Shown: positions 1-64,000 of the stretch, piece by piece
How the letters are laid out: each line of letters starts with the position of its first letter
How positions within the stretch are numbered: the stretch's first letter is position 1
From: Salvelinus alpinus
Lineage: Eukaryota; Chordata; Actinopteri; Salmoniformes; Salmonidae
DNA length: 64,000 nucleotides
NCBI RefSeq assembly: GCF_045679555.1
Contig: NC_092090.1
Span: forward strand, 27,923,702 to 27,987,701
Reading direction: 5' to 3'
Program-made: the position numbers and the translations under genes
The notes under the pieces: generated by a model
Database searches by the model: none
What the model saw: the letters and a program-made list of their open reading frames with translations, nothing else
Told to the model about the DNA's origin: nothing

Positions 1-286
1 TTCTAAAGCCATGACAATTTTCTGGAATTTTCCAAGCTGTTTAAAGGCATAGTCAACTTAGCGTATGTAAACTTCTGACCCACTGGAATTGTGATACAGT
101 GAATTATAAGTGAAATAATCTGTCTGTAAACAATTGTTGGAAAAATTATTTGTGTCATGCACAAAGTAGGGTTAGGGTTACCGACTTGCCAAAACTATAG
201 TTTGTTAACAAGAAATTTGCGGAGTGGTTGAAAAATTAGTTTTAATGACTCCAACCTAAGTGTATGTAAACATCCGACTTCAACTG
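1..286. mobile_element. Tc1-like element, terminal fragment
   Basis: Ends with the Tc1 terminus GATTTCAACTG-type (catccgacttcaactg) followed by TA at 287-288. The same terminal 290 bp occurs at 10400-10480 plus 16118-16284, so this is the end of another copy of that family. The rest lies off the left edge. Confidence 0.8.
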
Positions 287-766
287 TATACCCCTCATCA
301 TAGCACCATTACAAAGTATAGGCCTGCTACAATAGGAAATAGGCCTAATAATGATTGGTGGTTGTGGAGCCTGGTAAAGCAGTGGGAAGGGCTATATAAT
401 TGTGCAAAATACAATTAATCACAAAGACTGAGGCAAAGTGAAAAGCATACTTTCACTCATTACCATAGACTTCAAGTACAGGTGAACATTATCAGTCTTA
501 GGTTTCAGAGAGCAAAAAGCTTTTCAAAGAGAAAATGCATTAACGAAATGTACCCACCCATGCGCACACACACACACACACGAACGCTTCAAGTATGTCC
601 AAGAAGACCAAGAATGTCAAAGCATCTGAACCATTTTTGGGGTTCAGAGTCAGACAGCACACACAAACAAATCAATAAAACCAATGGCGAGAACAAAGAG
701 GCTGAGAGGAGCCGAATCTCACTTGACTTTCAAAAACAAGCAGAGCCATCAAACAAAAGAGTCTCT

Positions 767-852
767 GTTACTGCTGCTGCTGTTACTGCCGCTACTGCCG
801 CTGCTGCTACTGCCGCTACGACTATTTCTGCTGCTACTGCTATTGCTGCTAG
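767..852. repeat. GCT/GTT/ACT trinucleotide microsatellite
   Basis: Imperfect trinucleotide tract of CTG, CCG and CTA triplets in what should be a cyld intron. Low-complexity Ala/Leu-rich ORFs over it are not taken as coding. Nothing else recognisable was seen in 289-766 or 853-1118. Confidence 0.75.
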
Positions 853-1118
853 TAAAACACACAACACTCCACTTAGTGCTGCTGTGTTCACACACCCCCC
901 ACCACAAATACTACACTCATATAACTGCCTGCCTATATGGCTAATAGGCAATACCTGAAGCTTCTTCAGTTATCATTTATAGGATCCAAATAAGGGAGAG
1001 AATATTTCAAAAATATATAGATTTGCACTTGATGAAATTGTAATAAATTGAAATAACAATATACATTTGATGTGAGGAAAAAAAAGGAGAGAATAGACTA
1101 CCGGACCGCTGGACTCAC

Positions 1119-1224
1119 CTGGCATTACGTCACAGATGGGGACTAGACGGGTGTGTTCCAGACTGGCGAAATTACACAGCAGCTTCCCGTCGATAACACC
1201 ATCCCAGTCCCCAATAGGATTGTC
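1119..1224 (-). CDS. cyld: cyld coding exon 5 (CAP-Gly 2 end)
   Basis: 106 nt, phase 0 to 1. Encodes [20 protein letters not shown] to ICDVMP, the counterpart of human DNPIGNWDGRFDGVQLCSF. Acceptor TTCCAG, donor CCAG|GTGAGT. The next exon was not recognised between 1 and 1118. Confidence 0.92.
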
Positions 1225-4200
1225 CTGGAAGAGGCAGAGGCAGCAACCGATTACTGCTGCGGGCGTTCCTCATCTCCTACAACCTGTACTTACAGTCCCA
1301 GTCTCAGCAGCAGTCCTGTCATCACTACGATAGCACTTCTCTATCCAGTCAACTACCTCCTCCACCCAGTAATGGTTCTCTGTCTGCACTTAAACTTTAA
1401 CTCCCTCTTAACCTTCCCTCTCTCATTTCTCAAAATGTAGCTCCCGCATCTTCAAAACAGAGGGGTGCTTATTCCAATCCCCAGGAAGCAGGGTCAAAGT
1501 TCTCCAGTACTGGTTGCTCTACTCCACCACACTAATCTATGTACTTTTGGAAGGTTGGCCCCATTGTGGGCAAAAATAGATCCAAATAAACAAAAACGTT
1601 ACACAAATATCACCTAATACTAAGCTGTTTTGTATATGGCGTGTCAGAGTGTTGTTGATGTTCTCTGTATGCTGGGCGAGGCTGGAGCAGAGTGGACGGA
1701 GCAGTGGACTCTCCTCTCCTTTCCTTGGCTGCCTGGCCAACCCGCTGGCCCTGTGCCACGCTACTGGTCATACAGCCCAGTGCTGTAGCTGCGTCCCCAA
1801 TGGCACCCTATTGCCAATTTAGTGCACTACATTTGTGCCCATTGGGCTCTAGTCAAAAGTAGTTCACTACATAGGGAATAGGGTGCCATTGGGGACGCAG
1901 GCTGCAACTTTACCTCACTCCCCAGCTCCCCGCATGACTACTGCCCTTTGTGTGTGTCCCAGGCAAGAGTAGACCGAGTAGGCTCACTGCTGCTGCTACT
2001 AACAACCTGCAGTCAAATGCCTCTGTCATTATGCATGTTCCCTTTTCTTAACTGCTATGCCATCTGATTATATTGGCAACAGGAAACATCAACACCAGCA
2101 GCTGGTTGTTAGACTGCTATATAAACATTAGGAATGATATTTTATTTTCTGGATAGACAAACAAATCATACAAACAACCTTACAGGGGCTACTTGAACTA
2201 GGCTCTTGCCTAACTTGAGATGTAATTTACAAGTTGTTAGCCATGTTCTATAAATATAGCATTATTATATATGTGGGGTGTACATTTCACCTTTACCTAG
2301 TGTTAACAGCAGAGGAGAAGGTAATCTCCACTCTGACAGTATTTACATTGCCAGTCTGCCATTCAACAGCAGACAGGAGCAGGTTGTAGAGGTCCCACTC
2401 AGTAAGGCCCCAGTATGGGACCAGCGTCTCAAGCCTTACCATGTCTACTCCCACATAGTACCCCAGGCTCTCGTTCCCAGGCAGCAGGTCACAGAAGATG
2501 ATGGTTCCTCTCTCCGGCCCCTCTCTGGTCTGAACCAGGACCCTGGAGTTGATCTCCAGCGGATGGAAATCCATCTCCTCCTCCACCAGGATGACGTGAT
2601 CCACCTCTAGCTCTCCCAGCTCCTCTTCCTCGTCATCCCACAGCTCCAGCTTGTCCAGGGCCACGAACACCCCGCACTCATCCTCACAGCGGAACAGCTG
2701 TCGGCCCTGGTAGGAGCCCTCTGTGAAGCCCTGGCCTCTGCCCTCCTCCTAAGTAGAGGCATAGGTTACATACAGTATGTTAAACGTGGGATAACCTGCG
2801 AGTGACAGTCGCATGTGGCTTACTCAGTCACGCTAACCCTTCCCCTAATCTGTCACACAGTAATGCCAAAGAACTTCTCTGACCCTTAACCTCTTCCCTA
2901 ACCCTTACCATCACAGGAAAAGCCACTGGGCTGAGCTGATACAAGAGGCATGAACTGTCATTACAATGAGGTGAGCTCAGCTACAGTAACCTGCCTATTC
3001 AGCATTCTACAGGGGAGGGAACAGGGAAGTGAACATCATACATCTGGGATGATGAGGGTTTCAGATCGATACTGCGGAGGGCATAACAGCATACTCAAAA
3101 TGTTTCATTGCAGAGAGTAGCCGGCAGGCCCGAACTGAATAATCTTTGCTCTTACACAGGGATAATGGACAGTTAGAAAGTATAGTTACATGATCCTATA
3201 CACTGCACTTCTTGAGTGCCATGTAGGGCTTTTCAGTATTGGCATTGTTCAATTTATGTTTGTATGATCAAGATCAGAAGTAAACATTGTTGACTGTAAA
3301 TGTGTGGTAAGTATTCTGAATCGTGATACAAGTCTGGCATTCAATCAAGACGCTGATCTGAAACCCAAGAATGTGCTAAACCCTTTATAGTGAGCAAGGA
3401 TCAGCCTTTCCTCTCGTCCGGCTCCTTCACCCACTCACCCAGCCTACAACTGGACACGGAGGAATAAACACAACATTGTGCTCCAATAAACAAGCCTTTG
3501 TAGCCCGCTACTTTACTGCATCTTTACAGAACGTAGGCTACGGCAAGAGAGAGTCCATTTACTAGCTTAGCTGTTATGAAATATCACACATAACTGAAGT
3601 TCCCTCTGGGACAAATAAAGTTATTCTATATACGTAACTGAGGGTCAACTGCTTACAAAGTGCATTTTAAAAGAACAGTAAAGATGAGGTTTCTCACCAG
3701 CAGCTCCACTCCAAACCAGACCCCGGAGAGAGCCCTGTCTGGGAGGAGAGATCCTTTAAATCGGACTACCCCGGGCAAAGGTTCATCCCCCGAACGCAGC
3801 TGCACGCGCACCTTGGAGCCACAATCGATGTCTCTGGCCCGCTCCAGCCGGGGCTTGTTGCACAGCAGGGCATAGCGCTCCTCACAGTTGGTGATGGGGA
3901 ACAGCAGCTCAGCTAGCTTCTCATCCAGCTCCAGGACGTCCCTGAATTGGACGTCCAACAACAAGATGTACATTTGAATCCCAGAGGAAAATACAAGAAA
4001 ATATTAAAAAGTTACAAAAAATGTCAATATATCATACACTATTTGTACAAAAGTATGTGGACACCCCTTCAAATTAGTGGATTCGGCTATTTCAGCCAAA
4101 CCCGTTGCTGACAGGTGTATAAAATCGAGCACAGAGCCATATACTCCTCATAGACAAACATTGGCAGCAGAATGGCCTTACTGAAGAGCTCAGTGACTTT

Positions 4201-7200
4201 CAATGTGGCACCGTCATAGGATGCCACCTTCCCAACAAGTCAGTCAAATTTCTGTCCTGCTCCGATCAACTGTAAGTGCTGTTATTGTGAAGTGGAAACG
4301 TCTAGGAGCAACAACAGCGCAGCCACGAAGTGGTAGGCCACACAAACTCACAGAACGGGACCGCGAGTACTGAAGGGCATAAAAATCGTCTGTTCTCGGT
4401 TGCAACACTCACTACCAAGTTCCAAACTGCCTCTGAAAGCAACATCTGCACAAGAACTGTTCGTCGGGAGTGTCATGAAATGGGTTTCCATGGCCGAGCA
4501 GCCGCACACAAGCCTAAGATAACCATGCGCAATGCCAAGGGTCGGCTGGAGTGGTGTAAAGCTCACTGCCATTGGACTCTGGAGCAGTGGAAACGTTATC
4601 TGGAGTGATGATTCGCACTTCACCATCTGGCAGTCCGACAGACAAACCTGAGTTTGGCGGATGCCAGGAGAACGCTACCTGCCCCAATGCATAGTGCCGA
4701 GTGTAAAGTTTGGTGTAGGAGGAATAAAGGTCTGGGGATGTTTTTCATGGTTCGGGCTAGGCCTCTTAGTTCCAGTGAAGGGAAATCTTAACGCTACAGC
4801 ATACAATTACATTCTAGACGATTCTGTGCTTCCAACTTTGTGGCAACCTTTCCTGTTTCAGCATGACAATGCCCCAGTGCATTGTCATGCAATTAGGAGT
4901 GGCCTGCACAGAGCCCTGACCTCAACCCCATCAAACACCTTTGGGATGATTTGGAACGCCGACCGTGAGCCAGGCATAATCGCCAAACATCGGTGCCCGA
5001 CCTCACTAATGCTTTTGTTGCTGAATGGAAGCAAGTCCCTGCAGCAATGTTCCAACATCAAGTGGAAATTCTTCCCAGAAGAGTGGATGCTGTTATAGAA
5101 GCAAAAGGGGGAACAACTCCATATTAATGCCCATGATTTTAGAATGAGATGTTTGATGAGCAGGTGTCCACAAACTTTTAGTCATGTGGTGTATGTCAAA
5201 TGTGAGTAGTTGTTGTTTTGTATTGTCTTTATATAAAATTGCAATATAGCATGAGTGTCACTATCCATTAATTAGACCAACCGCTCATCCAGGCTCAGCA
5301 CCACGTTGGTCTGGTCCAGGACACGTAGGCTCCTCTTGCCCTTGCTGGGGGGTAGCGTGCGCCCCAGGCTGTTCCTCTCCTGGCAGGCCTGTCCCAGGCT
5401 GCCCCGGGGGATCCTCAGGGTCTTCTGGGGGGGCTTCTCCACTATACACTCCTTAGTAGAATTGAGTAGAGTTATTAAGGGTCTCAGTCTAGTTAGAAAT
5501 GGCACCCTATTTCCTATTTAGTACACTGATTTTGACCAGGGCCCATTGAGCAGATATAGTGCATGATATAGGGAATAAACAGGCAATCCAAACATAATCG
5601 AAGATACCCATTAGTACATCAGGACTTATCTTCTTGAGTTTATTCTCAAAAAAACACAATAGCCAAAACAACAAAATATGAAACACAAAATAAACCTTTT
5701 TCGATAAACAGGCCTTGATAAATAAATAAAATCTTCAATAACCCTAGCGAAATTCAAGAATCTCTTAAAGAGCAACTGCTTTTAAAAAAGCAACGAATCC
5801 CTTTGAAAATGGCTTATTTGGCATCAATATGAGCCAGAAACAGTTATTCTAGTGTCAATAGACTACAAAGTGTAAATAGGATAATTTTGTTCATTAAGTC
5901 AGTCTAAACAGAGTTTGGAACATCTGTGCATCACAATGGATAAATGAAGATAGGGTTTTGATTTGACGATGTCCATTAGTACATTAACATGGGGTGAACA
6001 GCTGCAGTGATTACTCTCTATCCAATAGCATAGACAGTGAGACTGTTTAAATAAGACATGCCACACATTTTTTTTACTTGACAAATACTGCACCAAACAC
6101 CTTAGTTAGATGTAAAAAATGTAATAAAAACATCCATTCAAAATGAATTACAGATATCTCAGTTTAATTCTGGGGATTTTGAGGAAGTAAAATAGGCTTC
6201 CATGTCTACAGTGTCTCATGGGAGACAAGAATCATTAACCAAACACGGAATCGGTCAGGAAACACACCAACAGTGGTTCGTCCTTTAAAAGTTGCAGCGT
6301 ACTGCAGCACAGCTTGCGTGGTGCTGCAAAATCCTATGGCACGTTATTTAAATGCCATCCATTTGGTACCATTAATGCTAGTTAGTACTAGCTTGACCAC
6401 CAGTTTGACCACCAGAGGGAATCTTTGAGAAGCATTTGATAGCCTTCAATAGTGGCTGTACTAGAGAATTTAAAAACTTTTTTTGTAAGAACAGATTTTA
6501 AGAAATGTTGCTCAATTAATTGGATTAATTTTATGGTCTTTCTTTTCCAAGAAAAACAAAAAACCCTCTGGGTTTCCATTAGGATGGAATGGAAAATATG
6601 GCGCTGTACAACGTGATGGTCGGGAGTAGGCTACAGTGCTGGGCTATTTAGCTAAAGAATCGCAGTGTCGTGCGAGCACGTGGGAGACCTGGGTTCAATT
6701 CCCCGCCATGTACAGTTGAAGTCAGAAGTTTACATACACCTTAGCAAAATACCTTTAAACTGAGTTTCACAATTCCTGACATTTAATCCTAGTAAAAAAA
6801 TCCCTGTCTTAGGTCAGTTAGGATCACCACTTTATTTTAAGAATGTGAAATGTCAAACATTGTAGAGAGAATGATTTATTTCTGCTTTTATTTCTATCAT
6901 CACATTCCCAGTGGGTCAGATGTTTACATACACTCAATTAGTATTTGGTAGCATTGCCTTTAAATTGTTAAACTTGGGTCAAACGCGTCAGGTAGCCTTA
7001 CACAAGCTTCCCACAATAAGTTGGGTGAATTTTGGCCTATTCCTCCTGACAGAGCTGGTGTAACTGAGTCAGGTTTGTAGGCCTCCTTGCTCGCACACGC
7101 TTTTTCAGTTCTGTCCACAAATGTTCTATAGGATTGAGGTCAGGGCTTTGTGATGGCCACTCCAATACCTTAACTTTGTTGTCCTTAAGCCATTTTGCCA

Positions 7201-10200
7201 CAACTTTGGAAGTATGCTTGGGGTCATTGACCATTTGGAAGACCCATTTGTGACCAAGCTTTAACTTCCTGACTGATGTCTTGAGATGTTGCTTCAATAT
7301 ATCCACATAATTTTCCTCCCTCATGGTGCCATCTATTTGTGAAGTGCACCAGTCCCTCCTGCAGCAAAGCACCCCAACATTATGATGCTGCCACCCCCGT
7401 ATTCATGTTTGGGATGGTGTTCTTCAGCTTGCAAACCTTCCCCTTTTACCTCCAAACATATCGATGGTCATTATGGCCAAACAGTTATATTTTTGTTTCA
7501 TCAGACCAGAGGACATTTCTCTAAAAAGTACAATCTTTGTACCCATGTGCAGTTGTAAACCGTAGTCTGGCTTTTTTAATGGCGGTTTTGGAACAGTGGC
7601 TTCTTCCTTGCTGAGCAGCCTTTCAGGTTATGTCGATATAGAACTCATTTTACTGTGGATATAGATACTTTTGTATCTGTTTCCTCCAGAATCTTCACAG
7701 GGTCCTTCGCTGTTATTCTGGGATTGATTTGCACTTTTCGAACCAAAGTACATTCATCTCTAGGAGACAGAACACGTCTCCTCCTGAGTGGTATGACAGC
7801 TACGTGGTCCCATGATGTTTATACTTGCGTACTATTGTTTGTACAGATGAACGTGGTACCATTCAGGCATTTGGAAATTGCTCCCAAGGATGAACCAGAC
7901 TTGTGGAGGTCTACAATTATCTTCTGAGGTCTTGGATTTCTTTTGATTTTCCCATGATGTCAAGCAAAGAGGAACTGAGTTTGAAGGTTGGCCTTGAAAT
8001 ACTTCCACAGTAGAGGTCGACCAACTATGATTTTTCAACGCCGATACCGATTATTGGAGGATCAAAAAAAGCCGATACCGATTAAATCAGAGGATTTATT
8101 TATTTATAATAATGACAATTACAACAATACTGAATGAACACTTATTTTAACTTAATATAATACATCAATAAAATCAATTTAGCCTCAAATAAATAGTGAA
8201 ACATGTTCAATTTGGTTTAAATAATACAAAAACAAAGTGTTGGAGAAGAAAGTAAAAATGCAATATGTGCCATGTAAAAAAGCTTACGTTTAAGTTCCTT
8301 GCTCAGTTCCTTTTAACATGAGTTTTCAATATTCCCAGATAAGAAGTTTTAGGTTGTAGTTATTATAGGAATTACAGGACTATTTATCTCTATACAATTT
8401 TTATTTCATATACCTTTGACTATTGAATGTTCTTATTAGAGGTCGACCGATTAATCAGAATGGCCGATTAATTAGGGCCGATTTCAAGTTTTCATAACAA
8501 TCGGAAATTGGTAATTTTGGACGCCATTTTTTTTTTTTACACCTTTATTTAACTAGGCAAGTCAGTTAAGAACACTTATTTTCAATGACGGCCTAGGAAC
8601 GGTGGGTTAACTGCCTTGTTCAGGGGCAGAACGACAGATTTTTACCTTGTCAGCTCAGGGATTCAATCTTGCAACCTTACGGTTAACTAGTCCAATGCTC
8701 TAACCACCTGCCTCACGAGGTGCCTCACCAAGGTAAGTTGCTAGCTAATATTAAAAACTTATCTTATAAAAAACAATCAATCAATAATAATCACTAGTTA
8801 TAACTACACATGGTTGATGATATTACTAGTTTATCTAGCGTGTTCTGCGTTGCATATAATCGATGGAGTGCGCATTCGCGAAAAAGGACTGTCGTTGCTC
8901 CAACGTGTACCTAACCATAAACATCAATGCCTTTCTTAAAATCAATACACAGAAGTATAGATTTTTAAACCTGCATATTTAGCTAAAATAAATCCAGGTT
9001 AGCAGGCAATATTAACCAGGTGAAATTGTGTCACTTCTCTTGCAAGAGTCAGGGTATATGCAATAGTTTGGGCCGCCTGGCTCGTTTGAACTAATTTGCC
9101 AGAATTAGTTATCCATTGCACCACAAATGCGGCCCTTGCAGAGCAAGGGGAACAACTACTTCACTGTCTCAGAGCGAGTGCCGTCACCGAGTGCCGTCAC
9201 CGATTGAAACGCTATTAGCGCGCACCCCGCTAACTAGCTAGCCATTTCACATCGGTTACACCAGCCTAATCTTGGGAGTTGATAGGCTTGAAGTCATAAA
9301 CAGCTCAATGCTTGAAGCATAACGAAGCTGCTGGCAAATGCACGAAAGTGCCGTTTGAATGAATTCTTACAAGCCTGCTGCTGCCTTCCACCGCTCAGTC
9401 AGACTGCTCTATCAAATATCATAGACTTAATTACAACATAACACACAGAAATACGAGCCTTAGGTCATTAATATGGTCAAATCCGGAAACTATCATTTCG
9501 AAAACAAAACGTTTATTCTTTCAGTGAAATACGGAACCATTCTGTATTTTATCTAACGGGTGGCATCCCTAAGTGTAAATATTGCTGTTACATTGTACAA
9601 CCTTCAATGTTATGTCATAATTATGTACAATTCTGGCAAATGAATTACGGTCTTTGTTAGGAATAAATGGTCTTCACACAGTTCGCAACGAGCCAGGCGG
9701 CCCAAACTGCTGCATATACCCTGACTGCTTGCACGGAACGCAAGAGAAGTGACACAATTTCTCTAGTTAAAAGAAAGTCATGTTAGCAGGCAATATTAAC
9801 TAAATATGCAGGTTTAAAAATATATACTTGTGTATTGATTTTAAAGAAAGGCATTGATGTTTATGGTTAGGTACACATTGGTGCAACGACAGTGCTTTTT
9901 CGCGAATGCGCTTGTTAAATCATCACCCGTTTGGAGAAGTAGGCTGTGATTCGATGAGAAATGAACAGGCACCGCATCAATTATATGCAACGCAGGACAC
10001 GCCAGATAAACTAGTAATATCATCAACCATGTGTAGTTAACTAGTGACTATGTTAAGGTTTATTGTTTTTTTAATGCTAGCTAGCAACTTACCTTGGCTT
10101 CTTGCTGCACTCGCGTAAAAGGTAGTCAGCCTGCCATGCAGGCTCCTCGTGGAGTGCAATGTAAGGCAGGTGGTTAGAGCGTTGGACTAGTAACCGGAAG

Positions 10201-13200
10201 GTTGCAAGATCGAATCCCCGAGCTGACAAGGTAAAAATCTGTCGTTCTGCCCCTGAACAAGGCAGTTATATATATATATATTTTTTTAAATCGGCCACAA
10301 TCAGTGTCCAAAAATGCCGATTACCAATTGTTATGAAAACTTGAAATCGGCCATTCCAATTAATCGGTCGACCTCTATTCCACAGGTACACCTCCAATTG
10401 ACTCAAATTATGCCAGTTAGCCTATCAGAAGCTTCTAAAGCCATGCCATAATTTTCTGGAATTTTCCAAGCTGTTTAACTTCTCTAGGATAGGGTGCAGC
10501 ATTTTCACATTTGGATGAAAAGCGTGCACAGAGTAAACTGGCTCCTACTCAGTCCCAGATGCTAATATATGCATATTATTATTAGTATTGGATAGAAAAC
10601 ACTCTGAAGATTCTAAAACTGTTTGAATCATGTCTGTGACTATAACATAACTTATTTGGCAGGCAAAACCCAGAGGAAAAACCATTCAGATTTTCTTTTT
10701 GAGGTCACTCTTTTCAATGGGTTTTCATTGGGAATCCAGATTTCTAAAGGGACCTTCCTGCAGTTCCTATCGCTTCCACTGGATGTCAACAGTCTTTAGA
10801 AATTGGTTGAGGTTTTTCCTTTGAGAAATGAAGAAGTAGCCATGTTCAGAATGAGGCTCCAGTGAAGTGTACTGTTTGTTAGAGGCGCGTGACCAGAAAG
10901 CATGCTACACATTGTTTTCCTCCGGTATTGAACACAGATCATCCAGTCTTCAATTTTATCGATTATTTACGTTAAAAAATACCTAAAGTTATATTACAAA
11001 AGTAGTTTTAAATGTTTGGACAAAGCTTACAGGTAACTTTTGAGATTTTTTGTAGTCACGTTGTGCAAGTTGGAACAGGTGTTTTTCTGGATCAAACGCG
11101 CCAAATAAATTGACATTTTGGATATATATCGACGGAATTAATCGAACAAAAGGACCATTTGTGATGTTTATGGGACATATTGGAGTGCCAACAGAAGAAG
11201 CTCGTCAAAGGTAAGGCATGAATTATATCTTTATTTCTGCGTTTTGTGTCGCGCCGGGAGAGTTGAAATAAGATTGGTCTGTGATTGTTAGCTGGGGTGT
11301 TATCCTCAGATAATAGCATTGTTTGCTTTCGCCGTAAAGCATTTAAAAAATCTGACACGTTGGCTGGATTCACAACAAGTGTAGCTTTAATTTGGTATAT
11401 TGAATGTGTGATTTCATGAAAGTTTAATTTTATAGTAATTTATTTGAATTTGGCGCTCTGCATTTTCACTGGATGTTGGCCAGGTGGGACGCTACCGTCC
11501 CACATATCCCAGAGAGGTTAAAGGCAATCTCACTAGGGTATGTGGGACGGTAGTGTCCCACCTCGTCAACAGCCAGTGAAACTGCAGGGCGCCAAATTCA
11601 AAACAGAAATACCATAATTAGAATACCTCAAACATACAAGTATTATGTCCAGTCTCTTGACAATAAGGTTGATGAAATCCGAGCACGGGTAGCATTCCAG
11701 AGAGACATCAGGGATTGCAACGTGCTCTGCTTCACGGAAACATGGCTAACTCAAGAGACGCTAACGGAGTCGGTGCAGCCAGCTGGTTTCTTCATGCATC
11801 GCGCCGACAGAAACAAACATCTTTCTGGTAAGAAGAGGGGCGGGGGGGTATGCCTTATGATTAACGAGACGTGGTGTGATCATCATAACAACACACAGGA
11901 ACTCAAGTCATTCTGTTCACCTGATCTAGAACTCCTCACAATAAAATGTCGACCGCATTATCTACCAAGGGAATTCTCTTCAATCATAATCACAGCCGTA
12001 TATATTCCCCCCCAAGCAGACACATCGATGGCCCTGAACGAACTTTATCTGACTCTTTGTAAACTGGAAACCACACACCCTGAGGCTGCATTCATCGTAG
12101 CTGGGGATTTTAACAAGGCTAATCTAAAAACAAAACTCCCTAAATTCTATCAGCATATCGATTGTGCTACCAGGGCTGGAAAAACCCTAGATCATTGTTA
12201 TACTAATTTCCGCGACGCATATAAGGCCCTCCCCCGCCCCCCTTTCGGAAAAGCTGACCACGACTCCATTTTGTTGATTCCAGCCTACAAACAGAAACTA
12301 AAACAACAAGCTCCCGCGCTCAGGTCTGTTCAACGCTGGTCCGACCAATCTGATTCCACGCTTCAAGACTGCTTCGATCACGCGGATTGGAATATGTTCC
12401 GCATTGCGTCCAACAACAATATTGACGAATATGCTGATTCGGTGAGCGAGTTCATTAGGAAGTGCATTGACGATGTCGTACCCACAGCAACGATTAAAAC
12501 ATTCCCAAACCAGAAACCGTGGATTGACGGCAGCATTCGCGTGAAACTGAAAGCGCGAACCACTGCTTTTAACCAGGGCAAGGTGACCGGAAGCATGACC
12601 GAATACAAACAGTGTAGCTATTCTCTCCGCAAGGCAATCAAACAGGCTAAGTCCCAGTACAGAGACAAAATCGAGTCGCAATTCAACAGCTCAGACACAA
12701 GAGGTATGTGGCAGGGTCTACAGTCAATCACGGATTACAAAAAGAAAACCAGCCCCGTCGCGGACCAGGATGTCTTGCTCCCAGACAGGCTAAACAACTT
12801 TTTTGCCCGCTTTGAGGACAATACAGTGCCACTGACACGGCCCCCTACCAAAACCTGCGGGCTCTCCTTCACTGCAGCCGAGGTGAGTAAAACATTTAAA
12901 CGTGTTAACCCTCGCAAGGCTGCAGGCCCAGACGGCATTCCCAGCCGCGTCCTCAGAGCATGCGCAGACCAGCTGGCTGGTGTGTTTACGGACATATTCA
13001 ATCAATCCTTATCCCAGTCTGCTGTTCCCACATGCTTCAAGAGGGCCACCATTGTTCCTGTTCCCAAGAAAGCTAAGGTAACTGAACTAAACGACTACCG
13101 CCCCGTAGCACTCACTTCCGTCATCATGAAGTGCTTTGAGAGACTAGTCAAGGACCATATCACCTCCACCCTACCGGACACCCTAGACCCACTCCAATTT

Positions 13201-16200
13201 GCTTACCGACCCAATAGGTCCACAGACGACGCAATCGCAACCACACTGCACACTGCCCTAACCCATCTGGACAAGAGGAATACCCATGTGAGAATGCTGT
13301 TCATCGATTACAGCTCAGCATTTAACACCATAGTACCCTCCAAACTCGTCATCAAGCTCGAGACCCTGGGTCTCGACCCCGCCCTGTGCAACTGAGTCCT
13401 GGACTTCCTGACGGGCCGCCCCCAGGTGGTGAGGGTAGGTAACAACATCTCCACCCCGCTGATCCTCAACACTGGGGCCCCACAAGGGTGCGTTCTGAGC
13501 CCTCTCCTGTACTCCCTGTTCACCCACGACTGCGTGGCCATGCACGCCTCCAACTCAATCATCAAGTTTGCGGATGACACTACAGTGGTAGGCTTGATTA
13601 CCAACAACGACGAGACGGCCTACAGGGAGGAGGTGAGGGCCCTCGGAGTGTGGTGTCAGGAAAATAACCTCACACTCAACGTCAACAAAACAAAGGAGAT
13701 GATTGTGGACTTCAGGAAACAGCAGAGGGAGCACCCCCCTATCCACATCGACGGGTCAGTAGTGGAGAAGGTGGAAAGTTTTAAGTTCCTCGGTGTACAC
13801 ATCACGGACAAACTGAATTGGTCCACCCACACAGACAGCGTCGTGAAGAAGGCGCAGCAGCGCCTCTTCAACCTCAGGAGGCTGAAGAAATTCGGCTTGT
13901 CACCAAAAGCACTCACAAACTTCTACAGATGCACAATCGAGAGCATCCTGTCGGGCTGTATCACCGCCTGGTACGGCAACTGCTCCGCCCACAACCGTAA
14001 GGCTCTCCAGAGGGTAGTGAGGTCTGCAGAACGCATCACCGGGGGCAAACTACCTGCCCTCCAGGACACCTACACCACCCGATGTCACAGGAAGGCCATA
14101 AAGATCATCAAGGACAACAACCACCCAAGCCACTGCCTGTTCACCCCGCTATCATCCAGAAGGCGAGGTCAGTACAGGTGCATCAAAGCAGGGACCGAGA
14201 GACTGAAAAACAGCTTCTATCTCAAGGCCATCAGACTGTTAAACAGCCACCACTAACATTTAGCGGCCGCTGCCAACATACTGACTCAACTCCAGCCACT
14301 TTAAAAATGGGAATTGATGGAAATTATGTAAAAATGTACCACTAGCCACTTTAAACAATGCCACTTAATATAATGTTTACATACCCTACATTACCCATCT
14401 CATATGTATATACTGTACTCTATATCATCTACTGCATCTTGCCATCTTTATGTAATACATGTACCACTAGCCACTTTAAACTATGCCACTTTATGTTTAC
14501 ATACCCTACAGTACTCATCTCATATGTATATACCGTACTCTATACCATCTACTGCATCTTGCCTATGCCGTTCTGTACCACCACTCATTCATATATCTTT
14601 ATGTACATATTCTTTATCCCTTTACACTTGTGTGTGTATAAGGTAGTAGTTGTGGAATTGTTAGGTTAGATTACTTGTTGGTTATTACTGCATTGTCGGA
14701 ACTAGAAGCACAAGCATTTCGCTACACTCGCATTAACATCTGCTAACCATGTGTATGTGACTAATAAAATTTGATTTGATTTGATTTGATTTATACACAA
14801 TTTTAAAGATAAACTTGTTGTAAATCCCGCCAGTGTCCGATTTCAAAAAGGCTTTACGACGAAAGCACACCATCTGATTGTTAGGTCAGCGCCTAGTCAC
14901 AGAAAAACACAGCCATTTTTCCAGCCAAATAGAGAAGTCACAAAAAGCAGAAATGGAGATAAAATTAATCACTAACCTTTGATGATCTTCATCAGATGAC
15001 ACTCATAGGACTTCATGTTACACAATACATGTATGTTTTGTTCAGTAAAGTTAATATTTATATCCAAAAATGAGAGTTTACATTGGCGCGTTATTTTCAG
15101 TAGTTCCAAAACACCCGGTGATTTTGCAGAGAGCCACATCAATTTACAGTAATACTCATAATAAACATTGCTAAATGATACAACTGTTATGCATGGTATT
15201 TTAGATCCACTTCTCCTTAATGCAACCGCTGTGTCAGATTTCAAAAAAGCTTTACGGAAAAAGCACACCATGCAATAATCTGAGTACAGCGCTCAGAGAC
15301 CAAAACTACCCAAACAGATATCCGCCATGTTGTGTAATCAACAGAAGTCAGAAATAGCATTATAAATATTCACTTACCTTTGATGATCTTCAGAATGCAC
15401 TCCCAGGAATCCCAGTTCCACAGTAAATGTTTGTTTATTCGATAATGTCCATCATTTATGTCCAAATACCTCCTTTTTGTTCGCGCATTTAGCCCAGTAA
15501 TCAAAATTCATGAGGCGCGATCACTAGGTGCAGACGAAAAGTCAAAAAGTTCCGTTACAGTCCGTAGAAACATGTCAAACGATGTATAGAATCAATCTTT
15601 AGGATGTTTTTAACATACATTTTCAATAATGTCCCAACCGGAGAATTCCTTTGTCTGCAGAATTGCAATGGAACGCAAGCTAACTATCACGTGAACGCGC
15701 ATGGCCAGCTCGTGGCTCTCTGGCAGACCTCTGACTCATTCCCCTCTCATTCGCCCCCACTTAACAGTAGAAGCCTCAAACAAGGTTCTAAAGACTGTTG
15801 ACATCTAGTGCAAGCCTTAAGAAGTGCAATAAGACCCCATCGACACTGTGTATTCGATAGGCCATGAGTTGAAAAATTACAAACCTCAGATTTCCCACTT
15901 CCTGGTTGGATTTTTTCTCAGGTTTTTGCCTGCCATATGAGTTCTGTTATGCTCACAGACATCATTCAAACAGTTTTAGAAACTTCAGAGTGTTTTATAT
16001 CCAAATCTACTAATTATATGCATATTCTAGCTTTTATGGCTGAGTAGCAGGCAGTTTAATTTGGGCACGCTTTTCATCCAAAATTCCCAATGCTGCCCCC
16101 TACCCTAGTGAAGTTAAAGGCATAGTCAACTTAGTGTATGTAATCTTCTGACCCACTGGAATTGTGATACAGTGAATTATAAGTGAAATAATCTGTCTGT

Positions 16201-17363
16201 AAACAATTGTTGGAAAAAGTATGTGTCGTGCACAAAGTAGATTTCCTAATGCATGTAGTGCATGTAAACTTCCGACTTCAACTGTAAATAAGAATTTGTT
16301 ATTAACTGATTCCATGTGTGTTATTTCATAGTTGTGACGTCTTCACTATTATTCTGCAACATAGAAAATAGTACAAATAAAGAAAAACCCTGAAATTAGT
16401 AGATGTGTCCAAACTTTTCACTGGTACTTGCTTAACTAATTTGATTAATATTATGGTGTTTCTATTCCAAGAAAAACAAAAAACCCTCTGGGTTTCCATT
16501 AGGATGGAACTTCAATATGCTCTTTAAATAAATAAGACCTACACCACTTTTAACAGCACATTACTCAACACCAGTGAGACTCAGGTCACCTACGGTAGGC
16601 CTAGAGTATATTGAAAAATATGACGTGACTCTCAGCCAATAAATACATATAGAGGATTGGAGGATTCAAAATTAAAACCAAAAGCCGCCTCAAACTGAAA
16701 ATTGCAACCGATCACGGCCGGTTGTGATACAGCCAACCTAACTTAGAATTCTCCCCCTACCCTCCTTTTAGACAAGTCTATTGTCCAGCTACCTGCTAAC
16801 AGCCATAATGGCGCTGTACAACGTGACCGTGTGCGTTTGAAAGAGTATTTTCCAGTAAGCAACAATTTGTTTACCTTTATGAGACAACTTTGTTCCAATA
16901 TTTCTGTGATATTTATTCCCATAGTAATTCGTTATGGAGCCATAACTAAATAAACGTCGGCATTTTGAAAGAGTATTTTTATCATTATTGTATTAGCATA
17001 AGCATAAATATGCCATTATTAGTTACATTGTTTTAGTTTGAATGTGCAGACTGGCACCAAGAACAGTGGGAACGTTTCCCTAGTCAGCGCCATTATTAGT
17101 GCAATGCCCCTTAAAGTGTTGCTCTGTGCTACCCAGTGTGGCGGGGTGAGTGACCCCCCCCCGTACCGTACTAAACCACAAAATACTTCTAAGAACCGCA
17201 GCATAATCACAAAAGTTTTAGTGGGGCAACCACTGTACAAGACTGAAATCTGGGCAACAGAAAATAAACATATGTATATTTACCTTGACCACCATGTAGA
17301 AGCGCCAGTCCTCCCTGAAGCCCCCACTGGGCTTCTCCTGGCTCCACAGGGCAGAGCTCATGG
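1119..17363 (-). CDS. cyld: cyld, K63/M1-specific deubiquitinase, 5' five coding exons (partial)
   Basis: CYLD removes K63- and M1-linked ubiquitin chains and restrains NF-kB and RIPK signalling (family knowledge). Five minus-strand exons join in phase: 17361-17284 (start ATG at 17361), 5451-5282, 3941-3698, 2748-2440, 1224-1119, giving 907 nt. The start [10 protein letters not shown] parallels human MSSGLWSQEK. CAP-Gly 1 spans roughly residues 105-195 ([20 protein letters not shown], then [12 protein letters not shown]). CAP-Gly 2 starts near residue 230 ([10 protein letters not shown], then [15 protein letters not shown]). The later CAP-Gly and USP catalytic domain lie beyond the left edge. 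An acidic [12 protein letters not shown] stretch lies between the domains. The gene sits downstream of nod2 on the same strand. Confidence 0.95.
1789..1900. mobile_element. salmonid palindromic MITE (complete)
   Basis: A 112-bp near-perfect inverted repeat: gcgtccccaatggcaccc at the left and its complement at the right end. It lies in cyld intron 4 on the coding strand. A related half copy is at 5491-5575. The rest of 1225-2439 shows no gene. Confidence 0.8.
2440..2748 (-). CDS. cyld: cyld coding exon 4 (CAP-Gly 1 end, CAP-Gly 2 start)
   Basis: 309 nt, phase 0 to 0. Starts [20 protein letters not shown], contains [12 protein letters not shown], an acidic linker and CAP-Gly 2 up to YYVGVDM. 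Acceptor CTTAG, donor ATG|GTAAGG. Confidence 0.93.
3599..3640 (+). repeat. L2-type LINE/SINE 3' tail remnant
   Basis: Short tail gttccctctgggacaaataa followed by agttattct, the typical end of fish L2-type retroposons. The same tail type, in the other orientation, forms the nod2 intron at 39167-39333. Confidence 0.5.
3698..3941 (-). CDS. cyld: cyld coding exon 3 (CAP-Gly 1 start)
   Basis: 244 nt, phase 2 to 0. Encodes [20 protein letters not shown], the [18 protein letters not shown] motif, and ends GVWFGVELL. Donor CTG|GTGAGA, acceptor AATTCAG. Strong match to human CYLD. Confidence 0.93.
4037..5191 (+). mobile_element. Tc1-like transposon, decayed, in cyld intron
   Basis: Bounded by TA at both sides (4035-4036, 5192-5193) with TIRs around gtatgtggacacccc and gtgtccacaaacttttagt. 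Transposase remnants on the plus strand span about 4180-5125. They include HTH-region residues [20 protein letters not shown], the [10 protein letters not shown] block, and HDNAPVH, with several frameshifts and a lost [11 protein letters not shown] region. Not a functional gene. Confidence 0.85.
5282..5451 (-). CDS. cyld: cyld coding exon 2
   Basis: 170 nt, phase 0 to 2. Encodes [20 protein letters not shown] and [15 protein letters not shown], aligning with human KVPKGSIGQ and IPSAKGKKNQIGLKILEQ. Acceptor CTAAG|GAGTG. The donor GTTGGT is weak but keeps frame with exon 3. Confidence 0.9.
5491..5575. mobile_element. salmonid palindromic MITE, partial
   Basis: Contains aatggcaccctatttcctat and the gaccagggcccattgagcag segment typical of the same MITE as 1789-1900. 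One arm is degraded. 5576-6510 shows AT-rich sequence with no gene. Confidence 0.6.
6511..6590. repeat. 80-bp direct repeat, copy 1
   Basis: About 80 bp including ccaagaaaaacaaaaaaccc and ctctgggtttccattaggat recur in the same orientation at 16431-16510, on the other side of the nested Tc1 pile. A further shared block (tggcgctgtacaacgtga) occurs at 6600 and 16808. Confidence 0.75.
8533..8735 (-). mobile_element. tRNA-derived SINE copy
   Basis: Reverse-oriented copy of the sequence with a ggggcagaacgacagatttt core and a tRNA-like tail (accttacggttaactagtcc). The exact salmonid SINE family name is not certain. Same unit at 10140-10265 and 27718-27890. Confidence 0.65.
10140..10265 (+). mobile_element. 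tRNA-derived SINE fragment
   Basis: Plus-oriented tRNA-like head (gtggttagagcgttggacta) with B-box-like segment aagatcgaatccccgagctg, then gtcgttctgcccctgaacaa. Confidence 0.65.
11645..14790 (+). mobile_element. CR1/L2-type LINE (RSg-1-like), 5' truncated
   Basis: Encodes an endonuclease-RT protein (next entries) and ends with the TTTGATT-repeat tail after aataaaatttg. A second copy is at 24402-26646. The salmonid RSg-1 name is a suggestion from the tail; the clade is inferred from the RT. Confidence 0.85.
11722..14256 (+). pseudogene. LINE endonuclease-reverse transcriptase ORF with one in-frame stop
   Basis: Open from 11722 to a TGA at 13393-13395, then open in the same frame to 14256. 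AP-endonuclease motifs: FTETWL, VAGDFN, and ADHDSIL (about residues 125-190). RT motifs: [56 protein letters not shown] and the catalytic FADD at about 13567. The stop replaces the Trp codon expected in the CNW motif. Beyond that it is nearly intact, so a recent copy. It acts in target-primed reverse transcription. Confidence 0.88.
16304..16430. mobile_element. Tc1-like terminal remnant (second family)
   Basis: Contains gtgacgtcttcactattatt and ttagtagatgtgtccaaact, matching the end of a common fish Tc1 family whose TIR reads gtaccagtcaaaagtttgga on the complement. The rest of the element is gone. Confidence 0.6.
16431..16510. repeat. 80-bp direct repeat, copy 2
   Basis: Same sequence as 6511-6590 with a few substitutions. 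Brackets the transposon pile together with copy 1. Confidence 0.75.
17284..17363 (-). CDS. cyld: cyld coding exon 1
   Basis: Acceptor CTACAG|CC then ATG at 17361, followed by 26 codons ([20 protein letters not shown] plus FYMVVK), donor AAG|GTAAAT. An upstream noncoding exon is therefore expected. Confidence 0.92.
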
Positions 17364-18146
17364 CTGTAGGGGCTGGGGCATAGCAGGGGGAAATACAAGG
17401 TCCGCCTGTCTAACTAACCCAATATGAAGCCCCTCTCTCTTCCCTTTATGGACGTTCCTCTATCCCCAAAGCAGTGACAGGGGCATAACAAGGGTGAGAG
17501 AAACTAGGCCTAACACCTGAGGGGAAGGTTGTCTGGTTAGAGAGTAGACAGAGAGGGTGTTATGGTCGTTCACAGGCTCCTGCTGGCCTGGGGTGCCCTC
17601 ATAATGGTCTCAACTGTCTGCCTGCATGCCCCAATGTACTTCGAAGGACCTGTGTATGAAAAGAAAGGCATGCTGTTATTATGACAATGTTGTTAAAAGG
17701 TCATGGAATGCCTCCAGGTTAATTCTATTAAATCACTGACTTATCATAAATCTCATCTCAATTGCTCCCTCCAAAAATTGGCCTATGGCTAGGCTATATT
17801 AACCCAAATAAGCATTGAGCCTTTTGGGAAAACAACAAAACATTTAGGCAACACAAATCTGGGATAAGCTCTGAATAAATGGAATTCAAAGATTAAAACT
17901 GGTATCTAAACAAACAGGATGTAGGCTCATTAGAATGTAGTGCTATTATCTGAGTGAAGCCTGATTGCACCATTAGCTACAGGCTGCTACTGTACCTCAT
18001 AACACTGACGGTGAAAACCAGTTGAGCACAAACATGATTAGGCCTAACCTTGTGTACTACCGGTATCTTGCAACCAAATAGGCCCAAAAAAGTTACTACC
18101 TGTATTCTGATTCCTGACAAACCTATTTGAAATAAGGGTCAAATTG
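17364..18146. other. cyld intron 1, no gene recognised
   Basis: Between the cyld ATG exon and a foldback repeat. No exon or known repeat seen. Confidence 0.5.
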
Positions 18147-18695
18147 ATTTGAATTCAATCACTTTTTGACAGCTCCCTTTTGATTTGAACGAAACCTTTC
18201 ATACATATTTGCCCATTGTAGAAGTGCTCAGGAAGTGACTTTGTAGCTCAATGCCAAAACATTCTGGAGATAAAGGTGCTCAAAGTTGACTTATTTTGCA
18301 TACCCCACCATACCATGAAACATCAATGTCTTCATCACTGGAAAAAATAAAGAGTTTGGGATTGATATAATTTAAAAGCTTAGAAACAGGGTTGTCAAAC
18401 TACTTAATAGTTTCTGGAAAAAGAAACTGGCAATTATATTAAAACGCTTCATTTCAAGAAATAATAAAATAGTTTGACATGATATCAAGCTGAACCGCTT
18501 ATCTTTTCCAGTGATGAAGACACGGATGTCTCATGGTATGGTGGGGTATTCAAAATAGGTACACTTTGAGCACTTTTACCTCCTGAATGTTTTGGCATTC
18601 AGGTCCAAAAAGTCACCTTCTTAACACTTCTTCCATGGGCAAACATGCATAGAAAGTTGACAGGGATGCTGTCCAAAAACGGACTGAATTCAAAT
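18147..18695. repeat. large foldback (inverted repeat) element
   Basis: The left arm (atttgaattcaatcactttt ... ccccaccataccatgaaaca ... cttcatcactgga) is repeated in inverse orientation on the right (tccagtgatgaagacac ... tcatggtatggtggggtatt ... ggactgaattcaaat). Arms are about 250 bp with a short centre near 18420. No ORF and no matching family known to me. Confidence 0.8.
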
Positions 18696-19185
18696 GGCTT
18701 TACCCTGAAGGCAATTTTGAAGCAGGCAGACAATATGCTCATAACCTGTTGATACTCTCCTCTTAAGATGATAAATGGGTGATGCCGCATAGGCCTTGGT
18801 ACTACAGTCAATATTAACACAAATGGATTCTAAGCCAGCCGTTATTCAAACACACCGTTATAAACACGTTATTCAAAACTCACTCGGGCCTGACTCAGAA
18901 TTTGAGACATTTTGGATTTCCCCTAGCTGTGTGATGATCAGATATGGTCAGAGTGTATTAAGGGAGCTGTGAGGGGGAATTCACAGACTAAAGCAGTCAA
19001 ACGCCTCTTCCTGACAAACAGAGTCACCGCCACTTTAATACAGGGTCGACCTGTTTTGACAAACCCAATATGAAGGGGAGATCCAAGCACCTCTGACATG
19101 ACTCCTCTTTATGGTTCTCTGGCCACTCTCACATCTAGGCTATTCACACCTCATGTCTGTGCATCAAGCATCAATCAAGCAAGTT

Positions 19186-19408
19186 GGGGATCCCGATTGG
19201 CGCAGCGGTCTAAGGCACTGCATCTCAGTGCTAGAGGCATCACTACAGACCCTGGTTCGATTCCAGGCTGTCACAACCGGCTGTGATTGGGAGTCCCATA
19301 CGGCAGCGCACAATTGGCCCAGTGTCGTCAATGTTAGAGTTTGGCCGGAATTTGTTCTTAACTAATAACTTCCCTAGTTAAATAAAGGTTAAATAAATAC
19401 CAAATAAA
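19186..19408 (+). mobile_element. HpaI-type salmonid tRNA SINE
   Basis: tRNA-like head with A box (tggcgcagcggtctaagg) and B box (ggttcgattcc at 19254-19264), then the ggctgtgattgggagtccca body and the tail ccctagttaaataaaggtta. A hallmark of salmonid genomes. Confidence 0.88.
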
Positions 19409-20302
19409 AAATCTATGACAGGGTGCCGCTGTGTTAGCCTTGGTTTGCATTGCAACTCCTCGTAGGCTGCGTATCTGTGCATAACATCAATTTTCACATA
19501 GAGGACTTGTTGTTTATCATGCCCCTATTTGAGCTTGAGGAGGGAGTATGGAGTGAGCAAAATAACATGACAGACAATTACTATGTTGTGATGTTGTTCT
19601 AACAGTCTACCATAAGGAAGGAGTGAGGGCAAAAGGCCTACTGCCCTTTCAAAATACACATAATTGAATGACCCTTGGTCAACAACATGCACCACCGCAG
19701 TGCTTACATAGGCATTATCAGGCATTATCTGACATGACAACTACTTCTGAAAGTAGCCCACTTGTCCCTTTTGCTTTGCCTTTTAACAGTGTGAATGTGT
19801 GAAGTACAATATAGCCACATACGGATGGTGCTGACATCCTGAATATAAAATGACTGGGATGTAACACTGACTATTTAAACACACCATCACAACATTCAAA
19901 AGCCAACAGATTAAATATTATTAACAGCAGAGTAGTTGTATCATCATTGCAGCAGTGGTCTTGTATGTTCCATCAGTGACATCACTGAATAAAGCCAGTC
20001 AGCAGCAGCGAGTGGTGATGATGATGCGTGAGAGAAGAAGGAAGAATGTGTCACTGCCAAGCCTTGCTCAATCATGGATGAGGAAGGACTCTCATTGAAA
20101 AAACACCCATGGAACATGTCAATTAGTGTAAAACAGCACACATACTAGGACATGTTTGCTGTAGGGCTAGCTAGCCAGTATAGCAAACCATGCAATATTT
20201 GATCAGGTGCATCCATATCATAATCTGACGTATGACGAGGAAGCAAACATGAAATATAGCCATCATTATGACATAACGTCGTTAGCTAGCTCGTTTTCTT
20301 AC

Positions 20303-20450
20303 CTTATTCAAACGTCAGTTTGGTGCTGCAGTGTCGTGTCACCTGCTCATTCCAATGCTGTCCTTTAGTAGCTGAGGTTTTGATACGTTTGTACAATTAA
20401 CTGGCTAGTTTGTTGATCGCAAACCAGCTGATAATCGATATGACAGCCTC
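20303..20450 (-). promoter_or_regulatory. cyld: candidate untranslated first exon of cyld
   Basis: Minus-strand donor AATAAG|GTAAGA ends a candidate 5' exon at 20303, matching the need for an upstream exon implied by the acceptor at 17364. The right boundary is arbitrary; no TATA box or transcript evidence. Confidence 0.35.
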
Positions 20451-21203
20451 GAAATTAGCTAGCCAAAGTAGCTAGTATGGCAAGCTAGCTGTCCCATGCA
20501 ACAGAGCATGTTATCTACGGCATTTAATGTAGATAAATATTTTTCTGACCGACTCTTAGACTATACTATTAAATACTGACACACAAAACATATATTACGT
20601 GACAGACAAAATAAGTCAGGCCTTATAGCAAGAGGAATAAAGATAATTTACAAAACCAATAGACCCCGAAATGTGTGTCCCCTGAAAATATGCCAAATCA
20701 TAACCCATTGGCCAATCTGCATCCATCACAAGTGCCAATAGGCTGGATTTCAGGTTAATCATTAAGTCCCACCCCCCGGGGTTTTCCCACGAGTTTGGTT
20801 GACGGGTATTGAAGAATCTGCGAATGAGTGGTTCTCTCTAGTAGCAGTTTCTAAACCTGCTACTATTCTTCCTGGCAGACGGTCTTCACTAGTTACCCCA
20901 ACCACAAAGCCCGCCTATTTCTACAATGTATCTTCTTAACGTTTTAATTTAAACCTAGCCATAACCGTAACCACACTGCTAACCGTATGCCTAACCCTAA
21001 CCTTAAAATAAGACCAAAAGGCACATTTTTCCCCCGTGAATTTTTACGATATGGCCCATTTTTGACGTTGTGGCTGTGGTAACTAGTTATAACCCCTGTA
21101 GACCCTGCACACTAGATGACAAATAGGGGGCGCTGTGTTGAAGCCATCGTGCCTCCATCTTGGCCTGATCTATATGCAATATTCCAGTCAGGAAAAAGTA
21201 ACA
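20451..21203. other. upstream of cyld, no gene recognised
   Basis: Contains short CTAACC-like runs near 20960-21000 and otherwise unique-looking sequence. May include the cyld promoter. No ORF with coding character. Confidence 0.4.
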
Positions 21204-21984
21204 TATACTCAGCAAAAAAAGAAACGTCCCTTTTTCAGGACCCTGTCTTTCAAAGATAATTCGTAAAAATCCAAATAACTTCACATATCTTCATTGTACA
21301 GGAAGTTAAACACGGTTTCCCATGTTTGTTCAATGAACCATAAACAATTAATGAACATGCACCTGTGGAACGGTCGTTTAGACACTAACAGCTTACAGAC
21401 GGTAGGCAATTAAGGTCACAGTTATGAAAACTTAGGACACTAAAGAGGCCTTTCTACTGACTCTGATAAACAACAAAAGAAAGATGCCCAGGGTCCCTGC
21501 TCATCTGCGTGAACGTGCCCTAGGCATGCTGCAAGGAGGCATGAGGACTGCTGATGTGGCCAGGGCAATAAATTGCAATATCGGTACTGTGAGATGCCTA
21601 AGACAGCAATACAGGGAGACAGGACAGACAGCTGATCGTCCTCGCAGTGGCAGACCACGTGTAATAACACCTGCACAGGATCGGTACATCAGAACATGAC
21701 ACCTGCGGGACAGGTACAGGATGGCAACAACAACTGCCCGAGTTATACCAGGAACGCACAATCCCTCCATCAGTGCTCAGACTGTCCGCAATAGGCTGAG
21801 AGAGGCTGGACTGAGGACCTGTAGGCCTGTTGTAAGGCAGGTCCTCATCAGACATCACCGGCAACAACGTCGCCTATGGGCACAAACCCATCGTCACTGG
21901 ACCAGACAGGACTGGCAAAAAGTGCTCTTCACTGACGAGTCGCGGTTTTGTCTCACCAGGGGTGATGGTCGGATTCGCGTTTAA
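21204..21984 (+). mobile_element. Tc1-like transposon, 3' truncated
   Basis: TIR begins tactcagcaaaaaaagaaac next to TA. Plus-strand transposase starts MPRVPAHLRERALGMLQGGM at 21484. It has a paired-like HTH (TADVARAINCNIGTVRCLRQ), then after a stop at 21697 continues at 21721 to FTDESRFCL (first catalytic D). Ends abruptly at about 21984, before the second and third catalytic residues. Confidence 0.85.
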
Positions 21985-22198
21985 GGAATTAGAGCAGTAC
22001 ATTAAGAACATTCTACATTCTTCTAATAAGAAAGGTGTTAAAACAATCAATATGTGTGCATCTTTTAAGGTCTTTGCATAATCTGGAATTTGTTGTAACC
22101 CCTAGCCTATGTTATCGTTGTTTGTTTGTATACTTCTTGTATGTATACTGTTTTTTCTGCAAGAAAAACATTTAAATAAAAAAATATTTAAAAAAGAA
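21985..22198 (+). mobile_element. LINE 3' end fragment
   Basis: Untranslated 3' end of a LINE-like element ending in an A-rich tail (aagaaaaacatttaaataaa then ttaaaaaagaaa). The family is unresolved. Confidence 0.4.
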
Positions 22199-22611
22199 AT
22201 CTTGGCCTGATTTTGGTACTCCCCCACCATTGTGAACTACATTCATTTTCGCCACATTTATTTTAATACAATCACCTTCATGCATACATTTAAATTATAT
22301 TGTGAGCTAAACACAAAAATAAAAAATGAAAAAAATATAAAAAACATTTCCTTTAAGTATCACCTTAGAGATTACTAATAATACTGTCACCACTACAACA
22401 ACAACATGCTTAAATATATGTAATTTTGTCCTTGAAAAGTTTAATTTAAATACTGTAGAATTCCACATTCCTATGGAGGACTGCTCCTTCTGGGGAGTGC
22501 CAATATGACTGACTGGTGGCTTCAAAGTAGAGGTCGACCGACATGGCCGATTAATTAGGACCTATTTCAAGTTTTCATAACAATCGGTAACCGCCGATTA
22601 TGGCCTATTAC

Positions 22612-24000
22612 ACTGCAATCCACGTGGAGACTGCATGGCAGGCTGACCTCCTGTTACGCGAGTGCAGCATCAAAAGGACCTTGTGGCTGCAAGGAGCCAA
22701 GGTGATTAGGAGACGACAGCTGGCAATTAATTATTGGGTCAGCCTACAGGGACATGGGCTATCTCATCCTGCGAAAAGGATTTTACAGGCATGCTGGGAA
22801 CATGAGCAAAGACAGAACACGAGCTTTGGGTGGATGGGTAATACCCAGGTGAAGGAGATGGGACTGTATGGAAGGGAATTTAGTCCAACGGTAGCTATCC
22901 CTGTGAATCCACCATGACTACTCCCAGGTCCAGTAGTAGATCTAGGAGTATTGGAGAGACTAGGGAAAGATAGGGAAGGTGTTGATCCTTCTGATTTGTT
23001 TAAGAGACGTCTGGATACCGTGTATCATAATTTTGTGTCCATATACACAGATGGTTCAAAAGATCCAAGGACAGGACATACTGGGTCAGCATTTGTAGTG
23101 CAGGAATGTGGGGTGAGAGTCAGGAAACATATTACAGATCATCAGGCTGTATATACGGCGGAGATGATGGCCATACTGTTGGCCTTGCAGTGGGTGGAGG
23201 AAGTTAAACAAGAAAGAGTAGTTATTTGCTCTGATTCATGTGCAGTGTTAAGGAGTCTCCAGTCCATTATATCACGTAGCAGACAAGACCTGCTTTATGA
23301 GGTGCTACAAACCCATGGCAGGAGTAAACAAATGGGTATACAGATAATATTTACATGGGTCCCAACTCATGTGGGAGTGGAGGGGAACGAGGCAGTTGAT
23401 GTACTGGCTAAACAAGCACTAAGTAGTGGAGATGTTGATGTGGTAGTTTAAATGAGCAAGGCAGAGGCAGAAAGCATGATATGGACAGTGATGGTGGAGA
23501 AATGGCAGGAGCAGTGAAATAGAGATACTAAGGGCAGGCATTTATTTCAAGTACAGAGGAAAGTTGGGAGGGGAGAATGGCAGGAAGGGACAGAAGAGAG
23601 GAGGCTATATTTACAAGATTAAGGGTGGGTCACAGCCAGTTGAATAAGACTTTACATGTGATAGGAAAGCATCCAACAGGAAAATGTGAGTATTGCCAGG
23701 AAACAGAGACCGTGGAGCATGTATTGATACAGTGTGGACATTATTGGAGGGAAAGAGAGAGGATGAGATCTAGTATGAGGGAGAAGGGGATACAGGAAAT
23801 TAGTTTAAAGAGTATATTGAGTAGAAAGTCATTAGATATAGTCTCAAATATATTGTAATCTTTTTTAAGAGCAACGGGGCTGGCAGTTAGGATTTAGTTT
23901 CTCCCTGTCTCTGGCCAACACTCCAGTACAGTAGGTGGCGGTAATGCACCATAACGTTGGATGCCAACCACCGATAAACCCCACCGAAGAAGAAGAAGGA
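22612..24000 (+). mobile_element. I-clade LINE 3' portion with RNase H
   Basis: 5'-truncated LINE. 22951-23451 is an RNase H domain: YTDGSKD, YTAEMMAILLALQ, CSDSCAVLRSL and a FTWVPTHVGVEGNEAVDVLA end with the catalytic D/E/D residues present. 23577-23858 holds the C-terminal zinc-finger part (CEYCQETETVEHVLIQCGHY). Ends with a GAAGAAGAAG tail after gtaggtggcggtaatgcacc. RNase H with this tail points to the I group. Confidence 0.8.
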
Positions 24001-24401
24001 GCCAAGGTAAGTTTCTAGCAAGCATTAAACTTATCTTATAAAAAACAATCAATCTTCACATAATCACAAGTTAACTACACATGGTTGATGATTTTACTAG
24101 GTTACCTAGCTTGTCCTGCATTACATATAATCAATGCGGTGCCTGTTAATTTCTCATTGAATCACAGCCTACTTCAATTTTGCCAAACGGGTGATGATTT
24201 AACAAAAGCACATTCACGAAAAAAGCACAATCGTTGCACAAATGTACCTAACCATAAACATCAATGCCTTTCTTAAAATCAATATACAAAAGTATATATT
24301 TTTTAAACTTGCATATTTAGTTAAAAGAAATTCATGTTAGCATGCAATATTAACTAGGGAAATTGTATCACTTCTCTTGCGTTCAGTGCAATCAGAGTCG
24401 T

Positions 24402-26646
24402 ATCAAATCAAATTTTATTGGTCACATACACATGGTTTGCAGATGTTAATACGAGTGTAGCGAAATGCTTGTGATTCTAGTTCCAACAGTGCAGTAATAT
24501 CCAACAAGTAATCTAACAAATCTCCAACAACGACCTAATACACACAAATCTAGAGTGGTGAATGAGAATATGTACTGTACATATAAGTATATGGATGAGC
24601 GATGGCTGTTTAGCAGTCTGATGGCCTTGAGATAGAAGCTGTTTCTCAGTCTCTCGGTCCTAGCTTTGATGCACCTGTACTGACCTCGCCTTCTGGATGA
24701 TAGCTGTGTGAACAGGCAGTGGCTTGGGTGGTTGTTGTCCTTGATGATCTTTATGGCCTTCCTGTGACATTGGGTGCTGTAGGTGTCATGGACGGCAGGT
24801 AGTTTGCCCCCGGTGATGCGTTGTGCAGACCGCACCACCCTCTGGAGAGCCTTGCGGTTGAGGGCGTTACAGTTGCCAAACCAGGCGGTGATACAGCCCG
24901 ACAGGATGCTCTCGATTGTGCATCTATAGAAGTTTGTCAGGGTTTTGGGTGACAAGCCAAATTTCTTCAGCCTCCTGAGGTTGAAGAGGCGCTATTGCGC
25001 CTTCTTCATCACACTGTCTGTGTGGGTGGACCATTTCAGTTTGTCTGTGATATATATGCCCAGGAACTTAAAACTTTCCACCTTCTCCACTGCTGTCCCT
25101 TGTGGATAGGGGGGTGCTCCCTCTGCTGTTTCCTGAAGTCCACGATCATCTCCTTTGTTTTGTTGATGTTAAGTTAGAGGTTATTTTCCTGACACCACAC
25201 TCCGAATGCCCTCACCTCCTCCCTGTAGGCTGTCTCGTCGTTGTTGGTGATCAAGCCCACTACTGTTGTGTTGTCTGCAAACTTGATGATTGAGTTGGAG
25301 GCGTGCATGGGCGCGCAAGTCGTGGGTGAACAGGGAGTACAGGAGAGGGCTGAGCACACACCCTTGTGGGGCCCCAGTGTTGAGGGTCAGTGGAGTGGAG
25401 ATGTTGTTTCCTACCTTCACCACCTGGGAGCGGCCCGTCAGAAAGTCCTGGACCCAGTTGCACAGGGAGGGGTTGAGACCCAGGGCCTCCAGCTTGATGA
25501 TGAGCTTGGAGGGTACTATGGTGTTGAATGCTGAGCTGTAGTCAATGAACAGCATCCTTACATAGGTATTATTTTTGTCCAGATGGGATAGGGCAGTGTG
25601 CAGTGTGATGGCGATTGCATCATCTGTGGACCTGTTGGGGCGGTATGCAAACTGAAGTGGGTCTAGGGTGTCAGGTAAGGTAGAGGTGATATGATCCTTG
25701 ACTAGTCTCTCAAAGCACTTCATGATGACAGAAGTGAGCGCTACGGGGCGATAGTCATTTAGTTCAGTTACCTTTGCTTTCTTGGGTACAGGAACAATGG
25801 TGGGCATCTTCAAGCAAGTGGGGACAGCAGACTGGGATAGGGAGAGATTAAATATGTCCATAAACACACCAGCCAGCTGGTCTGCGCATGCTTTGAGGAT
25901 GCGGCTAGGTATGCCGTCTGGGCCAGCAGCCTTACGAGGGTTAACAAGTTTAAATGTTTTACTCACGTCAGCCACTGAGAAGGAGAGGGGGGAGGCGCAG
26001 TCTTTGTTAGCGAGCCGCGACGGTGGAACTGTATTATCCTCAAAGCGGTGTTTAGTTTGTCTGGAAGCGTGACGTCGGTATCTGCAACGTGGCTGTTTTT
26101 GTTTTTGTAGTCCGTGCTTTCCTGTAGACCCTGCCACATACGTCTCGTGTCTGAGCTTAGAATTGCGACTCCATCTTGACCCTGTATGGCATTTTGCTTG
26201 TTTGATTGCATTGTGGAGGGAATAACTACACTGTTTATATTCAGCCATATTTCCAGACTTCTTTCCATGGTTCAATGTGGTGGAACGCGCTTTCAGTTTT
26301 GCGCGAATGCCGCCATCCATCCACGGTTTCTGGTTAGGGTAGGTTTTAATAGTCACAGTGGGTACGACATCTCTAATGCACAGTCAGCGTATAGGTCAAT
26401 GTTGTTCTCTGAGACTGACCGGAACATATTCCAGTCCACGTGATCAAAACAATCTTGGAGCGTGGCTTCCGATTGGTCAGACCAGCGTTGAATGGTTCTC
26501 ATCACTGATACATCCTGTTTGAGTTTCTGCCTATAAGCCGGGACGAGCAAGATGGAGTCGTGGTCGGATTTGCCAAAGGGAGGGCAGGGGAGGGCTTTGT
26601 ATGCATCGCGGAAGTTAGAGTAGCAGTGGTCGAGAGTATTAGTCCT
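24402..26646 (-). mobile_element. CR1/L2-type LINE, second copy, decayed
   Basis: Minus-strand copy of the 11645-14790 LINE. The 3' tail is at 24402 (tcaaatcaaattttattgg), truncated 5' in the endonuclease domain ([16 protein letters not shown] near 26640). RT segments lie at 25181-26356 and 24446-24955 with frameshifts, and the catalytic motif reads FADN instead of FADD near 25270. Confidence 0.85.
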
Positions 26647-26817
26647 GAGAGGCCAAGATGGCGGCTTGAACAGACGCTTTTTTACCGAGCTCCGCACCAA
26701 ACTTCAGAAAGATTGTGAAAAAAACAAGTTTACAGTCATTACTATTACTGTTTTTATTTGTTCAAGATATAAGAACTTTCCTGTGACTGGAAAAATAATT
26801 GGATCATTTATTTCGGC

Positions 26818-27668
26818 ATGTCCATGCGAAGTCGTGACACAAAAAGAAAGGAAAAAGCTAGCCGTTCTATTGCTAATCAACAAGAGAGAAACGTGCTTAT
26901 AGACAACCGCCATAACTACACTTGCCCTATGGATAATATCATGCTTTCGAATGCTGTTGAAGATGACGAATTCCCCTCTTTACCGGTTACTCCGCGCAAA
27001 CCTCTACCCTCCAAAAAAAACAACATGAACTCTGACATCGTGGCAACCCTCTCCTTACTCATCAACTCCAGGTCTGACGCCATTGAGAAAATGGTAGGCG
27101 CGAACACCATGGTTATCGAAGGCTTGAAAAAGACTGGAGTTTGTATGTGGTGAAATTAAGGATGTGAAAATGAGAGTGTCAAAAGTTGAAAAAAGTGTGG
27201 AAAAGAATAACAATGTCTACCATAGACTGATCTGATCTGGAACAATACACAAGAAGATGGAACCTGAGACTCTACGGCATGCCAGAGGTGGAAAATGAGG
27301 ATGTGCGATGAGAGGCTATCCACATCTGCCAAGACGTTATGCCTGCAGAGAAGAACAAAGTTGGTGATGCCATCGACGTTGTGCATCGCCTCGGCAAGAA
27401 GCAACAGTATAACGATTTAAGACCAAGGGGTATCATCATTCTCTTCACTGCCAGATTCTACAGGGATGCTGTCTGGAAAGCTGCTAGGAAGAACACCTTA
27501 CTTCAGAGCCATGGTCTGCGTTTCGCCCAGCATCTCAGCCCGGAGGACATAGAAAGAAGGAAGAAGTTGTGGCCAACGATCAAGAATGCACAAAATGAGG
27601 GAAAGGCTGCTTACTTCGTCGGAGGAAGAGGCATCATCAACGGTTCGGGAATCCATATTCCTCCCTAG
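26818..27668 (+). pseudogene. L1-type ORF1 (RNA-binding protein), broken
   Basis: Reads from MSMRSRDTKRKEKASRS with a frameshift near 27150 and a TGA near 27310. The middle has a coiled-coil-like stretch, then YTRRWNLRLYGMPEVEN and PRGIIILFTARFYRDAVWKA, the L1 ORF1p RRM-type core. It should chaperone LINE RNA. Not functional. Confidence 0.75.
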
Positions 27669-27717
27669 AATCTCAACAGAAGGAACAGATTGATGGTTTC
27701 AGCCATGGTATTCTCAG

Positions 27718-27890
27718 GTAGCCTAGTGGTTAGACCGAAAGGTTGCTAGATCGAATCCCTGAGCTGACAAGGTAAAAATCTGTCGTTCTGCCCCTGAACA
27801 AGGCAGTTAACCCACTGTTCCTAGGCCGTCATTGTAAATAAGAATGAGAACTGACTTGCCTAGTTAAATAAAGGTTAAATAAAAAAAAAA
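27718..27890 (+). mobile_element. tRNA-derived SINE
   Basis: Starts with a tRNA-like head (gtagcctagtggttagaccg), then gaaaggttgctagatcgaat and gtcgttctgcccctgaacaa, ending cctagttaaataaaggttaa. Confidence 0.75.
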
Positions 27891-29409
27891 AATCCTTGTA
27901 CTGATTAATGTTACCTAACAAGCATCAGGTGACTATTGTTCAGAATACTCAGGTACCTCAATGTATTAGTTCGTTCTTGTATGACCAGACCAGAAGGCCT
28001 ATTTTGTTTACAAACTTAAGAAGAAGACTGAAAGTTGTATTTATTTTTTATGCATACAGTAACTAAAATACCGTTTTAAAGGGGCATACAGGTCTGCTCT
28101 GACTTTACACGTTATTGTTGTATTTGGTTATTAATACTTATTTCAAAGTGAAAAAGGTCTTAGGAACGTGTACATGTAAAACATTTTTTATTCTGTTTTT
28201 TCATTTTCATTTGCACTTAAAATAGTAGGTACCCTTTAATTTAAATTATTATTTTGTATTTTATTTCTCAGAATAGTTCCTGATTACCCTAAAGAGGGTT
28301 TTTAGTGTCTCACTAAAGAGAACCCTTGGTTTGGTCTTGAACATCATTTTCTGTTTAGTTGAATTTTAAAAGCCGGATAACAACTAGCTCAGAGTTAATG
28401 GTATAAGCTATTTTCACTTTAAGTTGACCTAAATGGTGCAGATCTCGGTTCCTTATCGCTTACGTTCACTGCTCCTACGTTTTTTACTCATCCTACAGTT
28501 TATACTTCTATATAATCTTTGTTGTTTTGTCTTTGTCGATAGTTTCTCTTAATGCTAGGGGGTTACGAAACAATGTGAAGCGCAAGGCATATTTTTATTT
28601 GCTAAACAATTTTGAACAGATTTTTGAGAGTCTCACTCTCTTTCTGCTGCCAACTTCTGTAGGTCCCAGTGGGGCAACGATATTTGGCTTTCCCATGGAT
28701 CTGAACACCGCTGGTGTCACTACAATGAAAAATACCTTTGGTGGTAATATTCTACATTCGGAATGTGACCGCTTTGGTCACTTTATCTGTCTTGTGATCA
28801 GTTACAATGACATTAGGCTCATTACTGTAAACTTCTATGGGTACAACACCAAACATGAGAATGATGAGTTGCTTGAATCTATAGAGAAACATATACTTCA
28901 TTGGTTTTCAAAATTTCCAATTAGATTATTATTGATAGAAGGGGACTTTAACATTACTATAGATAATTCATCTGATAGATGGCCTACAGGTACGACAACC
29001 AGTCAGAATTTGGGTTTAATACTTTTATGGAAAAGTTTGATCTTACTGATATATGGAGAGAAAGGTTTCCGGCCGACAGATCGTTCACTTGGAGTAACAA
29101 AACAGGTTCCAGACAGTCCAGAATAGATTTTTGGCTTATATCCAAATGTATTGATAGTGAGTGTGTTACTACAAATATTTGTACTACTCCCCTCACAGAC
29201 CATAGTGCCATTTACATTCATATCAAAATATTTACCCCTGACACTAACTTTGGAAGAGCATCCTACTGGAAGCTAAATAGCTTGTTATTAAATAATGACA
29301 TAGTTAAGTTTGAGGTTAAATATCTGCTCTCACATGTTTGGGAAAGGGCTTGTGAAGAAAAATTGTATTACAAGAAATGGGAGCTCTTTACATTTGAGGT
29401 GTCCAAATA

Positions 29410-31014
29410 CAGTGGGGAGAACAAGTATTTGATACACTGCCGATTTTGCAGGTTTTCCTACTTACAAAGCATGTAGAGGTCTGTAATTTTTATCATAGGT
29501 ACACTTCAACTGTGAGAGACGGAATCTAAAACAAAAATCCAGAAAATCACATTGTATGATTTTTAAGTAATTCCTTTGCATTTTATTGCATGACATAAGT
29601 ATTTGATACATCAGAAAAGCAGAACTTAATATTTGGTACAGAAACCTTTGTTTGCAATTACAGAGATCATACGTTTCCTGTAGTTCTTGACCAGGTTTGC
29701 ACACACTGCAGCAGGGATTTTGGCCCACTCCTCCATACAGACCTTCTCCAGATCCTTCAGGTTTCGGGGCTGTCGCTGGGCAATACGGAATTTCAGCTCC
29801 CTCCAAAGATTTTCTATTGGATTCAGGTCTGGAGACTGGCTAGACCACTCCAGGACCTTGAGATGCTTCTTACGGAGCCACTCCTTAGTTGCCCTGGCTG
29901 TGTGTTTCGGGTCGTTGTCATGCTGGAAGACCCAGCCACGACCCATCTTCAATGCTCTTACTGAGGGAAGGAGGTTGTTGGCCAAGATCTCGCGATACAT
30001 GGCCCCATCCATCCTCCCCTCAATACGGTGCAGTCGTCCTGTCCCCTTTGCAGAAAAGCAGCCCCAAAGAATGATGTTTCCACCTCCATGCTTCACGTTT
30101 GGGATGGGTTCTTGGGGTTGTACTCATCCTTCTTCTTCCTCCAAACACAGCGAGTGGAGTTTAGACCAAAAAGTTATATTTTTGTCTCATCAGACCACAT
30201 GACCTTCTCCCATTCCTCCTCTGGATCATCCAGATGGTCATTGGCAAACTTCAGACGGGCCTGGACATGCGCTGGCTTGAGCAGGGGGACCTTGCGTGCG
30301 CTGCAGGATTTTAATCCATGACGGCGTAGTGTGTTACTAATGGTTTTCTTTGAGACTGTGGTCCCAGCTCTCTTCAGGTCATTGACCAGGTCCTGCCGTG
30401 TAGTTCTGGGCTGATCCCTCACATTCCTCATGATCATTGATGCCCCACGAGGTGAGATCTTGCATGGAGCCCCAGACCGAGGGTGATTGACCGTCATCTT
30501 GAACTTCTTCCATTTTCTAATAATTGTGCCAACAGTTGTTGCCTTCTCACCAAGCTGCTTGCCTATTGTCCTGTAGCCCATCCCAGCCTTGTACAGGTCT
30601 ACAATTTATCCCTGATGTCCTTACACAGCTCTCTGGTCTTGGCCATTGTGGAGAGGTTGGAGTCTGTTTGATTGAGTGTGTGGACAGGTGTCTTTTATAC
30701 AGGTAACGAGTTCAAACAGGTGCAGTTAATACAGGTAATGAGTGGAGAACAGGAGGGCTTCTTAAAGAAAAACTAACAGGTCTGTGAGAGCCGGAATTCT
30801 TACTGGTTGGTAGGTGATCAAATACTTATGTCATGCAATAAAATGCAAATTAATTACTTAAAAATCATACAATGTGATTTTCTGGATTTTTGTTTTAGAT
30901 TCCGTCTCTCACAGTTGAAGTGTACCTATGATAAAAATTACAGACCTCTACATGCTTTGTAAGTAGGAAAACCTGCAAAATCGGCAGTGTATCAAATACT
31001 TGTTCTCCCCACTG
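29410..31014 (-). mobile_element. complete Tc1-like transposon, 1605 bp
   Basis: Long TIRs: cagtggggagaacaagtatt at the left and its complement at the right, continuing well past 100 bp. TA on both sides (29408-29409, 31015-31016). Inserted in L1 ORF2. Transposase on the minus strand (next entry). Confidence 0.93.
29626..30581 (-). pseudogene. Tc1 transposase, inactivated
   Basis: The N-terminal part from [20 protein letters not shown] to the first catalytic Asp (MWSDETKI) is followed by a nonsense codon (TAA in place of a Glu codon) at about 30174. A frameshift before [18 protein letters not shown] follows. The C-terminal part has HDNDPKHTA and [11 protein letters not shown], the other two catalytic residues. 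Only these two lesions are evident. The protein would cut and paste DNA at TA. Confidence 0.88.
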
Positions 31015-31553
31015 TACCTTAAAAAATATAGTAGTAATCTTGCTAAGACCAGAAGAGCTGAGGAGGAAAAGGTGATCATTAAGATAACTTCCCTTTTTCA
31101 GAGGACCCTAGCCGGCCTCTCAGGGGAGGAGAAGATGGAACTGATTGAGTTACAAAATAAACTGGATAATATATATAGATTAAATAAACTGGATAATATA
31201 TATAGATTAAATCAAATGGATAATATATATAGATTAAAAGCAGAAGGAGCCGTTATTAGATCTAGGAGAAAATGGATTGAGGAGGGAGAACAGAATTCAT
31301 CCTATTTCTTTAGACTTGAGAAATTTCACGACAAATAACACTATCCATAAGTTAAACATTGATGGTGTTATTACAGATGACCAAAAATGAATCGCTAAAT
31401 ACTGTAGCAATTTTTACAGGAAATTGTGTAGATCTAAGTACTGTCAGGAATCCACAGATATGTTTTTTGACTCACTGAATAATGTTCACTCTATCAGTGA
31501 TACAGAATCTAAACAGTGTGATGAACCCATCAAAGTTGAAGAGATTATAGAGT

Positions 31554-31942
31554 TGTCACGTTCCTGACCTTATTTCCCTTGTTTTGTATGTATTTAGTAT
31601 GGTCAGGGCGTGAGTTGGGGTGGGTTGTCTATGTGTGTTTTCTATGTTGGGTTTTTTGTGTTCGGCCTGGTATGATTCTCAATCAGAGGCAGCTGTCAAT
31701 CGTTGTCCCTGATTGAGAATCATACTTAGGCAGCTGGGGTTTCACGTTTGGTTTGTGGGTGTTTGTTCCTGTGTCAGTGTTTCGCCACACAGGACTGTTA
31801 CGGTATGTTCGTTTGTTGTTTTGTATCGTGTATTGTTTTCGTGTCTATTAAATATCATGGAAACTTACCACTCTGCAAATTGGTCTTCCGATCCTTCTCG
31901 CCTCTCCTCGTCCGATGAGGAGGACGAGATAGACTCGTTACA
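31554..31942 (+). mobile_element. solo LTR (family of 44865 and 54143 elements)
   Basis: 389 bp, tgtcacgttcctgacc to gactcgttaca, flanked by the 5-bp duplication agagt (31549-31553, 31943-31947). It contains the same inverted patch (ctcaatcagaggcagctgtc / gattgagaatcatactta) and the same ATG-start region (at 31857) as the other LTRs. Confidence 0.88.
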
Positions 31943-33847
31943 AGAGTCTATCAAACATCTAAAGAACAATAAATCCCCAGGTGTTGATGGAATTACTGAA
32001 CAAGTAGCTCCCTTCCTATTTGAAGTCTTTTTAGAGAGTATTAAAAACAATGTTCTCCTTCCTACAATGAGTCAGGGGTTAATAACACTGATACCTAAGC
32101 CTAAAAAATAAGTGCTGCTCATCGATAACTGGCATCCAATTTGTCTTCTTAATAATGACTATAAGATATTAGCCTTACTACTTGCAAAAATAACTAAAGA
32201 GCTCTTGGATGCAATCATTGATGAAACACAGTCTGGATTTATGAGGAACAGCCATATTTCTAACAATATCAGACTAGTATTAGACATACTTGACTACTCA
32301 GACCTAATAACCGAGGATAGTTTCATATAATTTTTAGATTTTTACAAAGCATTTGACACAGTAGAGCATCAGTTCCTCTTCCACTCCCTTGAGAAATGTG
32401 GCTTTGGGATTTGTTCTGTAAGGCTATTAAGACTCTAGAAATGGTAACAGCTCTATCAAATTGAAATATGGCACCTCACCCAGATTTGAGTTAAAGAGAG
32501 GAATTAGGCAAGGTTGTCCCATCTCTGTTTTTATTAATCACCCAACTTCTTACAAATTCTTTAAATAATAGTCCTGTACAAGGCATTTCCATAGCTGGTA
32601 AATAAATTATTTTAAGCCAGCTGGCTGACGATACTACACTTTTTCTGAAAAACGCTAACCAAATTCCCATATCGATCAATGTGATACAATCCTTTTCCAA
32701 AGCGTCTGGTCTATATCTTAACATAAATGTGAACTCATGGCTGTCAAAGATTGTGTGACACCTTCATATTATGGTATTCCAGTGAAATAATAACTTACAT
32801 ATTTAGGCATAACCATTACTAAGGATCAGAAGTCTAGAGGCTTACTAAATTTTAACCCTCTAATTAAAAACCCCAGAAGAAGCTAAATCAATGGCTACAG
32901 AGGGACTTATCTTTAAATGGAAGAGTCCTAATAACCAAGGCTGAAGGTATCTCTAGGCTAACATATGGCATTCTATCTTTATATCTTGACGGTAAAATAA
33001 GCAAGGAGATTGGTGAGCCAAATGGTAAATGCAGAGTTCTTTAAACTTAGTTATAAGGAATACTTATAAGGTATTAGGTCCCTTAGGTCCCTGAAACACC
33101 TAAAGATTTTGCAATTGTTTTAGATGCCATTCCCTCAGCTGTTGCTTTATTATTCAGGAACGTGTTAAGACATGACCCTCAGAGCCTGTTGACTCATCAG
33201 TAGGATAGATTTGTTTTTCTTTTGGTCCATTCAACAACAGAGTGATACGAACCTTGTTTCAGCAGGATGTTGTATCTATACCTTATGTCATGCCTTATTG
33301 GAATGGATTTATTGATAATATCTGTTGGGAAAAAGTTTGGATGTTGCCACACACATACCTACTTGTTAACAAAATTAAGGAAGTTTCCTTTAAAATTGTT
33401 CATAAATATTATCCCGCCAACCACTATATGAAGAGGTTTAAGGAAAACATAAACTCAAATTGTACCTTTTGTAATGACCACCCAGAAACAGTGTTGCATC
33501 TTTTTTGGCATTGTATTCATGTAAGGAAACTGTGGCAAGACATCAGTAGATTTATAATTGAACACATTTATGAAGATTTTACACTATTGTGGAGAGATGT
33601 ACTGCTTGAATTCTTTACCTACGATAGAAATAAGCTGAAACAATTTTATGTAATTAATTTAATTATTCTTTTGGTAAAAGTTCATATTCACAAATGTAAA
33701 TTTACAAACAAAACACCACATTTTCTTACCTTACAAAAAGAAATTGAACTATATTTTAAGACAATTAAATACTCTACTAACAAAAAAGCTGTTAGAATTA
33801 TAGGTGTATGTACTGTATGTGTGTAATGTGATATTGTACCCCCTAGC

Positions 33848-34200
33848 TGTCACGCCCTGACCTTAGAGAGCTTTTTATGTCTCTATTTTGGTTTGGTCAG
33901 GGTGTGATTTGGGTGGGCATTCTATGTTAATTTTTCTATGTTTTGTATTTCTTTGTTTTCGCCGGGTATGGTTCTCAATCAGGGACAGCTGTCTATCGTT
34001 GTCTCTGATTGGGAACCATACTTAGATAGCCTTTTTCCACCTGTGTTTTGTGGGTAGTTATTTTCTGTTTTGTTTCTGCAACTGACAGAACTGTTCGTTG
34101 TCGTTTTGCCCTTTGTTATTTTGTTCAAGTGTTTTTTGAAAATAAATCATGAACACCTACCACGCTGCGCTTTGGTCCACTCCTTCTTCATCCGAAGAAT
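33848..34200 (+). mobile_element. partial LTR of the same family
   Basis: Starts tgtcacgccctgacctta and includes the start-codon region (ATG at 34149, then aacacctaccacgctgcgct). The last bases up to ..ACA are missing. Confidence 0.8.
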
Positions 34201-35328
34201 TATTTTTATATACCTGTGTTCCCACAAGTACTTCCTGTATGGATTTGTTTTTAATAAAATTTAAAAAATAGTATTTGTCCTACGTGTCGTGCAATAAATA
34301 TGCTGATAAAATTTAGGTAGCATTGTTCTGCAGCCCCCGGACATATAGTTTGCAGCAGTTTGGGCCGCATGGCTCGTTGCAAAATGTGTGAAGACCATTT
34401 CTTCCTAACAAAGACCGTAATTAATTTTCCAGAATTAAACATCATTATGACATAACATTGAAGCTTGTGCAATGTAACAGCAATATTTAGACTTAGGGTT
34501 GCCACCCGTTCTGAAAAAATACAGAGCGGTTCTGTATTTCACTGAAAGAATAAACGTTTTGTTTTCGAAATGAGTTTCCAGATTTGACCATATAAATGAC
34601 CAAAGGCTCATATTTCTGTGTGTTTATTATATTATAATTAAGTCTATGATTTGATATTTGATAGAGCAGTCTGAGCGGTAGTAGGCAGCAGCAGTCTCGT
34701 AAGCATTCATTCAAACAGCACTTTACTGCGTTTGCCAGCAGCTCTTAGCAATGCTTGAAGCACAGCTCTGTTTATGAGCCTATCAACTCAGCCTATCAAC
34801 CTATCAGCCTATCAACTCCCGAGATTAGGCTGGCAATACTAAAGTGTCTTTAAGAACATCCAATAGTCAAAGGTATATGAAATACAAAATGGTATAGAGA
34901 GAAATAGTTGACACGTCATAATTCCTATAACTACCACCTAAAACTTCTTAATTGGGAATATTGAAGACTCATGTTGAAAGGAACTACCAGCTTTCATGTT
35001 CTCATGTTCTGAGCAAGGCACTTAAACTTGAGCTTTTTTACATGGCACATATTGCACTTTTACTTTCTTCTCCAACACTGTGTTTTTTGCATTATTTAAA
35101 CCAAATTGAACATGTTTCATTATTTATTTGAGACTAAATTGATTTTATTTATGTATTATATTAAGTTAAAATAAAAGTGTTCATTGTTCATTCAGTAATG
35201 TTGCAATTATCATTATTACAAATATATATACAAAAATCTTCCGATTAATCGGTATCGTCTTTTTTTTGGTCCTCCAATAATCGGTATCGGCGTTGAAAAA
35301 TCATAATTGGTCGACGTCTACTTCAAAG

Positions 35329-36387
35329 CCTCTCAATGGCCAATACAAACCATCAGCAGTACAGGGTTTATATACATAATTAATTGCCTCCCACATTAAC
35401 AGTGCTGTTGACAGGTCTGGGATCTTCTATACTGTGACTTGTACAGTGTACACAGATTAATGTCATTCAAACCAGGCATGTGTGTGTGTTGACATGCAAA
35501 TTACTTGTTATGAGTGCAGAATGATGTGCAAATATTGATAAAAGCAACACGTGAATTCTTCATATTATATTTTGGAAATATTATATTTCATTAATAGTAC
35601 ACTGAATTGCTGTTTAACTTCAAATTAAAGCTGCAATATGTAACTTTATGGTATTCTCTACACTACACTTGCTTGTTGTCACATAAACTGAAATTAAGCG
35701 AACTATTAGATTTTTTGGAACCAGAAAACGGCTGAGAGATTTCTGCATAGTGCATTTTAAAAATGTCATAGCCTACATTAACATTTCTCAGTAGGCAAGG
35801 TGACATAACGTAACAACCCGTTCTATCCCCACCATAGATCACTGACACAATAGGACTAATCACTGTTAGTGATTCACTGATAAAATAAGAGTCATGTAAC
35901 CGCTGAATTAACCCTTGTCATCAAACATACTAGCACTGCCAGTCAGTGTACAATAGGGTAGGGTACATAAGAATACTGATGTACCAGTTCAAATACCTGA
36001 CTGTTATTTGATAATTCGCCAGAAACAATAGGGTCACACACAATGGTGCTTACTTAAAACAAGTGTCAGACCAGTTCCTTATCACAATGACTAATATGAC
36101 TAATATGAAAAGAATGCTACCAAACAAGCTGCCTGTAGTAGCAGAGCAGGTCAGAAGTTGCTACTTATTGTGAATGGATAAAACAAGCTTGCCCACACTG
36201 TTTACATCATTGGGAACATCACATCCAACATGATCCATAATGTACGTAAAAACATATAATAACCTATAAATAACACAACTACCATTTTAAGGGAAATGCT
36301 ACTAAAGAAGTTACATAAATTACAAACAGACATACACATGGCTGTAAACAATAATACTCCAGTATAGTTGACCCGCACTTGGCATCA
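35329..36387. other. nod2 3' flank and probable 3' UTR
   Basis: No further exon after the nod2 TGA at 36388. It should contain the 3' UTR, but no strong AATAAA signal was located. No known repeat recognised. Confidence 0.4.
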
Positions 36388-36460
36388 TCAGAATGTAAGC
36401 CTGGGTTCCCGCTGTGTCATCTCCTCCACCTCTTCTGGGCTGAGCTCATTACCTCTCAAC
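36388..36460 (-). CDS. nod2: nod2 terminal coding exon
   Basis: 73 nt ending in TGA. Encodes [20 protein letters not shown] and three more residues, matching human LRGNTFSLEEVDKL at the NOD2 C-terminus. Acceptor TTTCTAG. The 3' UTR should lie at lower coordinates; I did not identify a convincing polyadenylation site. Confidence 0.92.
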
Positions 36461-39400
36461 CTAGAAAGAAAACAATTATTCTCTTAACTCTAATTTACAG
36501 TCTTTGGATTAGAGACCTTCTTAAGTGATTAGAGATCCATTCTTCACGTGTATGGGGAGGTATAGGAGACTACAACATACTGTACTGTATGTATAGGACA
36601 TAACACTTTGTAAATTACATTTCTCAGCCAGTATATAACTGTCTAAATGATTAAAGCATAATGTTAACATACCACACTGCCTTCACACTAGTGTTGCCTT
36701 CAAGAGCCAGTATTAGACACTCCACACCTGTTCTTGTGATGCAGTTTTTGGTTAACCTGTGGAGGGCATGAGAGAGCAGAGTGAAAGATGTGTTTAGCAC
36801 AGCCACAACTTTCAAAATGTCAGTTGGGGCAAAACGGAATGTGGGTAGCTGCAAAGTCCTTTTCAGTATTCAGGATGTGCTATCAATATACTCACCACAG
36901 CTCCTCAAGCGTACTGTTCTTGATGAGTGGGGCAAGAGCACATGCTCCTGCACTGCCAACACCATTGTCTACCAGGCTGCCATGAAACATACATCTGACA
37001 GTAAGATTTATTCCTATGTTGAAGTATTTGAATGATAACAGGGCTGTCTGGACATATAGTTGCCCATGATAGTATGGATGTGTTAGTAATGTTCATGGTT
37101 CAACCTGTCACTAGTCTAACATTACCTGAGCCACACCAAGGTTTGGCTGTCCTTTAGAGCATTGGCAATGGCCTCTGCACCTTTATCACCTATTTTATTT
37201 CCCCAAAGCCTAAAAAACAGAGAGGATTAAAATGGTCAACCAGATATATTATTACAGCATTGTGATAGGCATAAAAACAACTTTGTCATTCTCAGAGAGA
37301 TAGGGTAGTCTGCTTCCTACCCCAAGAACTGTAGTGACCGATTGAACCTCAGTCCCTCCGCCAGTTGCCCTGCCCCTGCTGCGGTGATGTTATTGTTTCC
37401 CAGCCTGCAATACAAAGTCAGAGAAAGTGTTCGATTGAATATGGTATTAGCGATTGCTGTGTGAGGTAACATTGTACAGTATCTTATATGGTGAGAGTTG
37501 AAAAATATCCTCACCTTAGAGAGAGAAAATTCTGTTTCGTCTTCAGGAGGTGAGCGAAGCACTCTGTGCAGGCATCAGTTAGCTTGTTGTTGAACAGCCT
37601 TTCAGAGACATTAATCAAGATCAATAAAGGTAATAACCTCATCAGTTTTCTTTTTTACGTCTGCATATTTGACATAGCCATAGCATAGCCTAGCTATAGG
37701 TCAGGTCACCTGACAGTGGAAATTGATTTGGCCATACTCACGCAATCTTCTGAAAGCGCTCACACTGGATGCCTTTTTCAATCAATTTACGGATTCCCTC
37801 ATCTGATATGTTATTGTGTCTCAGGCTGAGGGAGTGAAATAAAAAATAGTCTTATTATTAGGCTTTAGTTTAGTGTCCTGTGTGTTGTGTTACTGGCACA
37901 AGGTAACATGTTTATGCTAAAATAATCCCATAGTGAGTGCCATAGTAAATAGCATGGTAAAGCTTTCCACACTTACTATACAGAGTGGCAGACATGCAGG
38001 CAAGGCAGCAGCTGCTCCACCCCAACGTCTCCTACGTAGTTGTAGTCTAGCTGAAGCCCCACAGGGTTCCTAAGGTGCTGGAGCACGTAGGCCAGCGCAG
38101 TACACTCCACAGGGCCTATGTTACAATAAGTCAGTTTCAGGTGTTCCACCTCTAGCTTAGCCATAGTGTCTCTGGCGATCCTGCTGTCCTGCATCTCATG
38201 GATGCACTTGATGAGCCACACGAAGCCTGGCATGGCGTGCATGCTCTTCTTCTCCCCCTCCACGGGCCGAGGGATGGATTTAAAGTGCTTCTGCATGCCT
38301 TTGGACAGGCACATCACCACCTGCTTGGACTTCCTGTCCAGAGTGGGCCCAGGGCAGGAGAGGAGAAGCAGGCTGCGGTGGCGCTGAGACAAGAGCCCAG
38401 ACACAAAAGTGGCTGTTATCTGGAGGTTGGGGGTCTCTGCTGCCGTATTGGCCTCCTTCAAGGCCCCTTCTTGTTGGGTCAAGCAGTGCCCCAGACACAC
38501 CCTGTGAAAGCCAGGCTGTTGCTGCCTGTCCTGCGGCTGAAAGAGCTTAGGGATGGTGGAGCGGTCCAAGTTATTGTTCAGGACAATGTAGAGAGCAGCA
38601 AAGAAGCACTGCATGGTAATGTGCAGGAACTCGTAGTGTTTGCAGTTAGTAGAGGAGGAGAGGTCTTCACTACGGATGAGGAACCCCATGCAGATATCTT
38701 CCTCGGTCACCCCACACTTCTGTAGCTCTGTGCCTGTGAAGACATAACAAGAGGCCCCCAGGCCCTCCATGGCTAGCTGCCCCAGATGCAAGGCAGTATC
38801 CTGGTGCTCCTGCACCCACCCTATCCCCATGGTGTTCCTCTGAGAGGCCCGGCGCTGGAAGAAGTGCTGCAGGATCATGAGGTAAACATCTGTGATGGTC
38901 TGGGGACTGCCCTCTCCCTCTCCACAGCCCAGCAGCTCCTTATAACACTTGGACACAATCCAGCAGAAAACCGGGATGTGACACAGGCCCAGTAGAGCTG
39001 TGTTGTTTCGTAGAGACTCCAGGACCCTGGTGGCCACCGTCGGGTCGCGAAGATACTTCCTCACGAAGCAGTCGATCCCGCCGGGCGAGAAGCCTTTCAA
39101 GAGGACTTCCTTGCGAAGGTACCGCTTCAGGGTGGGACCCACTGCCTCTGGCCGGCTGGTCACCACCTTAGGATGAGGATAAACTTTATTGTCCCTGAGG
39201 GGAAAATTGTCTCGATACAGGAACTGCTTTATACAAAATAAACACTATACATTACCCAGTTGACACATACACAATACATACATTGCACATAAAAATCCTA
39301 CACATGTCATTTAGCCGTATACATAAAACATACCTTCCTCACCCCCTTCATGAGGGATCCCTGCAGCAAGTTGAAGAGCAGGGTGGGGACTGGGGCACAC

Positions 39401-42400
39401 TGGGTGGGGCAGCAGTGCCTCTGCTCTGAGTCTGAGAAGCTCTGCATAAACTCGTCCAGGCCGTCGAAGGTGAAGAGGATGAGGTGCGGATGGTCCAGGA
39501 TGAACTGGAAGATTCGGTCCTGGTCCCCGTCCGGCCAGCAGCAGTGGAGGAACAGCAGCTCTCTGAGAGACAGCTCCCTCTGCTCCGAGCTCAGCCTGCG
39601 GCAGCTGAAGGGAAAGAGGAGGAAGAAATCATGTAGAGCCGCCCCCCTGGCCCAAAGGAGGTGTAGCCTCTGGAGAAGGGTGCTCTTCCCACTGCCTGCC
39701 TCCCCAGAGACTAGCACAGTGTCAGCCTCCTGGTTCAGGGTGCCCACCAGGCCCACCACGTCCTCCAGCCCCAGAGCACCAGTCTGGGGCTGGGCCTCAC
39801 TGCCACCCTGGGCAAGCTCCAGCTGACCCTCTGTGTAGATGTCTTCTAGAGACAGACTGCTGGTTCCTCCATACGTGCTGAGGAAATGTGACTGGGCCGA
39901 CACAGTGCTGCGCAGCTTCTTCTGATAGGACAAGCACTCTGCAGCAGTACACAAATGATAAGAATGTTTGAAATACACAGGACATCATAGCAAACAATAT
40001 AATATCTAAGTGTTAACTCGAAATGACACAACGACAAGGTTCCAGTTTAACAAAGTTTACTATACTATATGAACACACTACAAGTAGCCATTTCACTCAA
40101 GGCTAGGTCCAACAACGACAAGACTTCCTGCGCATGCGCACTCTTGACTGAGTGATAGCCCCGTAATAACAGAAATATAGGGATACTTAAAACATGAACT
40201 TAACAATCTCCCCCTTTTCTTTAAAGACAAAAAAAACATCAACAACATAATTAAATGTCCAAGTATTATTCAAGATCCCCATTACAAATGGGTTGTGTGA
40301 CAGTTTTTATTTGTATTACTCAAGCTGCCACTTTCCATTACTGAGAGCCTGTAGGAGCGAGAGCCTGTAGGAGCACAAGACCGGATGCTCCCTTTTTAGT
40401 CAGACAGTCAGCAAGCTGTTCCTTTGTGGTCGACCACAGAATCCGCTGGATTCTCTGTGCTTGAATAAGTTCCTTGATGCTGCTAATCTCAAAGTCGTTT
40501 CTCTGTGACAGACTTGGTTGACTTCACAGCATCAACTAATGAGTAGTTGTCAGTGACACAAACTACAGGTAGGAAGTGCCGTTTTGTCCCACCAGTGATA
40601 ACCTAGCGAAGCATCACGGAAGACAACTAGTTTCAAAGAGTCATCTTTTCCAACATGCTGAAACTTTAAAGTCACTTGTTGTGATTCCAGTTTACGAACA
40701 ACTTTGTTTGCCCCATGAATGGTTTGTACAGTGGCGTGTTTTGTGTTCGATGCCAAGTTGCAACCATCAACCCAGGTCTACTCTGTCTCGCAGCCCATAA
40801 AATTTGTCCCATCTTTGACCTCAATTGACCAGCTTCAATTCCACATAGAGGGGAATTCCTTTGTACGGCTCTTGAAGAATCCATGTGGATGGGTTGAAGA
40901 TTCTTGATATAGCTCTCCTGTTGCATCAGTATTTTTCCATCAACTGTAATAAACTCTATGCCAACATAACAAAAATGATCATGCTCCTCACGGCCAACCT
41001 AGAAAACAGCTTTGAGGTGTGGAATCACAGTTGAAGCAAAGGTCTGTGAGCCACCCCAGATAAAGTCATCAACATGACAGGCAAGTACTCCAGTCACATT
41101 GCAGTCTTGATCAAGCCAATAGAAGACTGCAGGATCCACTTGTGACATTTTTCCACCTGTATTCAGCATTGTTGCCTTGACTTTGTTGTACCAGTAGAGT
41201 GATCCATCTGCCAGTCCATACACACACTTTTTTAGTTTCCACAGTGTTCCTTCACTTTTAGCTTCGGGCGGAGGTCGGATGTGAATGTCCCTTGACAGCT
41301 CTGTTCCCTGCAAAAATCCAGATTTGATGTCTATGGAATTAAGTTTCCATTTTTTCTGGCAGATCACTGACATCAGCAATCTGAGTGACTCTGAGGCGCA
41401 TGTCGGTGAGTCTTTTGGGAGTTCTTTAGCAGCCAGCTCCTCAAAACCTCTAGCCACTAGACGTGCTTTGGGCACTATTCCAGTTAAGGATTCTTTAAGG
41501 GTACACACCCACCTTGTTGAGACGCACTTTTGGCCAATGTCTTTGACTTCCTCAAACACTCCATTTTTCCTCCAATTACTGAGCTCATCTAGCTTAGCTG
41601 AGTCAAATGACACGTCCTTTGTTTCAAGTACATCATCATTTTGAATGTCATTCTGTTTTTCTCGATTTTCCATTGGTTCAATTCTGATATTATCTACAAG
41701 TGGCAGGTCAGCTGACCCTGTTGTACCAGAAAGTGTAGCTGGTTCAGAGTACTGCAAGTTGTACCAGTTCTTGTGTTTTGCTTTTCCTGCTCGTCCAATG
41801 ACGGTTGCTGTATGTGGAATACCACTTTCTCTGTCCGTGTATTTAACAGTTTGTCCAGTTTTCAGATTGGAACAACCATGTTCTCTTAACACATGTGGCT
41901 GTTGAATGTTTTCCTCATTTGAACGCTCAACAGTATTACCTGTGGCATGGTTGAAGGTCTCTGCTCCATTTCCTGTGTCAGTTTCGGTGTCCATATCATT
42001 GGATGCGACATCTGGTAGGTTTGTGTCTGTTACTGTGTCCTTTTTGTCATTTTCATTAGGAGACTGATTCTCAGCAACAGCCCCTCTATCTTGTTGATCA
42101 TTTACTTTCCGCAATCTTGAGTGATGCACCCTGACAATCATGCCTCCGTGCCTCACAAATATCACCACACCATCTTGACCAATGACTACTCCCGGTCCTT
42201 TCCACTCTTGACAGTCAACTCGTTTGTAGTACACTTTGTTTCCAGTTTCGTACTTCTCATCATCATTATTCCCTGAACTGCTCAGTAACTTCTGAAGTCT
42301 GTTAACTGTATCATGTCCAAACTGTTTGTAAAGCTTTAACAATACTTTGTGTTTTTCTTTAGTGCTCATGTTCTCTGTGACTGTCAGAATCTTCATGTGC

Positions 42401-45400
42401 TCTGTGTCAGTCAGAATCTCATTTTTGCATGGACTCTGTGTGATGTATTTGTCTAAAATGTTTACACAATAGTGGCCTGAGGTAGTAAGTTCAAGAGTCA
42501 CTGGTTGTTTAAACATCACTGCCTTGTCATTTTTTATGTCTAGTACAGCCTCTGCCTTCTTGAGGGAAGCTTTGCTTAATAGTAAGGGGATATCTGTAGG
42601 GACCACCTCTGTTTCAATGTGACACTTAGTCTGACCAATTTTTGCTGGTATCTTAACTCTCTTGGTAGAATGGACAATTCTCCCATCTCCAAATTTGAAA
42701 GCTCTGTTGCTTGGTGTGTCAATCATATTTTGTACTTCTTTCATATTTAGTTCACTGACATAGCTATCAAGCCATTTTGCACCACACACTGTCCGTGTAC
42801 ATGCAGTATCAATCACAGCAGATCCTAAGGATTCAACTATAAAAATCTCAGTATCAGAAGCAGATTCATTTGAAAACAGTGTAATGTTACACTGCTCTAT
42901 CTCTGTGTTTACATTTTCCTCTGTTAGTTTAACTTGTTCATTTTTATGAGGACAGTCTTTAACCCAATGGTAAGTGCTTTGACAAATAGCACATTTCGAT
43001 CTCCTTCCATATGTGTCCAGTGGATTTGTGCCGGGAAATGGCGCCCTCTTCTGGTTGTCTTGAGAACGTGACTTGTTGGCGCCTTTTCTGTGCTGCTCGG
43101 TGTAATATGCTTCCATCTGTTATTGGCGCGACAGACGTCTTCTCACCAAATATTATTTTTAGTGCCGACTTCATAGATGCAAAAGTCAGCACAGTACAAG
43201 CAGTCAAAGCCAACTGTTTCTCCCTACCATCTAGACAAGCAGTGTCTAGCAACTTGAACCCTAACACTGCATCTGGGAGAACAATGTCGTACTTGCGCAT
43301 TCTATTGTACCTCTGTTCGAAATCAATGATGTAGTCCGCCATTGCAACCGAAATATCTCTCGTAACACTGTCAAAGTTTGAATATGCCTCGTAGGCACGG
43401 TCTTTCTCTTCTTTAAGAAATACAGAATCCAGTGCGGTGATCAAAGTTCCCATACCGTCATCCTTGTTCAAATCCTCAACGGATATTTCCAGTGCTGTAT
43501 CTCTCGCTCTTCCCTCGAGCGATAATACCACCGCAAGTGCTTGCTTTTTCGCGTCCAGATTAGTAACGCGTGTCCAGATTCCCAGTTCATTTTTCCAACT
43601 TTCGTACGACCTCTTCTCGTCGAAGCGAGGTGGCACATTGTAGTTAGAAGCCATCCTCTGCTACCAATGTTAACTCGAAATGACACAACGACAAGGTTCC
43701 AGTTTAACAAAGTTTACTATACTATATGAACACACTACAAGTAGCCATTACACTCAAGGCTAGGTCCAACAACGACAAGACTTCCTGCGCATGCGCACTC
43801 TTGACTGAGTGATAGCCCCGTAATAACAGAAATATAGGGATACTTAAAACATGAACTTAACACTAAGAAGTATTAGTGTAACACCTATGTGTTAGTGCTG
43901 TATGCAAACGACTTGCAAGTAGCCGTGTGACTTTTAGTGTTGTGATATAATACAGTACCTTTGGGAGGAGCCTCTTGGTTAAATGGTGAGGGATGGTCCT
44001 CTGTTTGCTGAAAGTATTGCAGTAGGACCTTTGCTGCAGGCTCCCCCTTTGATCTGACCTGGTCCAGTAGACGCCTTGCCTACATGACAAAGAAGTCAAT
44101 TAATTCACATTCACTATCTGAACCTAAATAACATGTCAAATTACAAAAAAAGTCTAAGGACAGCATGACCTGTTTGGATTCAAAGATGTGCAAACTGGAA
44201 CTTAATTCCAAGAGGGACAGGGAAGTTGTGTAATATCATAGTACTCTACATCATACCAGGCATGTAGATATAAATAAAGCTGTTATACTGGTCTCAGGGT
44301 GCGGTTGGTTACCTGTTGTGAGGGGGTGTACACAAGTAGCTGCACTTCATCGCAATCAGATGGTGTAAAGCTGCCTGTATGCAGCAGGACCTCCAGAGCT
44401 CCTTCAATATGGTCCTTTAGCCTCCTCACCAGACCAGGCCTGTCTGTCTGGAGGGTCTGGATAGCTGTACCATGTAGTTCTTTTGTATCATCTCTTGTAT
44501 TTTCTAGATCGGCAGTACGACAGTTTCCAAAAGAGAGGCCAGCTCTTTGGGCCTCAGGGAGGACCTGGTTGAAAGCAATACAATTAAATAAAAATGTAAT
44601 GATCTGTATCTTTAATGATCTGTATCTATGTAATGATTTGTATCTATGTAATGATCTGTATCTTTAATGATCTGTATCTTTAATGATCTGTATCTATGTA
44701 ATGATTTGTATCTATGTAATGATCTGTATCTATGTAATGATCTGTATCTTTGTAATGATCTGTATCTTTGTAATGATCTGTATCTTTGTAATGATCTGTA
44801 TCTTTGTAATGATCTGTATCTTTGTAATGATTTGTATCTTTGTAATGATTTGTATCTATGTAATTGTAAAGGTTTTCTTCCTGGGGTGAAGGAGAGGACC
44901 AAAATGCAGCGTAGCCAGTGCTCAACATGTTTAATTATAAGAACAAGTGAACACTACAAACAACTTACAAAATAACAAACGTGCAAAACCGATACAGACC
45001 TATCTGGTGCAGAACACAAACACAGAGACAGGTAACAACCACCCACAACGAACACAGTGAAACAACCTACCTAAATATGACTCCTAATTAGAGGAACGCA
45101 AAACACCTGCCTCTAATTAAGAGCCATACCAGGCAACCCTAAACCAACATAGAAACACACAACATAGAATGCCCACCCAAAACTCACGCCCTGACCATCA
45201 CACACATACAAAACAACAGAAAACAGGTCAGGAACGTGACAGAACCCCCCCCTCAAGGTGCCAACGCCGGGCGCACCAGCACAAAGTCCAGGGGAGGGTC
45301 TGGGTGGGCATCTGACCACGGTGGTGGCTCAGGCTCCGGACGCTGTCCCCACACCATAGTCACTCCCCGCTTCTGTATCCCCCTCCCAATGACCACCCTC

Positions 45401-48400
45401 CAACTAAAACCACCTAAATGAAGGGGCAGCACCGGGATAAGGGGCAGCACCGGGATAAGGGGCAGCACCGGGATAAGGGGCAGCACCGGGATAAGGGGCT
45501 GGCAGGTCCTGGCTGAGGAACTCTGGCAGGTCCTGGCTGAGGGACTCTGGCAGGTCCTGGCTGAGGGACTCTGGCAGGTCCGGGCTGAGGGACTCTGGCA
45601 GGTCCGGGCTGAGGGACTCTGGCAGGTCCGGGCTGAGGGACTCTGGCAGGTCCGGGCTGAGGGACTCTGGCAGGTCCGGGCTGAGGGACTCTGGCAGGTC
45701 CGGGCTGAGGGACTCTGGCAGGTCCGGGCTGACGGAAGGCTCTGGCTGATCCGGGCTGACGGAAGGCTCTGGCTGATCCGGGCTGACGGAAGGCTCTGGC
45801 TGATCCGGTCTGGCGGAAGGCTCTGGCTGATCCGGTCTGGCGGAAGGCTCTGGCTGATCCGGTCTGGCGGAAGGCTCTGGCTGATCCGGTCTGGCGGAAG
45901 GCTCTGGCTGATCCGGTCTGGCGGAAGGCTCTGGCTGATCCGGTCTGGCGGACGGCTCTAGCGGCTCCTGTCTGGCGGACGGCTCTAGCGGCTCCTGTCT
46001 GGCGGACGGCTCTGTAGGCTCATGGCAGACGGGCGGCTTTGCAGGCTCATGGCAGACGGGCGGCTTTGCAGGCTCATGGCAGACGGGCGGCTTTGCAGGC
46101 TCATGGCAGACGGACAGTTCAGACGGCGTAGGGCAGACGGGCAGTTCAGACGCCGCTGGGCAGACGGGCAGTTCAGGCGCCGCTGGGCAGACGGGCAGTT
46201 CAGGCGCCGCTGGGCAGACGGGCAGTTCAGGCGCCGCTGGGCAGACGGGCAGTTCAGGCGCCGCTGGGCAGACGGGCAGTTCAGGCGCCGCTGGGCAGAC
46301 GGGCAGTTCAGGCGCCGCTGGGCAGACGGCAGACTCTGGCCGGCTGAGACGCACTGTAGGCCTGGTGCGTGGTACCGGAACTGGAGGTACCGGGCTAAGG
46401 ACACGCACCTTCAGGCTAGTGCGGGGAACAACAACAGGGCACACTGGACTCTCGTGGCGCACTCTAGGCCTGGTGCGTGGTACCGGAACTGGAGGTACCG
46501 GGCTGAGGGCACGCACCTCAGGGCGAGTGCGGGGAGAAGGAACAGTGCGTACAGGGCTCTGGAGACGCACAGGAGGCTTGGTGCGTGGTGCCGGAACTGG
46601 TGGTACTGAGCTGGGGTGGGAAGGTGGCGCCGGATATACCGGACCGTGAAGGAGGACACGTGCTCTTGAGCACCGAGCCTCCCCAACCTTACCAGGTTGA
46701 ATGGTCCCCGTAGCCCTGCCAGTGCGGCGAGGTGGAATAGCCCGCACTGGGCTATGCAGGCGAACCGGGGACACCACCTGTAAGGCTGGTGCCATGTACA
46801 CCGGCCCGAGGAGACGTACTGGAGGCCAGATACGTTGGGCCGGCTTCATGGCATCCGGCTCGATGCCCAACCTAGCCATCCCAGTGCGGCAAGGTGGAAT
46901 AGCCCGCACTGGGCTAAGCACGCGTACTGGGGACACCGTGCGCTTTACCGCATAACACGGTGTCTGACCAGTACGACGCCCTCTTACTCCACGGTAAGCC
47001 CGGGGAGTTGGCTCAGGTATCCAACCCGGCTTCGCCACACTCCCCTTTAGCCCCCCCCAAGAAATTTTTGGGTGAGCCTCTCGGGTTTCCAGCCACTCTG
47101 CCTTGCAAGCGCCTCATAATGACGCCTCTCCGCTTTTGATGCCTCCAGCTCCGCTTTGGGACGGCGACACTCCTCTGGCTCTGCCCAGGGTCCTTCTCCG
47201 TCCAGAATCTCCTCCCATGTCCATTCCTCCTTGTACTGCTGCTGCTGTTGCTGCTGCCCGTTGTCACGCTGCTTGGTCCGGGTTTGGTGGGTGGTTCTGT
47301 AAAGGTTTTCTTCCTGGGGTGAAGGAGAGGACCAAAATGCAGCGTAGCCAGTGCTCAACATGTTTAATTATAAGAACAAGTGAACACTACAAACAACTTA
47401 CAAAATAACAAACGTACAAAACCGATACAGACCTATCTGGTGCAGAACACAAACACAGAGACAGGTAACAACCACCCACAACGAACACAGTGAAACAACC
47501 TACCTAAATATGACTCCTAATTAGAGGAACGCAAAACACCTGCCTCTAATTAAGAGCCATACCAGGCAACCCTAAACCAACATAGAAACACACAACATAG
47601 AATGCCCACCCAAAACTCACGCCCTGACCATCACACACATACAAAACAACAGAAAACAGGTCAGGAACGTGACAGTAATGATCTGTATCTATGTAATGAT
47701 CTGTATCTTTGCAATGATCTGTATCTATGTAATGATCTGTATCTTTGTAATGATCTGTATCTATGTAATGATCTGTATCTATGTAATGATCTGTACCTAT
47801 GTAATGGTCTGTACCTATGTAATGATCTGTATCTTTGGGACATGGCAACTGATTTGTATCGCTCAACATTTTTGCCTAGTGGCTTTTTACTAAGACAATA
47901 CGTTAGGAACACCTGCTCTTTCCATGACATAGACTGACCAGGTGAATCCATGTGAAAGCTATGATCCCTTATTAGATTCACTTCAATCAGTGTAGTTGAA
48001 GGGGAGGAGACAGGTTAAATAATTATTTTTAAGCCTTGAGACAATTGAGACATGGATTGGTTATGTGTGTGCCATTCAGAGGGTGAATGGGCAAAACAAA
48101 AGTTTTAAGTGCCTTTGAACAGGGTAGTAGGTGCCAGGCACACCGGTTTGAGTGTGCAAAGAACTGCAATGCTGCTTTTCGCGCTCAACAGTTTCCCGTG
48201 TGTATCAAGAATGGTCCACCACCCAAAAGACATCTAGCCAACTTGACACAACTGTGGGAAGAATTGGAGTCAACATGGGCTAGCATCCCTGTGGAACGCT
48301 TTTGGCACCTTGTAGAGTCCATGCCCCCGACAAATTGATGCTGTTCTGAGGGCAAAAGGGGGTGCAACTCAATATTAGGAAGGTGTTCCTAATGTTTTGT

Positions 48401-48736
48401 ACATACATCAGTAATGTATGTTCAAAACATGCTCATACATCCTTTAGAACGGCATCACCTGTGAAGAGCTGTGCCTACATATCTTACCTGTTTGAAAGCA
48501 GCCAGGAGCAGTTGACAGGTCTCATCTCCCTTGGTGTACACAAGATCTAGTAGCACCCTTGTGTTGGCACACAGAGCACGGCCTGGTACCCGTACATTCT
48601 GGTAGTCCTCCCAGAACAGCATTCCCCAGGACAGGAGTAGGTCCAATACACTCTCCAGACCCTCAGAAGAGCCACCACAGCACAGGGCACGCAGCAGCTC
48701 TGCTCTCTGCCTCAGGACCAGCTGCCGGGCACTCAT
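36388..48736 (-). CDS. nod2: nod2, NOD-like receptor, full 12-exon coding model (996 aa)
   Basis: Cytosolic bacterial muramyl-dipeptide sensor that signals through RIPK2 to NF-kB (family knowledge). Coding exons, in order on the minus strand: 48736-48488, 44564-44313, 44079-43959, 39938-39334, 39166-37977, 37825-37742, 37598-37515, 37404-37321, 37209-37126, 36976-36896, 36756-36673, 36460-36388. All have GT/AG borders; lengths sum to 2991 nt, phases match, one terminal TGA. Residues 1-83 and about 84-200 are the two CARDs. The NACHT domain has Walker [10 protein letters not shown] at 286-294, Walker B FDGLDEF at 365-371 and sensor TSRP at 412-415. The C-terminus is a chain of 28-residue LRRs starting LRHNNIS. 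The human protein is 1040 aa and lines up throughout; this start matches the human short-isoform start. Oddities: a 167-bp intron inside the NACHT exon, one LRR exon fewer than human, a copia element in intron 3. cyld lies downstream, same strand. Confidence 0.95.
36673..36756 (-). CDS. nod2: nod2 LRR exon ([18 protein letters not shown] type)
   Basis: 84 nt, phase 2 to 2. Matches the human LSNNCITYLGAEALLQAL repeat, the penultimate exon. Acceptor CCACAG, donor GTATGT. Confidence 0.92.
36896..36976 (-). CDS. nod2: nod2 LRR exon ([18 protein letters not shown] type), 81 nt
   Basis: 81 nt instead of 84, so one codon shorter than its neighbours, still phase 2 to 2. Corresponds to human LVGNNIGSVGAQALALML. 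Acceptor GGCAG, donor GTGAGT. The human LEENHLQDEG repeat exon that should follow is not found in the next 139-bp intron. Confidence 0.9.
37126..37209 (-). CDS. nod2: nod2 LRR exon ([18 protein letters not shown] type)
   Basis: 84 nt, phase 2 to 2. Matches the human FWGNRVGDEGAQALAEAL repeat. Acceptor TTTTTTAG, donor GTAATG. Confidence 0.92.
37321..37404 (-). CDS. nod2: nod2 LRR exon ([18 protein letters not shown] type)
   Basis: 84 nt, phase 2 to 2. Matches the human LGNNYITAAGAQVLAEGL repeat closely. Acceptor TTGCAG, donor GTAGGA. Confidence 0.92.
37515..37598 (-). CDS. nod2: nod2 LRR exon ([18 protein letters not shown] type)
   Basis: 84 nt, phase 2 to 2. Matches the human LFNNKLTDG repeat. 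Acceptor GAAAG, donor GTGAGG. Confidence 0.92.
37742..37825 (-). CDS. nod2: nod2 LRR exon ([18 protein letters not shown] type)
   Basis: 84 nt, phase 2 to 2, CCCTCAG acceptor and GTGAGT donor. Matches the human LRDNNISDRGICKLIE repeat. Confidence 0.92.
37977..39166 (-). CDS. nod2: nod2 coding exon 5 (NACHT second half, winged helix, first LRRs)
   Basis: 1190 nt, phase 0 to 2. It starts [20 protein letters not shown] (sensor-1 TSRP). It continues through the winged-helix/NAD2 region ([29 protein letters not shown]) and the linker ([17 protein letters not shown]) to the first LRR (ALQ-like [20 protein letters not shown]). Acceptor CCTAAG|GTGGTG, donor TATA|GTAAGT. It joins exon 4 with no frame change, giving GVRK-VVTSRP as in other vertebrates. 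Confidence 0.93.
39167..39333 (-). mobile_element. L2-type retroposon tail forming a 167-bp intron in nod2
   Basis: Read on the minus strand, this begins with donor GTATGT and ends TCCTCATCCTAAG. Its 3' half has the fish L2/Maui-type LINE tail: a CTGTATCGAGACAATTTTCC stretch, then CTCAGGGACAATAAAGTTTA and an ATCC-like repeat. AAGGT occurs on both sides (39332-39336 and 39166-39170 region) and occurs once in the predicted spliced product, as expected for a target-site duplication. Unspliced, translation would enter the insert and stop after a few codons. That it behaves as an intron is inferred from splice signals and restored frame. Confidence 0.75.
39334..39938 (-). CDS. nod2: nod2 coding exon 4 (NACHT first half, Walker A and B)
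   Basis: 605 nt, phase 1 to 0. It runs from [12 protein letters not shown] through [11 protein letters not shown], Walker [10 protein letters not shown] and Walker [11 protein letters not shown] to [16 protein letters not shown]. The acceptor CTGCAG|AGTGC is strong. The 3' border AAG|GTATGT is a consensus donor, in the middle of what is one uninterrupted large exon in human NOD2. Confidence 0.93.
40011..40205 (-). repeat. copia 3' LTR
   Basis: 195 bp, TG...CA ends, preceded (minus strand) by the polypurine tract. Confidence 0.93.
40999..43116 (-). pseudogene. copia pol with integrase core deleted
   Basis: From 43116: CCHC knuckle; aspartic protease with DTACTRTV at about residue 98; a pre-integrase segment ([14 protein letters not shown]). 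It then jumps directly to the integrase C-terminal part ([20 protein letters not shown]), so the DDE core is absent. RT follows ([52 protein letters not shown], catalytic HVDDF) and stops at a TAG at 40999. The frame continues beyond to about 40672. RNase H remnants (FRDASLG) lie at 40550-40756 in another frame. Confidence 0.88.
42959..43654 (-). CDS. copia gag-like protein
   Basis: 231 codons from [20 protein letters not shown]; copia-type capsid region (UBN2-like: [33 protein letters not shown]). The ATG lies within the primer-binding site. The zinc knuckle [14 protein letters not shown] is read in the overlapping pol frame, so gag and pol are now in different frames. Packages the element RNA. 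Confidence 0.8.
   Translation of the reverse strand: MASNYNVPPRFDEKRSYESWKNELGIWTRVTNLDAKKQALAVVLSLEGRARDTALEISVEDLNKDDGMGTLITALDSVFLKEEKDRAYEAYSNFDSVTRDISVAMADYIIDFEQRYNRMRKYDIVLPDAVLGFKLLDTACLDGREKQLALTACTVLTFASMKSALKIIFGEKTSVAPITDGSILHRAAQKRRQQVTFSRQPEEGAISRHKSTGHIWKEIEMCYLSKHLPLG
43668..43862 (-). repeat. copia 5' LTR
   Basis: 195 bp, TG...CA ends, followed (minus strand) by the initiator-tRNA primer-binding site. Confidence 0.93.
43959..44079 (-). CDS. nod2: nod2 coding exon 3 (end of CARD2)
   Basis: 121 nt, phase 0 to 1. It encodes [20 protein letters not shown] and the QYFQQTE segment, the last CARD2 helices. Acceptor TGTAG|GCAAGG, donor CAAAG|GTACTG. A copia retrotransposon begins only about 95 bp into the following intron. 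Confidence 0.93.
44313..44564 (-). CDS. nod2: nod2 coding exon 2 (inter-CARD linker and CARD2)
   Basis: 252 nt, 84 codons, phase 0 to 0. Acceptor AACCAG|GTCC, donor CAACAG|GTAACC. It encodes the linker and start of CARD2, including [17 protein letters not shown] and ending [14 protein letters not shown], matching human CDEIRLPIFTPSQ. The intron 5' of it (44565-48487) carries a minisatellite, an LTR element and a MITE. Confidence 0.93.
44596..44864. repeat. 18-bp minisatellite, left part
   Basis: Tandem copies of an aatgatctgtatct(a/t)tgt unit in nod2 intron 1. The array resumes at 47675, so it was split by the LTR element at 44865-47674. Repetitive ORFs here are not genes. Confidence 0.92.
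45404..47038 (-). CDS. proline-rich tandem-repeat ORF of non-autonomous LTR element
   Basis: 544 codons. The N-terminal third repeats a PVRxLSPVRxxPxxRTG-type unit. Then come arrays of PELPVCPAA (27 nt), AKPPVCHEP (27 nt), PEPSARPDQ (27 nt), PESLSPDL (24 nt) and YPGAAP (18 nt). It stays open through every array although the reverse strand also lacks stops, so selection on the protein is uncertain. Homologous to 54990-55874. No known domain. Confidence 0.5.
47047..47361 (-). CDS. LTR-initiated small ORF (WTWEEILDG protein)
   Basis: 104 codons starting inside the 5' LTR ([20 protein letters not shown]), crossing the LTR border at 47298, then a Gln-rich run and [13 protein letters not shown] followed by a charged helix ([13 protein letters not shown]). 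The homologue at 54435-54743 has [13 protein letters not shown] and ARAERQRYE. No known domain; a gag-like or nucleic-acid-binding role would be speculation. Confidence 0.6.
   Translation of the reverse strand: MLSTGYAAFWSSPSPQEENLYRTTHQTRTKQRDNGQQQQQQQYKEEWTWEEILDGEGPWAEPEECRRPKAELEASKAERRHYEALARQSGWKPERLTQKFLGGG
47675..47840. repeat. 18-bp minisatellite, right part
   Basis: Same unit as 44596-44864, some copies with cc/ac variants (gatctgtacctatg). Confidence 0.92.
47891..48404. mobile_element. Tc1-derived MITE
   Basis: Inverted ends (cgttaggaacacctgctctt against ggaaggtgttcctaatgttt). The interior holds a Tc1 transposase remnant with the ending HLVESMPP near 48310 and gggcaaaagggggtgcaact. 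Lies in nod2 intron 1. Confidence 0.7.
48488..48736 (-). CDS. nod2: nod2 coding exon 1 (CARD1)
   Basis: 249 nt, 83 codons, phase 0 to 0. It opens with [10 protein letters not shown] and contains the CARD1 core [18 protein letters not shown], which parallels human NOD2. Donor CAG|GTAAG. The ATG abuts the terminus of a salmonid hAT-like repeat (48738 onward), so sequence 5' of the ATG is repeat-derived. The upstream in-frame reading is through repeat DNA and was not used. Confidence 0.93.
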
Positions 48737-48737
48737 A

Positions 48738-48890
48738 CAGATGTAGGATCTTAATTTGAGCCAGTTTGCTACAGCAGGAAAATAATCTTGCAGCAACAGG
48801 AAATGTGATTTATTATGTGGATTATAATTAATGGACATTTTAGTAGGGTTGTTAAATGTTTTGTTAGGGAAAATCAAGTCTAAATATGCA
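48738..48890. mobile_element. salmonid hAT-like MITE fragment next to nod2 start
   Basis: Terminus cagatgtaggatcttaattt at 48738, followed by gagccagtttgctacagcag and aaataatcttgcagcaacag; a repeat very common in salmonid DNA. The other end is missing or diverged. It lies 2 bp from the nod2 ATG. Confidence 0.75.
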
Positions 48891-49230
48891 CACAGGCACA
48901 GCTTCAATTCTGACACCGCATCATGACACACTCACATGATATACTCTCATTTCCTCTGTGATGTCAAGGAATAAAAATAAATTCATCACCAAAAAGGGAA
49001 ATGTATGAACACAATCCAAAATTGATCACAAATGTCAATACGATTGACTTGGAAAAATACAGATACAGTCAAACAAGTTTAGAGAAGGCAAAGAGATCGC
49101 TAATGTCATATATTGAATTGTGCATAGAGAGCATGTGAGTAACAGGTGAATCCAAAACGTGATGATAAACCTCAAAGGCAACTGTGACACCTGCATTTAA
49201 CTTTACATCTGTAATAGACCATGGATAAAA

Positions 49231-49330
49231 TTGTAACTTACGTTTCAGCGGGAGATTTGTCTGATTTCTTCGAGATCATCATCTGTCTACTCGAGTCCTG
49301 CGAAACAGAATGGTCCACGCAAATGGTAAA
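49231..49330 (-). promoter_or_regulatory. nod2: possible untranslated first exon of nod2
   Basis: On the minus strand a consensus-like donor (CTGAAAC|GTAAGTT) lies at 49230, about 500 bp upstream of the ATG. A splice acceptor with a good pyrimidine tract (TTTTCCTGCTGTAG) lies inside the repeat just before the ATG. This suggests a noncoding exon joined to exon 1. Without transcripts this is only a suggestion. Confidence 0.3.
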
Positions 49331-50100
49331 GGCGGAATCGTCAACTCTTGTCTCTCTTCCTCATTCCACAATTCGTCATTCCTCATTCCGCTAAATTGCC
49401 CGCTGTAAATAATGGCTTTTTCCTAAACCATTTAATAACGAATCTATAAACATATTAACTTATTATTTCAAGGTGAAGAATTTGCAAGTTCTCTAAAAGT
49501 ATTGTATTATTGAGAGCTATTGAATTATGAGAACCCACATGTGCATGTACCTTTTATTTACAGGGAAAGTGAAAGTGACATGTCAATGACACGTTTAGAA
49601 TTTGTTTAAATACTGGCTCTTTATTCCAATGATTAATGTCCCTTCAAATAGGTCTGTTAGAGCCCCACGTTTTTTGCACAAAAAAAATAATATATATCCG
49701 TTTGTAAATGTTACAAAGCGAAAATGTTGAGTTTCCATAAATCTCGCACGCAATGTAGATATCAAAGAACGCGCAGTTTGGGGTAGAGTAGTGGGTGAAA
49801 CCATTCACTTCAGGAAAAGGAGTGATATAAATAAAGTTTCCTTTCATTATGTGTTGCTGAATTCATAAGAATATTTGCTGCCATTGTAGTAAGGTTGGCA
49901 ATACGAGAGGTCTTCGCACTTACCATTTTTGTATTATTTTCTTTGAAAGAACAACTAGTGGGTTTTGAGTGCTTCTCCCCTATTTGGGAAGTTGGTTTGC
50001 CTGCTCCTGAGTCTGAGAGATATTCCCGAGAGCAGTGAAGGTGTAGCTGTGACCATCCTGTCAATGCCTATCATCACTGTTTGATATATTTTACTGCAGA
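49331..50100. other. nod2 upstream region, no gene recognised
   Basis: AT-rich sequence. Its right part probably belongs to the LTR of the gypsy-like element that follows, but the LTR start could not be fixed. Confidence 0.35.
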
Positions 50101-52945
50101 TAAAAACCGAGTCCTGAAGTGTGGGTGTCCGTGTGCCTTTCTTCTGGGGGGCTATGTGAAGTTGGTTACAAAATTGGTGCAGTGACCGATCATCACCGGG
50201 AATACAGCAGTGCTCCAGAGAAGAGGACTACACCTGCCGTCAACTTCATGAGACAGTTAATTTAAATATTCGTCATGACATCTCCACACCAAAAAATCCA
50301 GGTACTCTGGTCAAGCCCAATGGTGATCCACCACTTTTACTGGTGAGTGAGGACTTATAACCTAGGGGAGTTAACTGTGATATTGTAACCCCCAGTATTA
50401 GTAGGGAAGCTCAGATAGCTAGAATGGTAGAGCATAGCTTTACCAGGAGTGCTGGTGTAACGTCAGTAAATGAACAAGAGGATGTTATTGATCAAACAAC
50501 ATGTCAGAGTGATGGAGATGATGAATACTCCAATGATGATGAATACCTTACGCAGCAGAGTGTTATGCTTGATTTAGTCAAGCAGATGGGTCAAGAGATT
50601 GGTCACAGTATTGTTTCAAGTCTGTCAGCAAGTAATATCTCTCCATCCAAGGTATCTGCCGAACACTGTCCCAGTGTGCATGTCAGATTGGTCCAAGGTT
50701 AACTTTGTCATGAAATCTGACATGTGTGAGCCACCCACTTTCAGAGGTGATGGAACAGATAAATGTACTGTGTATGAGTGGCAGGAAATGATGAAGATTT
50801 ACTTGGTAAAGAAAGGTCACAAAATGCCAGAGCAAGGTAATGAAATCATGGAAAGGTTCATGGGGAGGGCAAAAGATTTGGTCAAGATAGGAATCCGCAG
50901 CAACCCTATTGTTCCATCAGCAGAGACCCTGAGGTTATTTTCAGTATTTTGAAACAGCATTTTGGTGAAACCATCTCCTCTACTACGCCACTTCAAGATT
51001 TTTATGAAACCAAACCTTATCACGGGGAGAATAGCTTAGACTACTGGGTGCGCCTTAACCGAGTAGCAGATCTAGCTAATGAATGTCTACAAAGACAGGG
51101 CAGACAGATGGATGACGTGGGTCATGCGGTCCCCATGATATTTGTGAAGCACTGCCCCAATCATGAACTGTACACAGCATTCGGATGCAAGCCTAGGGAG
51201 AAACGGACAGTGGGTGAAGTTCAGGAATTGATAGGCAGCCACCAAAATGACAGATGTGCTACAAGGAGGAAGCAAAACATATTGACACTACAGGAAGACA
51301 TCCAAAAAACAGAGGAGAGCTCAGAGCACCCCGTCCTTAGCTCAGCGGTTCAAGGAGTTCAGAGTTGCAATGATCAGGTGACAATAACAAAACTTTTAAC
51401 ACTGTTAGAACAGTTTATTATAAACAAACACGCTGCTCACCCTGCCACAAGAGGGCCCCGCAGAACTGTACAGCTGTCTCCCTCCTTCCCATGTGCTATA
51501 TGTAAAGATGTGGCTCACTCCACTCAGGTCTCACTGTCTTAATGACCGCATGTGCTTCAAATGTCAAAATCCTGGCCATCAAACCATAGACTGCCCACAA
51601 AAGCAGGAGATTAGAAGAGAGGCACCAGTAGGGCAGCGGCCACAAAATCAAGGTCCAGCTATAAACTAATAGGTCTGCACCTTGAAGGGAAAGGTGCAGC
51701 TAAAAACTATAAATTAAACTGATCCTGAAATAGAACTCTTCATACAAAGAGAAAAACCAAGGCAACACAAATGTGATATATCAACGTACTCAGAGAATAA
51801 CCGGCAATGAAAGTCTGTTCTATGCACCAGTGACCGTGCAGGGTTCAGTAGAACTGAGAGGACTCATTGATAGTGGTTCAATGACCTGTATGTTAAGTGA
51901 ATCTGCTGAGTATACATTGCTTCGAAACATGTCTTAACTGAAAGCTCGAAAATGTCCACTCCTGTAGTACTCGTGGGATGTGAAGGCCAACAAGTCAATC
52001 CCAAATCCGAATATGAGCTCCATATCGAATTAATGAACTGCAAGATGCTGGTGCCAGTCTTAGTTGTGCCAGGGCAAACTGATGACGTGATCATTGTAAC
52101 AAATGTACTGAAATGTCCTCCATCAACTAAAAAGTACAGAGGGATATTGGAAAGCAATATCACAACCAGTCAATGGCCTTTCTGATGAATCAGATGCACT
52201 TCTAAGCATACTGGAAAATGTTGACCGTTGGCAAGGAAGTAAAATGCCTGAAAAAAAGTTGCCACTGTTGTTCTCAGCCGGTGTGTGACACTATTCACAA
52301 AACATGAACCCTTAGTCTGGGGTAGGCTGAAAGGAACATTTTCCATTAGCAGTACTCTTTTCCATTAGCAGTACTGTTATTGTAGAGCCCACAACGTCCC
52401 GAGCAGTACAGTGTGTTAGTGGGTCGTACTGTATGCCCGCTGTGGGGTGACAAATGGATCCCCATGAGGTGGTTAATCTCCAAGATCGCCCGGTTACACT
52501 GAAGTGTAATGCAAAACTGGTAGATGTATACCCCTGCATAGCATTGGAAGACCTAAACAGCAGCTGCTGTGGTCAATGTGATGACAAACAAGATGTTGCA
52601 CAGAATTGGAACCACGACTGAACAGGTAGAAAAACGCTCATATGCTGATGTGTTGAAAGACATGGGTCTAACTGATGTTGACATTGCCTCCTGTGTATCA
52701 GAGTATCAGATGAATGGAAACACAAGATGGCAGACCTGGTTGTGAAATATGACAGCATATTTTCCAGAGGGAAATTGGACTGTGGCGAAGCAAGAGACTT
52801 TGTGCATAGAATAAGACTGAAAGATGAGAGGCCTTTCAGACTTCCTTACCGCAGAAAAAAAGTATCTATATTAATGTTGCTCAGAAAACTTGAGGGGCCA
52901 AATAAAACCACAGCCAGTTGAGGAACCCTGTCCTAAATCATCAAC
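50101..52945 (+). mobile_element. decayed gypsy-like LTR retrotransposon, truncated
   Basis: A candidate 5' LTR ends ..gaagttggttaca at about 50170, followed by a PBS-like aaattggtgcagtgacc. Gag fragments at 50424-51542 (FRGDGTDKCTVYEWQEMMKI, LDYWVRLNRVADLANECLQR). CCHC knuckle CFKCQNPGHQTIDC at about 51550-51590. Protease GLIDSGSMTCMLS near 51865. Pre-RT region YDSIFSRGKLDCGEARDFVH at 52745. Ends before the RT core. Many stops. Confidence 0.75.
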
Positions 52946-53499
52946 TGAGAAACATTCCGTTTAAAGTAATTTGCCAATGGATTGGGAAAGAAAGATGCTA
53001 CGTCCATGGCAATAGATAAACACATGATTTGAATCTGGGTTTTGCATCCCTAAATATATTGTGACATTTAAATTGTTTTCACAGCCCTTTAAGTAATGAC
53101 AATATGTTAAAACATTTTATTATATTTATAAACAATAGTATGAATAGGATGTATACATACATGTAATGAAGTGAATGCAGCATTACTGCAAAAAAGGAGG
53201 CAAGTGGAAAGGGGAGAAAGTAGAGAACATGTCAGTCTGCCCTATATTAATCACCAAAATACAAATAGGAAGATTTGTTATTCTAGACACTTCTCCCAGT
53301 CATATTTAAGGTTAGAACTACCTTTTAGTGTTCTGATACTTCTAGCTTGGAGTTGTATGCTTATGATAACATAGCTACAGTATTTCACCTTTTAATGTGT
53401 ATATTATTGCTTACTAGGTGTGTCCAATTTGGTAACCACTCCCTCTTCTAATTAGGGCTAATTGGAAAAGCCTTTCAAAAGAGGACATTGTATTCTCCT

Positions 53500-53600
53500 T
53501 TTTTTGTACTCCCTGACGAAGGCCATGCAGCCGAAACGCGTCGGTTTTTAAACAACTTTGTTTCTATTGAACATGCCATACTAATAAAGGCATTTTAATT
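53500..53600 (+). ncRNA. candidate minimal hammerhead-like ribozyme motif
   Basis: 53513-53542 reads CTGACGA, a GGC/GCC stem-loop, GAAAC and GCGTC, the order of the hammerhead core as found in minimal motifs of Penelope-like elements. There is one extra A before stem II compared with the consensus. Whether it cleaves is unknown. The surrounding 53440-53630 looks like the end of a dispersed repeat. Confidence 0.3.
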
Positions 53601-53630
53601 AATTATATGAAGAGTGCCTTGGTCCTCCTT

Positions 53631-54142
53631 TCTTTTTGAGGAAGATTTGTTCTATTTGAAATGTTCATAAAGTTGGGAGATGTCCATTGTCACCAGGGTG
53701 TCTGAGGTTATCTGTAACACAAATGTTTGTATTAGGACTCATTATAACCAGTTTTCTGATGTTGTACTGATTAATGTGATGACTGCTGCTCGTCGAATGA
53801 TTAACGGTTTATAATTACGTGATTAAATGAATCAGGTATTTATTAACTCATTAACCTGGGGCACCATGGGAAAGTTTGGTTTTATTGACTTTCTATTTCC
53901 CAAATTAACTCAAAGAATATCAGAATATCGATTTTACAACAGTCGCTAATTAATCAATTTCCTCTACAGTCTCATTCTGAACGTCACATAATCTGGGAAT
54001 CTGCACAAACCAAAGTCTCATCAAATAAATCCGTACCCCACCAATTGAGTTGATTATTTACTTGCTAACAAGCTAAAATGATCATATAAGATACACATAC
54101 ACAAACACACAGTCTAGGCTATTGATTAGAACTTAGTACGAT
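53631..54142. other. intergenic, no gene recognised
   Basis: AT-rich with no long ORF; possibly diverged repeat DNA. Confidence 0.4.
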
Positions 54143-54434
54143 TGTCACGCCATGGCCATAGAGAGGCTTTTATTCTCTATTTTGGTTAGGCCAGGGTGTG
54201 ACTAGGGTGGGCATTCTAGTTTCTTTATTTCTATGTTTTCTATTTATTTGTGTTCTCAATCAGAGGCAGCTGTCTATCGTTGTCTCTGATTGAGAACCAT
54301 ACTTAGGTAGCCCTTTTTTCCACCTGTCTTTGTGGGAAGTTGACTTTTGTTTAGGGCACATAGCCTTTAGCTTCACGGTTTGTTTTTGTAGTGTTTATTG
54401 TTTTGTTCGGCGACTTTTTCCCAAATAAAAGAAA

Positions 54435-54743
54435 ATGTACGCCCACCACGCTGCACCTTGGTCCTCTTTTTTTAACGACCGTGACAGAACTTCCCACCAC
54501 CAACAACGGACCAAGCAGCGTGGTAAGGAGGAGCAGCGTGTCCAGGATTCCTGGACTTGGGAGGAGATCCTGGACGGTAAGGGACCCTGGAGGCAAGCTT
54601 GGGAGTATGGCCGTCCACGGGAGGAACTGGAGGCAGCAAGAGCAGAGCGACAGCGTTACGAAGGGACTCGGCTAGCAAGGAAGCCGGAGAGGCAGCTCCA
54701 AAGAAAATGTGGGAGGGGGTACACGGGGAGTTTGGCTGAGTGA
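54435..54743 (+). CDS. LTR-initiated small ORF (WTWEEILDG protein), second copy
   Basis: 102 codons. ATG inside the LTR (MYAHHAAPWSSFF), crossing the LTR end at 54486, then [13 protein letters not shown] and LEAARAERQRYEGTRLA. Homologous, over the WTWEEILDG block and charged helix, to 47047-47361, which supports a real reading frame. Confidence 0.6.
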   Translation: MYAHHAAPWSSFFNDRDRTSHHQQRTKQRGKEEQRVQDSWTWEEILDGKGPWRQAWEYGRPREELEAARAERQRYEGTRLARKPERQLQRKCGRGYTGSLAE

Positions 54744-54989
54744 GGTTGGAGACCTGAGCCAACTCCCCGTGCTTACCGTGGCGAGCGTCGTACTGGTCAG
54801 GCACCGTTTTCTGCGGTGGAGCGCACGGTGTCTCCAGTGCGCGTGCACAGCCCGGTGCGCTACCTTCCAGCTCCCCGAATCAGACAGGCTAGAGTGGGCA
54901 TCCAGCCAGGTCGGAGGATGCCGCCTCAGCGCATCTGACCGCCAGTACGTCTCTACGGCCCGGGATGTCCTGCGTCGGCTCTGCGCACT

Positions 54990-55874
54990 GTGTCTCCGGT
55001 GCGTCTGCACAGCCCGGTGCGTCCTGTGCCTGCACCCCGCATCTGCAGGCGGAAAATAACCATCCATCTAGGACGGGTTGTGCAGGCTCTACGCTCAAGA
55101 CCTCCAGTGCGCCTCCACGGCCCAGTGTATCCGGTGCCTCTGCCTAGGACAGGGCCTCCTGTATGTCTCTCCAGCCTGGTGAGTCCTGTGCCTGCGCCTA
55201 CAACTAATCCTCCCGTATGTCTCCCCAGCCTGGTGAGCCCTGTGGCAGCTCAACGTACCAGACTGCCCATACGTCTCCTCCCTCCAGTGATGATCCATGG
55301 CAAGAAACCTCCAGTGATGATCCATGGCACGAAGCCTCCAGTGATGATCCATGGCAAGAAGCCTCCAGTGATGATCCATGGCACGAAGCCTCCAGTGATG
55401 ATCCATGGCACGAAGCCTCCAGTGATGATCCATGGCAAGAAGCCTCCAGTGATGATCCATGGCACGAAGCCTCCAGTGATGATCCATGGCAAGAAGCCTC
55501 CAGTGATGATCCATGGCACGAAGCCTCCAGTGATGATCCATGGCAAGAAGCCTCCAGTGATGATCCATAGCACTAAGCCTCCAGTGATGATCCATGGCAA
55601 GAAGCCTCTAGTGATGATCCATGCCACGAAGCCTCCAGTGATGATCCATGACAAGAAGCCTCCAGTGATGATCCATGGCAAGAAGCCTCCAGTGATGATC
55701 CATGGCACGAAGCCTGCAGTGAGGAGTCATGGAACGAAGGCCTCCAGTCCAGAGCCCCCAGCGACGTCCTCCAGTCCGGAGCCTCCAGCGACGGTCTCCA
55801 GTCCGGGGCCCACAACGAGGGTGCCCAGTCCGGGACCCGCAACGAGGGTGCCCAGTCCAGGGCCCGAAATTTAG
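54990..55874 (+). CDS. proline-rich tandem-repeat ORF, second copy
   Basis: 294 codons. N-terminal [19 protein letters not shown] units as in 45404-47038, then about 16 copies of a 9-residue unit KPPVMIHGK/T (27-bp DNA repeat at 55285-55710), ending in PSPGPATRV repeats. No known domain. Confidence 0.5.
   Translation: MSPVRLHSPVRPVPAPRICRRKITIHLGRVVQALRSRPPVRLHGPVYPVPLPRTGPPVCLSSLVSPVPAPTTNPPVCLPSLVSPVAAQRTRLPIRLLPPVMIHGKKPPVMIHGTKPPVMIHGKKPPVMIHGTKPPVMIHGTKPPVMIHGKKPPVMIHGTKPPVMIHGKKPPVMIHGTKPPVMIHGKKPPVMIHSTKPPVMIHGKKPLVMIHATKPPVMIHDKKPPVMIHGKKPPVMIHGTKPAVRSHGTKASSPEPPATSSSPEPPATVSSPGPTTRVPSPGPATRVPSPGPEI
55285..55710. repeat. 27-bp tandem repeat
   Basis: About 16 copies of a cagtgatgatccatggca-based 27-bp unit alternating two variants (caagaagcct / cacgaagcct). 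It lies within the proline-rich ORF. Confidence 0.93.
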
Positions 55875-55889
55875 GTAGCCTGTTTTTCA

Positions 55890-57298
<1,409 letters not shown>

Positions 57299-58258
57299 TG
57301 TGACAGGTTAAAGGAAATACTCATAGCCTGTTATACATTAAAAAGTATTGGTAAGTTCATAGTATGTGAGGATCTTAAAACATCTAATGTTAAGAAGATC
57401 ATGCATTCAGTATTAGTTGATAGAGATTGATAACATTCATATAATTGTGTTAAAAAGTTAAAATCCATCAAGCGTACAAAGGGTACAAATTGCGAGAGGA
57501 ATATGTAAACGTTATATTGATTACTTTATTTTGTGGTGCCTAATGGAAGGGTAAAAGTGTTAATCTGTGATCTACTAAATGCTCTTAATCTATGAGCCTG
57601 AGACCAATTGCTCTGGTCTCCACCCAAGTTCCCGGGGAAATCGCGGTCTTTCCTTATTGCACTAAAAGTTCTCATTGAGGAAACAATACCGTATCACTCT
57701 CGTGATTATTTCTCCCCTTTTTCAGGTACGTTATTGATGATAAAAAAATAGTAATTTAAATGTAATAACTCGCTAACATGTCAAGAGTGTTTAAGGTGTG
57801 TCTTAGTAACATCTTGAGGAAGTTAGAGTTAAGTTTGCAGAGAGTAATATGAGCCATGCTCGGTTGCAGCGAAGAATAGCTTCGTACTGAGAGTAGCTGC
57901 CATTTTATGTCGATTGTGAATGAACTTGTGCGTTGTTAATAAGATATTTTGCAGTGTTATTTGTATAATGTTTTTTCAAACACTTTATTGCCTGTTGATA
58001 AATTGAGTTATGGTTTACTGAGTTAAAGCTTTGTGCTTGACAGTTATATTGTAATTAGTATCTGTTTCAGTGAATTACAGTGTATACTGTTGTGACTTGA
58101 ATAAGCCTTGTACCCTACAAAACTATCTATTTCCTGTAGATCTGTTGTTCTGTAAAATGTGTTACTTTTGTAAAATGAATTGCACTAAAAGTTCTCATTG
58201 AGGAAACAATACCGTATCACTCTCGTGATTATTTCTCCACTTTTTCAGGGGCGTAACA
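57299..58258 (+). repeat. gypsy 5' LTR, with internal 75-bp duplication
   Basis: 960 bp, TG...CA. A 75-bp block (gcactaaaagttctcattga ... ctcgtgattatttctcc) occurs at about 57658-57725 and again at 58182-58250. Confidence 0.75.
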
Positions 58259-58498
58259 TTTTTGGAGGCTCCGCTGAGATTGCTGCTCAGATGTCCAGTT
58301 TCCACATCCTGGTCGCTGAATTCCGAGCCAGCTAAATCCCCACATAACAACTCAGGCAGGCTGCAGTGAGGAAAGTGTTGCTGTTCGAGGGGAGCTGGAA
58401 GTGTCAACTGAGGCCATTGATCGACCATCAGAGACAGTAAGGACCATCTAATTCAGAGTCAACTCCTGCACAGTAAAAGTTCCTCCTGTTCTGTCAAC

Positions 58499-60079
58499 AT
58501 GACAACCGCCTTGGAAGAACTACAGGAAGAGGTAGTAGGAGAATTGCACACCCTGACTAAAGACAAGTTACTAGAGATATGTGATTTCCTTGACATATCA
58601 GGCGAACAGAGAAGAGATGTTCAAGACAAATCCCGCATATCATTGATGACTCACATTATGATGTTCCTTGAAAGAGAGGAAGTTGCAGAGTTAGAAGATG
58701 GTGGCATGTCGGAATTGTTGCTACTTAAAGACAAAATGACAGAGATGATCAGTGGCATAGATAACAAAACAGGTCAAACTGACCATGATATTGAAACAGC
58801 CGGAACACATCACAGAATAGAGGAACTGAGAACTGTAACCTCACAACAAGGGGTGGGAACTGAGCAGATTACTGCAGCCAAAGCCAGTGATTCTCTGCGT
58901 CAGCCCCAACCCCATGCCAATCTTCAGGGGAGCGTGCCGCTCTCACCCAATGCACAGCCCAGCTCATACTAGCGCAAAGAGTTTAGAATTTCTGGTCAGA
59001 TAGGTGAACCGGGACAGAAAGATAAACTGATTTTTTCCAGCCTTGCCCATCAGATCGAGAGTGGACTTAACAAAGGCTATCCTGAGGTAAAAATAGTAGA
59101 CGCAGTAGTCAGGGCTATTTCTCCAGGCTCACAGCTACGCAGCTACTTGGAAGGTAAACCCCAGCTAACTCTTCCCACACTTAGATGTTTCCTGCATTCC
59201 CACTTCCAAGAGAAGAGTGCAACAGAGCTTTACAAACAGCTAGCTTCAGAAGCACAGCATAGCAAGGAGAACCCTCAAAGCTTCCTGATGCGCGTCTTAG
59301 ATTTGAGGCAGAAAGTACTGTTTGCATCCCAGGAGTCAGAATCAGGGCTTAAGTATGACCCTGCTCTAGTCCAGCGCATGTGTTTACACTCAGTCCTTAC
59401 AGGTCTCCAGAGTGACAGTATCAGGATAGACATGCAGCCTCTCCTGCTAGATAGCGAAACATCAGATGAGGTTTTGCTAGAGAAGCTTAACATTGCTTGT
59501 GCTAATGAGATAGAAAGACGAAACAAAAAGCGGTTTAATGCCCCACAGCCTGCTACAACTGTAAGTGTAGTCCAGTTAGAAGATACGCCATCCGCAAAGT
59601 GTCCTGTGAAGGAAGCCAAAGCTAAGATACCCGCAGAACTGTTAACAGAGTTAGCTGAACTTAAGACAGGTGTAGCTTCTCTAAAAGGTCTCAGTGAAGA
59701 GATTGCTCAGATTAAGGAGACATTACAGCAGCCTATGTTTCAGTCACCGCCTTGTGCCTATGCCCCACCTCCAGTTAGGAGGCCAGATAGGGACCCCCAG
59801 CCACCTGTTTCCCAGCAGCAGTATTACAGCAACTACAGTCAGTCCCAAGCACCTGACCCTGCGCAGCATCAATATGCACCTAACCTGTATACCAACCGCT
59901 CTGCTCAAGCTCCAAGGAGGTGTTTTGTCTGCTAGCAGGCCAGAACAGATGCACGCTGCACACACTGCTTCCGATGTGGGAGTGGAGAACATTTTCAAGA
60001 TGGATGTAAAATCCGGGTAGTCAGACCATCAAGGGAGGCCCCTTTAAACGGGAAAGGGTTACCGCTGAGGGACGAGTGT
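58499..60079 (+). pseudogene. gypsy gag with two in-frame stops
   Basis: Starts MTTALEELQEEVVGELHTL; an N-terminal helical domain (KDKLLEICDFLDISGEQ). A TAG at 58970 is followed in the same frame by a capsid-like domain (GYPEVKIVDAVVRAISPGSQ to SATELYKQLASEAQHSKENP), a Pro/Gln-rich stretch, another TAG at 59933 and the zinc knuckle CFRCGSGEHFQDGC at about 59967-60008. The frame ends at a TAA at 60080. Otherwise intact, so the two stops look recent. It would form the particle shell. Confidence 0.85.
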
Positions 60080-60084
60080 TAACC
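60043..60084 (+). promoter_or_regulatory. -1 ribosomal frameshift signal between gag and pol
   Basis: The slippery heptamer TTTAAAC at 60043-60049 is in the canonical T-TTA-AAC register of the gag frame. A -1 slip enters exactly the frame that encodes the MYND finger, protease and RT. A seven-nt spacer is followed by a possible stem GGTTA (60057-60061) / TAACC (60080-60084). The gag stop lies at 60080-60082. Confidence 0.7.
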
Positions 60085-61794
60085 GTAGCTACCAAAAAGT
60101 CCCAGAAATGTGCAAATTGTGCCAGAGAAGATTAATTTGAGAACCTGAAACAATGTTCATCATGTAAAGAGACACTGTACTGTTCCAAAGTATGTCAAAA
60201 CCAACATTGGACTAAACATAAGGAAAAATGCACTCACCTGAAAATTGACTCTACCAGTGAAAGGTTTTCCTGCACAGAGGAAAATGCCCACTCCTTACCA
60301 TCCCAAGCTCAAGGTTGCCACCCCTGTAAGGTCACCTCGCTAGTCGGCAGACAGTGCCTTATTAAGTGTCACCTGAATCGCCACCACCTCCAAGCTCTAT
60401 GGGACACAGGCTCTCAGGTATCAGTCATTGATGAACGATGGAAAGAGGAATCTCTCCCAAACGCAAGGCTGAGAGATGTTTCAGAAATCCTGGACTCACC
60501 TGCTGATCTAAGGTTGACTGCAGCAAATGGGACTGAAATGCCGTACCTGGGATGGATTGAAACAACTTTTCGGCTAGCCTCTGAAACTGACCAAACAAAG
60601 GAACTGATCATCCCAGTGCTGGTAATGAAAGGCTGTCACCTATCTCATCCCATCATAGGTTTCAATGTTATCGAGCACATCCTGACAATGACCGAAAAGA
60701 CTAAACGATACAGTACAGTAAAAACAGCTTTCCCAAGCCTCAAAAGCAACAAGGTGAGAGCTTTTATACAGGCTGTTAGCGCAGAACAGACAGATGAATA
60801 CGCAGTGAAAACCAAGAAAGAGAAGGTTGCTTTACCAAAACACAGTAGCATTCAGATTGAGTGCCGTGTAGCTTCCCAGCCTTTCAAAGAGGACATGACA
60901 ATGCTTTTCCAGCCAGACCTGAACCCGCAGTGGCCAGACGACCTTGAGTTCTTTGACACACTAGTCAGAGTCAGGAAAAGTGTTTTTCCAGTTATCATGC
61001 TTGATGTCTCTAACCCCACTGACCACGACATTGCCCTGCTAAGACGCACAATAATCGGTACAGTACAAACCATTATGACTGTGTTACCTGCCCAAGTCTT
61101 TGAAAAAACTGTCACCCCAGCCACAGTGAATCACACCAGCGTTCGAACCCCATGTACTGCTACTGAACAGTGGGATCCACCAGTAGGTTTAACTCACCTA
61201 ACCGAAGAACAGAGAGAGGTTGTTAGGCAAATGCTTAGAGAAGAGTGTCACTCCTTCTCCAGATCAGACAATGACATTGGCTGCATTGAACGATTGAAAA
61301 TGACTATTTCTCTAAAGGACTCTGAACCAGTCAAGCGCACATACATGTCAGTGCCCAGGCCACTGTATCAGGAGTGGAAGGGTTACCTTTATGACCTCAT
61401 AGCCCAGGGCTGGGTTAGGAAGTCAAACTCTTCATATTCTTCACCTGTCGTGTGCGTTCGTAAGAAGGACGGGACCCTCCGGTTGTGTATAGATTACAGA
61501 GACCTGAACAGAAAGACACATCCCGACCGCCAGCCCATCCCTCGGGTCCAAGACATCATGGACAGTTTAGGTGGTAATTCCTGGTTCTCCCTCTTAGATC
61601 AGGGAAAAGCGTATCACCAGGGGTTCATCTCTGAAGAAAGCAGACCACTGACAGCATTTGTGACCCCGTGGGGACTCTATGAGTGGATATGTATGCCATT
61701 CGGCCTCATGAACGCTCCTGCAGCTTTTCAGCGGTGTATGGAGGAGTGTTTGGAAGGGCTCCGGGATAACATCTGCATCTGGACGACACGCTAG
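60050..61794 (+). pseudogene. gypsy pol part 1: MYND finger, protease, RT N-terminal half
   Basis: In the -1 frame. MYND-type finger at about 60109-60230: CANC, then [23 protein letters not shown], with one TAA between the first two Cys pairs (about 60136). Aspartic protease [11 protein letters not shown] near 60405. RT from about 61330: [69 protein letters not shown]. The frame breaks at 61779 by a 4-nt loss that removes the Tyr codon of the YLDD catalytic motif. Confidence 0.85.
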
Positions 61795-64000
61795 TTTTCA
61801 GTAAAACTTTCGACAGCCATGTGAATGATGTGCGGAAAGTTTTGCAGCGTCTCAGAGAGAATGGCATTAAACTCAAACCAAGTAAGTGTGATCTCTTTAA
61901 ACCCCAAGTCCGTTATTTGGGCAGAATAGTGTCTGCAGAGGGCAGCCGAGTTGACCCAGCCGATTTTGAAGCAGTAAGAGCATTGAAAGAAATCAGACCA
62001 GAGACTGTGGGCCAGCTCAGACAAATGCTTGGTTTACTCACTTACTACAGTAAGTATATCAAATACTTTTCTAGGAGGGCCAGCTGCCTGTATGACCTCC
62101 TGAAAGCAGATTCAGAGAAATTACCTGACCACCCACAGAAAACAAAAACAAAGAAAGTAAGTCATGTGGTGCCCTCAAACAAGCCAATCCTGTGGACTGA
62201 CCAGCATCAACATGCACTTGAACAGCTGATTGAGTGTTTGCTTCACCCACCAGTCTTAGGTTTCCCTGATTTCACTCAGCCATTTGTTGTACACACTGAT
62301 GCGTCACACCAAGGCTTGGGAGCAGTTCTTTATCAAAAGCAAGATGGGAAGCTTAGGGTCATTGCTTATGGCTCTCGAACCTTAACAGCAGCTGAGAAGA
62401 ACTATCACTACCACTCGGGCAAGCTAGAATTTCTAGCTCTAAAATGGGCAATCACCGATAAGTTCCATGATTATTTGTACTATGCTCCGACCTTCACTGT
62501 ATACAGCGATAACAACCCGCTCAGCTACATTCTGTCTACTGCAAAACTGAACGCAACCACTTCCAGGTGGGTTGCAGAATTGGCTGATTTCCACTTTACA
62601 ATAAAGTACAGGCCAGGCAGAGAGAACGGTGATGCAGATGCTTTGTCAAGGATGCCACTGGATGTAGAGTCACTGATGAGAGAATGTTCTGAGGAGCTTC
62701 CACCAGACACCATTGCCGCCATGATACAAGCAGTTGAGGTACAGAAAGAGGCTGTTGTACCTTGGTCACTGTCAGCTGCATCTATGTCAGTATCAGCTGA
62801 AGGTGAGACAACCACTGCAACAACCAGCTCGATCCCAAAAGATGGGATAAGAGAAGCACAAGAATCTGATCCGGTCATCCGTCCTGTGCTCAATTTCAAA
62901 CTGTCGGGTTCCAAACCACCAGTTAAAGAGCAAAAGGAATCCAGTCCAAAGACAAAATGCCTATTCAGAGAATGGGACAAATTGACAATAGACAGTGATG
63001 GCATTCTGTACAGAATCACTACAGCCCGCAAGCAGTTAGTTCTACCAGAGCAATACAAAGGTAAAGTGATGGAAGAGTTGCACAATAACATGGGACACCA
63101 AGGTACTGACCGCACTGTATCACTAGTACGTGATCGCTTCTTCTGGCCATATATGCAATCTGACATCGAGCACTATGTGACTAAAACTTGTAGCTGTGTC
63201 AAGCAGAAAAAGCCAGCCCATGAAACAAGAGCTCCTCTGACAAACATTGTGACAACACAGCCATTTGAACTGGTATGTATAGACTTCCTTCATCTCGACA
63301 GATGCAAAGGGGGATATGAGTACATCCTCGTGATTGTTGATCATTTTACACGTTTCACTCAAGCCTACGCCACCACATCAAAGTCAGGTAACACTGCTGC
63401 AAATCTCATCTTCAATGACTTTGCCCTGAAGTTTGTGTTCCCGTCCTGCATCCACCATGACCAAGGGGGAGAATTTGAAAATCAGTTGTTCCATCAGTTA
63501 AAGAAACTCAGTGGCATGGCGGGGTCCAGAACAACACCCTACCACCCGATGGGGAACGGTCAAGTGGAACGCATGAACAGAACATTGTTGCAAATGTTAA
63601 AGACACTAACTGAGACACAAAAGTCAAATTGGAAGGAGTCTCTGAACAAACTGGTTCATGCCTATAACTGCACCCGTTGCGAAGTGACTGGCTATTCACC
63701 ATTTTATCTTCTGTTTGGGAGATCACCCAGGCTTCCAGTTGATATGCTCTTTGGATTGTGCACAGAGGCAGGTTCCAGTAACCAGCGAGACTACGTGGAG
63801 AAATGGAAACGAGGGATGGAAGAAGCATACGCCATTGCAAATGGAAATGCCCAGAAAGCCGCTGAAAGAAGTAAGAAGTACTATGACACTAAAGTTAGGA
63901 GTTCAGTGCTACAGCCTGGCGAGCAAGTTCTGATTAAAAACCTGACACCAAGAGGAGGACCAGGCAAACTCCGTAACTATTGGGAAGATACAATTCACAC
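61779..64000 (+). pseudogene. gypsy pol part 2: RT end, RNase H, integrase (open to window edge)
   Basis: Continues in the next frame with [20 protein letters not shown] and stays open to 64000. RNase [41 protein letters not shown]. Integrase: zinc-binding [17 protein letters not shown] with [12 protein letters not shown], then the DDE core with [22 protein letters not shown] and [20 protein letters not shown]. The C-terminal part ([16 protein letters not shown]) runs off the edge. Confidence 0.88.

Follow-up and report, generated by a model that had tools for sequence, protein, structure and literature searches.

How did 167 bp come to interrupt the large NACHT exon of nod2 in Salvelinus alpinus, and does the gene still encode the NOD2 peptide across the break? 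In the window, by which we mean the whole stretch of 64,000 nucleotides that was analyzed, nod2 lies on the minus strand and its NACHT exon is split at 39334|39166. Our answer, which we hold to be highly probable, is that the 167 bp are an intron that was born from the 3′ end of a LINE at a duplicated A(A)GGT and that is excised with the coding sequence unchanged, where we infer the splicing, the target-primed mode of insertion, and the date.

A 167-bp insert splits the NACHT exon of nod2

To define what the insert interrupts, we read the exons on both sides of it. The exon 5′ of the insert (39334..39938, −; tgctgcag|AGTGCT...GAAG|gtatgttt) encodes the part of NACHT with Walker A and Walker B and is recognized as NACHT in Pfam. 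The exon 3′ of the insert (37977..39166, −) encodes sensor 1, the winged helix, HD2, and the first LRR, as shown by alignment to rabbit NOD2. Seven further exons (36388..37825, −) encode LRRs to the TGA. Without the insert, a single open frame runs from the NACHT exon through these seven following exons to that TGA, and our reading of the NACHT and LRR exons found no lesion besides the insert. The spliced product contains the NACHT, NOD2 winged-helix, and HD2 domains in Pfam and, over query residues 14-612, can be aligned to rabbit NOD2 (5irl) with an E value of 6.9e-189. The alignment is gap-free at the junction.

Upstream, the CARD exons were seen as ORFs, while the open frame was joined from the NACHT exon onward; the CARD exon ORF at 44283-44663 gave no Pfam match. 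Two trout NOD2 transcripts differ at the 5′ end, according to a review (PMC5536018). The intron directly 5′ of the NACHT exon carries Ty1/copia-like gag-pol ORFs (40672-43660, −) that are missing from the second nod2 copy described below, and coding-like long tandem repeats, composed of a YRSLQR-type unit and a 13-residue unit, lie between the CARD exons at 44600-44950 and 45250-47100.

The insert has the anatomy of an intron

An earlier note on this DNA had proposed that a 167-bp insert with AAGGT on either border splits the exon, that removing GT...AG restores the frame and peptide, and that keeping the insert stops translation. All of this could be seen in the window. The putative intron occupies 39167..39333 (−; GTATGTTTTATG...CATCCTAAG) and is composed of a LINE 3′ end and one copy of the direct repeat. 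The left AAGGT lies at 39332..39336 (−) and includes the donor AAG|GT, and the right AAGGT lies at 39165..39169 (−) and includes the acceptor AAG|GT. Excision of GTATGT...CCTAAG yields a single frame in which the NOD2 peptide is restored exactly, whereas retention adds VCFMYTAK and then meets a TGA at 39307..39309 (−).

The length of 167 bp compares with 110-212 bp for the other nod2 introns scored. Using provisional weights for all splice-site scores, we obtained 5.48 for the donor AAG|GTATGT (range 0.22 to 7.14 over eight nod2 introns) and a low −0.53 for the acceptor, which is nevertheless within the nod2 range of −3.09 to 8.15 over the same number of introns. There are several candidate competing sites. 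An in-frame donor, GGG|GTGAGG at 39342 (score 3.94), lies nine bases upstream and would take GTGAGGAAG (39334..39342, −) from the exon. A competing acceptor, TTTTCCCCTCAG, ends at 39195 (score 0.32) and would keep 28 bases (39167..39194, −), reading GGA CAA TAA and hence a stop. An in-frame acceptor ending at 39224 (score −0.46) would keep 57 bases (39167..39223, −) in open frame as 19 LINE-derived residues, and another ending at 39227 (score −1.68) would add 20 LINE residues. Leaky splicing of this intron is plausible.

The insert is the 3′ end of a LINE

The earlier note had also read the end of the insert as an L2-type LINE tail with a short repeat. We found that nearly all of the intron consists of the retroposon 3′ end: a genome search with the insert gave 40 scored matches at 71-100% identity, one of them the insert itself, and 20 copies that we retrieved can be aligned with it from around intron base 5 through to its final bases. 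The homologous stretch runs from intron base 5 to about base 164 (39170..39329, −), so that homology becomes clear just beyond the AT that follows the left AAGGT. The family copies have a common 3′ end with a short ATCCT-type tandem tail, and their 5′ ends vary, with matched starts from consensus base 1 to 140. A common 3′ end, a short tandem tail, and variable 5′ truncation are together the pattern expected of a 5′-truncated non-LTR retroposon, and we classify the family as a LINE on this pattern. One copy that reaches further upstream, L018, reads FKRSFLPMSIKYLNSNQ-stop by eye, which resembles the way in which LINE reading frames end. At five copies, stretches of about 5.3 kb hold only decayed ORFs, and four decayed ORF fragments tried for the LINE clade (L2 reverse transcriptase) gave no Pfam match.

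When 669 bp of one copy were used as query, the matches listed were mostly minisatellite arrays that stem from the element. A repeat of ∼31 bp in the more upstream part of the LINE 3′ region forms kb-long arrays at several places (G000 C5:43018-43032 kb, C31:10115-10127 kb, C13:41493-41497 kb, and C9:11218-11222 kb).

A duplicated AGGT is the probable source of both splice sites

AG|GT is present on both sides of the insert, and the duplicated AGGT supplies both the donor and the acceptor. This part of the proto-splice-site duplication proposed earlier stands. The other part, that the repeat is a target-site duplication, is weaker: it fits the single repeat at this locus, which is only 4-5 bp long since the right AAGGT may owe its first A to the LINE's own tail (CCTA), and no clear target-site duplication was found in 20 other family copies (best L019, p 0.05), where the true 5′ end was reached in only 11 of the 20. 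In the other nine (L017, L018, L019, L020, L022, L027, L029, L030, and L035) the match ran up to the first 8 bases of the consensus, short of the true 5′ end. A blind duplication test on the window copy chose GGTGA (p 0.31) and did not single out AAGGT.

We propose the following sequence of events. LINE RNA would have been copied by reverse transcription into an ancestral nod2, at AGGAAGGTGGTG of its still uninterrupted NACHT exon, with just ∼160 bp of the LINE 3′ end arriving, presumably by target-primed insertion, and the insertion would have been flanked by the duplicated A(A)GGT. The left copy would then have become the donor AAG|GT, which the bases after it extend to GTATGT, and the right copy the acceptor AAG|G, while the pyrimidine-rich LINE tail TTTATCCTCATCCT would serve as the polypyrimidine tract. 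The spliceosome would take out exactly the insert and one copy of the repeat, and hence leave the coding sequence unchanged.

The splice sites could also have arisen with no target-site duplication, or a very short one, if the LINE contributed its own GTAT and CCTA tail to parts of the donor and acceptor and point changes followed. The LINE consensus at the 5′ break is indeed CAAAGTATTATG, with its own GTAT, the tail does end in CCTA, and the other 20 copies are without clear duplications, though in nine of them the match stopped short of the true 5′ end. However, AAGGT stands in both flanks exactly where duplication predicts it, and the coding sequence is the same to the base. We therefore regard an origin without duplication as unlikely and retain the duplicated A(A)GGT as the source of both sites.

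The interrupted exon appears to be the derived state

The earlier note described this exon as uninterrupted in human. In a protein search with the NACHT part, 82 of the 91 proteins listed stop exactly at the end of the large exon, like genomic single-exon ORFs, so that the exon looks uninterrupted in many other fishes and in mammals and the interruption is derived. The first residues of P0122 lack homology and look like translated sequence of the intron before the exon. The best match to the query was at most 87% identical among the matches listed, a ceiling that fits an interrupted exon in salmonids without being proof of it.

Could the LINE instead have landed in a small intron that was already present at this site? 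At 167 bp, the intron does resemble the other scored nod2 introns (110-212 bp). Against this, the LINE homology extends from about base 5 to the intron end and leaves no older intron sequence, and the exon seems uninterrupted in those 82 matches. We consider a pre-existing intron very improbable and favor insertion into an intact exon. The same intron lacking the LINE tail, a finding in distant teleosts that would speak against this origin, was not seen among the proteins compared.

We also compared the junction across 211 NOD2-like proteins, made up of the 91 listed by the NACHT-part search and 120 listed of 437 from a first search. In 207 of them (196 by script and 11 by eye) the residues at the junction are spaced as in the spliced product. 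The four exceptions are P0002, Dallia P0004, P0211, in which the frame is lost at the site, and P0210. The retained-intron peptide CFMYTAK is absent from the 211 proteins, an absence that carries no information, since short ORFs lie beyond the length limits of the search and each cluster is represented by one protein. At the protein level, the junction peptide is normal in Esox P0003 and Umbra P0121. The NOD2 record of Dallia pectoralis, P0004, is three residues short at the junction (MKG|VVTSRP) and is the sole listed protein with a three-residue gap exactly there. This gap is what the donor nine bases upstream, GGG|GTGAGG, would give, and it may reflect an intron in a pike relative; it equally fits a 9-bp deletion between GTG repeats and is no proof of an intron.

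A second nod2 copy has the same insertion and has lost the donor

A comparison between nod2 duplicates had been suggested as a way to date the insertion. We found a second copy (L010; G000 C33:26064295-26065930) in a block collinear with the window, and it has the same insertion at the same base, which gives a relative minimum age. This copy keeps the last 63 bp of the insert, and its right AAG|GTG junction is identical. On the 5′ side of this remnant a net 131 bp have been deleted: 29 bp from the end of the upstream exon, the donor, and roughly the first 104 bp of the insert; the break itself has 2 bp that were left over or added. The remaining sequence is open in frame and encodes 22 residues, mostly LINE, in place of ten. 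The same LINE peptide occurs in P0002, an NCBI "LOW QUALITY" NOD2 record from a Salvelinus and the only protein with it among 24 candidates scored. Since P0002 differs from the C33 copy elsewhere, the deletion is probably common to more than one species.

The C33 copy also has frame-breaking exon indels of 2, 4, 5, and 2 bp and one TAG, in addition to two 3-bp deletions that keep the frame. The frame-breaking indels and the stop are found in the C33 copy and not in the window copy. Judged by these lesions, the C33 copy is a pseudogene. It is also a natural case of donor loss, which goes beyond what the earlier note had described.

Elsewhere in the window, transposase-like ORFs at 29407-31001, presumably of Tc1/mariner style, fall within a segment that matches a C33 segment at 97.8% identity.

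Constraint downstream of the insert argues for splicing

To ask whether the window copy still makes protein past the insert, we compared the two copies codon by codon. All compared codons together show 31 synonymous and 32 non-synonymous differences, the TAG included among the latter. When polarized against seven other fish proteins, 23 of the 32 had changed in the C33 copy and 8 in the window copy, with 1 ambiguous (8 versus 23, binomial p 0.011). Downstream of the intron we counted 26 synonymous and 24 non-synonymous differences, 7 of the latter on the window copy. If the window exons downstream of the intron are constrained, as these counts suggest, ribosomes must reach them and the insert must be removed. 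In addition, the NCBI protein P0001 from S. namaycush has exactly the spliced junction, and its sequence departs from the window protein at two residues and at a third that borders an LRR exon absent from that isoform. From the downstream constraint and the P0001 junction, we infer that the 167 bp are spliced out of window nod2.

The insert might instead remain in the transcript of a recently dead gene. The duplicate on C33 is a pseudogene, after all. Such a recent death sits poorly, however, with NACHT and LRR exons that are otherwise free of lesions, with the constraint 3′ of the insert, with a P0001 annotated across the spliced junction, and with an insertion common to both copies and hence not recent. 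We give very little weight to an unspliced pseudogene and take window nod2 to be a spliced gene.

The insertion is older than the last state that both copies shared

Since both copies have the insertion at the same base, it must be older than their last common state, and dating by two copies gives a relative age only. The K2P distance between the nod2 copies is 0.039 in intron sequence and 0.051 in 3′ sequence. If the two copies date from the salmonid genome doubling, the intron is older than the doubling, a bound that gene conversion would loosen. An age based on the family itself was rejected: the insert differs by 20% (K2P 0.23) from a consensus that is built of mostly younger copies.

Gene conversion could have carried the insertion into the C33 copy later from the window copy, in which case the intron may postdate the salmonid genome doubling. 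When window 35321-44620 was compared with C33, the nod2 blocks had K2P values of 0.030-0.051, below the 0.053-0.114 of the flanking collinear blocks, as conversion would have it. Yet this gap is only about twofold, and coding sequence lowers the divergence of the nod2 blocks. We regard later conversion as possible but doubtful.

Returning to an insertion shared by descent, we offer a joint reading of these results that is tentative and that we would not bet on as a whole. The intron would predate the salmonid doubling, perhaps lying on the salmonid-pike stem, and would since then have supplied splice choices in a bacterial sensor: the in-frame donor 9 nt upstream, the stop-creating acceptor, and the in-frame acceptors that add LINE peptide beside sensor 1. 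The second copy would have lost its donor, and the LINE remnant would have joined its frame. Were this true, the pair of copies would be a before-and-after record of the birth of an intron and of a reversal from intron to exon.

Comparison with known routes of intron gain

The mechanism of intron gain is seldom visible. At the nod2 site the source element, the duplicated proto-splice site, the uninterrupted exon of other fishes, and the same protein can all be read together, and the C33 copy shows the aftermath of donor loss. Because the intron interrupts the ATPase core of NOD2, one can test directly what imperfect splicing does to this bacterial sensor. A literature search, with most subscription papers outside its reach, returned no title or abstract opening that reports this intron.

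Yenerall and Zhou (2012, PMC3443670) set out a model in which introns are gained when a transposon inserts at AGGT. Like that AGGT proto-splice-site model, nod2 has an exonic element with AGGT on both sides, a donor AG|GT, an acceptor AG|G, and an unchanged coding sequence. The mobile element is found elsewhere in the genome (40 matches, 20 of them aligned), and the exon appears uninterrupted in outgroups, where 82 of 91 matches end at the exon end. Unlike the cases in the table of that paper, which come from Oryza, Drosophila, Oikopleura, and Zea, the nod2 case involves a fish and the 3′ end of a LINE.

Vertebrate intron gain is held to be rare by Torii et al. (2025, PMC12357937). We see the nod2 intron as a good instance of a route that is known but seldom documented in vertebrates. 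It resembles the notothenioid slc26a2 introns of that study: in both, a dispersed repeat gave rise to an intron in a single fish lineage, and gt-ag lies within short direct repeats. The slc26a2 element, however, with its inverted ends and 4-nt direct repeats, was extended by a second element, whereas the nod2 intron is one 5′-truncated LINE that is also present in a second copy of the gene. Lastly, as in introners (PNAS 2022, PMC9860276), a mobile element forms the complete intron. Each introner family accounts for many introns; the nod2 LINE accounts for one, known here from this locus.
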